A stretch of DNA of 64,000 bases from Romanomermis culicivorax (Eukaryota; Nematoda; Enoplea; Mermithida; Mermithidae), in NCBI GenBank assembly GCA_963922205.1, contig CAWUHX010000040.1:479001-543000 (forward strand), given 5' to 3'. Positions within the stretch are counted from its first letter, which is position 1. The number at the start of each line of letters is the position of its first letter. Shown piece by piece: positions 1-64,000 of this stretch. Made by a program: the position numbers and the translations under genes. Under the pieces are notes generated by a model, which did no database searches, had not been told where the DNA came from, and saw only the letters and a program-made list of their open reading frames with translations.

Positions 1-1800
1 AATCCTGAACATCAAGTGTAAAAAATCAGTGTGTAAACAGCGACTTGCAGGTGTAAACACTGATCCTAAACATCAACTGTAAACATAGTCTTCAATATCA
101 AAAATTACCATAAACTACAAACTTAATCAATGATCCTAATTGCAAAGTGTAAAATCCTAAATATCAAATGTAAACAACGATCAAGATCATCAAGTGTAAA
201 CAATCAGTGTGAAGAAGATGACCTCCCGAGCAAAATAAACATAGCGTAAATCATGATCCTGAACATAAGGTGTAAACGATGATTTTTGATATCAAGTGTA
301 AACAATGATCAAGATGATAAAGTGTAAATGATACCTAATCAAAAGCATAAAGTGTAAACATTCAGTGTGTAAATAATGACCTCCATAAAAAAACAAAGAT
401 AGTGTCAACTGTAAACTAGCATCTTAAAAATCAAGCGTAAACAATGAATAAAAGCATCAAGTGTAAACAATCAGTGTTTAAATTTCTGCAGCAAAATAAA
501 CATGGTGTAAACAATTATCCTGAATGTCAAGTGTAAACTAGCATCTTAAAAATCAAGCGTAAACAATGAATAAAAGCATCAAGTGTAAACAATGAGTGTT
601 TAAATAATGACTTCTGCAGCAAAATAAACATGGTGTGTAAACAATCATCCTGAATGTCAAGTGTAAACAACTGAGGATGACCTCGTTAGCAAAATAAGCA
701 AGGTGTAAACTGTAAACAATGATCCCGGGCATGAAGTGTAACCAAATGATCCGGAATATCAAGCGTAAAAAATGATCAAACACATTCCACTGGGTAAATA
801 TTAAATATAATGAACTTCGCAGTGAAATAAATATAGTGTAAACAACGATCATAAATATGAAGTGTAAACAACGATCACAAACACCAGGTGTAAATAGTGT
901 GTAAATAATGAGCTTTGTAGCGAAATAAGCATGGTGTGAACAATGATCTATAATCTCAAGTGTAAACAATGCTTAAAAACATCAAGTGTAAACACTCATT
1001 GTGTAAACAATAGCATTCATGACAAAAAAAGCGTAGTGTAAACAATGATTCTAAGTATCTAGTGTAAACAATGATCCTGAACATCAAGTGTAAAAAATAA
1101 TCATAAGAATTATGTGTAAACAATCAGTGTATCTGAATAATGAACTCACTAGTGAAGAAATATAGTGTAAATAACAATCCTGAACATCAAGTGTAAACAA
1201 TAATCAGAAGCATCAAGTGTAAACAATAAGCGTATGTAATTCATCAGCTACCCAGCGAAATAAGGATAGTGTAAACTATGATCAAAAGCGTCAAATATAA
1301 ACAAACAGTGTGTAAAGAATGACTCTTGTAGCTTAATTAGCAGGGTGTAAACAATGATCGTAAACAAAGCTAAAAACATCAAGTGTAAACTCCAATTGTG
1401 TAAACAAAGATATCCATAACAAAATAAGCATAGTGTAAACAAAAACAGTAATCCTGAACGTCAAGTGTAAACAATTAGTGTGTGTAAATGATGAACTCCA
1501 AGCGAATAAAGGATAGTGTAAACTATGATCGAAAGTATCAAATGTGAAAAAATAGCGTGTAAAGAATGACCTATGTAGCAAAGATATGACTGATGTAAAC
1601 AAACATCCAGTGTGTAAATGATGACCTACATATGAAAATAAAGAGAGTGTAAACTATGATCCTAAACATCAAGTGTAAACAATAATTAAAATCATCGAGT
1701 GTAAACAAAGGCCCAGCGTGCAAATAATGACCTTGATAGGAAAAAACAGTGTAAACTATGATCCCGGACATCAAGTGTAAACAGGAATAGGAAATTTGCT
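1..1800. repeat. GTGTAAAC tandem repeat, 3' flank of PARN (copy 1)
   Basis: Degenerate tandem repeat downstream of the PARN stop. Short phrases of about 25-35 bp ending in GTGTAAAC alternate (ATCCTGAACATCAAGTGTAAAC, then AATGACCTCxGTAGCAAAAT, then AAGCATAGTGTAAACAATGAT), giving a composite unit of roughly 105 bp. A local duplication lies at about 411-535 and 536-660. The open frames that cross it have no domain or normal composition and follow the repeat, so I call no gene here. The same array recurs at 7351-8560. Confidence 0.85.
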
Positions 1801-2439
1801 ACCAAAATACAGTAAGAATTCAAAATGCTCGTTAGAACTCTGTGTAAACTAAATTATGTGAAGAATAAGTATATACTTCACAATGAAGAGTTTATATCTA
1901 TAAAAATAAATTTCATATACAACAAAAATAATACAGGAAAGAAAAAAAATTCAAAAAAAAAAAATTTTATTTAGTTGCAAATAAAAAAAACAAACCAGCA
2001 AATACGACAAATTCACATTTTTCAAATTTTTGTATAGTTAAAAATTTGCATATTTTTTGTTTACAAAAATTTGCGTATTTTTCTGTTTACAAAAATTTAC
2101 ATTATTAAAATAATTAATCAATTTTTTTGTTTTTTTTTTCATTTATTATTCTCCAATTTCATTTTTTTAAAACGTAAATCGTCTTGATTTTTTAAAATGT
2201 TTAAGGAATCGGAATCGGAATCGATATTACAATTAATATTATTCTTATTTTGTTTTAACGATTCCACATTTTTCGATTTTTCTTTTCGCGAAACGTGAAA
2301 TTTGGAATTTGATCCAATCGACGATTCTTGTTCGATAAAATATTCTATACTCGGTTTTAATCGCCATCGTTGATCTTGATTATCACCCTTTGTTCGAAGG
2401 ATTAAATTTTGTTGAACTGAAAAAAACAATAGTGTAAAG

Positions 2440-4490
2440 TGCGTTTTTTAGAATTTACAAACGGTGTAAACTTGAATAGTTTACTTTACACTCACATTTA
2501 CAATGCACTCAATTCACAACGTGAGTTTAAAGTAAGTTATTCAAGTCTTTAACAAAGACTAAATCAACTTACTTTACACTCACATTTACAATGCGAGTGT
2601 AAATTAAGTTATTCAAGTTTTTCACAATGCGAGTGTAAAGCTGGTTACTCAAGCTTTTTACAGTGCTAGTGTAAACTAAGTCAACTCACTCCATACTCAC
2701 ATTCACGATGCAAGTCTAAAATGAGTTATTCAAGTTTTTCACAATGCTAGAGACGATAACTCACATTACTTTGCACTCACATTTACAACGTAAGTGTAAA
2801 GTGAGTTAATCAAGTTTTTACAATGCTAGTGCAAGCTAAATTAACTTACTTTACACCCACATCCACGATGTAAAGTAAGTTACTTTACACTCATATGTAC
2901 AATGCAAGTATGGAGTAATTTATTTGAGTTTTTTACAGTGCGTGTGTAAACTAAGCTAACTTACTTTACACTCTCATTGACAATTCGACTACAAAAAAGT
3001 TACTCAAGTTTATAACAATGCTAGTGTAAAACAAGTCAACTTACTTTCCACTCTCATTTACAATTTGAGTACAAAAAGTTACTCCAGTTTACTACAATGC
3101 TAGTGTAAGCCAAGTTAACTTACTTTACACTCACATTCACAATGCAAGTGTGAAGTAAGTTATTCAAGTTTCTCACAAAGCTGATGTAAAACAAGTTAAC
3201 TTACTTTACACTCACATTCACAATGCAAGTGCAAAGTAAATTCTTCGAGCTTTAAACAATTCTAGTGTAAACTAAGTTGAATCACTTTACACTAACATAT
3301 ACAATGCCGCTGTAAAGTACGTTGTTCAAGTTTTTCCAATGCTGGTGTAAACTAAGTTAACTTACTACACACTCACATTTACAATGCAACTGTGAAATAA
3401 GTTTTTCACTTCACACTCATCTTTTCAATGCAAGTGTAAAGTAAGTTATTCAAGTTTTTCACAATGTCAGTGTAAACGTAGTCACCTTACTTTGCACCAA
3501 CATTTACAATGTAAGTGTAAAGTGAGTTAATCAATTTTTTACAATGCTGGTATTAACAAGTTAACTTACTTTACACTCACATTCACTATGCAAGTGAAAA
3601 GTAAGTTACTCAAGTTGTTACAATGCTAGTTTAAACTTGGTTAATTTACTTCACACTCACCTTTGCAATGCAAGTGTAAAGTAAGTTCTTCAAATTTTTG
3701 ACAATGCTAGTGTAAACTAGGTTACCACTTACTTTACACTCACATTTACAATGTGGGTGTAAAGTACGTTGTTCAAGTTTTTACAATGCAGGTGTAAACT
3801 TATTTAAACTACTGTCCACTCACATTTACAATCCAAGTGTGAAATAAGTTGTTCAAGTTCTTCATAATGTCAGTGTAAACGTAGTCACCTTACTTTGCAC
3901 CAACATTTACAATGCAAGTGTAAAGTGAGTTAATCAATTTTTTACAATGTTGGTATTAACAACTTAACTTACTTTACACTCACATTCATAATGCAAGTGT
4001 AAAGTAAGTTACTCAAGTTGGTACAATGGTAATGTAAAATAAGTTAATTTACTTCAAATTCGCCTTTGCAATGCAAGTGTAAAGTAAGTTATTCAAGCTT
4101 TTGACAATGCTAGTGTAAAGTAGGTTATCACTTACCTCACACTCACATTTACAATGTGGGTGTAAAGTACGTTATTTCAAGTTTTTACAATGCGAGTGTA
4201 AACTAGATTTAACTTACTTCACACTCACATCTTACAAAGCAAGGTGTGAAATAAGTTATTCAAGTTTTCCACAATGTCAGTGTAAACGTAGTCACCTTAC
4301 TTTGCACCAACATTTACAATGCAAGTGTAAAGTGATTTAATCAAGTTTTTACAATGCTGGTGTTAACAAGTTAACTTACTTTGCACTCATATTCACAATG
4401 CAAGTGTAAAGTAAGTTGCTCAAGTTGTTACAATGTGACTGTAAAGTAAGTTATTCAAATTTACAATGTAAATGAAAGTGTAAAAAAATT
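2440..4490. repeat. 81-bp hairpin minisatellite, PARN intron 17 (copy 1)
   Basis: Tandem unit of about 81 bp, roughly 25 copies. Each unit contains AACTTACTTTACACT, then a spacer of about 16 bp (CACATTCACAATGCA), then AGTGTAAAGTAAGTT, which is the exact reverse complement of the first arm. Every unit can therefore fold into a 15-bp hairpin. It lies in the intron before the last PARN exon. Confidence 0.9.
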
Positions 4491-4799
4491 TCAAACTTGA
4501 AAAATCGATAGAACACAAATAGAAATTTCGTAAATGTGAAAAAATGTTTTTCCAAAATTTTTAAAATTTTCAAATTTAAAACATTTAAAATTTTCAAAGT
4601 TCAGAATTTTCACTGGAACAAAAAATGGAAAAATCTAGATTCAAAATTTCGAAAGTAAAAATCAAAAAATCCAACAGAAAGAAAATTAAGCATTAGAAAT
4701 TGAAAAAAAAAATGATTGAAAATTTTTTCAGAAAAAAATCTGTTTTTAAAATTTTAGAAAAATTATCAAATCAGAAAAAATCTCGGGATAAAATTTCGG

Positions 4800-5060
4800 G
4801 AAAAAAAACAAAATATTATGATCATTAAAATTAAAATTATTAAAATTAAAATAAATAAAATTAAAATTAATAAAATTGAAATTGATAAAATTGAAATTGA
4901 TAAAATTAAAATTAATAAAAACTAAAATTGAAATTTTAATAAAATTAAAATTTTAAAATTGAAATTTTTAAATTGAAATTTTTAAAATTAAAATTTTTTG
5001 AATTGAAAATTTTTGAAATTAAAATTTTTTAAAATCAGAATTTTTAAAATTATATTTTGA
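4800..5060. repeat. (ATTAAAATTAAA)n low-complexity tract, copy 1
   Basis: Near-regular ATTAAAATTAATAAAATTGAAATT repeat inside PARN intron 17. The open frames here are artefacts of the repeat. The equivalent tract in copy 2 is 12180-12430. Confidence 0.85.
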
Positions 5061-5209
5061 AAAAAAATTCAAAAATTCTCGAATTCAAAAAAATCACAAA
5101 AATTTTTGATTAAAAATCGTTAAAAATTTACCCAATTTTGTTTGTTTTCTATCTTTCAACGTTACGAAACAGGAACTATCGTCGATCCAAGCCACTTGTA
5201 CGCCGCCTG

Positions 5210-7130
5210 AAATAGAAAAAAACAAAAAAATTTCGACATTTTCTGATAAAATAAAATTAAGAAATGACACAAAAAAAACAAATTTAGTAAAAAGTATAAA
5301 AAAATCAAAAGTAAAAATAACATACATGTAAAGAAAAAAAATACAAATAAAAAAGTATATAAATACATAAAATTTTAAAAAATGAAAGCAAAAAAAGTAT
5401 AAATGTAAAAAGTAAAAAAAAAATTGAAGTAAAAAAACAAAAAACAAATGAGAAAAAATTTGAAAAAAATCAAAAGTGAAAAAATGTGAACGTAAAATGT
5501 AGAAAAAAGTTCAACGTGAAAAAAGATAAAAAAGAGATTCAACAATGAACAAAGTAAAAAAAATACAAAACAGTAAAAAAAGTAAAAAAGTATAAAGTCA
5601 AAAAACAGAAAAAATCAGAGTAAAAAAGTGTAAATAAAAATCCAGAAAAAATAAATGTAAAAAAAAGAAAAACACACAATAGAAAATTTAAAAAAAATGA
5701 GAAAAATATCAAAAAAGATAAAATTAAAAGTCAAGAATGAAAAACAATTTAAAGTAAAAAAAGAAAAACATACCAAACAGTAAAAAAGTTGCAGGTGAAA
5801 AAAACAACACTAAAAAACTTTGCAAAATTAAAGTTGAACTATATAAAAGTGAAAAAGAAAAAACAACGCCAAAAAAGTAGAAAAAAATTTAGAGTAAAAA
5901 ACAAAGTAAAGAAATCAAAAGTAAAAAAGTATATATATAAATGTAAAATCTAAAAAAATAAAAGAAAAAATAAAAAGATTAACACTAAGGAAAAAAATTG
6001 AAAAAAATAAAAACATAAAAGTAGAAAAAAAAAGTCAAACGTGGAAAAAGTATATAAATGTGAAAAATGAAAAAAATCAAAAGTAAAAAAAATATAAATG
6101 TAAAATGTAAATAAAGAAAGTGAAAAAAATTAAAAAACCAAAGCAGAAAAAATAAAAAAATTCAAGATTGGAAAAAGTATATGAATGTGAAAAGTGGAAA
6201 AAGTCAAAATAAAAAAGAAAAAGATTACAGTAGGAAAATAAAAAAAATGAAAAAAATAAAAGTAGAAAAAATGAAAAAGTAAAAAAATTCAATGTGAAAT
6301 GCAAAAAAAGTGAAGAAAAAAAAAGATTAACACAAAGAAAAATAAATAAATTGAAAAAAACATAAAAGTAGAAAAATAAAAAAAGTCAAAAGTGGAAAAA
6401 GTATATAAATGTAAAAATGAAAAAAATCAAAAGTAAAAAAAATATAAATGTGAAATTCAAAGAAAGAAAATGAAAAAAATTGAAAAACAAAAGTATAAAA
6501 AATAAAAAAATTCAAAATTGGAAAAAGTATATGAATGTGAAAAAAGAAAAAAAAACTAAATAAAAAAATAAAAAGAAAAAAAAACTAAATAAAAAAATAA
6601 AAAGAGAACAGTAGGGAAATAAGAAAATGAAAGTAGAAAGAATGAAAAAGTAAAAAAATTCAATGTGAAATGTAAAAAGTAAAGAAAAAAAGAAAAAGAT
6701 TAACACAAGAAAAAATAAATTGAAAAATATAAAAACATAAAAGTAGAAAAAATATAGAAAGTCAAAAGTGAAAAAAGTATATAAATGTAAAAATTGAAAA
6801 AAATCAAAATAAAAAAAATATAAATGTAAAATTTAAAGAAAGAAAACAAAAAAAATTGAAAAACGAAAGTAGAAAAAATAAAAAAATTCAAAATTGAAAA
6901 AATTATATGAATGTGAAAAGTGAAAAAAAAACAAAATAAAAAAATAAAAAGAGAACAGTAGGGAAATAAGAAAATGAAAAAAATAAAAGTAGAAAAAATG
7001 AAAAAGTAAAAAGTAAATGTGAAATGTAACAAAATAAAAATAAAATCAACACTCGAAAATTTTAAAAAAGTATAGAAGTGAAAAAAAACTTCAAAATATC
7101 ACAAAAAAGTACAAAAAATGCAAATTTTTT
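5210..7130. repeat. A-rich quasi-periodic intron 16 repeat (copy 1)
   Basis: Intron between the two RRM exons. The plus strand is almost all A with phrases such as AAAAAGTATATAAATGTAAAAA, GTGAAAAAAATCAAAAGT and AGTAGAAAAAATAAAAA recurring every few tens of bases. On the transcribed (minus) strand this is a polypyrimidine tract of almost 2 kb. The Phe-rich open frames in it are not genes. Confidence 0.85.
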
Positions 7131-7182
7131 ACCAAAAATGGAAAAAAGTTGCGATATATGGTCGTTGGTCCATTCTTCTCTG

Positions 7183-7350
7183 AGTACTCTGCGTTGATAC
7201 CACTGCTNNNNNNNNNNNNNNNNNNNNNNNNNNNNNNNNNNNNNNNNNNNNNNNNNNNNNNNNNNNNNNNNNNNNNNNNNNNNNNNNNNNNNNNNNNNNN
7301 NNNNNNNACACACTCTATCAGATTAAGCAGTGGTATCAACGCAGAGTACT
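7183..7350. other. library adapter, barcode and 100-N gap
   Basis: 7183-7207 is the reverse complement of a SMART-type PCR adapter (AAGCAGTGGTATCAACGCAG...). 7208-7307 is exactly 100 N. 7308-7323 reads ACACACTCTATCAGAT, which I recall as a PacBio 16-base barcode, followed by T and the same adapter in forward orientation (7325-7350). Not biological sequence: it marks an artificial joint. Confidence 0.95.
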
Positions 7351-8560
7351 TGTTTAAATAATGACTTCTGCAGCAAAATAAACATGGTGTGTAAACAATC
7401 ATCCTGAATGTCAAGTGTAAACAACTGAGGATGACCTCGTTAGCAAAATAAGCAAGGTGTAAACTGTAAACAATGATCCCGGGCATGAAGTGTAACCAAA
7501 TGATCCGGAATATCAAGCGTAAAAAATGATCAAACACATTCCACTGGGTAAATATTAAATATAATGAACTTCGCAGTGAAATAAATATAGTGTAAACAAC
7601 GATCATAAATATGAAGTGTAAACAACGATCACAAACACCAGGTGTAAATAGTGTGTAAATAATGAGCTTTGTAGCGAAATAAGCATGGTGTAAACAATGA
7701 TCTAGAACCTCAAGTGTAAACAATGCTCAAAAACATCAAATGTAAACACTCATTGTGTAAACAAGAGTATTCGTGACAAAAAAAACGTAGTGTAAACAAT
7801 GACTCTAAGTATCCAGTGTAAACAATGATCCTGAACATCAAGTGTAAAAAATAATCATAAGAATTATGTGTAAACAATCAGTGTATCTGAATAATGAACT
7901 CACTAGTGAAGATACATAGTGTAAACAACAATCCTGAACATCAAGTGTAAACAATAATCAAAAGCACCAAGTGTAAACAATAAGCGTATGTAATTGATGA
8001 GCTACCCAGCGAAATAAGGATAGTGTAAACTATGATCAAAAGCGTCAAATATAAACAAACAGTGTGTAAAGAATTACTCTTGTAGCAAAATTAGCAGGGT
8101 GTAAACAATGATCGTAAACAAAGCTAAAAACATCAAGTGTAAACTCCAATTGTGTAAACAAAGATATCCATAACAAAATAAGCATAGTGTAAACAAAAAC
8201 AGTAATCCTGAACGTCAAGTGTAAACAATTAGTGTGTGTAAATGATGAACTCCAAGCGAATAAAGGATAGTGTAAACTATGATCGAAAGTATCAAATGTG
8301 AAAAAATAGCGTGTAAAGAATGACCTATGTAGCAAACATATGACTGATGTAAACAAACATCCAGTGTGTAAATGATGACCTACATATGAAAATAAAGAGA
8401 GTGTAAACTATGATCCTAAACATCAAGTGTAAACAATAATTAAAATCATCGAGTGTAAACAAAGGCCCAGTGTGCAAATAATGACCTCCATAGGAAAAAA
8501 CAGTGTAAACTATGATCCCGGACATCAAGTGTAAACAGGAATGGGAAATTTGCTACCAAA
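7351..8560. repeat. GTGTAAAC tandem repeat, 3' flank of PARN (copy 2)
   Basis: Second copy of the degenerate GTGTAAAC array seen at 597-1800, with only scattered substitutions. It begins directly at the adapter and ends about 330 bp beyond the PARN stop. No coding potential beyond repeat-derived frames. Confidence 0.85.
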
Positions 8561-8886
8561 ATACGGTAAGAATTCAAAATGCTCGTTAAAACTCTGTGTA
8601 AACTAAATTATTTGAAGAATAAGTACTTCACAAAAAAGAGTTTATATCAATAAAAATAAATTTCATATACAACAAAAATAATACAGGAAAGAAAAAAAAT
8701 TCAAAAAAAAAAATTTTATTTAGTTGCAAATAAAAAAAAACAAATTAGCAAATACGACAAATTCACATTTTTCAAATTTTTGTATAGTTAAAAATTTGCA
8801 TATTTTTTGTTTACAAAAATTTGCGTATTTTTCTGTTTACAAAAATTTACATTATTAAAATAATTAATCAATTTTTTTGTTTTTTT

Positions 8887-11800
8887 TCATTTATTATTCT
8901 CCAATTTCATTTTTTTAAAACGTAAATCATCTTGATTTTTTAAAATGTTTAAGGAATCGGAATCGGAATCGATATTATTATTGTTATTTTGTTTTAACGA
9001 TTCCACATTTTTCGATTTTTCTTTTCGCGAAACGTGAAATTTGGAATTAGATCCAATCGACGATTCTTGTTCAATAAAATATTCAATACTCGGTTTTAAT
9101 CGCCACCGTTGATCTTGATTATCACCCTTTGTTCGAAGGATTAAATTTTGTTGAACTGAAAAAACAATAGTGTAAAGTGCTTTTTTTAGGATTTACAAAC
9201 GGTGTAAACTTGAATAGCTTACTTTACACTCACATTTACAACGTGAGTTTAAAGTAAGTTATTCAAGTCTTTTACAAAGACTAATTCAACTTACTTTAAA
9301 CTCACATTTACAATGCGAGTGTAAATTAAGTTATCCAAGTTTTTCACAATGCGAGTGTAAAGCTGGTTACTCAAGCTTTTTACAGTGCTAGTGTAAACTA
9401 AGTCAACTCACTCCATACTCACATTCACGATGCAAGTGTAAAATGAGTTATTCAAGTTTTTCACAATGCTAGAGACGATAACTCACATTACTTTGCACTC
9501 ACATTTACAACGTAAGTGTAAAGTGAGTTAATCAAGTTTTTACAATGCTAGTGTAAGCTAAATTAACTTACTTTACACCCACATTCACGATGTAAAGTAA
9601 GTTACTTTACACTCATATGTAAAATGCAAGTGTGGAGTAAATTATTTGAGTTTTTTACAGTGCGTGTGTAAACTAAGCTAACTTACTTTACACTCACATT
9701 CACAATGCAAGTGTAAAGTAAGTTATTCAAGTTTCTCACAAAGCTGATTTAAAACAAGTCAACTTACTTTACACTCACATTCACAATGCAAGTGTAGAGT
9801 AAGTTATTCAAGTATTTTACAATGCTAGTGTAAACTACGTTAATTTTTTGCAGTCACTTTTACAATGCAAGTGCAAAGTAAATTCTTCGAGCTTTAAAAA
9901 ATTCTAGTGTAAACTAAGTTAAATCACTTTACACTAACATATACAACGCCGCTGTAAAGTACGTTGTTCAAGTTTTTTCCAATGCTGGTGTAAAGTAAGT
10001 TATTCAAGTTTTTCAGAATGTCAGTGTAAAGTGAGTTAATCAAGTTTTTACAATGCGAGTGTGAACTAGGTTAACTTACTTCACACTAATCTTTACAATG
10101 CAGGTGTAAAGTAAGTTATTCAAGTTTTTCACAATGTCAGTGTAAACGTAGTCACCTTACTTTGCACCAACATTTACAATGTAAGTGTAAAGTGAGTTAA
10201 TCAATTTTTTACAATGCTGGTATTAACAAGTTAACTTACTTTACACTCACATTCACAATGCAAGTGTAAAGTAAGTTATTCAAGTTTTTCACAATGTCAG
10301 TGTAAACGTAGTCACCTTACTTTGCACCAACATTTACAATGTAAGTGTAAAGTGAGTTAATCAATTTTTTACAATGCTGGTATTAACAGGTTAACTTACT
10401 TTACACTCACATTCACTATGCAAGTGTAAAGTAAGTTATTCAAGTTGTTACAATGCTAGTGTAAACTATGTTAACTTACTTCACACTAATCTTTACAATG
10501 CAAGTGTAAAGTAAGTTATTCAAGTTTTTCACAATGTCAGTGTAAACGTAGTCACCTTACTTTGCACCAACATTTACAATGCAAGTGTAAAGTGAGATAA
10601 TCATATTTTTACAATGCTGGTGTTAACAAGTTAACTTACTCTACACTCACATTCACAATGCAAGTGTAATGTAAGTTACTCAAGTTGTTACAATGCTAGT
10701 GTAAACTAAGTTAATTTACTTCACACTCACCTTTGCAATGCAAGTGTAAAGTAAGTTATTCAAGCTTTTGACAATGCTAGTGTAAACTAGGTTATCACTT
10801 ACTTTACACTCACATTTACAATGTGGGTGTAAAGTACGTTGTTCAAGTTTTTACAATGCAGGTGTAAACTTATTTAAACTACTGTCCACTCACATTTACA
10901 ATCCAAGTGTGAAATAAGTTGTTCAAGTTTTTCACAATGTCAGTGTAAACGTAGTCACCTTACTTTGCACCAACATTTACAATGCAAGTGTAAAGTGAGT
11001 TAATCAATTTTTTACAATGCTGGTATTAACAAGTTAACTTACTTTACACTCACATTCACAATGCAAGTGTAAAGTAAGTTTATCAAGTTGTTACAATGCG
11101 AGTGTAAACTATGTTAACTTACTTCACACTAATCTTTACAATGCAAGTGTAAAGTAAGTTATTCAAGTTTTTCACAATGTCAGTGTAAACGTAGTCACCT
11201 TACTTTGCACCAACATTTACAATGCAAGTGTAAAGTGAGATAATCATATTTTTACAATGCTGGTGTTAACAAGTTAACTTACTCTACACTCACATTCACA
11301 ATGCAAGTGTAATGTAATTTACTCAAGTTGTTACAATGCTAGTGTAAACTAAGTTAATTTACTTCACACTCACCTTTGCAATGCAAGTGTAAAGTAAGTT
11401 ATTCAAGCTTTTGACAATGCTAGTGTAAAGTAGGTTATCACTTACTTTACACTCACATTTACAATGTGGGTGTAAAGTACGTTATTCAAGTTTTTACAAT
11501 GCAGATGTAAACTAATTTAAATTACTGCGCACTCACATTTACAATCCAAGTGTGAAATAAGTTGTTCAAGTTCTTCACAATGTCAGTGTAAACTTAGTCA
11601 CCTTACTTCGCATCAACATATACAATGCAAGTGTAAAGTGATTTAATCAAGTTTTACAATGCTGGTGTTGACAAGTTAACTTAATTTACACTCACATTCA
11701 CAATGCAAGTGTAAAGTAAATTGCTCAGGTTGTTACGATGCGAGTGTAAACTAGGTTAACTTACTTTACACTCGCATTAACAATGCACTCACGTTCACAA

Positions 11801-14800
11801 TGTGACTGTAAAGTAAGTTATTCAAATTTACAATGTAAATGAAAGTGTAAAAAAATTTCAAACTTGAAAAATCGATAGAACACAAATAGAAATTTCGTAA
11901 ATGTGAAAAAATGTTTTTCCAAAATTTTTAAAATTTTCAAATTTAAAACATTTAAAATTTTCAAAGTTCAGAATTTTCACTGGAACAAAAAATGGAAAAA
12001 TCTAGATTCAAAATTTCGAAAGTAAAAATCAAAAAATCCAACAGAAAGAAAAATTAAGCATTAGAAATTGAAAAAAAAATGATTGAAAATTTTTCAGAAA
12101 AAAATCTGTTTTTAAAATTTTAGAAAAATTATCAAATCAGAAAAAATCTCGGGATAAAATTTCGGGAAAAAAACAAAATATTATGATCATTAAAATTAAA
12201 ATTATTAAAATTAAAATAAATAAAATTAAAATTAATAAAATTGAAATTGATAAAATTGAAATTGATAAAATTAAAATTAATAAAACTAAAATTAATAAAA
12301 TCAAAATTAATAAAATTAAAATTGATAAAATTGAAATTTTTGAAATTGAAATTTTTAAAATTAAAATTTTTTGAATTGAAATTTTTGAAATTAAAATTTT
12401 TAAAATCAGAATTTTTAAAATTATAATTTTGAAAAAAAATTCAAAAATTCTCGAATTCAAAAAATCACAAAAATTTTTGATTAAAAATCGTTAAAAATTT
12501 ACCCAATTTTGTTTGTTTTCTATCTTTCAACGTTACGAAACAGGAACTATCGTCGATCCAAGCCACTTGTACGCCGCCTGAAATAGAAAAAAACAAAAAA
12601 ATTTCGACATTTTCTGATAAAATAAAATTAAGAAATGACACAAAAAAAACAAATTTAAGTAAAAAGTATAAAAAAATCAAAAGTAAAAATAACATACATG
12701 TAAAGAAAAAAAATACAAATAAAAAAGTATATAAATACATAAAATTTTAAAAAATGAAAGCAAAAAAAGTATAAATGTAAAAAGTAAAAAAAAAATTGAA
12801 GTAAAAAAACAAAAAACAAATGAGAAAAAATTTGAAAAAAATCAAAAGTGAAAAAATGTGAACGTAAAATGTAGAAAAAAGTTCAACGTGAAAAAAGATA
12901 AAAAAGAGATTCAACAATGAACAAAGTAAAAAAAATACAAAACAGTAAAAAAAGTAAAAAAGTATAAAGTCAAAAAACAGAAAAAATCAGAGTAAAAAAG
13001 TGTAAATAAAAATCCAGAAAAAATAAATGTAAAAAAAAGAAAAACACACAATAGAAAATTTAAAAAAAATGAGAAAAATATCAAAAAAGATAAAATTAAA
13101 AGTCAAGAATGAAAAACAATTTAAAGTAAAAAAAGAAAAACATACCAAACAGTAAAAAAGTTGCAGGTGAAAAAAACAACACTAAAAAACTTTGCAAAAT
13201 TAAAGTTGAACTATATAAAAGTGAAAAAGAAAAAACAACGCCAAAAAAGTAGAAAAAAATTTAGAGTAAAAAACAAAGTAAAGAAATCAAAAGTAAAAAA
13301 GTATATATAAATGTAAAATCTAAAAAAAGAAAAGAAAAAATAAAAAGATTAACACTAAGGAAAAAAATTGAAAAAAATAAAAACATAAAAGTAGAAAAAA
13401 AAGTCAAACGTGGAAAAAGTATATAAATGTGAAAAATGAAAAAAATCAAAAGTAAAAAAATATAAATGTAAAATGTAAATAAAGAAAGTGAAAAAAATTA
13501 AAAAACCAAAGCAGAAAAAATAAAAAAATTCAAGATTGGAAAAAGTATATGAATGTGAAAAGTGGAAAAAGTCAAAATAAAAAAGAAAAAGATTACAGTA
13601 GGAAAATAAAAAAATGAAAAAAATAAAAGTAGAAAAAATGAAAAAGTAAAAAAATTCAATGTGAAATGCAAAAAAGTGAAGAAAAAAAAAGATTAACACA
13701 AAGAAAAATAAATAAATTGAAAAAAACATAAAAGTAGAAAAATAAAAAAAGTCAAAAGTGGAAAAAGTATATAAATGTAAAAATTGAAAAAAATCAAAAG
13801 TAAAAAAAATATAAATGTGAAATTCAAAGAAAGAAAATGAAAAAAATTGAAAAACAAAAGTATAAAAAATAAAAAAATTCAAAATTGGAAAAAGTATATG
13901 AATGTGAAAAAAGAAAAAAAACAAAATAAAAAAATCAAAAGAGAACAGTAGGGAAATAAGAAAATAAAAGTAGAAAGAATGAAAAAGTAAAAAAATTGAA
14001 TGTGAAATGTAAAAAAGTAAAGAAAAAAAGAAAAAGATTAACACAAGAAAAAATAAATTGAAAAATATAAAAACATAAAAGTAGAAAAAATAAAAAAACT
14101 CAAAAGTGGAAAAAGTATATAAATGTAAAAAGTGAAAAAAATCAAAAGTAAAAAAATATAAATGTAAAATGTGAATAAAGAAAGTGAAAAAATTAAAAAA
14201 CCAAAGTAGAAAAAATAAAAAAATTCAAGATTGGAAAAAGTATATGAATGTGAAAAGTGGAAAAAGTCAAAATAAAAAAGAAAAAGATTACAGTAGGAAA
14301 ATAAAAAAATGAAAAAAATAAAAGTAGAAAAAATGAAAAAGTAAAAAAATTCAATGTGAAATGCAAAAAAGTGAAGAAAAAAAGAAAAAATCAACACAAA
14401 AAAAAATAAATAAATTGAAAAAAATAAAAACATAAAAGTAGAAAAAATAAAAAAAGTCAAAAGTAAATGTAGAAATTGAAAAAAATCAAAAGTAAAAAAA
14501 TATAAATGTAAAATGTAAAGAGAGAAAATGAAAAAAAAGAAAAACAAAAGTGAAAAAAATAAAAAAATTCAAAATTGAAAAAATTATATGAATGTGAAAA
14601 GTGAAAAAAACAAAATAAAAAAAGAAAAAGATTACAGTAGGGAACTAAGAAAATGAAAAAAATAAAAGTAGAAAAAATGAAAAAGTAAAAAGTAAATGTG
14701 AAATGTAACAAAATAAAAATAAAATCAACACTCGAAAATTTGAAAAAGTATAAAAGTAAAAAAAACTTCAAAATATCACAAAAAAGTACAAAAATGCAAA

Positions 14801-17800
14801 TTTTTACCAAAAATTGAAAAAAGTTGTGATATATGGTCGTTGGTCCATTCTTCTCGGGAAAAACTGAGGTGGAAAACGTGGCTCCGATCGGGCACCATGT
14901 CGGCTTCAGGGGTCAAGGCCAAGTCGAAGCAGGGCATGTCCAAGACGCGTCCTGGGGCCAATCTGGAAGAAAAAAAATTTTCTAAATTTAAAAGAACAAA
15001 AGATAGAAAAAATTTAAATTTAAATTAAAAAATTTTGATTTTAAAATTAAAAATTTAAATTTTTAAAATTACTTATTAAACATGGGCGATATCAAATCCC
15101 AGGCTATATCGTAACAATTGGACGATAATCGAGTTTTACTTTTATTTACAGCTAAAAAAATTTAGAAAAATTAACAAAACAAAAAAAAAATAAAAAAATA
15201 AAAAAATTACCTAAAAAATCGGCCAAAAATATGAAAATCAAACCAGTCAAATAAGCATCGTATCCGGCTTCGTGTAAATTTTCCGAACAATGCTTGTACG
15301 AATATTCTTCGGAAACAGGTGCTATAAAAAATGTGAATTTTTTTTACATTTTCCTGAAAAAAAATTTTTTTCTCAAAAATTTGCAAATTTTTACCAAAAA
15401 TTTTCGGAAAATTTCAAGTTTTGGAATTACAACTTGGAATCACAGAAAAAAATCTTTCTGTAAAATTTTCATCCATTTTTATGATGTTTTTTGACAAAAA
15501 TTCGCGAATTTTCTAAAAAATTTTTTGTTTATTTTGTAAAATTCGCGAAATTCGGGGTTTTTCAAACCAATTTTCAAAATATTCATCCATTTCTTATTTT
15601 TTCCGAAAAATTTGCGACAATTTCTAGAGAAAATTTGTGTTTTTTCGTAAAATTGACGGAAAAGCTTTAAAATTATTGCTTTTCTAATCTAAATTTCAAC
15701 GTTTTCAACCATTATCTGCGGAAATTTTGTAAAAATTTGCAAACTCTCTGGAAAAATTGGTATTTTTTTTTGAATCACGAAAAATGCTTTTGAATCCTTA
15801 GGTTTTTCAAACCAATTTTCAAAATTTTTATCCGTTTTTCTTATTTTCTCCCGAAAAATATGCAGAAATTTGCGGATTTTGACCAAAAATTTTGTTTTTT
15901 CTTGAAAAATACACAAAAATTCCTGGTTTTTGAAAATTAATTTTCAAAATTTTCATCAGTTGTAAAACTCACGAAAAATACTTTAAAATTCTTGGTTTTT
16001 AAAACTAAATATCTAAATTTTCAACTATTTTTCTGCGGAAAATTGATAGAAAATGTAAAATTCACATAAATACTTCAAAATTGCTGCTTTATTCAATGAC
16101 TAAATTTAAAAATTTTCATCAATTTTTTTGAAAAATTTGCAAATTTTCACAAAAATTTTGATTTGTTTTTTTGTAAAATTCACAAAATGCTTAAAAATTT
16201 CTGCTTCTTTAACCAAAAATCCTAAATTTCACGTTTTTAAACTAAATTTTCATCGATTTTTTTCATAATTCTACAAAAATTTTGCAGAAGTTTGCAAATT
16301 TTCACGGAAAAAGTCGATTTTTTCGTAAAACATACAGTATAAAGTTTGAGATTGATGTTTTTTATTGTACAGAAAAAATTATTTTTTTTTCAAATTAAAA
16401 TTAAGAAATTAATTTTTTCTATTTAAAAAAAAAATTAAATAGAAAAAAAGAAAAATTAGAAAAAAATTTTACATACATGAAACAATATTCCTAAACGGTG
16501 CGTGTGATAATCGCTCATAAATTTGGTTTAACGAATTCGCGAAACCGAAATGTTTCTGAAAAAAAATTGAAAAAATATTTAAAAATTAGGAAAAAAAAAC
16601 AAAAATAAAAAAATGAAAAGGAAAAAAAAGAAGAAATATGTAAAATGAGAGAAAATATAAAAAATAAGATAAGAAACACATACATCAAGAATAAAAAAAG
16701 ATTGAACAAGTACGAAAAATGAAAAAATAAAAAAAAATATAAAACTATAAGAAAAATATGAAAAAATGAGAAAAGAAAATATTGGAAAAACAGGAAAAAT
16801 GAGAAAAGACGAAATATGGAAAAAATATTTAAAAAATGACGAAAGATAAAACTGAAGATATATAAAAAATGAGAAAAAGAAAAAATTCAAAGATATAGCA
16901 ATTGAAACAAGAAATAAAAATCGGAGAAAAAACATCGAAAAATTGAAAAAAATGAGGGAAAAAAGAGAAAAAAATTAAAAATTAAAAAAGAAACAAAAAT
17001 GAAAACAGAAAAAAGAGAGTAGAGAAAAAATATTGAAAAAATATAAAAATACGAAAAAGAGGAAAAAGATTGGAAAATCATTAAAGAAAAGAAAAAGCAA
17101 AATTGAGAAAACAAGAAAGGAAAAAAATCATAATCATATAAAAACTAGAAAAAGAAAAAAAGCCAAGAAAAATAAACACTGAAAAAAGTGGGAAAATAAA
17201 GGAAAAAATAAGAAGCGGAAAAAATAAGAAATACAAAAAATGAGAAAATATAAAAAAAAGGAAAGAAGCAGAATTAAAAAAAAATTAGAAAACGAGAAAA
17301 AGAAAAACATTTAAAAATATATAAAAAAATTACAAATCTCAAAAATTATGAAAAATGAGAAAAAACAAATGTCAAAAATGAAAAAAGGAAAAAATTCAAA
17401 AAATGCATAAAGTAAGAAGAAAAAAAATTTTACAAAAACAAAATTATGGAAAAAATCAACCTTAAGTAAAGGCTGCGATACTAAAACTTTAGTATCAACG
17501 AGTTTAGGAAACCATCGATTGACCAATTTCTTGAATTCTTCGTAATTCTACAGTAAACAAAAAAAATGGGAAAAAAGAAAATCAAGTACAACAACAACAA
17601 CAAAAAATTCTTTTACCGATGGCAAATCGCAGCAAAATGCTTTCAAAGTGTGCAATAAATCGAGGTAAATATTGTGCCCGATTAAAACTTTGTTCTAGGA
17701 AAATAAATATGCATAATTTTTGTTTTGGAAAAATATGCAAATTTTTTTCTTAACATATGCAATTTTTTTGCTTAAAAAAATATTTTGTTCTAGATTTTTA

Positions 17801-20800
17801 GGAAATTATGAAAATTTTTTTGGCAAAAAATTTAAATTTTTTCTTGAAAAATATGCAATTTTTTTTAAAAATATGCAATTTTTCCGAAAAAAACAGAAAA
17901 AAAATTTTCCATATAAAAATTTTCTTCTTGAAAATTATGCAAATTTTTTTGTCGAAAAAATAAAAGTTTCTTCCAGAAAAATATCAATTTTTTGAAAAAT
18001 ATGCAAATTATTTTTTCAGAAATATGCTAATTTTTTGGAGAAATATCCACATTTTTCTTGAAAATTAAGCAATTTTTTTGTTTAAAAAATATGCGAATTT
18101 TTGTGTGAAAATTATGCAAATTTTTTCTCTTGGAAAAATATGCAAATTTCTGCTTGAATGCAAATTTTTAAAGAAAAATGCAATTTTTTTTGTTGAAAAA
18201 ATGAGCGGATTTTTTTAAGAAAAATATACAATTTTCGGTCTGGAACTTTATGCAAATTTTTTCCGAAAACTATGAAATTTTTCTTCGAAAATTATAAAAT
18301 TTTTCTTCGAAAACTATGCAATTTTTCAAAAAATTATGAAAATTTTGGTTTCGAAAAAATTTGCAAATTTTTCTACAAAAAATATGTTAATTTTGTTAGT
18401 AAAATAAATAATTTTTTTTGAAAATTATGCAAATTTTCCTTGTCAAAAAACTAACATTTTGTTCTAGAAAAATATGCAAATTTTTTCTCTTGGAAAAATA
18501 TGCAAATTTTTTTAAATATGTACATTTATGTTTGGAGAATTTGTGAATTTTTGTGTGAAAATTATGCAAATTTTTTTCTTAACATATGCAATTTTTTTGC
18601 TTAAAAAATAATATATTTTGTTCTAGAGAAAAATGCAAATTTTTTTACAAAAATAGGTTAATTTTTTTAGGAAATTATTCAAATTTTTTTTGGCAAAAAA
18701 TTTACATTTTTCCTTGAAAAATGTGCGACTTTTTTGAAAAATATGCAATTTTTCCACAAAAAAACAAAATTTTTTCAATATAAAAATTTTCTTCTTGAAA
18801 ATTATGCACATTTTTTTTATCGAAAAATTAAAAGTTTCTTTAGAAAAATATCAATTTTTTGAAAAATATGCAAATTATTTTTGGAGAAATATCCACATTT
18901 TTCTTGAAATAACATGCAATTTTTTGAAAATTAAGCATTTTTTTTGTTTAAAAAGTATGATAATTTTTGTATGAAAAATATGCAAATTTTTTCTCTTGAA
19001 AAAATATGCAAATTTTTTCAAATATGTACATTTTTGTTTGAAGAATATGCGAATTTTTGTGTGAAAATTATGCAAATTTTTTTCTTAACATGCAATTTTT
19101 TTGTTTAAAAAAATAATATTTTGTTCAAGAGAAAAATGCAAATTTTTTTAAAAAAATAGGGTTAATTTTTTTAGGAAATTTTGCAAATTTTTTTGGCAAA
19201 AAATTTAAATTTTTCCTTGAAAAATGTGCGACTTTTTTGAAAAATATGCAATTTTTCCACAAAAAAACAAACAATTTTTTCAATATAAAAATTTTCTTCT
19301 TGAAAATTATGCACATTTTTTTGTCGAAAAAATAAAAGTTTCTTTTAGAAAAATATCAATTTTTTGAAAAATATGCAAATTATTTTTTCAAAAATATGCT
19401 AATTTTTTGGAGAAATATCCACATTTTTCTTGAAATAACGATATTTTTTTTAAATTAAGCAATTTTTTTGTTTAAAAAATATGCAAATTTTTTTAAATAT
19501 GTACATTTTTGTTTGAAGAATATGCGGATTTTTGTGTGAAAATTATGCAAATTTTTTGTAGGAAAATAAGTAAATTTCTGCTTGAATGCAAATTTTTTAA
19601 GAAAAATGCAATTTTTTTTGTTGAAAAAATGAGCGGAATTTTTTAAGAAAAATATGCAATTTTTGGTGTGGAACTTTATGCAAATTTTTTTTCGAAAATT
19701 ATGAAATTTTTCTTCGAAAATTATGCAATTTTTTAAAAATTATGAAAATTTTGGTTTCGAAAAAATTTGCAAATTTTTCTACAAAAAATATGTTAATTTT
19801 GTTAGTAAAATATATAAATTTTTTTTGAAAATTATGCAAATTTTCCTTGTCAAAAAACTAACATTTTGTTCTAGAAAAATATGCAAATTTTTTGTAGGAA
19901 AACATGCAATTTTTTGTAGAAAATATGCAATTTTTTTGTAGAAAAAATGCATTTTTTTAATTATGCAAATTTTTGTTTTGGAAATTATCCAAATGTTTTG
20001 TTTCAAAATATGTTAATTTTTTAGAAAATTATGCAAATTTTTTTCCAAAAAAAAAAATTAAAATTTTGCTGCAGAAAAATATGCAAATTTTTTTCAAAAT
20101 ATGTAAATTTTGATCTAGAAAATTATGAAGATTTTTGTAGAAAAATTAAAAAAAATTTTTAAATGTATTTTTTTCAAAGAAAAATATTGATATTTTTCGG
20201 AAAGAATGCTAAAAAAACAAGTTTTTATGATTGTTAAATTTGAAAAAACTTACAGATTTGCTAATCGCTTTTATTATTGTACAAAAACCTGCAGCGTCGT
20301 CCAATAAAGCCTACAAAAAATTAAGATATTCCTAAAATTCTATATTTGACCATGTTTTACATTAAGGAAGAAAAAAATTAAATGGAATATTTTTCTAGAA
20401 TTTGGTCAATTTTTCTCGTTTTTTCAGAAAATTTGAAAAAAATTTTGTTTACTTTTTTCCCCCCAGAATTTGTATAAAGTCATAAAAATGTGTTTCTCTG
20501 CAAAATCTGCAGAAAAAAGTTTGAAATTCGTTTTTTTTTCTACAATAAATTTCAAAATTAATGTCAATTTTTCTCATAAATTGTGTCAAAATTTGTAGAA
20601 ATGAGCGATTTTTTTCAAAAGTTCATGTAAAAAAGTGAATTTTCTTTCAAATGAACGAGAAGAGTTTGAAATTCCTTTTTTCTGAACCCAAATTTGTAAA
20701 CTTTTCTCGTAATTTTTCGTCTAATTTGTGGAAATTCGAAATTTTTCATAAAAAAATTCACGTCAAAAAGTTGATTTTTTGTAAAATTCACAGCTGAAGA

Positions 20801-23800
20801 TTGTAATTTTTAAAGCAGAATTTCTAAATTAATTCAATTTTTCTCGAATTCTTACTTAAAAACAGAATTTTAAACTTTCTACGGTAGATTTTAAAGAAAA
20901 TACAATTTTTGACGTGAAATTCTGATGAAAATTCGTGAATTTTCGCACTATTTCCAAAAAATTACGCGGAAAATTGACTTTAATCTAAAAAACACAAATT
21001 TCAAATTTTTTAATGCAGATTTTACAAAATAATCCGCTATTTCAAATGAAATTTCGATAAGAATCGTTAAAATGTACAAATTTTAAGGAAGATTTACAAA
21101 TTTCGATTGAAAAAAAACACAAATTTCAGACATTTTTTTGTTTTAAATCAAATTTTGGTAAAAATTTACTAAATTTTACAAATTTTAGAGAGAAAATGTG
21201 GAAAAATTTAAAAATTTAGCTTCAAAAGAGACGAATTCGAAATTTTTTCCGGTGGATCTTACCAAAAATCCACTGTTCTAAATGAAATTTCGCTGAAAAT
21301 TAGTGAATTTTTACTCTTTTTGCAAAAAAATTTTCTAAAAATTTGACTTGAATTTTGAAATTTCGCTAGAAAAAACACAAATTTTAAACTTTTTCCAGTT
21401 GATTTTACAAAAAAATGACTGTTTCAAATAAAATTGTTTCTAAAAATTGTCGGATTTTCATAATGTTTTATGGAGAATATAAGAAAAAATTCAAAAATTT
21501 AGGTTCAAAAAACCCAATTATTAAACTTTTTCTGTGGATTTCACAGAAAAAGTACTTTTTAAAATGAAATTTTGGTCAAAATCCACTTGTGTTTGAAAAT
21601 TTCTAGACAGAGTATGTGGAAGAATTCAAAAATTTTAATTGTTAAAAACGCAATTTTCAAACTTTTTACTGCTGATTTTACAAAAAAAATCGCAAATTTA
21701 AATGAAATTTTCGTTAAAATTGCCGGGTTTCTACTAATTTTAATTCGAATTTGTGGAAAAATTAAAAAATTTAGGTTCAAAAAACCCAATTTTCAAACTC
21801 TTTCCTGTGAACTTCACAAAATATTCACTGTTCAAAATAAAATTTTGGTGAAAATTCACCAATTTTTTCAAATTTTAAGAAATATATGTGGAAAAACTTT
21901 GAAATGTCAGTTTGAAAAACACAATTTTCAAATTTTTTTCTCTGGATTTAACAAAAAATCTAGTTTTTATAATGAAATTTTGATCAAAATCAACTAATTT
22001 TTACAAATTTTTAGCGCGAATAAGTGAAAAATTCAAAAATTTTGCTTTAGAAAACTCGACTTCCAATTTTTTTTTCTATGAATTGTACAAAAAATCGACA
22101 GTTTTAAATAAAATTTTGGTAAAATTTTTCTAATTTTTACTAATGTTTAGAAAAATTGTAGAATTTCGTTAAAAAACGCACTTTTCAAACTTTTTTCGCT
22201 GAATTTTACAAAAATCTACTAAACTGAATGAAATTTCGGTTGAAATTTTCGAATTTCCACAAATTTTAATAAGAATTTGTGAAAAAATTGGAAAATTCTG
22301 TTTCAAAAAACGCAACTTTCAAACCCTTTTCCAACAAAAAAGCTAGAATTTGAATCAAAATTTTTATAAAAATTGTAGAATTTCAAAAAATTTCAGAGAG
22401 AATAATATGTAGAAAAATTGGAAAAAAGGCAATTTTTAAACTTTTTTCTCTAGATTTTAAACAGACCTACTTTTTGCGAGATATTACAGAAAAAATTTTT
22501 TACAAATTTTCAAGAATACGTGAAAAAATTTAAAAATTTCGGTTAAAAAACACAAATTTCAGACATTTTTTGTAGATTTCAAATAAAATCCGTTTTTCGA
22601 CCAAAAATTTTCGAATTTATACAAATTTTAAGAAGCATCAGAAAGAAAATCCACGCAAATTTACAGGAATTTTGGTGGAAAAATTGAAAAAATTGTCCAA
22701 AATTTACAATTTACAATTCTAATTAATTTTTTCCAATATATTTTTGCGTATTTTGCGCAAATTTTTCAATTTTTCCAGACATTCTCCCTAAAAATTAGTA
22801 AAAATTGGAAAAATTTCACCAAAATTTCATTTAAAACAGTCGATTTTTTGTACAATTCATAGAAAAAAAATTGAAAGTCGACTTTTCCAAAGCAAAGTTT
22901 TTGAATTTTCACTTATTCCCGCTGAAAATTTGTAAAAATTAGTTGATTTTGATCAAAATTTCATTTTAAAAAGTAGATTTTTTGTTAAATCCAGAGGAAA
23001 AAATTCGAAAATTGCGTTTTTCAAACTGACATTTCAAAGTTTTTCCACATATTCTTCTTAAAATTCGAAAAAATTAGTGAATTTTCACCAAAATTTTATT
23101 TTGAATAGTGAATATTTTGTGAAGTTTACAAGGAAATAGTTTGAAAATTGGGTTTTTTTGAACCTAAATTTTTTAATTTTTCCACAAATTCTAATTAAAA
23201 TTAGTGAAAGCCGGCAATTTTAACGAAAATTTCATTTAAATTAGCCATTTTTTTTGTAAAATCAACAGTAAAAAGTTTGAAAATTGATTTTTTAATAGTT
23301 AAAATTTTTGAATTTTTCCACATACTCTGTCTAAAAATTTGTAAACACAAGTGGATTTTGATCAAAATTTCATTTTAAAAAGCATTTTTTCTGTGGAATC
23401 AAAAAACGCAACTTTCAAACCCTTTTTTTGTTGATTTAAAAAAAAGCTAGAATTTGAATTGAAATTTTACTAAAAATTGTAGAATTTTTACAAATTTCAG
23501 AGAGAATAATATGTGGAAAAATTGGAAAAAAGGCAATTTTTAAACTTTTTTCTCTAGATTTTGAAAAAATCTACTTTTTACGAGATATTATAAAAAATAA
23601 TTTTTACAAATTTTCAAAAATACGTGAAAAATTTTAAAAATTTCGGTTAAAAAACACAAATTTCAGACATTTTTTGTAGATTTCAAATAAAATCCGTTTT
23701 TGGACCAAAAATTATCGAATTTATGCAAATTTTAGGAAGCATCAGAAAGAAAATCCACGCAAATTTACAGAATTTTGGCAGAAAAATTCGGAAAAAATTG

Positions 23801-26800
23801 TCTAAAATTTACAATTTTTCGTCATTTTTCTTACCAATTTTTCCTCGTGTTTCTTCCTAAACATTTCTTTGAACGCCGATTCATCGTCGCATTTACTAAT
23901 TTTCAAACGCCCGATTTTATTAATATCGATTTCCAAATCGAAAAATAACGACCCAATTCCGTACCTGAATGGAAAAAATTGAGTTTTAAAAATGAAGAAA
24001 ATCTCACAATTTATTGACAACAGGAACTCGAAAACTGGATTTTATTCAATGAAAGAAAAAACGTCACATTTTAATTGGCCCGAAAATTATTAGAGATAAG
24101 AAAAAAAGATAAGAAAAAACGTGACTTTTGGGCAATGGTGGAAAAAAAGCTCTAAAAAAGAGCAAAAATTTGAAAATTTTGACGCTTATTATTGAAGAAA
24201 AATAATTAAAAGCACAAATTTTAGTGTAATATACAAAAAGAAATCCAAATTCAAAACAATTCAGTATTGAAAAACATAACAAAAAAAAGAATAAAATAAA
24301 ATAAAAAAAACAGCAACAAAAAACGCGGTTAAAAACGAAAAATAAAAAAAAAACGCTAAAAAATCACAGAAAAACAAGAAATTTAAACAACAAATAGAGA
24401 AAGAAGAAATTCTATAACATAAAAACATAAAAAACAAGAGAAAGGTACAAAAAACGAAAACTTCAGAAATAGAACAACAACAAAAAATACAATTACAACA
24501 ATAAAAAAATTAAAAATAGGATAAAAAACCAGAAAATTAAAATACAACAAAAAAGGCAAAAACACACAACAAAAGAGACAAAAAAAATAAAAAATTCAAA
24601 AACACAAAAACAAACGCAATAAAAGTGCAAAAAAACAAAAACTTAAAAAATACGACAACAAAAAACGCAATTACAACAACAAAAAAAACAAATAAAATCA
24701 AAAAAATATATTCAAAGGCATAAAGCAAAAAAACACGACAAAAAAATTCAAAAATAGAAAACAAAATAAGAAAGAAAAGAGCAAAAATTTAAGACCACAA
24801 AAACAATAACAAACACCAGAAAAGCACAAAAATCAAAAGTTCTAGAACAAAACAGCAAAAACAACAAAAAACCCAAGAAATAAAGCAAAAAAAATGAAGT
24901 GCACACAGAACAAAAAATTCTGAAACATATAACAACACTAACAACAACAAAAAAGACAAAAAACAACAACAAAAGATACAGGAAAAGACAAAAAATTCAA
25001 AAACACAAAAACAACAAAATACGCAAGTAGAGTACAAAAAAAACGAAAACTTCAAAAATACAACAACAAATAAAACACAATAACAACAACAAAAAAGAGA
25101 AATAAAATTGGAAAACCAGAAAAATTACAATATAACAACAAAAAGGGCTAAAAGACGCGAAAAAAAGGACAGGAAAAAATAGAAAAAATAAAAAAAAAAC
25201 CAAAATAAACGCAAGAAAAGAGTAAGAAAAAACAAAAACTTCAAAAATACAACGACAAAAAAACACAATTACAACAACAAAAACAAACAAATGAAATCAA
25301 AAAAAATATTCAAAAGCACAAAACAAAAAAACACGACAAAAAAACAACAAAATTCAAAAATAAAAAACCAAAAAATACGCAAAAAAAAGCAAAAAACAAA
25401 AATTTAAAAACACAGAAACAACAAAAAACACTAGAGAAGCACAAAAAAATCCATGAAAGCAACAGCGAAAACAACAAGAAAATAAGGAATAGAGCAAAAA
25501 AAACAAAAAAAAACACATGAAATGGACAATAAAGCAAAAAAATTAAGAACACATCAACGGCAAAAACCGCCAGAAAAAACTAAAAGATTCAAAAATACAA
25601 GAAAACCAAAGAAAAACAAAACTTCAAAAAGCAACAAAAAACACTAGGAAAGCACAAAAAAATCAAAACAAAACAACAAAAAACACGAGCAATAAAACAA
25701 AAAAATTCAAAAATATAAACAACAAAAAACGCAACGAAAAAAAACCAAAAATTCAAAAACACAACAATAACTACAAAAGACACAAGAATAGAGAAAATAG
25801 GAAAACAAAAAAATATTAAAGAAATATAATAAAAAATATAATAATAATATATAAAAATAAAATGAAAAAATACCAAAAAATACCACAAGATTGAAAAAAT
25901 TTTTAATAAGGAGTATTTTGAGCAGAAATCAAAAAATTCAAGACTTTTTCCCGGAAAACGTCGATTTTTCCCCGTAATTCTTACAAAAATTTTGGGATTT
26001 TTCCTCTCAAAAAGTGTATTTTTTTGTTAAAGAACGAACAAAATAAAATCCAAAAAAAAAGATTTTTTATATAATCAACAACAAAGAGGTTTTTTTGTGG
26101 GCTAAATTTCTGAATTTACATCAATTTTTTATGTAAATAATCCGAAAATTTGTAGAAATTGGCCGATTTTTTCAAAAATTTCACGTCAAAAGGCGAATTT
26201 TTCCCTAAAATATAGAAAAAAATTCTCGTTTTTTCACAGCAAATTAAAATTTATAAATCGAACTTAATTTTTGTTATATATTTTCTCGCAAATTTTCACA
26301 AAAATTTCATGCCCATACGTAGATTTTTTGTGAAAAAAACGAATTTTTTCTTAATTTTCCAAGAAATTTGCAAATTTTCACAAAGATTCAACGTCTAAAC
26401 GTGGATTTTTTGCAAAAAAACTTTAAAACTAGTCTTTTAAATAAAAAATGTAAAAAAGTTGCGAATTTTTACATAAATTTCTAGTCAAAAAGAGAATTTA
26501 AAAAAAAATGAAAATTCGTGTTTTTTAAAACAAAATTTCTGGATTTCAAAATAAATTTGTGAAAATGTGTAACAAAATTTATAAATTTCTTTAAAAAATT
26601 TTTAAAAATGTGTAAATTTGTATAAAAGATTCTAGTCAAAAAGAAAATTTAAAAAAAAATTAACATTCGTGTTCTTCACGACAAAATTTCTATATTTTCC
26701 AAAAAATGTAAAATGTAAAAATGTGTCCGTAAAATGTGAAAATTTTTACAAGAATTTATAGTCGAAAAATGAATTTTTTATAGAAAAAGTTCAAAATTTA

Positions 26801-29800
26801 TTTTTTTCTGAGACCAAATTTCAAAATTAAAAAAAAATGTAAAAATTCTTACAAAAATATCACGTTCAAACTCGGATATTTTGCAAAAAACTCTAAAATT
26901 TGCGTTTTTCAAAACAAAATTTCTGAATTTTTCAAAAAAAATCTGCAAATTTTTAGAAAAATTCAACGGTTAAACGTGGATTTTTTTATAAAAAAAATTA
27001 AAATTCGTCTTTTTTAAAACAAAATTTCTAAATTTTTGAAAAATTGGTAAAAATTATTTGTAATCGAAAAATGGATTTTTCGTAAAAAACTTAAAATTCG
27101 TGTTTTTCAAAACAAATTTTCCAAATTTTTCTCATAATTTCTCAAAAATTTGATAAAAATTTACAAAAATTCCAAGTCGAAACGTGGATTATTTGTAAAA
27201 AAAGTTTAAAATATGTTTAAAAAAAATTGTAAAAATTCTCACAAAATTCACATAAATTTTGTACAAAAAGTTTAAAATGCAAGTTTTACATTGAAATTCA
27301 TTCACAAACAAATTTAAATTTTCTCACTTGCTTTCCAAGATATTTGTTAATATTCGTCGTTCGAACCTGAAATTTAAAAATAATAAAAAAAATTTAAATG
27401 AAAAAAACCACAAAAAATCAAAAATTTACATTTGGATATTATCGATAACGTGCTCATTTTCGTCCGATTTATAAAATTCGTCGAATTTTTTCCTAGAAAG
27501 AAAATTCGAAAAATTGTAAATTTTAAACAAAAATATTTTAGTTTTAAAATTTTTGAAATTTCTTTTGGAAAAAATTCAAATTTAAAAAAAAAATCAAAAT
27601 TAAAAAAATTCAAAAAAAAAATTTCCAAATTTTTTCTCACACAAAATTTTGAATATTGGCTTTATGAGCGTCCGGGATTTTGATCACGGTTTGGGCGACT
27701 TTTTCGCTTTTTTGTTTCCAATTATAACTTTGAGTCAAATCTCGTTTTAATTCTTCGATTACGGATTGTTTTATAAATCCTACTCCTAGAAAAAAAATAA
27801 TTATTAAAAAAGTTTAAAAATTTTTAAATTTCAAATAAATTCAAAACTTTTAGACTTTTAGAGAAATCGAAAAATTTTAAATTTTTGAAAAAATCAATTT
27901 TCTCGAAAATTTATTGAAATTTAGGAATTTACAAAAATTTCAAGTCAAAAAATATATAGATTTTTTGTAAAATCCCTAGAAAAAGCGCTTCGAAATTGAT
28001 GTTTTTTCAAAACAATATTTCAAATTTACGTTTATTTTTCTTAAAATTCTATCGAAAATTTTTAAAAATATGCGAATTTTTGTATTTTATTAAAAAATTC
28101 CTGAATTTAAGTCAATTTTTCTGATATTTATTCGAAAATTTGCGAATTTTCACAATTACCCCACGTCAAATTTTCGAAAAAAAAATTTTTTTTTGTGAAA
28201 TTTACAAAAAAATTTAAAAAATTTAATTTTCACTCCAATTAACGAAAAAAAGAAAATTAACGAAAATCTGTCAATTTTTACAATAATTTCACGTCGAAAA
28301 ACTGAATTTTCTGTAAAATTTACACAAAAAAGATTGGAAACAATGTTTTTAAAACAAAATTTGTAAATTTAAGTCAATTTTCTAATGATTTTCCGAAAAC
28401 TTACAGAAATTTGCATATTTCTACAAAAATTTCGCGCTAAAAAAATAATTTTTTTCATAAAATTTACAAAAAACCGTCAAAATTCGTGCTTTTTTAACCG
28501 GAATATTAAAAATTCACGTAGATTTTTCCCATAATTTTGTGGAAAATTTGTCAAAAATTCAAAAAACTTCCTGCCAAAAATTAGATTTTTTGAATGAATC
28601 CACAAGAGAAACTTCAAAATTCGTGTTTTGTAAACGCAAATTGTAAATTTAAGCCAATTTTTTGAAAATTATTTGGGGATTTTACAAAAATTTGACAATT
28701 TCTACAAAAATTCCGTGTCAAAAAATGAATTTTTTGTCAAATTTTCAAAAAAATGAAATTTCCTGTGTGCTTTTCAGTTGAAATTTCTGAAATTCACGTC
28801 CATTTCTCACATAATTCAGGGGAAAATTTGTGAAAACTTCAAAATTTTTGAATAATTTACAAAAAAAAAGACTATAAAATTCATATTTTGAAAACGAAAT
28901 TTCAAAATTTAAGTAAATTTTTTTGATATTCGTTCAAAAATTTGAAGTCAAAATATAGATTTTCTGAAAAATTTACAAGAAAATCAAATGATATGCTATT
29001 TTAACCGAAATTTTAGAACTTCGCGTTCATTTTTCACATAATTTTCGAGAAAATTAGTGAAAATCTGCAAATTTTTGAAAAATTTACAGAAAAAACACTT
29101 TAATATTCATATTTTAAAAAGCAAAATTTGTAAATTCAAATCAATTTTTTGATATTATTTCGAAAATTCACAAAAATTTCGCGAAATTCACGTCGATTTT
29201 TCCCATAATCCTGCGGAAAATGTGCAAATTCGTAAATTTTTACAAAAATTTCAGGTCAAAAATCAGATTTTTTTTTGAAATTTACAGAAAAAAATTTCAG
29301 AATTCATATTTTGTACACAAAATTTCTAAACCTGAGTCAATTTTTCTTATATTTTCCCACAACTTTCTGCAAAAAATCTACAAAAAAAATTTATACAAAA
29401 ATTTCGCGTCAAAAAATGGATTTTTGGCTATATTTACAAAAAAAATCAAAATTCATGCTCTTTTAACTGAAATTTTAAAAATTCACGTCGATTTTCCCAA
29501 AAACTTCCGCGGTTTGTCGAAATTCAAAAAATTTTACGTCAAAAAGCATTTAAACTTTCAAGAAATTTACAAAAAACCATAAAATCCATATTTTAAAAAC
29601 GAAATTTCAAAACTTGACTATATTTTTTCAAGAAATTTTTTTTAAGAATTTACAAAAATTTGCAAATGTTTACATAAATTTTCTGCTAAAAAGTAGATTT
29701 TCTTGTAGAATTCACAAAAAAAAGCTTCGAAATTCATATTTTGTAAACGAAATTGCAGAATTTAAGTCAATTTTTTAAATATTTTTCTAAAAAATTTACA

Positions 29801-30695
29801 AAAGTTGGCAAATTTTTACAAAAAATTCGCGATAAAAAATACATATTTCGTAAAATTTACAAAAATAAGTTAAAATTGGAGCTTTTTCAAACGAAATTTC
29901 GATTTTTTCCGTGATTTTTTCTTTAAATTTGTAAAACTTCGTAAATTTCGCCAAAAAAAACGATTTTTGTAAAAAAAAAAACTATATTTCCTTACCTTCG
30001 CCAATCCATTTATTGAAATCGAATCTTTGTTGAGCCAAAAATTCCATACTACTCGCCTTAAAAATTTAAATTTTAAAAAATTCGAATTTTTTTAAAAATT
30101 GAAATTTTCAAAAAATTTGAATTTGAATAATTTACACACTTGACAACCAAAACTTTGATAAACGGCGGCTTTTTTACGTAGACGACCTTCCAATTCTTTG
30201 GGTAATCGAGGAAAAACGTAAAAATTAAACGAACGATGAACGTATCTGGTGGAGGGAAAAATTTTAATTAATTAATTAATTACTAATTAAAAATAATTAA
30301 TTAAATTAAGCAAAACCGACTTGCTATTCGCCGGATCGTAATTAAAAGTCGATAAACCGAATTGTAAAACCACGTAATTATTCAAATTAGTTTTAGCTTT
30401 ATGGTAAACTAAAGCCGGCGTATCGAACGCTAAAATCATGGAGGCGCCTTCGCCCAAACCTATTCAAAAAAAAATTTAATTTAATCAAAATTTTTAAATT
30501 TAATTAATTAATTAATTGATTAATTAAGCACCCGTAAATTCGCAATCGAAAGATAAAAAATCCGCATCGTCGATAGCCTTCAAAACGACGGGCAATTGAA
30601 TTTTAAAATCTTGAAAGTAGAGAAAAACGAAAAAATTGAAAAATTTCAAAATTTAAATTTAAAAAATTGTTAGTACTTTTTTCCATAATTTCCAT
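8887..30695 (-). CDS. parn: poly(A)-specific ribonuclease PARN
   Basis: Deadenylase of the DEDDh family that shortens mRNA poly(A) tails and trims small-RNA 3' ends. Eighteen exons thread in phase with GT-AG junctions: 30677-30695, 30532-30609, 30321-30459, 30140-30245, 29996-30056, 27641-27785, 27430-27492, 27328-27366, 23835-23964, 20254-20310, 17617-17694, 17461-17547, 16477-16555, 15211-15321, 15073-15151, 14808-14962, 12503-12577, 8887-9155. They total 1770 nt, 589 residues plus TGA; human PARN is 639. Seen: FDCEF (D28, E30), GHNIYLD (D291), HEAGYDA (H377, D382), an R3H-like region from residue 170, an RRM with AWIDD (the cap-binding Trp position) across exons 16-17, and a Lys/Asn-rich, Ser-Asp-repeat tail. 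The start is the first ATG of a seven-residue exon matching the family N-terminus. Introns are 63 bp to 3.5 kb. Exon 16 is far more GC-rich than its neighbours. Confidence 0.95.
9170..11845. repeat. 81-bp hairpin minisatellite, PARN intron 17 (copy 2)
   Basis: Same hairpin-forming minisatellite as at 2440-4490, here about 33 units. Units within 10.1-11.3 kb are nearly identical to one another (for example the run through AATGTCAGTGTAAACGTAGT recurs several times), which points to recent local amplification. Confidence 0.9.
12180..12430. repeat. (ATTAAAATTAAA)n low-complexity tract, copy 2
   Basis: Counterpart of 4800-5060, slightly more regular and open in several frames purely because of the repeat. 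Part of PARN intron 17. Confidence 0.85.
12580..14805. repeat. A-rich quasi-periodic intron 16 repeat (copy 2)
   Basis: Counterpart of 5210-7130. Higher-order duplication is visible: blocks of about 300-400 bp with the same order of phrases (GATTACAGTAGGAAAATAAAA, TTCAATGTGAAATGCAAAA) occur at about 13.5, 14.2 and 14.6 kb. Sense strand is T-rich. Confidence 0.8.
15322..17460. repeat. AT-rich PARN introns 12 and 13
   Basis: Excluding exon 13 (16477-16555), this is intronic. 15330-16400 consists of loosely repeated TTTTTCGTAAAATTCACGAAAA and AAAATTTGCAAATTTT phrases. 16560-17455 is A-rich on the plus strand (AAAAATGAGAAAA). I see no other gene. Confidence 0.7.
17700..20250. repeat. ATGCAAATTTTT octamer repeat array, PARN intron 10
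   Basis: Dense array of 25-40-bp phrases built on AAAAATATGCAAATTTTTT. Larger blocks are duplicated: 18600-18850 with 19100-19350, and 18185-18490 with 19600-19890. Apparent Phe/Lys-rich frames follow the repeat. The octamer ATGCAAAT occurs tens of times. Confidence 0.85.
20320..21530. repeat. AT-rich intron repeat of PARN intron 9
   Basis: Diverged units of roughly 130-150 bp: AAATTCGTGAATTTTCACxAAAATTTC, then xTTTTTTGTAAAATTCACAG, then AAxTTTGAAATTxxTTTTTCxAAxC. The same kind of unit fills introns at 25.9-30 kb. No gene seen. Confidence 0.65.
21537..23397. repeat. long inverted repeat, ~610-bp arms, PARN intron 9
   Basis: 21537-22150 is the reverse complement of about 22785-23397. For example CACTTGTGTTTGAAAATTTC followed by AGACAGAGTATGTGG at 21580-21617 reappears inverted as CCACATACTCTGTCT...CACAAGTGG at 23328-23356. 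By eye the arms are 85-90% identical. The spacer is about 630 bp. The transcript could form a long double-stranded stem. Confidence 0.85.
22305..22720. repeat. direct repeat unit B1 in the spacer of the inverted repeat
   Basis: This ~415-bp block recurs directly at 23398-23815 (shared CAAAAAACGCAACTTTCAAA, AGAGAGAATAATATGT, GCATCAGAAAGAAAATCCAC). Order is A, B1, inverted A, B2, which suggests duplication followed by inversion. B2 ends next to PARN exon 9. Confidence 0.85.
24000..25900. repeat. AACAACAAAAAACAC repeat, PARN intron 8
   Basis: A/C-rich plus strand with phrases such as ACAACAACAAAAAAxxCAAAxA, TTCAAAAATACAACAACAAA and GAACAAAACAGCAAAAACAAC. In the sense direction it is T/G-rich. 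A run of the same composition and phrases occurs in the opposite orientation at 61600-62530. No gene. Confidence 0.8.
25905..29990. repeat. ~100-150-bp intronic repeat with GTCAAAAA core (PARN introns 5 and 8)
   Basis: Outside exons 6-8, units of about 100-150 bp repeat: TTTACAAAAATTTCxCGTCAAAAAATGxATTTTTTGTAAAATTTACAAAAAA and then a TTTTAAAACxAAATTTC segment. The CGTC(A/G)AAA core recurs near 26180, 26387, 26760, 27172, 28292, 28717, 29253, 29407 and 29537. No further coding exon seen. Confidence 0.7.
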
Positions 30696-30735
30696 AATAT
30701 GTTTAACGTGGCGATAAGATTATTCTGTAAATATA
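30696..30735 (-). promoter_or_regulatory. possible 5' acceptor (trans-splice or 5'UTR intron) of PARN
   Basis: On the minus strand TTTACAG stands about 32 nt before the PARN ATG, after a T-run. This is the right place and shape for a spliced-leader acceptor or the end of a 5'UTR intron. No TATA box is evident. Confidence 0.35.
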
Positions 30736-30739
30736 CAAA

Positions 30740-31430
30740 AAAAACCATATATTCAAACCCAAAATTTAGGAGCGGCCCTCCCGAATTTCGCAAAATTGTG
30801 GGGCGGCGGCCCCTAAAAATCCCCAAAATAGTCGAGATTTTTGCCAAAAAAAAACCAAAAAACCACTTTTTTCCAAATTTTTTCGACTTGGGGATGCAAA
30901 AAATAAAGGAAACTAATTTCTCGAAACAACCGAAATTCTTTCAAAAATGACCAAACCATGGAAAAAAGTGTTGAAAAAATGAGAGAAAACACCAAATTGG
31001 ACAAAATAGAGTTTTTTTCAGAATTTGTCCATTAATAAAAAAAAAATTCAAGAAATTTATGGAAAATTGTTTTCCTGACGGTCAAATTGTGCATTTTCAA
31101 CCAGAAAAAAAAACAAAGAAAGGGCTAAAAATCCATATTTTTTCGCTTCAAGCGATTTTGAGCATTATTCCGGCGCCAAAAGCGCCGAAATTTCTGGATC
31201 AAATTTTCACATATTTGTTAAAAATATTCGTCAATTTTTTCTAGAAATTTTCTAGATTATAATTCCCAACATTTTTTCCATCAATAATTTTTTCCTAATT
31301 GTGAACAGTACGAAAATTTTTTTTGCATAAAACACACGGCCTTTTTTTAACGAGGAAAAAATACGTGATTTAGCAGACAGAAATTTCAACAAAGCATAGC
31401 GGAGCGAGATCTGTCTTCAATTTGATTGGT
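30740..31430. other. PARN upstream region, no gene seen
   Basis: AT-rich with short GC patches (GGGGCGGCGGCCCC near 30800). No domain-bearing frame or convincing splice structure on either strand. The PARN promoter should lie here. Confidence 0.4.
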
Positions 31431-31790
31431 CGAAAAGTTGTAGTCTACTCCTTCCCAATCGTGAGTACATGCCTAAGCCTAAGGCCATACCTTTGATTGG
31501 GGTGGGTTGGGTCTTGGCCAACCATATACTCAACCCCGCCCCCAGTTTGGAAAAAATGAAAAAAATTTGCAAAAAAATGTATATTTTTGGCCTTTTTTGG
31601 GAAAAATTACTACTTTTTTTGACCCCCTCTCCCCAAATTTCGCATTTACCCCACTGTTTTTTTCCACATTTGCACAATAATGTGGGAAAAAAATCTGGAA
31701 TGTGGAAAAAAATCTGGAATGTCGAAAAAAGTTTTGAGGTCTTTCCACAAATGTGGAAGAAAAATTTGGGGTTTTCATATTGAAAAGATG
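31430..31790. repeat. diverged copy of the C-run foldback unit
   Basis: Contains the same ordered phrases as the arms at 32.65-33.15 kb: TTGGCCAACC, CCCCxAGTTTGG, TGTATxTTTTTGGCCTTTTT, GGGAAAAATT. The long C runs have become mixed here. Followed by TGTGGAAAAAAATCTGGAATG tandem phrases. A third, older member of the family. Confidence 0.7.
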
Positions 31791-31799
31791 CATTTTGGT

Positions 31800-32650
31800 G
31801 CATTTTAGGAGGTCCAAATCTCAAAATTTAATAATCAGCATTATTCATTAAGTAGGTCAGGCGTGGCTTTTATCATTTCTAATTTCATTTATCACTTAAT
31901 CTATAATAGTTTTCATCATCTTAAACGTAATATCTCATGTTTTAATTGATAATCTTCAACATTTTATTATAATATTTAATGAAGATTCGCATTTTTTCCC
32001 TTTGAGAAAAATCAATACGTCAAGTCTCTATGCTTTTTGATGCGATTATTTCTTTGCTAACGTAAAATCAATTCAAAAGCTTCATGGAAATATCTTTCGG
32101 AAATTTATACTCTTCTTACTCAAATATTTTCGACCAAGTTCAAGAGAGTTTACAAATAAATTACAGATTTTAAAATTTTTCAAGTAAAATTCTAGAAATT
32201 ACGACTCTTGAACACAAAATTGGAATCTAATTCTTGAAATAAATAAATGTTCGGAAAATTGATTTTCCAGCATCATAGAATGTCAATATATACCCAAAAA
32301 AATTTCCGACTTTTGGGCTTTCGCTTGTCATCATAGAGGACTTGACCATTGATTTCTTGTGTAATTCAAGTCCATTATGCTCTTGGATAGTTTGCTAGAA
32401 AATTTGTTCAACAATGCTTGTAGATTAGGCTTTAAGGGCGAAAATTTCAATTTTTTCTTCAATTTTAATGAATCAACTTCTCTAAAAACACCGGAAGGCT
32501 TGAAAAAGCTCAAAAACAGAGCGATGAAGCGTCTGAGAGCATTTTTAAGCGAAAAAACGAGGATTTTAAGCCGAAAAAAAATTTTTTCCACGTGTGGAAA
32601 AAAATTTGACTCCTTTCCACATTTGTGGAAAGAAGTTCGTGGAAAAAAAC
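31800..32650. other. no gene recognised
   Basis: AT-rich unique-looking sequence. Open frames around 32331-32891 cross the foldback arm and show no domain. Short TGTGGAAAAAA phrases near 32590-32640 are shared with 31670-31760. Confidence 0.4.
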
Positions 32651-32654
32651 AGTG

Positions 32655-33150
32655 TACAGCATCATACCTGTAAGACCTCCGACCAGTTGGGGGGGGGGGT
32701 AAATCCGAAATTTTGGGGGGGGGGGTAGGAAAAAGTCGAAATTTTTCCCAAAAAAGGCCAAAAAACATACACTTTTTGACAAATTTTTTTAATTTTTTCC
32801 CAACTGGGGGGGGGTTGGGGGGGGGGGAAAATGATTTTGGGTATAGGGTTGGCCGAGTTGGGGAGGGTCCCCCCCCCAACCCCCCCCCCAAGTACAGGTA
32901 TGTACAGCATACCCCCCCCCCCCCAACTGGTCGGAGGTATGCTGTTACAGGTATGCTGTTGGGTGGGGGGGTTGGGGGGGACCCCCCCCCAACTTGGCCA
33001 ACCCTGTACCCAAAATCATTTCCCCCCCAACCCCCCCCCCCAGTTTGGGAAAAATTTAAAAAATTTTCAAAAAAGTGTATGTTTTTTGGCCTTTTTGGGA
33101 AAAATTTCTACTTTTTTCTACCTCCCCCCGCAACTAGTCGGAGGTCTTAT
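32655..33150. mobile_element. foldback element with poly-G/poly-C arms
   Basis: The left arm (32667-32880, with G runs of 9-13) is the reverse complement of the right arm (about 32950-33150, with C runs). Both carry TAAGACCTCCGACxAGTTG/CAACTxGTCGGAGGTCTTA ends, GGCCAAAAAACATACACTTTT, and TGGCCxAxxxTGxACCCAAAATCAT. The centre holds CAGGTATGxTGTTACAGGTATGCTGT. No coding capacity. A non-autonomous foldback transposon is the best reading. Confidence 0.75.
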
Positions 33151-33479
33151 GATCCGATCCCCAAAATTTTCTTCCCCAAATGGAGAAAGAGGCCAAAATT
33201 TTTTTCCCTTTTCCAAATTTTTTTTGCCGAAAAAGCACGATTTGGGGAAAAAAACAGTGATTACAGGTATAGTGTATAGATCTCGTTTCGCAATTTGCTT
33301 TGCTTCCTGAAATTTCACGCATTCAAACAACAGTAATCCTGAATTTCGGATGCTCAAAGTTGCGCCACGCGTAACATGCAGAACAAACATCAAAATCGAC
33401 AACTCATCCTGTATGTTCCCGCAGGAAATACAGAAACAAGTTCTGGTCCATAATCAAATGCCGGTGAATCATAATTATC

Positions 33480-33555
33480 GAAATTACTAAACAAAAATAA
33501 TAATAAAAAAACAAATAATAATAATAATAATAGTAATAATAATAATAATAATGAT
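33480..33555. repeat. (AAT)n microsatellite
   Basis: About 70 bp of AAT repeats with a few interruptions. Confidence 0.9.
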
Positions 33556-33559
33556 AATT

Positions 33560-34390
33560 TGTTCCTACATTGCTGGAACCTGCTACTTCCATTTCCATTG
33601 TTCCCCTAATTTTTCTCTTGAAGGTGTTGCTTTCATGGGCCAGTACTGGTGTCATCAAAGCTTGGCTTACACCCACACCTTAGACAATGTCCTGCGACTT
33701 TACTTCTTTCTTCATTCAGGTTCTTCAACGCATTTCAATGTTCTGAAACTCTATTCTTGAGTGTTCTACTTGTCACATCAAGGGCAAAACGTTGCTTTCC
33801 AGTCACATTGATGGTGAACCATGTCAGCTTGACCCTACCACAGTAACTGATAGGCTGTGACTCCCGACAGGAAGGCTTTTCCTACTTGTTGGGAACCTAA
33901 CCCAGCTAGTACTGGCTATAGGAAGACCTATAGGGTACTCTGGTGCTGTCCTGGGGTGCTGCTGTAGAGTAATGGACAATGCCGCCAGGTTAGGGGTAAC
34001 AATCCCAAGGTCCCCCGCTCAGTGTGAACGGGGACGAGGTCATCCGTGAGGTGACCGAAACTCTGGGACCCGGTTATGAACCAGAAAGTCCCTTTCAGCC
34101 ACTGACTTGAGAAGGGTTCTCCAAAATATCCCTCACCAACAATAATCCCCTGAGAAGACTCACCTAGTCCTGTTTCTGAAAAAGGATTCGAGGAAAGGGC
34201 GACGGGTCCTTGTTGGTTTCGGATTTCAATGGATGAACAGCGAGGCGATCCATTCGATTCATCGACGGGTTAGTTTGGGAGGTCGGGGCGATGCTCTCTT
34301 TGTATTCAACAGATGGGTATGCAATGTGGGCGACAGCTGTTTTCTATGCAAATTGGGGTGGCCGACGCAGTAGATGGTAAGAATATTCAA
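33560..34390. mobile_element. GC-richer transposon-like remnant, class unknown
   Basis: Base composition jumps to about half GC, unlike the surroundings, and starts right after an (AAT)n tail. It contains GGGGTAACAATCCCAAGGTC and GGGACCCGGTTATGAACC. Frames are short and I see no RT, transposase or other domain. The tail and composition would suit a non-LTR element flank, but that is a guess. Confidence 0.35.
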
Positions 34391-34848
34391 ATTAATTGGA
34401 GTAATGTAGGGCGGCGGATGTAATACAATATAATAAAATAATACGTAAATTTGATGACGGCAAATGCGAAGCTAAGACAACCAGATGAAAGTGGGAGAAA
34501 CCAAAAGTGAGTGAAAAATTAAAGAAACATGTCCTCTTAAGGACTTGTTTGGCTACAGCACAGGCTTGGGCGGAGTTTTCGACACCCAAGCTAACTTCTG
34601 CAGCTAGAGGCGATGCAGAAGGTGCCTATGAGCACATAGACATTTTTTCATTCACATGCATTTAGCACTGAGGCCAACTGCAGTGTCTATGCTAAGCATA
34701 TGAACGTCTTTAGCTAAACTTCTTAGCTAGTCGTTTTTGCGTAATCAAAAGATGCTAATCTAGGTGATAAGAGGTGCATCGAATGCACTTAAAATAGCCA
34801 TATGTGCCCATGAAGCACATTTTGGTGGAAGTTTTCAGCTAAAGGGGG

Positions 34849-35432
34849 TGTTGTATTTGAAAATGACGATGGGCGTTTGAGGGCGGCTCTGGCCGATTTC
34901 TTGCCTCCTTGATCCGTCAGGTCGGAGGAACGGGTGTAAAATCGGCAAGGGGAATTGTTATGCAGGAGAGATAGCCAGGGATCGACCTTAACCCCAGTGC
35001 TTCCCTGCGCCTGCCCTTAACCTCAGAATGACTCCTCACTCAGAGTCGAGAAGTCAAGAACAGAATACTACCTGCCCAAAAAATGCCTGACTAAAACTAG
35101 TCAGACAAGGTAACACACTTTTACACACAAATAAAACGCTTTCCTAACTAAACATTTATTTATAAAACTTACCTAAAAATCGCCCCTTCCATAAACGTTT
35201 CGACTTACTATTATAGAGAATGCAATGGCTAATGTACAGGCGAAAGTAAGAATAATAACATATGACGAGACACACGAAAATTCACACACTAATTCACAAA
35301 AACCATCTTCTACAGTAACCGTTGCACTGGGCCAGGTTGGGCATGGTCGCACATTTGTACCTGCGGGCGTTTTTACAAAATCAACAAGACTATAGGAAAA
35401 TCGTGAAAAATTGGCGGAAACACACTACAACA
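34849..35432. mobile_element. solo LTR, 584 bp
   Basis: Begins TGTTGTATTT and ends CACACTACAACA, with inverted TGTTGT/ACAACA ends. It is flanked by a GGGG target duplication (34845-34848 and 35433-35436). No internal retroelement sequence is attached. The end TACCTGCGGGC...CACACTACAACA is shared with elements ending at 59650 and 62937, so these form one LTR family or close relatives. Confidence 0.8.
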
Positions 35433-35609
35433 GGGGTACTGTAGCCTGCGTGCATAAAAAGAAACAAAAATACAATAAAACAAAACATAAAATGCATGTG
35501 CAAAAAAACAATAAACAAAAAACGATAAACAGAAAACAAGTGAGTTGTAAACAAAATGTGACGAAAAATAAAGTATCAACATGATGGAAATCATGTGATG
35601 TTGGCGGAA

Positions 35610-35835
35610 ATTGAGCGGCACCTGATATATCTGTTTCTCTTATGTGGAATTTTGCACATGGTTCCATGGGGATGAAATAGACTATTCCTCGACTTTCCTG
35701 CTTGTCTTTTGTTGGGGCTTCCTTGCTCAGATGTTTCATCAGGGACTCCCTAGATGTTGTAACCAGTCTGATCTTATACTGTCTGCATATTCTTTTGAGT
35801 TTCTCTGTCACCCCCGGTAGAAAACATTAAAACTG
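35610..35835 (-). pseudogene. Penelope-like retroelement C-terminal fragment (GIY-YIG region)
   Basis: The minus-strand frame starts near a VTEKLKRICRQYKIR segment and continues through GIVYFIPMEPCAKFHIRET. This follows the pattern of the RT-to-endonuclease linker and GIY-YIG start of Penelope-type elements (xSEKLxRICxxxxI..., GVVYxIPCxxCxxxYIGET). The usual YIGET is HIRET, and the frame runs into A/T-rich noncoding sequence, so the endonuclease is lost. Upstream RT motifs are not found. A short dead fragment. Confidence 0.55.
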
Positions 35836-35908
35836 CCTCAAAACATAATCCAAAAGGCCATGGCCATAAAAAAGTCCAATAAGGAAGACACTGAGTATAA
35901 GTGTACTG

Positions 35909-36486
35909 CTATTCTACCACACAGTTGTCAGGTGTCATTTTAATAGCTGCTTTGGTGGAAGATGAAGAAGCAGACCGAGAACATTGGCGATTGACCAAAT
36001 GGGGAGCCGAGGCCAGGCTTAAATTGTCATCCAAAACTGAAGGGTTATTCGAACGAGGCAGAGGCTCCTTTTAGAACAGAATGCAAAGAAGCAGAGTCCA
36101 ACTGAACTGAGCCAATATCTCGAACCATCAAAGGTGATTCCAGATTTGCCATAGATTCGATGGAACCTTGTTGTAAAATTGTGGGAAGGAAAAACCTCCA
36201 AGCATGAACCTTCAATAATTGGTTTCAATGGAACCCTAAATATGAGAAGAATCGTTCTTGTCAATTAAAGAAGCTAAGTGTCATTTGATGACAAATTTCC
36301 AGTAGAACCGTAAATGGTTGAAGAACTGCCCGAATTGGTCAATTTAGATGAACTGGAAGACGATTTCCGCCTGGAACGACGTCGATGAGCTGATCCATGA
36401 TGAACGACACTGCCGCTATTGTGGCTCAAATGAGTACCAACAGAACCAAAAGATGCTTCGAAGCAAAAAGAACGTGATGACAACAT
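35909..36486 (-). CDS. small Ser-rich protein or gene 3' end, function unknown
   Basis: I do not recognise the product. A minus-strand coding-like segment begins at an ATG (36486) behind a TTTTAG acceptor and encodes a Ser/Arg-rich stretch (HRRRSRRKSSSSSS), then a STGNL segment to 36293. A 57-nt intron ending TCATATTTAG leads in phase to 36210-36235. A second short intron would lead in phase to 36166 (SIESMANLESPLMVRDIGS). The C-terminal part (NNPSVLDDNL to DNCVVE, stop 35909-35911) is in another frame, so a further intron of about 40 nt or a one-base frameshift is needed. It may be a decayed gene. Low complexity makes homology hard to judge. Confidence 0.35.
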
Positions 36487-36489
36487 AGA

Positions 36490-37055
36490 AAATTAAAAAC
36501 GAGCTAAAAGTTAGTCAGCTCAAATGAACCATGATAAGGAGGGAACTTTACCCAGTGTTTTACACTATTTTAGGCCGAGCTTTTAATCGAGCTAAGAGTT
36601 GGCCAATCGGATGATACATATGCTATTAAGTCGAGGCATTTGAAGTAAAATTGATTATTTCGTACAAATTTTATTTCGAAAATACAAATTTCGTACAAAT
36701 TTTATTTTATTTTTTTTTCGTACAAATTTTATTTCGAAAATACAAAATACAAATAAAACATAAAATACAACAACAACAAAATTAATTATTATCTCATCAT
36801 ATTGTTGCTTTCAAATTTAAAATTTTTGTGTTTTCCGGTGCTCAAACTTGCCTGGCCAAAAAATCGTCTTTCTGTCCATCTTTTTTTGGGCGTGTATATA
36901 GCCCTTATATTTTTCGCCATATTTTTTTTTTGATTTAAGGGCTTGAAAAAGATGAAGACGTGAAATATTTTATGTATTATTGTAAAATTATTTGCTAATC
37001 AGGTAAATTAGTGTAAATATGCTGTTTTTTTTGCTGTTTAGATTAGTATTGGATG
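36490..37055. other. AT-rich spacer, no gene seen
   Basis: Contains three copies of CGTACAAATTTTATTTCGAAAATACAAA (36660-36750) and otherwise nothing I can name. Confidence 0.5.
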
Positions 37056-37059
37056 GGGC

Positions 37060-37782
37060 AAGGCGATGAGGGGCCAACCATGGAGGAAGCCCACCTACGG
37101 TAACTCAACCCCTACACTAGAAAAACCAGTACGTAGGAGAAGAGGAATGGTGGTGCCCCAGATCTAGGCACAGATTGCTTTGCAAGGTCCAGGCCGAACT
37201 ACGTTCAAGACCATCCTGGTAGCCAGAAAAGGAGTGCCCTGCCCATTGGAGTGGTCAAAGTCACCATCGCCTAAAGAACCTGGTAGGGGCTGGATTGCAA
37301 TTTGGAGGGAGTAGCCCCAAAGACTTGTTTTCAGAGGGAGAACTGTTATGCAGCTCTGGACCTCAGTATGGGACTCAGGCTGCAGAAAATGTACAATAGA
37401 TAGATTGCAAGCAAGGAAAATTTTGGGACTAGAAATAAGTTAATGCCGTCTTGGTCTAGTGGTTATCATCTCTGACTGCTAGTCTCCAGAACCAGGTTCG
37501 ATTGTGGGTGTAACCCGAAATTGAATTTCTGGTAGCTGGCCTAGGCAGACACAGCCTTTCATCCTCTCGGGGTAGATAAATTGTGTTGGCCAGCTTGGAA
37601 CGCTACTTGCCGGGGTCCACTCAGCCCAGTTAGCATGTTGGCGATAGTGCGGCGAATGAGGAGGTGGGCCTATTCCATTATGAGGTAGGTAGCCAATCAA
37701 GTCCTGCTTGTCAGGCAGACACCAGCCTCTGGAATGTGGCCTCCACTAGGCGGTAAAAAGCACCCAGAGAGCACCTCTCATA
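37060..37782 (+). mobile_element. SINE-like element(s) with tRNA-derived head
   Basis: A GC-richer block. 37445-37514 has an RNA polymerase III A box (TGGTCTAGTGG) and B box (GGTTCGATT). After it comes CATCCTCTCGGGGTAGATAAA, close to a central motif I remember from widespread invertebrate SINEs. The block continues on the far side of the LTR element at 47063-47130, so the retrotransposon landed inside it. 37060-37440 may be a separate older repeat. Confidence 0.6.
37445..37514 (+). other. tRNA-like sequence (SINE head, not a functional tRNA)
   Basis: D-arm-like TGGTCTAGTGGTTATCATC, an anticodon-like CTGACTGCTAGTC and T-arm-like GGTTCGATT in tRNA order and spacing. The two sides of the acceptor stem do not pair (GCCGTCT against TGGGTGT), so it is a decayed tRNA-derived promoter, not a tRNA gene. 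Confidence 0.6.
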
Positions 37783-38675
37783 TGTAACAACCAGATTTGT
37801 GTGAGGTACTTTACTTTCAACCAACGGTCGATACGGCGGGAACAACGGGGGGCGCGGGTGGTACGTGTACAATAAACAACGGATGATCGACGGTCGCTTG
37901 AACGTCGACAATAAAAACGCGTTTCGATTTATAATATGAACGGGGGCCTCGGTTTAAGTTGCTTTCAGATAATCGGCCGCTTGCAAATATATATATAAAG
38001 GACGGGGCGGGCGCGGAAGTTGAAATCAAAAATTACAAGAATAAGAAAATGATCAAATCATGCTTTGCTTCTTCTTTTATACGGCGATTTTGGCCACTCC
38101 CTGGGCGTTGCGGGAGGTCGAGCTTCTGTCCATCTTTTTCCGCCAATCGTCGTTTCCTGCTACGCTTTTATGCTTACTTAGTTACGCCTCTCTAACGCTT
38201 TCCTGGTACTGTATGCTTTCTGTGCTTTGCTTGCTTCCTACGGTGGGCTTGGCCACACCTTTGTGCTTCTGTGCATGCTTCCTGTATCGGTTTCTCTGTA
38301 TACACATGTTTTGTGGGGCCGCTGCTACCGTTACACTTGAGACTACTGTCTGGCGGGGCTCCTACGTATTTTACTGTGTGCAGGTGTTGTTTACGATTTT
38401 TACGGGGAATTACGGTAGCTGTGGAATGTGTAGTTTAGTGTAGGTTCTAGGGGAACAGCTGCCGTTTGTGCAAATTAATTAGGGCATCTTAATTGGGCTA
38501 CCGGGGTGTGAACGGATCAAAATAAGGTACTTCACGTAATTTTATAGGAATGTTTGGGTGTGAATCCCAGACACCCTTGAGATGATAAAATGTGAAAATA
38601 AAATAATATCTAATAAATGTCTATCACATACAGTATGCTACATATTTACAGTACGGCTTTAGCAGGTACGTTACA
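37783..38675 (-). repeat. 3' LTR (893 bp)
   Basis: Left-hand LTR, 3' in the sense of the element, directly preceded in that sense by the polypurine tract. Differences from the other LTR are mostly CpG in one copy against TpG or CpA in the other. Confidence 0.93.
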
Positions 38676-38688
38676 TTTCCCTCCTTCC
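38676..38688 (-). promoter_or_regulatory. polypurine tract
   Basis: GGAAGGAGGGAAA in the element's sense lies flush against the 3' LTR. It is the plus-strand primer for reverse transcription. Confidence 0.85.
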
Positions 38689-38706
38689 GGAGTTGAACAT
38701 CCTCGT

Positions 38707-41700
38707 TCAAGGCTTTCGAGGTTGAGGAGAGGTGGGGGTAGATTCGTTAGCTGCTTTCTGAGTGTAGAAAGGGGTTGTCTCGTTTACATGCGCCGTAAAT
38801 GTGGTATCCTTATGGGGGTGTTTGAGTGTAACTTTGGGGTACATGAAATTCGTAACTGTATAGGGCCCGTTTTGGCGAGGGAGGAATTTGGGAGTCAACC
38901 CTTGTTTACATGAATGATTTTTGTAGAGAATAAGATCACCTGCCTTGTAATGTATGTTCTGAGCATGCTTGTTATACTGACAGGTATAGTGGGCTTGGGC
39001 TTTTTGCAAACTTTTCTGCACGGTTGAGAGTGCTTCTGTAAAATGCGATTTTACACGAAGGGCATAATCGTCTAAATCAACCATGTAGGACATGGGGAAA
39101 AAATTTAAAGCTGCGTCTGATGGCAGATTAGCTTGCCTACCGTGGAGTAGTTCAAATGGGGGATAGGATGTGCTATCATTTTTATGAATGTTGATCGAAA
39201 AGACGGCATATGGGAGATAAGTATCCCAATCAGTATGATTTGAATTGATGTACATGCGGATACGGGTGGCTAAGGTTTGGTTGCAATGCTCAACTTCTCC
39301 ATTTGCAATGGGATGGTATGGGGTGGTATGAATTTTCTGAGTGTTGCATAAACTGGTGATCCGTGAGAAGAGATCGGATACAAAATCGGAGCCACGATCA
39401 CAATGGATTTTTTTTGGGGACCCATGACGGCAAACAATTTTGGTTACGAATAGCTTGGCAATAGTGGCTGCAGTGATGTCAGGGGTCGGGAATGCCTCTA
39501 CATACTTTGTGAAATAATCGATGAAGACGACAATGAATCGGTTGCCGTCTTCAGTGAGGGGTAAGGGTCCCATGCAATCAACACCGACTCTATCAAATGG
39601 GCCAGTCGGCTGAATTGGTACCAAGTTTGCATGCACTTTGTGTCGGAGGGCTTTCTGTGTCTGGCATGGGTGACAAGTTTTGCAGTTACGTTTGATATCA
39701 CGGCTCATTAGGGGCCAAAAATATTTTTGTCTGAGCAGGTGTAAAGTTTTTCTGGCAGCGAAATGACCTGTGAATTTGCTGTCATGATGTGAGGCGATGA
39801 GATGCTGGACTTGTGACTTGGGAATGTATAGTTTTGCTTGTTTGTCGACTATACGGAAGAGGATGTTTTGACGCACTGCGAATTTGATCTGAGTAAGGGG
39901 GTGTTTTTGGGCGATTTTTGCTAAAATGCTTTTGACAGTTGGATCAGTGCATTGGAGTTCGGCGAAATTTTTCTGTTGTTCTTCTTGTTCAGTTGCTTCA
40001 GCTTCCAAAACCGAATTGATAGTGGATATTTTGGGGCGGGATTCTAATTGCTCAATATCAAAGGATTGTTTTGCTGTCTGTGAGGGGAATCGAGAAACTG
40101 CATCTGCGTTGCGGTTAGCAGTGCCTTTCTTAGGTTGAATGTCTAGCTGAATTCCGTAGAGGGCTGATCCCCAACGGGCAATGCGAGGGGACGGGTTTTC
40201 TTTTTGTAGGACTGCCTGAACTGCTGTGTGGTCAGTGTGTACAATGACATGTTGCTGGAAAAGGTAGGGGCGGAAATACTTGACAAACTCGACTACTGCA
40301 AGGGTTTCCAACTCAGTTATCGGGTAGTTGCGTTCTGCGGGTTTCAATGTGCGGCTCCCAAAAGCAATGGGGCGATCCTGACCTTTACTATCTAGCTGAC
40401 TGAGAATGGCGCCAATTCCGAGTTTTGAGGCGTCAGTTTGCAGAATAAACGGTTTTGTGAAATCGGGATGCTGCAGTATTGGGGCATGAATGAGTAATTC
40501 TTTTAGCTTAGTGAATGCGTTTTGCTGTTCGGGGCCGAAGGAAAATCCAGAATTCTTTTTGAATAGTGATGTGAGTGGGCTAGAAACTTGAGAGCAATTT
40601 GGGATAAATCTGCGATAATATGAGGGTAGGCCAAGGAATGATTTAACTTCTTTTGAGCTTTTGGGTGTGGGTATGTCATAAATGGCCTGTACCTTATGGG
40701 GATCTGGTGAAATGCCTTGCTGAGAAATGACGTGGCCTAAGTATTGGACTTGGGGCTGGCAGAATTTGCATTTTTGTATGTTTAGTTTAAGGCCTGCTTG
40801 TGAGAATCGGGCAAGAATAGTGTCTAAACGTTCCAGCATTTGGGCATGGGAGTCTGCGAATACCAAAACATTGTCGAGATATACAAGGCATGTGTTCCAT
40901 TGCAGACCCGAAAGAATAACATCCATTAACCTTTGGAATGTGGCTGGGGCATTGGTGAGTCCAAAAGGGAGGTAATTGAATTGATACTGGCCGGCTGAGC
41001 AATTAAAGGCAGTTTTTTCTCTGTCGGCTTGTGCTATGGGAATGGAATAATATGCATTCGATTGGTCAAGGGACGTAAAATATTTCATTCCACGTAGGGT
41101 GTCTAGAATTTCGTCTGTACGGGGCAAGGGGTAGGTATCTTTTTTGGTTACTTTATTTAGACCTCGAAAATCAATGCATAAACTATGGCCTCCGTCTTTT
41201 TTGGGGACTAAAACTGTGTTGGTACACCATGGAGAATTGCTTTGGCTTATGACACCTGCTGCTGCGAGTTGCTCAACTTCTGCTTGTATGATTTGTTTTT
41301 CTTTTGGGGAAGTCCGATAAAGTTGTCTACGTAGGGGTTGGGAGCCATTGGTGTCAATTGTACGCGAAAGGAGGGTGGTTCTACCTACATGCATTTTGGA
41401 TTTAGCATATAATGTGGGATACTTTGATAGGGCGCGTAGGAGTTGCATTTTCTTGGTTTCTGTGAGGTCACTGGAGGTCAAATTGACGTTTTCTTTTAAC
41501 CATGTGAATGTATCAAAACGGTTGGGCTGGTTTTGCGTTGAAGGGGTTAGATTAGCGGGAGCATTTTGTTTTGGGATGTAACATGAGACTGTACCAATGC
41601 ATGTTCCAGGGTAAAGAATTTGAGCTGTGTCCTGTGTGTTTAGGACGGATATGCGTATGCGACTGTTTTGATTTTCAGAGACACAAGCTGCAAAATGGAC

Positions 41701-43506
41701 TTTGGGATTCTGTTTGGGTTTTGGGGTGAATTCAAGCTGTTTGACCTGTAAGTACGATTTGGGCAATGGGACAGTGAATTCAGTTACTGTACGGGGTGGT
41801 AATTCTAATTTTTCGTCTAAATAAGTTCTACCACGAGTCGAAAGAGGGCTATATTCGAGGCCATCACAGGGTAGTATGACATTGCCAAATTTGACCTGAG
41901 ATTTTTGATTGTTGATAGTATATACCGAAAATCGACTGAGAAAGTTTTTGCCTAGAAGGATGTCTGCTGTGCAATCTTTTTGGACATGGACCATGATTGT
42001 TTCCTGGATTGTTTGGGCTGTGACTGTGACAAAAGTGGTCCCTACAAAGTGAATCGGAAGATTATTTGCGGCTTTTGCTTGGACTAGCGGGGGTTTCATG
42101 TCTAACTGTAGGATTTGAGTGATTTGGGAATCAATGAGTGAGTAAACTGCACCAGTGTCAATCATGCCTTTTGTCATTAATTTGCCGTTAAGTGTGACTG
42201 GAATATGAGGTGTATGTTTCTCAGGTACGTTTTGGGGTGGCTTATTTGATGCAGATTGGTGAATTTGATTAATGAGTTCGATTGCAGGAGTTCGGGGGGT
42301 ATCAATATCGACAAGGACGTATTTCTGCTGCGTTTGTGCCCCACGACGGTTAGCTAATTCTAAGAGAGCATGGTCGAATGATGGGGGTATGGTCTCATGT
42401 AAATGTCTGTTGTTTGATGGTATTTCGTATGCATGTTCATGTGTGACCTGATGCTTTGGGGAGGGGAAATATTTTCGAAGAACGAGAAAGGAATAAAAGA
42501 CGCCAGCAATAACTACAGTGATAACGGCTAGATTGATAAAAATTTGCAGGGGTCCTTTGAGTAAATTGTTTAATCCGTCCATGAGACTTTGGGTGGTACC
42601 ACTTATTACATGTTCTATGCCTTGACCGGCACCAGAGAGGGTATTTCCAAGTGCTTGGCCAGTGCCTGAGATCATGTTGTAAACTGTATCGGAATTGAGA
42701 GACATTTGGGCAGTGTAATTGACGAGTTTTTTGACAACGTTTTCCAGAGTGTGAGTTTTGTAAATGTATTGTTTCAAAAAGAGTAAGTTGGTTGAAATAG
42801 TTGCAAGTTGATCATGAAAAATTGCGGGTGTGTTAAAATGGAAAAGGGAAAAATTTTGGTTCCAGACGATTTCTAAAGGTAAATTTGTGACATGTGGGGA
42901 TCCTGTTTCACTGATCCATGTATTATTCTGTTTGTAGAGAGCGACATGCATGTGATGGCAATCAACAGTTTCTGAAAAAGGGGTCAAATCGTTGCCTCCT
43001 GGATTTGAAAACATGAGTTCGGTTCCTAGGAGAACGGGCAAAAGTTTGTAGCATGTTTGGTTGATTCTGTGGTTGTAAAAGATTGTAGATGCATTTACCT
43101 GCTTGCAGGGCCAGACTGTGAGGGCTTCTCCTGTGAATTCTGCTACTATGTCGGTTCTTTGTAGAAATGCACGCGCTCCAAGGGTTGCATCAAGACGTAA
43201 GATTTGCCATACGAGATCAAGGTGACGCTGTGCCTGTCTGCATAATTCACTCCATACGTTTTTGAAATTTTGAATTTCGAATTCCTGTATTTTGTCTGCT
43301 AGATAGTTTAGTTTCGCATTAATGGGTTCAAAATCGTATAGTGTAGTATGAGTTTCGTTGGTTTTTGGGGTTAAAAATGCATTATGATGTGGGGTGCTTT
43401 TGTCTAATTGTACGATAATGCCTTGTTCGGTTAGAATGCTGTCTTGGATTTCTGGGCAATTGGGGTTCGAAAAAACTGTATTTTTAACCGAGAATGCACC
43501 TTGTAG
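38707..43506 (-). CDS. Env-like stem and membrane anchor fused to protease-RT-RNase H-integrase
   Basis: The frame is open from just after the UAG. The first ATG is at 43041, giving 1444 residues. Numbering from it: 20-160 Env-like stem with sequons NNT, NFS, NYT; 166-189 a membrane segment (IFINLAVITVVIAGVFYSFL) followed by basic RK; 290-370 aspartic protease with IDTGA at 294; about 540-790 RT with FTSLDQ (D659), LPFGL and YLDN (721-724); 860-985 RNase H with TDAS (D870), HTD (D937), NAD (D980); 1080-1300 integrase with an HHCC finger and D1155, D1215, E1251 (exact D35E spacing); 1391 GPY/F module. It ends 32 nt before the LTR. YLDN replaces the usual YxDD, which should cripple RT. Confidence 0.9.
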   Translation of the reverse strand, partial: LQGAFSVKNTVFSNPNCPEIQDSILTEQGIIVQLDKSTPHHNAFLTPKTNETHTTLYDFEPINAKLNYLADKIQEFEIQNFKNVWSELCRQAQRHLDLVWQILRLDATLGARAFLQRTDIVAEFTGEALTVWPCKQVNASTIFYNHRINQTCYKLLPVLLGTELMFSNPGGNDLTPFSETVDCHHMHVALYKQNNTWISETGSPHVTNLPLEIVWNQNFSLFHFNTPAIFHDQLATISTNLLFLKQYIYKTHTLENVVKKLVNYTAQMSLNSDTVYNMISGTGQALGNTLSGAGQGIEHVISGTTQSLMDGLNNLLKGPLQIFINLAVITVVIAGVFYSFLVLRKYFPSPKHQVTHEHAYEIPSNNRHLHETIPPSFDHALLELANRRGAQTQQKYVLVDIDTPRTPAIELINQIHQSASNKPPQNVPEKHTPHIPVTLNGKLMTKGMIDTGAVYSLIDSQITQILQLDMKPPLVQAKAANNLPIHFVGTTFVTVTAQTIQETIMVHVQKDCTADILLGKNFLSRFSVYTINNQKSQVKFGNVILPCDGLEYSPLSTRGRTYLDEKLELPPRTVTEFTVPLPKSYLQVKQLEFTPKPKQNPKVHFAACVSENQNSRIRISVLNTQDTAQILYPGTCIGTVSCYIPKQNAPANLTPSTQNQPNRFDTFTWLKENVNLTSSDLTETKKMQLLRALSKYPTLYAKSKMHVGRTTLLSRTIDTNGSQPLRRQLYRTSPKEKQIIQAEVEQLAAAGVISQSNSPWCTNTVLVPKKDGGHSLCIDFRGLNKVTKKDTYPLPRTDEILDTLRGMKYFTSLDQSNAYYSIPIAQADREKTAFNCSAGQYQFNYLPFGLTNAPATFQRLMDVILSGLQWNTCLVYLDNVLVFADSHAQMLERLDTILARFSQAGLKLNIQKCKFCQPQVQYLGHVISQQGISPDPHKVQAIYDIPTPKSSKEVKSFLGLPSYYRRFIPNCSQVSSPLTSLFKKNSGFSFGPEQQNAFTKLKELLIHAPILQHPDFTKPFILQTDASKLGIGAILSQLDSKGQDRPIAFGSRTLKPAERNYPITELETLAVVEFVKYFRPYLFQQHVIVHTDHTAVQAVLQKENPSPRIARWGSALYGIQLDIQPKKGTANRNADAVSRFPSQTAKQSFDIEQLESRPKISTINSVLEAEATEQEEQQKNFAELQCTDPTVKSILAKIAQKHPLTQIKFAVRQNILFRIVDKQAKLYIPKSQVQHLIASHHDSKFTGHFAARKTLHLLRQKYFWPLMSRDIKRNCKTCHPCQTQKALRHKVHANLVPIQPTGPFDRVGVDCMGPLPLTEDGNRFIVVFIDYFTKYVEAFPTPDITAATIAKLFVTKIVCRHGSPKKIHCDRGSDFVSDLFSRITSLCNTQKIHTTPYHPIANGEVEHCNQTLATRIRMYINSNHTDWDTYLPYAVFSINIHKNDSTSYPPFELLHGRQANLPSDAALNFFPMSYMVDLDDYALRVKSHFTEALSTVQKSLQKAQAHYTCQYNKHAQNIHYKAGDLILYKNHSCKQGLTPKFLPRQNGPYTVTNFMYPKVTLKHPHKDTTFTAHVNETTPFYTQKAANESTPTSPQPRKP

Positions 43507-45366
43507 CTATTCTATTATCATGTGTGTTTGCGTGAGTTTGATGGGATGTGTATTTTTGTACTCGAAAGGGCATAAGTTTTCAAATGCTGTTTCATTCCAG
43601 ATAATGGATCCGTCGGCTGTGACACAATGACCTGATGTCAGTTTGCATGACCCCAGGTCACCTAATGTACCTGTCATAGATTTTCCATTCCAAGATGCTA
43701 GTTGTCCTATTTCTATGATGACGTTAGTGACTGAGGTACAATGGTCTGTACAACACCATGTGTATTCTACGCTTAGGGAGTTATTTGTTGACCAAAATCC
43801 TGGTTGGGTTTCGTATAATTTCTGACCATTGTGTTCTTTGTCTATAACGATTGCCTTACAAACATGTGGGGTTAGATTTTGCATTTCGGTTTGGTCGAAG
43901 ACAATACCTTTTGATCCAAAAAATCCTGTATTAGTACAAATTTTGCATTTGTGAACACTGCATTTGTATGCGTCTGTAATGTGGGGCTTAGTGGAGGGGA
44001 TATAGATTTTTCCGAATGTCTGTACGGGTTTGTCTACTGTGGAAGGGGGCATGCATGATACAAGTTTTGGTATGCTGACTGAGTGACCGCTTAATGAAGT
44101 TCCACACATCTGAAATTGGGCACTACACGATGTGGGGATTATTATACAAAGAAAAATACAAAACATCGGCCAATGGAATGTTTTAGTGGAGGCGGCGGGG
44201 CACTGTGTTTTTTCGTTCTGGTCGGTTTGGCGTGGCAGCTTTTGGTGTTGTTCTGTTTTGGGTTGAGGGGGTGGCCGGTTTGAAATCTGAACGGTCTGTA
44301 AAATTTTAGAAGTTGAGTCATGGGATGGGGTTTGGACTTGCTTACTTGTGGGGGTTGGTAGAAGTGTTTGGCGGGGCCGGAATTGGTAGGGTTCGGGGGT
44401 TAGGCCATGGAGAAGGGATAACAAGTTGTGGCCTGTTTTCGAAAGGGTTTCGGGGGCGATGGGCAGCATAGTGTCTTGCTTTCGGGGGATCTTGTAGCCT
44501 ACAGGGATGGTGGGTGGCGATTTTTCGATTTTTGCGGCTTCAGGCGTGGGGGGTGGTGACATGGCGCACCAATCGGGTATGTCCAGATCAAGGACGTATT
44601 CGTCACTACGGCGGTGGGTGTTGGGCATGATAGTTTCTAAAGTAGTCTGAGGGCCGTTAGTTATGGCGGGTAATTTTGAGTAAAATGCGGGGTCGTCAAT
44701 GTCCATGAGGGGTTGGGGTTGCCTGTACTCAATGCAATTTTGAATATTACGACTCTGCTGATTTGGGCAATACCTGCTTGTATGACCTCTCTGCTTGCAT
44801 AGAAAACATTGAAAATTTGAGTAGGGTTTCCAAAGGCAGTTATCTGATCTATGTCCTGTTTGGGAGCAGTGGATGCATTGGCTTTTACAATCACGTGTAC
44901 TGTGATTATTACGGAAACAGATTTCACATGATCTTCGGGAGCCTACTGATTTACAATTACGAGCTACGTGTCCAATTTGTCCACACTGGAAGCATGTGGG
45001 CTGCCTAGGGGTGGTATTGTTCCTGTAAGCATTATTCCTACTGTAAGTGTTGTTACTGAAATTGTTGTAGCTACTCTGTTGTGGGGATTGGGGTTTTTGT
45101 TTGATCTGCAACTGTAAATCTTTTACTTGTTGTTCTAACTGATGCAAAAGGTCCTGTTGGTCTGTATTTTTGGTGAGGGAAAAGATGGGTTCGGGTTTTG
45201 GGGGTATGAAGGGAAGGGCGTTGGACTTTAACTCATTTCTAAGGATTTGCTGTTCAATGTAAGCTGCTTCGTCTGACATTTCTTTTAGAGTTGCGAACCT
45301 TCTATACTTAATTGCTTCCCTGATTTCGTTTTGCATGCCTTCTACAAAGAGGGGTTTTATGATCAT
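43507..45366 (-). CDS. Gag C-terminal, four zinc knuckles, then Env-like ectodomain
   Basis: 619 codons from the ATG at 45366; the frame is open further up to about 45555, where it joins the gag N-part by a frameshift. Residues 1-90 are the capsid end and a coiled-coil-like QLEQQVKDLQLQ stretch. Four CCHC knuckles in tandem (C125-C138, C147-C160, C164-C177, C187-C200) form a nucleocapsid. Residues 210-390 are a Pro-rich linker. At 397-416 a hydrophobic signal-like segment (FHWPMFCIFLCIII) precedes a Cys-rich stretch with about 20 cysteines and N-glycosylation sequons (NNS, NET). I read this as the start of an envelope-type glycoprotein. The ORF ends at UAG (43507-43509), followed by CTA, and the same frame stays open beyond it. 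Confidence 0.8.
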   Translation of the reverse strand: MIIKPLFVEGMQNEIREAIKYRRFATLKEMSDEAAYIEQQILRNELKSNALPFIPPKPEPIFSLTKNTDQQDLLHQLEQQVKDLQLQIKQKPQSPQQSSYNNFSNNTYSRNNAYRNNTTPRQPTCFQCGQIGHVARNCKSVGSRRSCEICFRNNHSTRDCKSQCIHCSQTGHRSDNCLWKPYSNFQCFLCKQRGHTSRYCPNQQSRNIQNCIEYRQPQPLMDIDDPAFYSKLPAITNGPQTTLETIMPNTHRRSDEYVLDLDIPDWCAMSPPPTPEAAKIEKSPPTIPVGYKIPRKQDTMLPIAPETLSKTGHNLLSLLHGLTPEPYQFRPRQTLLPTPTSKQVQTPSHDSTSKILQTVQISNRPPPQPKTEQHQKLPRQTDQNEKTQCPAASTKTFHWPMFCIFLCIIIPTSCSAQFQMCGTSLSGHSVSIPKLVSCMPPSTVDKPVQTFGKIYIPSTKPHITDAYKCSVHKCKICTNTGFFGSKGIVFDQTEMQNLTPHVCKAIVIDKEHNGQKLYETQPGFWSTNNSLSVEYTWCCTDHCTSVTNVIIEIGQLASWNGKSMTGTLGDLGSCKLTSGHCVTADGSIIWNETAFENLCPFEYKNTHPIKLTQTHMIIE

Positions 45367-45532
45367 TTCTCGTGCGTCTGTGTTAAAGTTAGGGTAGGCG
45401 AGGGTTGCGAGATGTTCTAGATCAAATAGGAATTCCGTTACTGTTTCTGAACACTTTTGTTTTCTTTCGCCTAAGAATTGTTGATGTAGCTCATTATCTC
45501 TATTGTTTGGGAAAAATGCCTGTAATGCGACT

Positions 45533-46165
45533 TTATACTGTTCGTATGTGTGGGTTAGGGTTTTCGGAATTGGCTAAGCTTTTGAATTTTGCTAACGCGG
45601 CTCCTCCTAAATGAATTTCTAAACATGCCAACTTTAACTGTACGTCTGTATCTTTCATGCCTTGGAGTGCCATGAATTGTTCTAATCTTTTGTTCCATTC
45701 ACCAAAATGTTGGGTCACGCCACCCGTGAATACTGTAGGTTTCGCGTAGAAATTATTTGCCATGTTATTACGAATGTTTGCTGTTCTTAGATCGTCTATT
45801 AGGGTAGGGTTTACTGTATTCTGATTCAATTGTGTGCGTAGGGTACGAAAATGTTCTGAAAATAGATCGTTTATCTGCTCTCTAACGATTTCTCCTAAAT
45901 GATCTTACGTTTGGTGGGTCATTCTTGGTTTACGCTGGGATTTCTGCTTAAATGCTTCAATTTTTGCTTCACGCTGTATTCGTTTAAATGTATCGCTTAA
46001 TGTTTCGTTGGAGGGGGTTTCCAGTTTGCTTTCTATGAATACTGTCTTACTGTAGGAAATGATTACTACTGTATTATCTAATGCTTCTAAATGCCCGGAT
46101 AAGAGTACACCTAATTGGGGGCAGGGAGTTCCAGTGGTTAACGTAATGGTACGGTCACCAAAATA
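45533..46165 (-). pseudogene. gag, N-terminal part (broken)
   Basis: Capsid-type Gag of a Ty3/gypsy element. The frame is open from inside the 5' LTR, through the primer site, to a TAA at 45905. It continues in the same frame to 45533 with an ATG at 45829. The latter part has the family pattern FTGG...W..RLEQFM...K...LEIHLGGAALAKF. Near 45550 the frame shifts by one base in a run of A and C, and the rest of Gag continues in the frame of the next entry. The true start is uncertain: the ATG in the LTR, a start between the primer site and 45905, or 45829. Confidence 0.7.
46142..46160 (-). promoter_or_regulatory. primer binding site
   Basis: In the element's sense TGGTGACCGTACC starts 5 nt after the 5' LTR. 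TGG pairs with the CCA end of a tRNA, as expected. I cannot name the tRNA. Confidence 0.6.
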
Positions 46166-47058
46166 TGTAACGACCAGATTTGTGTGAGGTACTTTACTTT
46201 CAACCAACGGTCGATACGGTGGGAACAATGGGGGGCGCGGGCGGTACGTGTACAATAAACAACGGATGATCGACGGTCGCTTGAACGTCGACAATAAAAA
46301 CGTGTTTCGATTTATAATACGAACGGGGGCCTCGGTTTAAGTTGCTTTTGGATAATCGGCCGCTTGCAAATATATATATAAAGGACGGGGCGAGCGCGGA
46401 AGTTGAAATCAAAAATTACAAGAATAAGAAAATGATCAAATCACGCTTTGCTTCTTCTTTTATACGGCGATTTTGGCCACTCCCTGGGCGTTGCGGGAGG
46501 TCGAGCTTCTGTCCATCTTCTTCCGCCAATCGTCGTTTCCTGCTACGCTTTTATGCTTACTTAGTTACGCCTCTCTAACGCTTTCCTGGTACTGTATGCT
46601 TTCTGTGCTTTGCTTGCTTCCTACGGTGGGCTTGGCCACACCTTTGTGCTTCTGTGCATGCTTCCTGTATCGGTTTCTCTGTATACACATGTTTTGTGGG
46701 GCCGCCACTACCGTTACACTTGAGACTACTGTCTGGCGGGGCTCCTACGTATTTTACTGTGTGCAGGTGTTGTTTACGATTTTTATGGGGAATTACGGTA
46801 GCTGTGGAATGTGTAGTTTAGTGTAGGTTCTAGGGGAACAGCTGCCATTTGTGCAAATTAATTAGGGCATCTTAATTGGGCTACCGGGGTGTGAACGGAT
46901 CAAAATAAAGTACTTCACGTAATTTTGTAGGAATGTTTGGGTGTGAATCCCAGACACCCTTGAGACGATAAAATGCGAAAATGAAATAATATTTAATAAA
47001 TGTCTATCACATACAGCATGCTATATATTTACAGTACTGCTTTAGCAGGTACATTACA
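46166..47058 (-). repeat. 5' LTR (893 bp)
   Basis: Right-hand LTR, 5' in the sense of the element. It has the same length as the left LTR and differs at about 25 positions, 24 of them transitions. Contains TATATATATAAA in the plus sense and TTTATATATATATTT in the element's sense, a possible core promoter. Confidence 0.93.
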
Positions 47059-47062
47059 CATA

Positions 47063-47740
47063 CAAGGTGGGCACTTGTATGACCATATTGTCCTGTAAAG
47101 CCTGTCTTTCCGGCTATAGGAAAATGGGTAGGTGTACACACAAAAATTTAAAAAAAAGAAAAAAAATTAAACTTACATAATAGAAGCTGACATATACATA
47201 TAAAATGATAAATATTACTATTAATAGTAATAATAATGATAATAACTTGAACGATTTTATGGAGTTCAACTAAAAATTTGAAACTTGAGCAATTTTGGCT
47301 AGAAAATTGAGAAAATTTTTTCAAACTCTGCTGAAATTTTTAAAATGTGCTCAAGATTTGAATCTTGAAGAATTTTTTTGCAAGAAAATTACGACTTGTT
47401 GAAGCTGAGGATTTTTTGAACAAATCCTAGATGGAGTTTTAGTTTTTTCATCCCATATTACTACCAAGTTTCAAGTCTAAATTGCTAGATTTTTAGAAAG
47501 ACAATTTTAAAAATCAAATCAAACAAAAAAATAAAAAACCGAATTAACGAAATGGAAATGAACTAGAAAAAATAAATAAAAATTTAGAAAAATAATTAAA
47601 TTTTAAAATTATATTTAGATTGGCTGATCATTCAAAAAGAGTCAAATAAAAAAAGAAGACATTTTAGTTAGTTTTTTCAGTGTGTAAATCTTTTTATATT
47701 GCATCCAATTTATTCATCAAAATGATAAAAAAAGTCATTG
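47063..47740. other. SINE remainder and AT-rich spacer
   Basis: 47063-47130 continues the SINE-like block split by the retrotransposon. The remainder is AT-rich with ATTATTA/AATAATA runs and no recognisable gene. Confidence 0.5.
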
Positions 47741-48069
47741 AATCACGGAAGCCACTTATTAAATCTATAAAAACCACTCCTATCTGCTCTACTAGCTAAA
47801 TATATCACCCCGAAAAATCCATTACTACCCTGATGATGCACCCGTGACTTAATTAACATTTGATTCGTTAGTGAAACAATACGTCGTTTGCCCAGAGGTG
47901 TTAAACTGTTAAACTTGTAACTTACCTGTATTCATTTACAGATAAGTCTTTGCTGGTATTAACATCTAGATAATCTCGACAAACGCATGACCTGGTACAA
48001 TTGTAGCCGAAAGTGTCACCCAAAAGCAGGAATGTTATTTTACAGTTCGGAGGGGCCTTGGTGAAAAAT

Positions 48070-50245
48070 AATTTTAGTAGTTGTAGAGGCCCCTACAGAG
48101 GGTACACAAAACATACCCATGTACAAAACATGTATATCAAAGTATACAGCCTTAATTGTGTGGAGCAATACACAGGGTGTAGAAGGTACACTCAAAGCTT
48201 CAATGTTTAAAATTTGACTTCCATGTAGAAAGTAGGCTTGAAGTTTCAACGTGTAAAATTCGACTTCCGTGTAGAAAGTATAGTGGAAGCTTCAATGTGT
48301 AACATTACACTTCTATGTGCAAAGTACACCAGAAGCTTCAATGTGTAAAATTCTACTTCCATGTAGAAAGTATGCTCAAAGCTTCAATGTGTAAAATTCC
48401 ACTTCCATGTAGAAAGTGTGGTTGAAGCTTCAATGTGTAACATACATTACACTTCCATTTAGAAAGTACAGTTGAAGCTTCAATGTGTAACATTACACTT
48501 CCATGTGCAAAGTACGCCAGAAGCTTCAATGTGTAAAATTCCACTTCCATGTAAAAAGTGTGGTTGAAGCTTCAATGTGTAACATACATTACACTTCCAT
48601 TTAGAAAGTACAGTTGAAGCTTCAATGTGTAACATTACACTTCCATGTGCAAAGTCCACCTGAAGCCTCAACATGTGAAATTCAACATCCATGTAGAGTG
48701 TGTGCTCAAAGCTTCAATGTGTAACATACATTACAGTTCCATGTAGAAAGTACAGTTGAAGCTTCAATGTGTAACATTACACTTCCATGTGCAAAGTACA
48801 CCTGAAGCTACAACATGTGAAATTCGACATCCATGTAGAAAGTATGCTCAAAGCTTCAATGTGTAACATACATTACAGTTCCATGTAGAAAGTACAGTTG
48901 AAGCTTCAATGTGTAACATTACACTTCCATGTGCAAAGTACGCCTGAAGCTACAACATGTGAAATTCGACATCCATGTAGGAAGTATGGTTGAAGCTTCA
49001 ATGTGTAACATACATTACAGTTCCATGTAGAAAGTAGGGTTGAAGCTTCGATGTAAAACATTACACTTCCATGTGCAAAGTACACCAGAAGGTTCAACAG
49101 GTAAAATTGGACTACCATATAGAAAGTATGCACAAAGTCTCAACGTGTAAGTTTTGACATCCATGCAGAAAGTATGATCCAAGCTTCAATAAGTAACATT
49201 GGACTTCCATGTCCAAAGTACGCCTGAAGCTTCAATATGTAAAATTTGATTTTCATGTATAAAGTATGCCTGAAGCTTCAACATGTAAGATTCGACTTCC
49301 ATGTCGAAAGTAGGCCCAAAGCTTCAATGTGTAACATTACACTTCCGTATGCAAAGTTCCCCAGAAGCTTCAACGTGTAAAATTCGACTTCCATGTAGAA
49401 AGTATAAGCTTAAATGTGTAACGTTTCACTTCCATGCAGAAAGTATGGTTGAAGCTTCAATGTGTAACGTTCCATTTCCATGTAGAAAATACGGCTGAAG
49501 CTTCAACATGCAAAACTGAACTTCCATGTAGAAAATATGCTCAAAGCTGTAACATGTAAATATGAGCATTGATATAGAAATTACGCCTCAGTTGACGCAG
49601 ATGTTAAAATTAGTGATGCAAAGCAACCCAGTAAATTTTAGTGTCACTCTTAGAACTTAATCATCTAACGGTTTTACTAATTTTTCTTACAAACTTTACG
49701 TGAAAAATTTGTTCAGGACACAATTTTTACTTAGTTGTGACACATTTTTCAATGAGATTCCTTATGCTTAAGCTGTGATTTTTGGAGCTTTTTTCCCAAT
49801 GTTTTGAGCCACAGTTTTCCATGCATTTTGTAAAAAGGGCCTGGAATAAGCAAAAATTGTGTCAATAGTGAGAAATGTGTCCCAAAAACAATGATCAAGC
49901 ATAGGAAATCATCAAAAAATTGTCCCCAAAAACTTTAAAAAAACCAAAACTATTAGATCATGAGATTCTTTGACTCACATTAAAATTTTTTGGGAGACAT
50001 TGCATCATCAATTTTAATATCCTAGTTGGCTGAGGCGTACTTTCTACGTGAAATCAAATTTTACAAATTAAAGCTTCAGGCATACTTTCTACACCCCCTG
50101 TATTGCCCCACATCATATACGAATTCAGGTCCTATTACACTGTCAACTATACTTTCTACACCCTTGCATAACCTGACACAGTTATGGGTGTATGTTTTGT
50201 ACATGGCTATCTTTTGTGTACCTCCAAAGAACCTACTAATTTTTT
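48070..50245. mobile_element. foldback element with minisatellite arm, intron of astacin-like gene
   Basis: Outer inverted pair: GTACACAAAACATACCCATG at about 48100 against its near reverse complement near 50200. Inner inverted pair: 49575-49790 (GCCTCAGTTGACGCAGATG...) against 49840-50035 (...TAGTTGGCTGAGGC). Between outer and inner arms the left side carries 1.4 kb of tandem repeat, the right only about two units in inverse orientation. No transposase. The left end lies within about 15 nt of the acceptor of the exon at 48056. A half copy is at 62990-63372. Confidence 0.75.
48190..49570. repeat. GAAGCTTCAATGTGTAA minisatellite, 46-58-bp units
   Basis: About 25-28 units of GAAGCTTCAATGTGTAA(A/C)ATTxxACTTCCATGTAGAAAGTAxGxT. 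The units with ACATACATTACAC are about 10 bp longer. Many contain the palindromic GTGTAACATTACAC. The array forms the expanded left arm of the foldback element. Confidence 0.9.
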
Positions 50246-51199
50246 TCAAGAACAAAGGGACAAGCTGCAGCCAAGCTACGCCTAAACTGTAATGCTATAG
50301 CCTAACAGCTTAGGTTTAGATTTTAGCTTGCAGCCTGCATATATAAGATGATCTTTAAAAAATACCATTTTTCAAAAATTTTCAGTCTCACTTTGAACAA
50401 CCATGTACAGTCTTGCGGAAGTGGAAAACTATAGCCAGCCTGGTTTCCCGTTCGAAATTTAATTGATTGACCTTCTTTAACTTGCATTATCAAACTTCTG
50501 CACCATTTGGCTATAACAGAAAAAAAAGGTAATTTTGTGAGTATATAGGAAAAAGCAGAATTTTCTCAACTCACAGCCGGGGTTATCATGCTTCATAACT
50601 TCTGTACACTCATTTCCAGTCAAACCCTGAGGACAAATGCATTGGTTGCAATGTCCTGGTTTCCTTAACGTTATTCCGCCATTTTTGCAATGTGCGTCAT
50701 TTTGACAAGTTTCTTGAAAAGAAACATAGTGATAATCAAAACAATTGCCAAATTTCCACTACTCACTAGAACAAAAAGTTTCATGCAATGCTCTGAGAGC
50801 ATCAAATGGAATCAAGTTTTGAGGAATAGGAAGTTGGTCCTCGAAACTGGGAACTGTAGTCAAATCACAAACTTGCCCCAATTCGTAGTCGCTAAGTCTT
50901 AAAACAAATGGTTTTTTTTCAATTATAGAAAAGTTAAAAAACATGCAAAGTGCTTACTGCAAGTATTTGTGTACTTTTTATCCAGTATTTCCTGGTGGAT
51001 TTAGTCAAAAAAAACCAAAAAATCATAACTAAAAATATGCAAAACTGCTAAAAAGCAAAAAATTGATTCAATCATTTTCAACCTTCTTTCTATATTACAT
51101 CAATAATTTGACGAACAAGTAAAAACTTTTCAATAGAATTGTATGTTATTCATAGCATCAATTAGCAGATCATCCATCAAACACGCAGAATTGAAAAAA

Positions 51200-54100
51200 A
51201 TATATAGAAAACAAAAAATTAAAATAAATGAATTTTAAGAAAACATATACCATGGCTATGCGACAACAGCTATTTTATTAAGAATTTTTAAGCTTTATAC
51301 TCGAGCTTTATTTCATAAATCATAGGTTTCTAAAGTGTTTAAACTATACACTTTTTAATGAAACAAGTTTCAAAATACTTATGGTGATTCCTTGCAAAAA
51401 CTGTTTAAACATACTGTACTATTTGCAAGTTTACACAAAATTTAATTTTTGTCATGTAATAGTAAACTGACCATTTAACCTAACAAGTCGAATTTAGCTA
51501 AGTTTGAACACAATCATTTATAGATCAGGTAAATTAACTTACAGATCTACAGCTTCATTTCTTTGCATGCGATAGCTAAGCAAAGTTTACACTTTTTTGG
51601 AATGCACAAATATTTTGTTGAATTTAAAACAATTTACACTTTTTGGATGCAGGATGTAAAATGTGTGTTTCATTTCATTGCAAAGAGAATGTTCCAAACT
51701 TTAAAGAAAGGAATTTACAGCTTTTCTGAAAAAATGCTACAAATCATAATGATCTGAAATCAATTAAATCTCACATGCAATCAATAAGGTGACACAAATT
51801 TTTTGGAATTTATACTCAAGCTACAGCAGGTCGACAGTAGGTTGCTAAAGTACTGAACTAAATTTTAACTAGTGGAATTAGTTTCTGACTAATATCTTAT
51901 GCATCCTTTTCACAAAATCAGCTTAAACATACCCTACTTATAGCTAATTTACACAAAATTGAATTTTCGTCCTGTAATTGTAAACTGGCCAACAAAGCTA
52001 ACATGTCAAAACTATTTATATCTAAGCACAACAATGATTAGATCATTTAGACTAAGTTACAGGTTCACAGCTACATTTTTTTGCATGCGAAAACTTAGCA
52101 AAGTTGACATTTTTCAAATTTTGTGAATTTTTCGTCGTTTTAAGAACATTTTACGCTTCTTGGGTAAAAAATGTAAAATGTGTAATTAATTTCATTCAAA
52201 AGAAAATGTTCCAAAGTATTAGAGAAACAAATTTATAGCTTTTTGAAAAAAATGCTACAGGGTTATAACAATCTGAAATTGAACAAATGTTCCATGCGTA
52301 CTGTAGCAGGTTTGGATATTTGATCAACCAGGTGACCTAAGATTTTTTAGACTCAATATCCGAGCTTTAGGTTTCTAAAGTAATGCTCATTCTAATGGAA
52401 CTAATTTCAATATAATATATGATGATTCCTTTTTACTAAATCAGTTTAAATATACCAAACTTTTTGCTTGATTAGGACAAAATTGAAACTCTGTCCTCTA
52501 ATTTTAAACTGGCCAACAGAGCTAACAAGCTGAAAGTAATTAAATTTGAAAACAATCAATCATAGATCATGTAGGTGAAGTTAGAGGTTCACATCTCCAT
52601 ATCTTTGCTCACTGTAGCTCATCAAAGTTTACACTTTTCCGGGATGAACAAATATTTTGTCATTTTCAAAACACTTTAGTCATTTTGGGGACTGAATCTA
52701 AAATGTGTAATTTATTTTATTGCAAAGAGAATGTTCCAAACTATTGAGAAACGTACTCAAAGCTTTCTCGGGAAAAATGCCACAGAATTATAATAGTAAA
52801 AAATTGACTAAATATCACATGCATACTGTAACAGGTTTGAGTTTTGGGTCGATCTGGTGATCCAAATTTTTTTGGACTTTATACCTGAGCTTTAGTATAT
52901 CAATCATAGGTTTGTAAGGTTCTTAAACTTTACTCTTTCTGATGGAACTGGTTTGAAATATTATTTGGTGAAACTTTTTCCCAAAATCAGTTGAAACAAA
53001 TCCTACTTTCCACAGTCTACACAAAATTGCATTTTTGTCATCTAGTTGTAAATGGGTCATTGAAGCTAACAAGTCTTTTTTAATTAATTTTCAACATAAT
53101 TTATTTTAGATCATGTAGGCTAAATTACAGCTTCACAGCTTCATTTCTTTGTGTGCTAAAGATAAGCAAAGTTTACAGCTTTTCTTTTGTGAATATTTTG
53201 TCATTTTCAGAACACTTTACACTTTTTTGGTGCAAGATGAAAAATATAAGATTGATCTAATTGGAGAAAAAATGATCTAAACTACAAAAGAACGGATTTA
53301 CAGGTTTTTTGGAAAAAACACCGCAGACTTTTATTGATCTGAAATCGATCAAATAGCACATATGTACTCCAACAATTTTGGATTTTTGCTCAATTAGGTG
53401 ACTCAAGATTTTTTGGACTCAATATCCTAGCTGTAGTAGGTCAACTGTAGGTTTCTAAGGTATTCAACATATGCTCTCTCTAGTGGAATCAGTTTTAAAA
53501 TAATATCTGATGAATCCTTTTTGCAAAATCAGTTTGAACCCAAAATTGAATTTTTGTTTCCAAATTGTAAACTGACCATTAAAGGTAAAATTTTGAATTC
53601 ATAAAGATTTAAACAAAACTATTCATACATAGTTCCAGCAAAGTTATGGGCTTGCAGCTTCATTTCTTTGCATACTGTAGTTGAGCAAAGTTTACACTTT
53701 CTTAGAATGTGCAAATGTTTTGTCATTACCAAAAAACTTTACACATATGGTAGTACAAAGTGCTGAAAACTCTCACAATCATATACAAATTGTGTGATTG
53801 AAGTTACAGGTTTCTTGCTTTGTTTCTCTGTGTGCTAAATCAAAGCAAAGTTTACACTTTTTTCCAATTTTTATGAATATTCTGTTATTTTCAGAACACT
53901 TTACAGTTTTGAGCTGCAAGATGTAAAATGTGTAATCAAATTTACTGTAAAGAGAATGTTCCGAACTATACAAAAATAGATTCATAGCTTTTTTTGGTAA
54001 AAATGCTGCAGAATTATAATGATCTGAAATGAATCACATCTGAGAGTCCATCAGATTTGGTCATGAAATCAATCAGGTGATCCAAGATTTTTGAACTTTA

Positions 54101-56920
54101 CACCCCAGTTAATCAGTCATTTGTTTCTAAGGTGTTTGAACTACAATGTTCGGGATGGAAATACTTTGAAAATAAGATCTGATGACACCTTTTTGCAAAA
54201 TCAGTTTGAACATACCCTATGTTTCGCTAGTTTGAACAAAGTATAATTTTTGTCCTCTAATTGTAAACTGACTATTGAAGTTATCATGTCAAATTTAATT
54301 CTTTTTGTACACAATCATTTATAGATCATGTTGGCGAAGTTACAAGTTCACAGCTTCATTCCTCCACATGCTCTAGCTGAGCAAAATTTACACTTTTTCA
54401 GAATGCGCAATTATTTTGCCCTTTTTTGAAACACCTCACACTTTCTACGTGGAAAATGTAAAATTTGGGATAAATTTGATTGCAAAGAAAATGGTCCTAA
54501 CTATAGAAATGTGGATTTATAGCTTTTTTGGAAAAAATGTGACAGAATTATTGTAGTCTGTAATTGACCAAATCCTACATGCATCCATAATAGGTTTGCG
54601 TATAGGATGAACCAGGTAAGTCAAGACTTTTTGGACTCTATAACTCAGCTTTAGTAGTTGAACTGTAGGGTTTTAAGATATTTAAAGTATGCTTTTTCTA
54701 ATGGAACGAGTTTCAAAAAATATCTCATGACTCTTTTTTTTCAAAATCAGTTTAAACATACCAACTTTTCTACTTTACACAAAATTAAGTGTTTGTTCTC
54801 TAATTGTAATTCAAAGACCATCACTCATAGATTGTGTAGGTGAAATTGCACATTCACAGGTTGATATCTTTGCATGCTCATCAAGGTCTACACTTTTCCA
54901 GGGCACATTTTAAAACACTTTACACTTTTTGTGGGAGAGGATCTAAAATGTGTAATTGATTTCATTGCAAAAAGAATGTTCCAAACTATAGAAAAATGGA
55001 TTTAAAGCTTTCTTGGAGAAAAAATTTCAGAATTATAATGATGTGAAATCAACAAAATCTGATATGTGTACTGTTACAGGTTTGCATAATGGGAGCAATC
55101 AGGTGGCCAAAAATTCTTCTGATTCCATACTTTAGCTTTGGTCTATCAAATATAGGTTTCTAGTGTGTTTAAACTGCAATATTTTAATGTAAAGGAATTT
55201 AAAATAATATTTGGTGACTCATTTTTGCAAAACTAGTTTAAACATATCAAGCTTTCTCTCCTTTAGACAAAATTGATTTTTTATCCCCCCAATTGTGATC
55301 TGGCTATTAAGCCTAACAAGTCGAATTTAATTAAGTTGGAATATTAGTATTTATAGATAATATCAATAAACTTGTAGGCATGCAGCTTCATTTCTTTCCA
55401 TGTTGTAGCCAAACAAAGTTTACTCTTTTTTAAGAGTTTGTACAATATATTCCCATTTTAAAGCCCTTCACACTTTTTACATGGGAGATGTAAAATGTAG
55501 GATTTATTTCATTATTAAAAGAATGTTTCAAACTATGCAAAAATGGATTTATATCTTAATTTGAAAAAAATGTCACAGAAATGTAATAGCATGAAATTGA
55601 CTGTATCTCACATGCATACTGTAACACATTTGTGCACGGGATTAATCCAGTGACTCAAGAGTTATTAGACTTCATACCCGAGCTTTACTAGGTCGACCAT
55701 ATATACATCACTTAAGTTGAGCTACAGGTTCACAATTTTATTTCTTTGCATGCTAAAGCTTAGCGAACTTCACACTTTTAAAAATTTTAGGAATATTTTG
55801 TCATTTTCAGAACTTTTTACACTTTTGGGGTGCAAGATCTAAATCTGTGATTGATTTCACAGCCAAAAGAATGTTCCAAGTTATAAAAAACCTGATTTAT
55901 AGCCTTTTGGGAAAAAATGCTGTAGAATTAAAATGATCTGAAATTGATCAAATCTCACATGCGTATCGTAACTGGTTTGGATATTTGATCAATCAAGTAA
56001 CCATTTTTTGGACCTAATATCTTTTGTTAAGTTTATCAACTGTAGGTTTCTAAAGTATCTAGAGTATGCTCTTTCCAACGAAACCAGTTCCAAAATATGA
56101 GTCCTTTTTGAAAAATCAGTTTAAAGTCACCCTACTTTTTGCTAGTTTACACAAACATTGAATTTTTGTCCTCTATTTGTGAACTGACCATTAAAGCTAA
56201 CAAATCGAAACTAATAATATTCAAACACAATCATTTGCATATCATGTAAGCAAAGTTACAGGTTCAAAGCTTCATTTTTTTGCGCGCTATAGCTAAGCAA
56301 AGTTAACATTTTTTTAGTGTTGGCTAATATTTTGTCATTTTCAAAAAACTTTACACTTTTTTTGTAGAAAACGTACTGTGTAGGATTGATCTCATTGTAA
56401 AGATAATGTTCCAAACTATAAGAAAACGGATTTATTGCTTTTCAAAAAAAAAATTTGCCAAGTTATAGTTATCTCAAATAGACGAAATGTCACATGCGTA
56501 CTGCAATAAGTTCAGATATTCAATCAATCAGGTTATAACCCTAGACTTTTTGAACTTAATTTCCAATCTATTGTAGGTCAACTGTAGTTTTCTAATTTAT
56601 TTAAGTATGCTCTCTCTAATGGAACTGATTTCAAACTAATATCTGGTGACTACTTCTTGTGGAATGAGTTTAAACATACCTTACTTTTTGCTAATTTACA
56701 CAAAATTGAGTTTCTGTCCTCTAATTTTTAACTGGATATTAAAGCTAACAACTTGAATTTAAATGTGTTTAAACATAATCATTCACAGATCAAGTAGGTA
56801 AAGTTGCAGGTTCAAAGCTGCATTGCTTTTTGGGCTGAAGCTGAGCAAAGTTTACACTTTTGTAGTATGTGCAAATTTTTTGTGATTTCCTAAACACTTT
56901 ACACAAATCCTTCTCTTAAG
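51200..56920. repeat. ~530-bp satellite, about 11 diverged copies, intron of astacin-like gene
   Basis: The phrase AGCTxAGCAAAGTTTACACTTTTT recurs near 51579, 52096, 52625, 53164, 53684, 53833, 54378, 54879, 55405, 55759, 56284 and 56844. Spacing is 500-560 bp except for two shortened units (149 and 354 bp). Each unit keeps the same order: CATTTTCAGAACACTTTACAC, AAAGAGAATGTTCCAAACTAT, AATCTCACATGCATACTGTAACAGGTTTG, TTTTTGGACTTTATACC, TGCAAAATCAGTTTAAACATACC, CTCTAATTGTAAACTG. No open frame is conserved across units. Copies are perhaps 75-85% alike. Confidence 0.9.
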
Positions 56921-57547
56921 TATTTAAAACTCAAAAATTTAAATATTTTAAAAAGATGAGTAAATTGAGTTTTAAAAAGTGGAAAAAACCACCAAAAGCG
57001 CTAAAGATGGCTGAATAGGGTGGGAACTGCATTACGTGGCTATCTTTACTAAAAGATGATTTGCTTTTGTTAACTTACTCCCTGAGATTGTGCGGGATCA
57101 AGTCTTTTAGTTTTTGTTGATAAGTTTTTGTACTTGTCAAACTTAGAGCATTGAGGAACCATTCTGAGATACCATTATACGAACCACACGACAAATAGTT
57201 CAAATTAAAGCTGAAAAACAAAAACAGGCCATTTGACGCTTAGTTTGCAAACTTATATATTAAATTTTACTATATGATGTTTTGATTGAAATTTGTTCCG
57301 CATGGTGGATATGATCTGAAAAATTAATTTGTTATTTTTGCATGTTATTATAGACTTTGCTTGATGAGACGTTCTCGGGGGTTCAAATTCAAAGTTTCAC
57401 AAAATGTCGTCACAGAAGTAAAATTCTAAAACATGAATTCTTACTATTGTTATTATTATCATTATTATAAATATTATAATGATTGCTATTTTTGTTATTA
57501 ATATTATACATATTATTAATTTTATTAGTATTATTAACATTATTCAA

Positions 57548-58740
<1,193 letters not shown>

Positions 58741-59084
58741 AATTGTTATTACTATCATTTTTAAAGAATATGCTACAAAATTTGCTGCATTTCAATTTTC
58801 TTTTGCTTAAAAGTTCCAGTTTTTCTATTCTAACAGAGAGCATAAGACCCATTTGACAACTAGTCTAATTTGTTTAAATACGATGAGTTGTAGAATTGTC
58901 GAATTAAAATTGACGTATTCAGAACCGTTCCATTTATTCGAGATCCAACTTTGACATTACCAATATCTTGGAACCTAGAAAATCAAAGTTGAACAATAAA
59001 AATTATAGCACAAAACATTAGCAAATATACTTTAAACAAGTCTGATTTCCAATGCTATTAATCACAAATTGAATTCGGAGCTTG

Positions 59085-59650
59085 TGTTGTATTTTAATAC
59101 ATGTCCGCAGTTGATGAGTCACGGGCAGGATTGGGATTCCAGGATTCTTCGTTAATATACGTGTTTCGCACACCCACGTTTACCCAATTAACTTAATTAC
59201 TTGTACTTAAACCTGACACTAATTATCCCACCAATTAAGGAAAAGGTGTTTCCTTAATTGTCTCCCTAATTGCGTAAGAACTGAGAGAGGAGAGTTTTCT
59301 ACCTTTTATATTACGGAATCAAAAACAAACACTTACGTACAGGCAAAAGCGGGCGAGAAAAATAAACAATCAACTCCCACGCACTGGGACGAGAAAATAG
59401 AAGGGCTGTGTGCTGGGAGGCGATGAGTGGTGAAAAACAACAGTGGCTGGCGGGGCATACGTTTAGTACGCAAATCATATATCAATAATAAAAAGAATAA
59501 TACTGAGAGCAAGAGCCAGCGCACACGTACTGACGTGTGCTACAGTAAGACGACTGTTGATGGTCCGCATTGCTCGCTCCACTTGCTACCTGCGGGCCTC
59601 TTATATTCTTTAACAAAAACGACAAAATCAGTGGAAAACACACTACAACA
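59085..59650. mobile_element. solo LTR (566 bp) inserted in an astacin-like exon
   Basis: TGTTGTATTT...CACACTACAACA with CTTG target duplications (59081-59084, 59651-59654). Removing it and one CTTG restores a continuous astacin-type reading frame across the site. Same family ends as 34849-35432; its inner half (59395-59650) matches 62690-62937 closely. Confidence 0.88.
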
Positions 59651-60209
59651 CTTGTAATTATTGGAAAATTGATTATCATTTTGCGAAAATCCATATCGTA
59701 TAATGTTTCCAGGATACAAAATTTGCAATTGGTTATCACTCACTAAAAATCAATAAATTAAATATATTAATGCACAAAAAAATGATTTTCATTAATTATT
59801 ACCATTGTAAAGCCTTTTGTAATTCTTTGATCGATAATGCGAAAGTCGGTAAGAAAAAATCAGTTGATTCTCAAAAATTGACCTTACCTTAATTTGGAAT
59901 AAATCTGTTTAAAAAATAAATAATATTTATTTGAATAAAAATTTTCCCACATTGTGGCACCAAGTGTAAACATTAGCATGGTAGAATTTATTTCTAAATT
60001 TTCTCAAAACTGAGATATCGAATAACAGCAGATTCAATTAAAAAGCACTTAAAACATCAAATAGATTGAAAAAAATTTTTTAAATTGTTTTTAATTGAGA
60101 AAAGCAATTGTATAAGGGAAAATTATAGATGGTTTAAATTAAATTTCAATGTGATTAGTCAATTCATCCCTGTTAACAATAATAATGAAAATATTATTAT
60201 TATTATTGA

Positions 60210-61580
60210 TTTCATTATCATTTTTATTGTTATCGTTATTATTTTTATTCTTAATTTATTTTTCTTTTTTTAAATATTTTTTTTATCATTTACATTTATT
60301 TTTTTGTATTTTTTTTTTATTTTTATTATATTTTTTATTGTTTATATTTTTTCATCATTTATAATATATTCTTTATAATCTATATATCTTTTTTATATGT
60401 TTTTTTTATTTATAATATTAAAATTTTTTTTATTATTTTACATGTTTTTTATTTTCCTATTTTCTTAGGAGGCAGAAGCATGGAATTGTCTGATTTGAAA
60501 CTTTTCCATGGTCCGGCTATTGACTATTGATGAAGGCTTCACAATAGCAGTTAAGGTATATGCAAAATTTTAGAAAAATTTTTAATAAAAAAAAAAATTT
60601 GAATTTTTTTCAAAATTTTCTGGACATTTTATCAATTTTATCAAATTTTTAAAAAATTTCCTTCAATTTTTTCAATTTTTTAAATTCTTGTTCTTCTTTA
60701 TTTTTTTCAATTTTTCTTATTTTTTTTTAATTTTCTAAATTTTTTTTAATTTTCCAATTTTTTTTTTACTTTTTCAAATTTTTTTAAATTGCTCAATTTT
60801 TTTCAATTTTTAAAAATTTTATTTTAGTTTTTTCAAATTTTTTTATTATTTTTTTCTCAAAATTTCTGAATTTTTTGAAATTCTCATTCATTTTTATTTT
60901 TTCAAATTTTATTCGATTTTTTCAATCAACTTTTTTTTCAAATTTTTTTCAATTTTTTTTAATTTCCCAAAATGTTTTTAAATTTTTTTCAAGTTTGTAT
61001 ATTATTTGCCCCTTATTCTTCAGAAAAAATTAAATGTTTCATAAAAAAATTTCAATTTAAAAAAAAATTTTGAAATTTTTTCAAAATTTTCCTCAATTTT
61101 TTTCATATTCTTCTTTATTTTTTCATTTTTCCTTTTAATTTTTTTAATTCTTTTCAATTTACACTATTTTTTATGTTTTCAAATTTTTTTAGCTTTTCAA
61201 TTTTCTCAATTTTTTTCAATTTTTTTTAGTTTTTCAATTTTTTTCCAAAAATTCTTTTCATTTCCTCAATTTTGTCCAATTTCCCTCAAATTTTTTTCGA
61301 TTTATCAAACTTTTTTAATTTTTCAAATTTTTTTTAATTTTGAAATTTTTTTTTTAATTTTCTCAAATCTTATTTTAGTTTTTCCAATTTTTTTCCAATT
61401 TCTTTCAATTTTTTAAATTTTTTATTCATTTTTTATTTTTTAAATTTTTTTTCGATTTTTTTCGATCAAAATTTTTTTTCAAATTTTTTCAAATTTTTTT
61501 TTCTAAAATGTTTTAAAATTTTTTTTCTTATGTTTTTAAATTTTTTTCAAGTTTGTATGTTATTTGCTTCTTATTCTTCA
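60210..61580. repeat. T-rich low-complexity region
   Basis: TTTTTCAAATTTTTTTxAATTTTT phrases without end. Two islands of normal composition have splice-like edges (60469-60555 and 61588-61610) but no open frame on the plus strand, so I call no exon. Confidence 0.7.
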
Positions 61581-61584
61581 TTCC

Positions 61585-62530
61585 AGGAGAAATGACGTCA
61601 GAAGAATCAGGACTTTTTTGTGTTTTTTGTTGTTTTTTCAATTTTTTTGTTTTTTTGTTTGTGTTTTTGAATTTTTGTTTTTTTTGTTCTTTTCTTGTGT
61701 TTTTTGTTGTTCATTTGTTCTTGAATTTTTTTTTTTGATTTTTTCTGATTTGTTTGTTCTTGTTGTGTTTTTTGTTTTTTTAATTTTTTCTGTTTTTTGT
61801 TTTTTTCTTTTGTTTTTTTCTTATGTTTTTTGAGTTTTTTCTTGTGTTTTTTGTTGTTGTGTTTCTCAATTTTTCATCTTTTTATCTTTGTTTTAATTTT
61901 ATTTTTTTCTTGTATTTTCTTCTTGTGTATTCTGACGATTTTTGTTTGATGCTGTGTTTTTCAATTTTTCTCTTTTAGGTTTTTCCGTCTGTATTTTGTT
62001 ATTTTTTGAATTTCCTTTTTTTTGTTCGTGTTTTTATTTTTATTGATATTTCCGGAATTTTTTTTTGTTTTTTCTTGTGTTGTTTGTTGTTGTTTTGTTT
62101 TTTTAATTTGTTCTGTTTTTTAGTTGTGTTTTTGAGTTTTGTTTCTATTCTTTCATTGTTTTTTTTCTCGTGTTTTTTTTTGTTTTTTTGTCGACGGTTT
62201 TTTGTTTTTATGTTTTTTGTTGTTTTTAGATTTTTTTGATTTTTTTCGTCTGTAATTTTCTTCTTATTGTGTTTTTGAACCTTTTGCTTTTGTTTTTTTT
62301 TTGGTGTCTTTTTGTTTTTTGGTTGTTGTGACTTGTTCCTGTTTTCTTTTTAATTTTTATGATATTTTCTTCGCTTTTCTCTTGCTTTTGTATTTTTGAT
62401 ATTCTTCCGTTTTTCTTTTGTTTTTATTGTGTTTTGAATTCATTTTTTCTTTGTTCTTCTTGTTTCATCTTGTTGAGTTTTTGACTTTTTCTTATTTTTG
62501 TGTTTTTTGTTCTGTTTTTAATTTAATTGC
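61585..62530. repeat. TTTTTTGTTGTTTTT repeat
   Basis: T/G-rich with TTTTTTGTGTTTTTTGTTGTTTTT phrases. It has the same composition and phrases as 24000-25900 but in the opposite orientation. No gene. Confidence 0.8.
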
Positions 62531-62536
62531 TTTTGT

Positions 62537-62678
62537 AGTACTCTGCGTTGATACCACTGCTTAATCTGATAGAGTGTGNNNNNNNNNNNNNNNNNNNNNN
62601 NNNNNNNNNNNNNNNNNNNNNNNNNNNNNNNNNNNNNNNNNNNNNNNNNNNNNNNNNNNNNNNNNNNNNNNNNNNNNN
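62537..62678. other. library adapter, barcode and 100-N gap
   Basis: 62537-62562 is the reverse complement of the SMART-type adapter, followed by ATCTGATAGAGTGTG, which is 15 bases of the same barcode seen at 7308-7323 (reverse complement), then 100 N (62579-62678). It is another artificial joint; neighbours across it need not be linked. Confidence 0.95.
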
Positions 62679-62937
62679 GAAGAGAGAGGCTGCGTGCTGG
62701 GAGGCGACCAGTGGCGAAAAAAAATAGTGGCCGGCAGGGTGCACGCTTAGTACACAAAACATACGGCAAATATAAAAAGAAAAAAATCATAAAAGAGAGA
62801 GACCAACGCACGTGCACCGACGTGCGCTACAGTAAGACAACTGCTGATGGTCCCTGTTGCTCGCTCCACTTGCTACCTGCGGGCCTCATACCGGCTTTGA
62901 CAAAATAACAAAAATCGGCGGAAAACACACTACAACA
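62679..62937. mobile_element. truncated LTR of the TGTTGT...ACAACA family
   Basis: Matches 59395-59650 (CTGCGTGCTGGGAGGCGA, ACTGCTGATGGTCC, TTGCTCGCTCCACTTGCTAC) and ends CACACTACAACA at 62937. The left part is lost in the N gap, so a target duplication cannot be tested. Confidence 0.8.
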
Positions 62938-62989
62938 AATTGATTACTTTTTTTAACCAACTTTCACAATCCTCAAATTTTCAAACAAA

Positions 62990-63372
62990 TATGCTAACAT
63001 TTTAATTGGAGAAGTAAAACGATTTTTCATGTGTTTTGTAGAAAATTGTTTCATGAAACAGTGAAAAATGTGTCCTGAAAACAAGGCTTAAGCATAGGGA
63101 ATCATCAAAAAACGTGTCCAGAATATGTAAAAAATCTGTCCAAAACAAAATTTTTCATGAAAATTGCATAAAAAAATGAGTAAAACCATTAGCTTGTTAG
63201 ATTTCAAGAGTTAAATTAAAAGTTTTTTTTGAAGACATTGTGTCGTCAATTTTAACATCAGAGTTCGTGAACGAAAATTCGGCTCGACTTTTACGCATTG
63301 AAGTTTCGCGCATACTTTCTACACGCAAGTCGAATTTTACATGTTGAAGCTTTGGGCATACTTTCTACATGA
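62990..63372. mobile_element. half copy of the foldback element
   Basis: Shares GTGTCC...AACA...CTTAAGCATAGGxAATCATCAAAAAA, GACATTGTGTCGTCAATTTTAA and then two inverted minisatellite units (GCATACTTTCTACAC) with the right half of 48070-50245. Confidence 0.7.
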
Positions 63373-63396
63373 AAAAACAACGCACGGAAGATCACG

Positions 63397-63464
63397 GAAT
63401 GTTCTAGAACCTTGTAGAATATGAAAGAATATCATAGTATATTGTGGAAGGTTCTAGAACTTTC
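63397..63464. promoter_or_regulatory. two heat-shock-element-like clusters
   Basis: 63397-63409 reads GAAtgTTCtaGAA and 63447-63464 reads GAAggTTCtaGAActTTC: three and four perfect alternating nGAAn units. This fits the HSF consensus. No adjacent gene is seen, and the second may be a repeat of the first. Confidence 0.4.
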
Positions 63465-63479
63465 AAGTACAATGCAGTA

Positions 63480-63640
63480 CATGAAATGTGCCTGCACATA
63501 CTGTTATGTGATCATACTGTAAAGTATGCATCACATTGTACTTGTACATCATACTAGGTGATCATACTGTAAGTTATGGATCACTCATACTTGCACATTA
63601 CGCATTGTGATCAGACTGTAAGATATGTATTACTCCTCCT
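63480..63640. repeat. short tandem repeat with TGATCA/TACTGTAAG
   Basis: About three units of 50-60 bp: TGTGATCATACTGTAAgTTATGgATCAC followed by xTACTTGCACATxA. Beyond it (63650-64000) I see only AT-rich sequence with a 13-base C run at 63720 and no gene. Confidence 0.75.
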
Positions 63641-64000
63641 CACCAAAATCGATCAACTCCACCAAGGTGTAAAATGATCAGGTGCATACGTGTAATTGGG
63701 GGGAGGAGTGCTATGGAAACCCCCCCCCCCCCAGAAATCGTTGACAATATAGCTAGGCATTGGGTGACCACCCTCCACCCAAGATTTTCCAATCCTATTA
63801 ATAGCCATATGGTAGCCTCAGAGACTCCCATACTTTTGGTCGGAAAATACTGGAAAATGACATTTTTTAAACAAAAAATGGTCAAAAACGTCAATTTTAG
63901 TGGCACTTCGCGTGATAAATACATTTTTAATCATTTTTTAGACAAAAATAACTATTTTTTGAACCGTTTTTCGGATTTTTTTCGGGGAAAAATCCAGTTT

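What the first reader, a model, noticed from the sequence alone, without database searches (positions are those of the whole stretch)
38676..46165. Retrotransposon with an Env-like glycoprotein placed between Gag and Pol
Seen: in one frame, after four zinc knuckles, comes a signal-like hydrophobic segment, a Cys-rich sequon-bearing ectodomain, a stem, a clear membrane segment (42549-42478), and only then the protease DTG, RT, RNase H and integrase. Nothing lies between the integrase and the polypurine tract. Known Env-bearing Ty3/gypsy and BEL elements carry env downstream of pol, so this order is unexpected. The topology works: Gag cytosolic, ectodomain lumenal, Pol on the cytosolic side. It would mean Pol is made as part of a membrane-anchored polyprotein.
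Basis: partly seen in the sequence, partly recalled or inferred. Interest (0 to 1): 0.88.

Follow-up and report, generated by a model that had tools for sequence, protein, structure and literature searches.

The report
Retrovirus-like element with envelope in middle
A very common jumping element in this genome carries a virus-type cell-entry (envelope) protein in the middle of its one long protein chain, between the shell proteins and the copying enzymes, instead of at the end where such proteins normally sit.

Summary
Confirmed. The window holds a 9.28-kb Ty3/gypsy-type element (minus strand; LTRs 37783-38675 and 46166-47058, TSD TATG) coding Gag, four CCHC knuckles, signal segment, Cys-rich ectodomain, TM, protease, RT, RNase H, integrase. 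This copy is defective.

The order belongs to a lineage. Of 150 gag-matched genome copies, 40 have one open frame of at least 2,200 codons; in 45 gag/env pairs the spacing is 1,600-1,657 nt. Four further families in this genome (env identity down to 32%) share the order, as does a public sequence of unknown host, P0006. Three other LTR families lack a membrane segment there.

The middle protein is a Monjiviricetes/gB-type (class III) fusion glycoprotein by sequence profiles; AlphaFold models were unusable.

Precedent: in-frame gag-env-pol is published for giant planarian Burro elements; Atlas and Anakin supply other parts of the pattern. So this is a new variant: compact, high-copy, multi-family. 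Likeliest mechanism: one membrane-threaded Gag-Env-Pol polyprotein; expression is untested, and splicing or internal initiation remain possible.

The parts
46166..47058 (-). 5' LTR (TGTAA...TTACA), TSD TATG at 47059-47062
   Evidence: 896-nt match at 97.2% between the two LTRs; ends and TSD read
46148..46165 (-). 5-nt spacer (46165-46161) and putative primer binding site beginning TGGTGACC (46160)
   Evidence: sequence directly after the 5' LTR; the matching tRNA was not tested
44647..45950 (-). Gag: capsid-like part (frame broken in this copy) and four CCHC zinc knuckles at 44994-44767; upstream limit approximate
   Evidence: zf-CCHC 4.3e-08; motif positions; 150 scored gag matches in the genome
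44170..44646 (-). Linker between Gag and Env, weakly constrained
   Evidence: dN/dS 0.50 over 151 usable pairs of 435
44119..44169 (-). Internal signal-like hydrophobic segment ending in CSA, a plausible signal peptidase site
   Evidence: hydrophobic segment at the same place in families B-F
42565..44118 (-). Env ectodomain, Monjiviricetes/gB-type fusion glycoprotein; TAG at 43507-43509 interrupts this copy
   Evidence: PF24664 29.3 bits on the middle piece (cut-off 27), 24.8 on the C-terminal piece, none on the N-terminal piece; herpesvirus gB-type chains in the PDB with the family profile; stop seen
42478..42534 (-). Env transmembrane helix
   Evidence: KD 2.31 over 19 residues
41932..42204 (-). 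Aspartic protease (IDTGA)
   Evidence: gag-asp_proteas 6e-08, residues 280-370 of the piece 43041-41902
40726..41208 (-). Reverse transcriptase core; this copy reads YLDN at the catalytic motif
   Evidence: RVT_1 2.4e-35
39703..40701 (-). RNase H, then integrase zinc-binding domain
   Evidence: RT_RNaseH_2 7.7e-38, Integrase_H2C2 1.8e-10
38707..39702 (-). Integrase core and GPY motif (38871); end of the frame
   Evidence: rve 2.3e-09
38676..38688 (-). Polypurine tract next to the 3' LTR
   Evidence: sequence GGAAGGAGGGAAA
37783..38675 (-). 3' LTR, TSD TATG at 37779-37782

Best explanation
SHOWN: this is one copy of a high-copy Ty3/gypsy-type family. Copies with open frames encode Gag, a glycoprotein that matches class III (Monjiviricetes/herpes gB-type) fusion proteins by sequence profile, and Pol in a single frame, in that order. 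The same order occurs in four other families of this genome and in a public sequence of unknown host. INFERRED: the genomic RNA is translated into one polyprotein that crosses the membrane twice. Gag stays in the cytosol, the internal signal segment sends the glycoprotein ectodomain into the ER lumen, and the second hydrophobic helix brings protease-RT-RNase H-integrase back to the cytosolic side. Signal peptidase would cut after the signal segment, and the element's own protease would free Gag and Pol on the cytosolic side. Particles would carry the fusogen for cell-to-cell or horizontal spread. In topology this resembles the flavivirus capsid-glycoprotein-replicase polyprotein (recalled) rather than a retrovirus.
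For: Order and homology. One frame: 40 of 150 gag-selected copies have open frames of at least 2,200 aa; 16 of 30 copies have no stop over 1,380 codons. Hydrophobic segments flank the ectodomain in the representatives of families B-F and none occur in three control LTR families. In family A only the second passes the 1.9 cut of that scan; the first is shorter, 2.19 over 15 residues. In A4, 14 columns have Cys in every row that has a residue there. Family A dN/dS in env parts outside the query used to pick the copies is 0.158 (N-terminal, 359 pairs) and 0.074 (middle, 406 pairs), against 0.093 in RT (378 pairs). No D.E.NPGP (2A-like) motif in the fetched loci. No acceptor-like splice site conserved between knuckles and signal or between TM and protease in a simple scan.
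Against: No transcript, protein or particle data. A 1:1:1 Gag:Env:Pol output would be unusual for a retroelement. In 10 of 12 family A copies looked at, an in-frame Met stands right at the hydrophobic segment (2 of 12 have none in the 140 codons), so separate initiation of Env is possible; the B and C representatives have no Met next to it. AlphaFold models were poor (mean pLDDT 36.0 and 38.6), so the fold rests on sequence profiles; an earlier profile (A1) reached gB only at E 1.2. Within families B and C, env pN/pS between copies is 0.59 and 0.58, and the TM segment of family A gives 0.22. The window copy is defective.
Confidence: 0.55

Rival explanations
1. Same genes, but Env and Gag-Pol are made separately: Env from a spliced RNA or from its own start codon at the signal segment, and possibly Gag-Pol from an RNA with env removed in frame. 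The single frame would then be a by-product of keeping the exon readable.
For: Retroviruses such as RSV and MLV make Env from spliced RNA (stated in PMC10309623, passages); so do errantiviruses (recalled). An in-frame Met lies at the signal segment in 10 of 12 family A copies looked at. A donor-like CAG|GTAAAT scores above threshold in 30 of 30 copies, but it lies inside env.
Against: Acceptor-like sites with score over 3.5 are about as frequent as in shuffles (8 against a mean of 6.5), and the four conserved in at least 12 of 30 copies lie in env or RT, not between knuckles and signal or between TM and protease. No spliced-out copy was noticed, but paired matches (45) need env by construction and the lists are truncated, so this is weak. 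The scan is simple and cannot exclude splicing.
Confidence: 0.32
2. Env is a passenger: acquired once, carried along in frame during a recent expansion, no longer used for transfer between cells.
For: pN/pS 0.59 and 0.58 within families B (28 pairs) and C (3 pairs); stops in env in 5 of 30 family A copies.
Against: Env is recognisable along its length in five families and P0006, with 14 Cys columns without exception in A4, and family A dN/dS in env is of the order of that in RT.
Confidence: 0.08
3. The middle segment is a membrane-spanning Gag extension or a captured host protein, not a viral fusogen.
For: The window's C-terminal piece scores under the Pfam cut-off (24.8 against 27) and its N-terminal piece gives no hit; structure models unusable.
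Against: All 68 scored genome matches to PF24664 (of 2,320 candidates) exceed its cut-off, best 75 bits. The A4 profile finds four herpesvirus chains at 1.5e-5 to 3.6e-3. It aligns along its length with P0003, an env-type protein behind what looks like a BEL-type integrase tail.
Confidence: 0.04
4. Chance insertion or assembly artefact in this copy.
For: None found.
Against: 108 scored copies, several families, and a separate database sequence.
Confidence: 0.01

Closest known systems
Burro giant gypsy-like LTR retrotransposons of planarians (Arkhipova and Yushenova 2019, PMC6431247; section 7 read)
   Same: env in frame between gag (with CCHC knuckles) and protease in one large ORF; env with hits to mononegavirus fusion glycoproteins; high copy number
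   Different: Burro exceeds 30 kb with MATH/TRAF, BCL2, dUTPase-like and other domains and a 4,873-aa ORF1; this element is 9.28 kb, with open frames around 2,486 codons in many copies, and none of these domains was hit in the six pieces scanned. Burro's env was related to gypsy Env (96.7% probability).
Atlas virus of hookworm (Belpaoviridae; PMC9094657, passages read)
   Same: One intron-free, stop-free polyprotein that includes Env
   Different: Env is last (Gag-Pol-Env), class II phlebovirus-like, and the pol is BEL-type
Anakin BEL-Pao elements of mosquitoes with chuvirus glycoprotein (PMC7642597, passages read)
   Same: Glycoprotein of the chuvirus group captured by an LTR element
   Different: BEL-Pao pol. 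[quoted passage not shown]
P0003/P0004 (public sequences of unknown host)
   Same: Homologous env; the two window pieces are 32% and 36% identical to P0003
   Different: In P0003 env follows what looks like the end of a BEL-type integrase (DUF5641, 16 bits, under its cut-off of 23.1), so env would be downstream of pol
Errantiviruses such as gypsy (recalled)
   Same: Ty3/gypsy pol with a viral env
   Different: Env is class I F-like, downstream of pol, from spliced RNA
Flavivirus polyprotein (recalled; works like, not a member)
   Same: Capsid, internal signal, lumenal glycoprotein, TM, cytosolic replicase in one chain
   Different: No relationship; different enzymes and replication

Membership tests
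Ty3/gypsy (Metaviridae) | PR-RT-RNase H-IN order | tested here: met
Ty3/gypsy (Metaviridae) | LTRs TG...CA, 4-6 bp TSD, PPT | tested here: met
   TGTAA...TTACA, TSD TATG, PPT
Ty3/gypsy (Metaviridae) | tRNA primer binding site | tested here: inconclusive
   TGGTGACC after a 5-nt spacer; no tRNA compared
Ty3/gypsy (Metaviridae) | No BEL or Copia markers | tested here: met
   No DUF5641, Peptidase_A17 or RVT_2 listed at E up to 1 for the six pieces scanned (markers recalled); GPY motif at 38871
Ty3/gypsy (Metaviridae) | RT placed inside a reference Ty3/gypsy tree | not tested
   No reference set in hand; only three other LTR families of this genome, Ty3-like by inspection, were compared, with weak inner support
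Monjiviricetes/class III fusion glycoprotein | Match to PF24664 over its cut-off | tested here: met
   Window middle piece 29.3 bits (cut-off 27), C piece 24.8 (below), N piece none; 68 of 68 scored genome matches over cut-off; 7 of 8 members of A4 at E up to 0.01
Monjiviricetes/class III fusion glycoprotein | Similarity to solved class III proteins | tested here: met
   With the A4 profile: 5c6t 1.5e-5 (sum of two weak stretches, i-values 2.1 and 0.043), 8y48 1.5e-4, 9jli 3.6e-3, all named glycoprotein B, and 9cu4 2.4e-4, named ORF8 (a gammaherpesvirus gB, recalled). With the earlier 4-row profile A1 only E 1.2.
Monjiviricetes/class III fusion glycoprotein | Class III fold | tested here: inconclusive
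   Mean pLDDT 36.0 and 38.6; no fold search made
Monjiviricetes/class III fusion glycoprotein | Fusion activity | not testable with these tools
   -
Burro | env in frame between gag and pol | tested here: met
   (in other copies; the window copy is broken)
Burro | Giant size and MATH/BCL2/dUTPase domains | tested here: not met
   9.28-kb element; none in the six pieces scanned
Burro | Close sequence kinship of pol and env | not testable with these tools
   No Burro sequence was at hand
Errantivirus | env downstream of pol | tested here: not met
   31 nt between integrase stop and 3' LTR

The most novel reading that the evidence does not exclude
A whole lineage of Ty3/gypsy proviruses, spread over more than one host, uses a flavivirus-like expression strategy. 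A single Gag-Env-Pol polyprotein crosses the ER membrane twice, is cut by signal peptidase on one side and retropepsin on the other, and builds enveloped particles with a herpes gB-type fusogen while its replication enzymes start life tethered to the membrane.
Probability: 0.35. Interest if true: 0.85.

Novelty: new variant of a known kind. Interest (0 to 1): 0.68.

Why it matters
Retroelements mostly keep env at the 3' end and make it from a separate RNA, which lets them make much Gag and little Pol and Env (recalled). A successful, many-family lineage that fuses all three in one frame would show that this separation is not required, or that regulation happens by an unknown route. It also gives a second, compact example beside Burro, with a gB-type fusogen. 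Because many copies keep the frame open, the expression question can be answered with ordinary RNA and protein data from the host.

Tried and rejected
Tried without result. Structure prediction of the window's 372-aa env stretch and of P0003 gave mean pLDDT 36.0 and 38.6, so no fold search was made. Env relatives in viral contigs and genome contigs: none. PHROGs scan of P0003: none. Nematode SL1 sequence in the genome: 0 exact matches; the host stays unidentified. Telomere pattern: not completed. Search for P0003 in this genome: not completed.

Considered and rejected: chance insertion; Gag extension; Cer1/CERV-like accessory protein (the Cer1 ORF is downstream of pol, passages); Troyka (no env, passages); FAST-like sORF2 of the MDG1 group (short ORFs upstream of gag, passages); 2A peptide (no D.E.NPGP in the fetched loci).

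Limits. Genome lists hold only the best-scoring candidates (108 of 3,897; 150 of 2,956; 68 of 2,320), so env-less copies cannot be excluded. The 30 family A copies were picked by similarity to env C-terminus plus protease, which lowers dN/dS there. Pairs under 80% identity in a segment were left out (151 to 435 of 435 pairs kept). In one search, 25 of 30 copies in register were used. In one search L039 gave no anchor and was dropped, and L041 has a stop. In one search L041 and L055 were not used. In one search the Met positions of 12 of 30 copies were printed. Searches read some loci on the wrong strand and crashed part-way; replace them.
Full report
WHAT IS IN THE WINDOW. On the minus strand lies an LTR element with LTRs at 37783-38675 and 46166-47058. 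They are part of a 896-nt match at 97.2%, start TGTAA and end TTACA, and are flanked by TATG on both sides (read). In element order come a putative primer site TGGTGACC; a Gag-like region with four CCHC knuckles (44994-44767); a linker; a signal-like segment (44169-44119); a Cys-rich ectodomain; a membrane helix (42534-42478); a protease with IDTGA; RT; RNase H; integrase with a GPY motif; and a polypurine tract that touches the 3' LTR. Only 31 nt lie between the integrase stop and the 3' LTR.

THIS COPY IS BROKEN. Gag upstream of about 45400 lies in another frame than the rest, env has one in-frame stop, and the RT motif reads YLDN. Copies with open frames exist in the genome.

THE ORDER IS A PROPERTY OF THE FAMILY. 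The window lies in a 359-Mb assembly of 595 contigs. A search with env C-terminus plus protease scored 108 matches (of 3,897 candidates), 94 to 100% identical to the window, 101 of them without a stop inside the match by my count of the rows. That query spans env and protease, so their adjacency in these matches is by construction; what it adds is the surroundings. Of the 30 best, 16 have no stop over 1,380 codons from gag tail to RT (one of these has 59 N), and 25 have none within env. A search with gag alone scored 150 matches (of 2,956 candidates); 40 of 150 sit in one open frame of at least 2,200 codons and 30 in at least 2,400, too long for a copy without env. Where both searches hit the same copy (45 pairs), the distance from gag to env C-terminus is 1,600-1,657 nt. 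The lists are truncated to the best candidates, so env-less copies could exist unseen.

MORE FAMILIES, AND ANOTHER SOURCE. A search with the Pfam model of the glycoprotein gave 30 loci. In all 30, env is followed by sequence matching the window's protease or RT (protease in 27 of 30, RT in 29 of 30). By env identity I group them as family A (13 loci, the window's), B (11; pieces 47-59% identical), C (3; 41-51%) and D (3; 32-43%). A fifth family, E, was met among four upstream stretches fetched next to other RTs (L072). Representatives of B, C and E are open over 1,160 to 1,239 codons; the D representative has one stop upstream of env. The public database gave P0006, a 1,500-aa protein whose host is not given, with PF24664 (46.9 bits), Gag and protease domains (19 and 26.3 bits, both a little under their cut-offs), a CCHC motif and a short end that resembles the start of RT, in the same order. 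It is 37% identical to the env piece searched, so it is not family A, but it could come from any host. The other three fetched stretches (L069-L071, Ty3-like by inspection) show no hydrophobic peak and no env between Gag and protease.

WHAT THE MIDDLE PROTEIN IS. The window's middle env piece matches PF24664, 'Monjiviricetes_fusion', at 29.3 bits (cut-off 27); the C-terminal piece scores 24.8 and the N-terminal piece nothing. The middle piece also shows likeness, under the cut-offs, to herpesvirus gB and Borna G. In the genome 68 of 68 scored matches exceed the cut-off, best 75 bits, and 14 control genomes give none. An alignment of four families, P0003, P0004 and two window pieces (A4) has 14 columns with Cys in every row that has a residue. 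As a profile it finds, among solved structures, three chains named glycoprotein B (1.5e-5, 1.5e-4, 3.6e-3) and one named ORF8 (2.4e-4; a gammaherpesvirus gB, recalled); the best of these sums two weak stretches. An earlier four-row profile reached gB only at E 1.2. This is sequence evidence for a class III fusion protein. AlphaFold gave unusable models.

SELECTION. Among the 30 family A copies dN/dS is 0.158 (env N-terminal part), 0.074 (middle), 0.058 (C-terminal), 0.223 (TM), 0.070 (tail), 0.061 (protease), 0.086 (linker to RT), 0.093 (RT) and 0.50 (linker before env). The env C-terminus, TM, tail and protease were in the query that picked the copies and are biased low; the other segments were not. 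Families B and C show pN/pS 0.59 and 0.58 over 28 and 3 pairs, that is, little recent constraint between near-identical copies. The evidence for constraint is therefore family A plus the conservation between families.

ORIGIN. P0003 carries a homologous env behind what looks like the end of a BEL-type integrase (DUF5641, 16 bits, under its cut-off). The env tree groups A, B and C with strong support, with D and E beside them; at a midpoint root P0006 falls with the two BEL-type proteins. The short pol tree supports an A-D group and is weak otherwise. An env of this type has thus probably sat downstream of BEL pol and between gag and pol of a Ty3 lineage; the direction of exchange is open.

HOW IT MAY WORK. 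Representatives of families B-F have a hydrophobic signal and a second hydrophobic helix on either side of about 520-545 residues (family A's signal is shorter and under the 1.9 cut of the 19-residue scan). In a single chain this puts Gag in the cytosol, the ectodomain in the lumen and Pol back in the cytosol. Signal peptidase and the element's protease could then cut it. I found no 2A motif in the fetched loci and no conserved acceptor-like splice site between the knuckles and the signal or between the helix and the protease. Against this, 10 of 12 family A copies looked at have an in-frame Met at the signal segment (2 of 12 have none), which would suit a separately started Env; the B and C representatives have no Met next to it. 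The scans are simple, and splicing or internal initiation is the main rival.

WHAT IS KNOWN. [quoted passage not shown] Atlas virus has one Gag-Pol-Env frame with a class II Env at the end (PMC9094657, passages). Anakin BEL-Pao elements took a chuvirus glycoprotein, and that paper places the envelope-like protein of Roo, Tas and Cer-7 downstream of the polyprotein (PMC7642597, passages). My searches for this order elsewhere turned up only Burro in what I opened; many listed papers were not opened. The preprint of Chary and Hayashi on envelope-carrying elements, seen only as a citation, is not held and may bear on this. I therefore file the element as a new variant: compact, gB-type, high copy and multi-family, with Burro as the structural precedent.

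Noticed in passing
L009-L038 (25 of 30 used), frame codons 150-225: Synonymous diversity dips to 0.015-0.039 in the N-terminal env of family A, against about 0.1 in many other stretches; recent conversion or an RNA signal.
   Followed up: no
window 43099 and the same site in L009-L038: Donor-like CAG|GTAAAT in the window copy; the site scores as donor-like in 30 of 30 copies. It may only reflect the codons.
   Followed up: partly
L010, L011, L018, L026, L028, first about 75 codons: In these copies the linker upstream of env has stops or another frame.
   Followed up: no
L047 codon 888: The family B representative's protease reads VDCGAT instead of DTG/DSG.
   Followed up: no
window 40702-41301: RT motif of the window copy reads YLDN.
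   Followed up: no
window 2876-4453, 9598-11787, 48178-49548, 57437-58763: Large tandem arrays, including 443 copies of ATT, under which lies a 304-aa Ile/Tyr-rich ORF.
   Followed up: no
whole genome G000: Other long single-frame elements with RT, several with frames of 2,011 to 2,340 aa; three sampled have no env between Gag and protease.
   Followed up: partly
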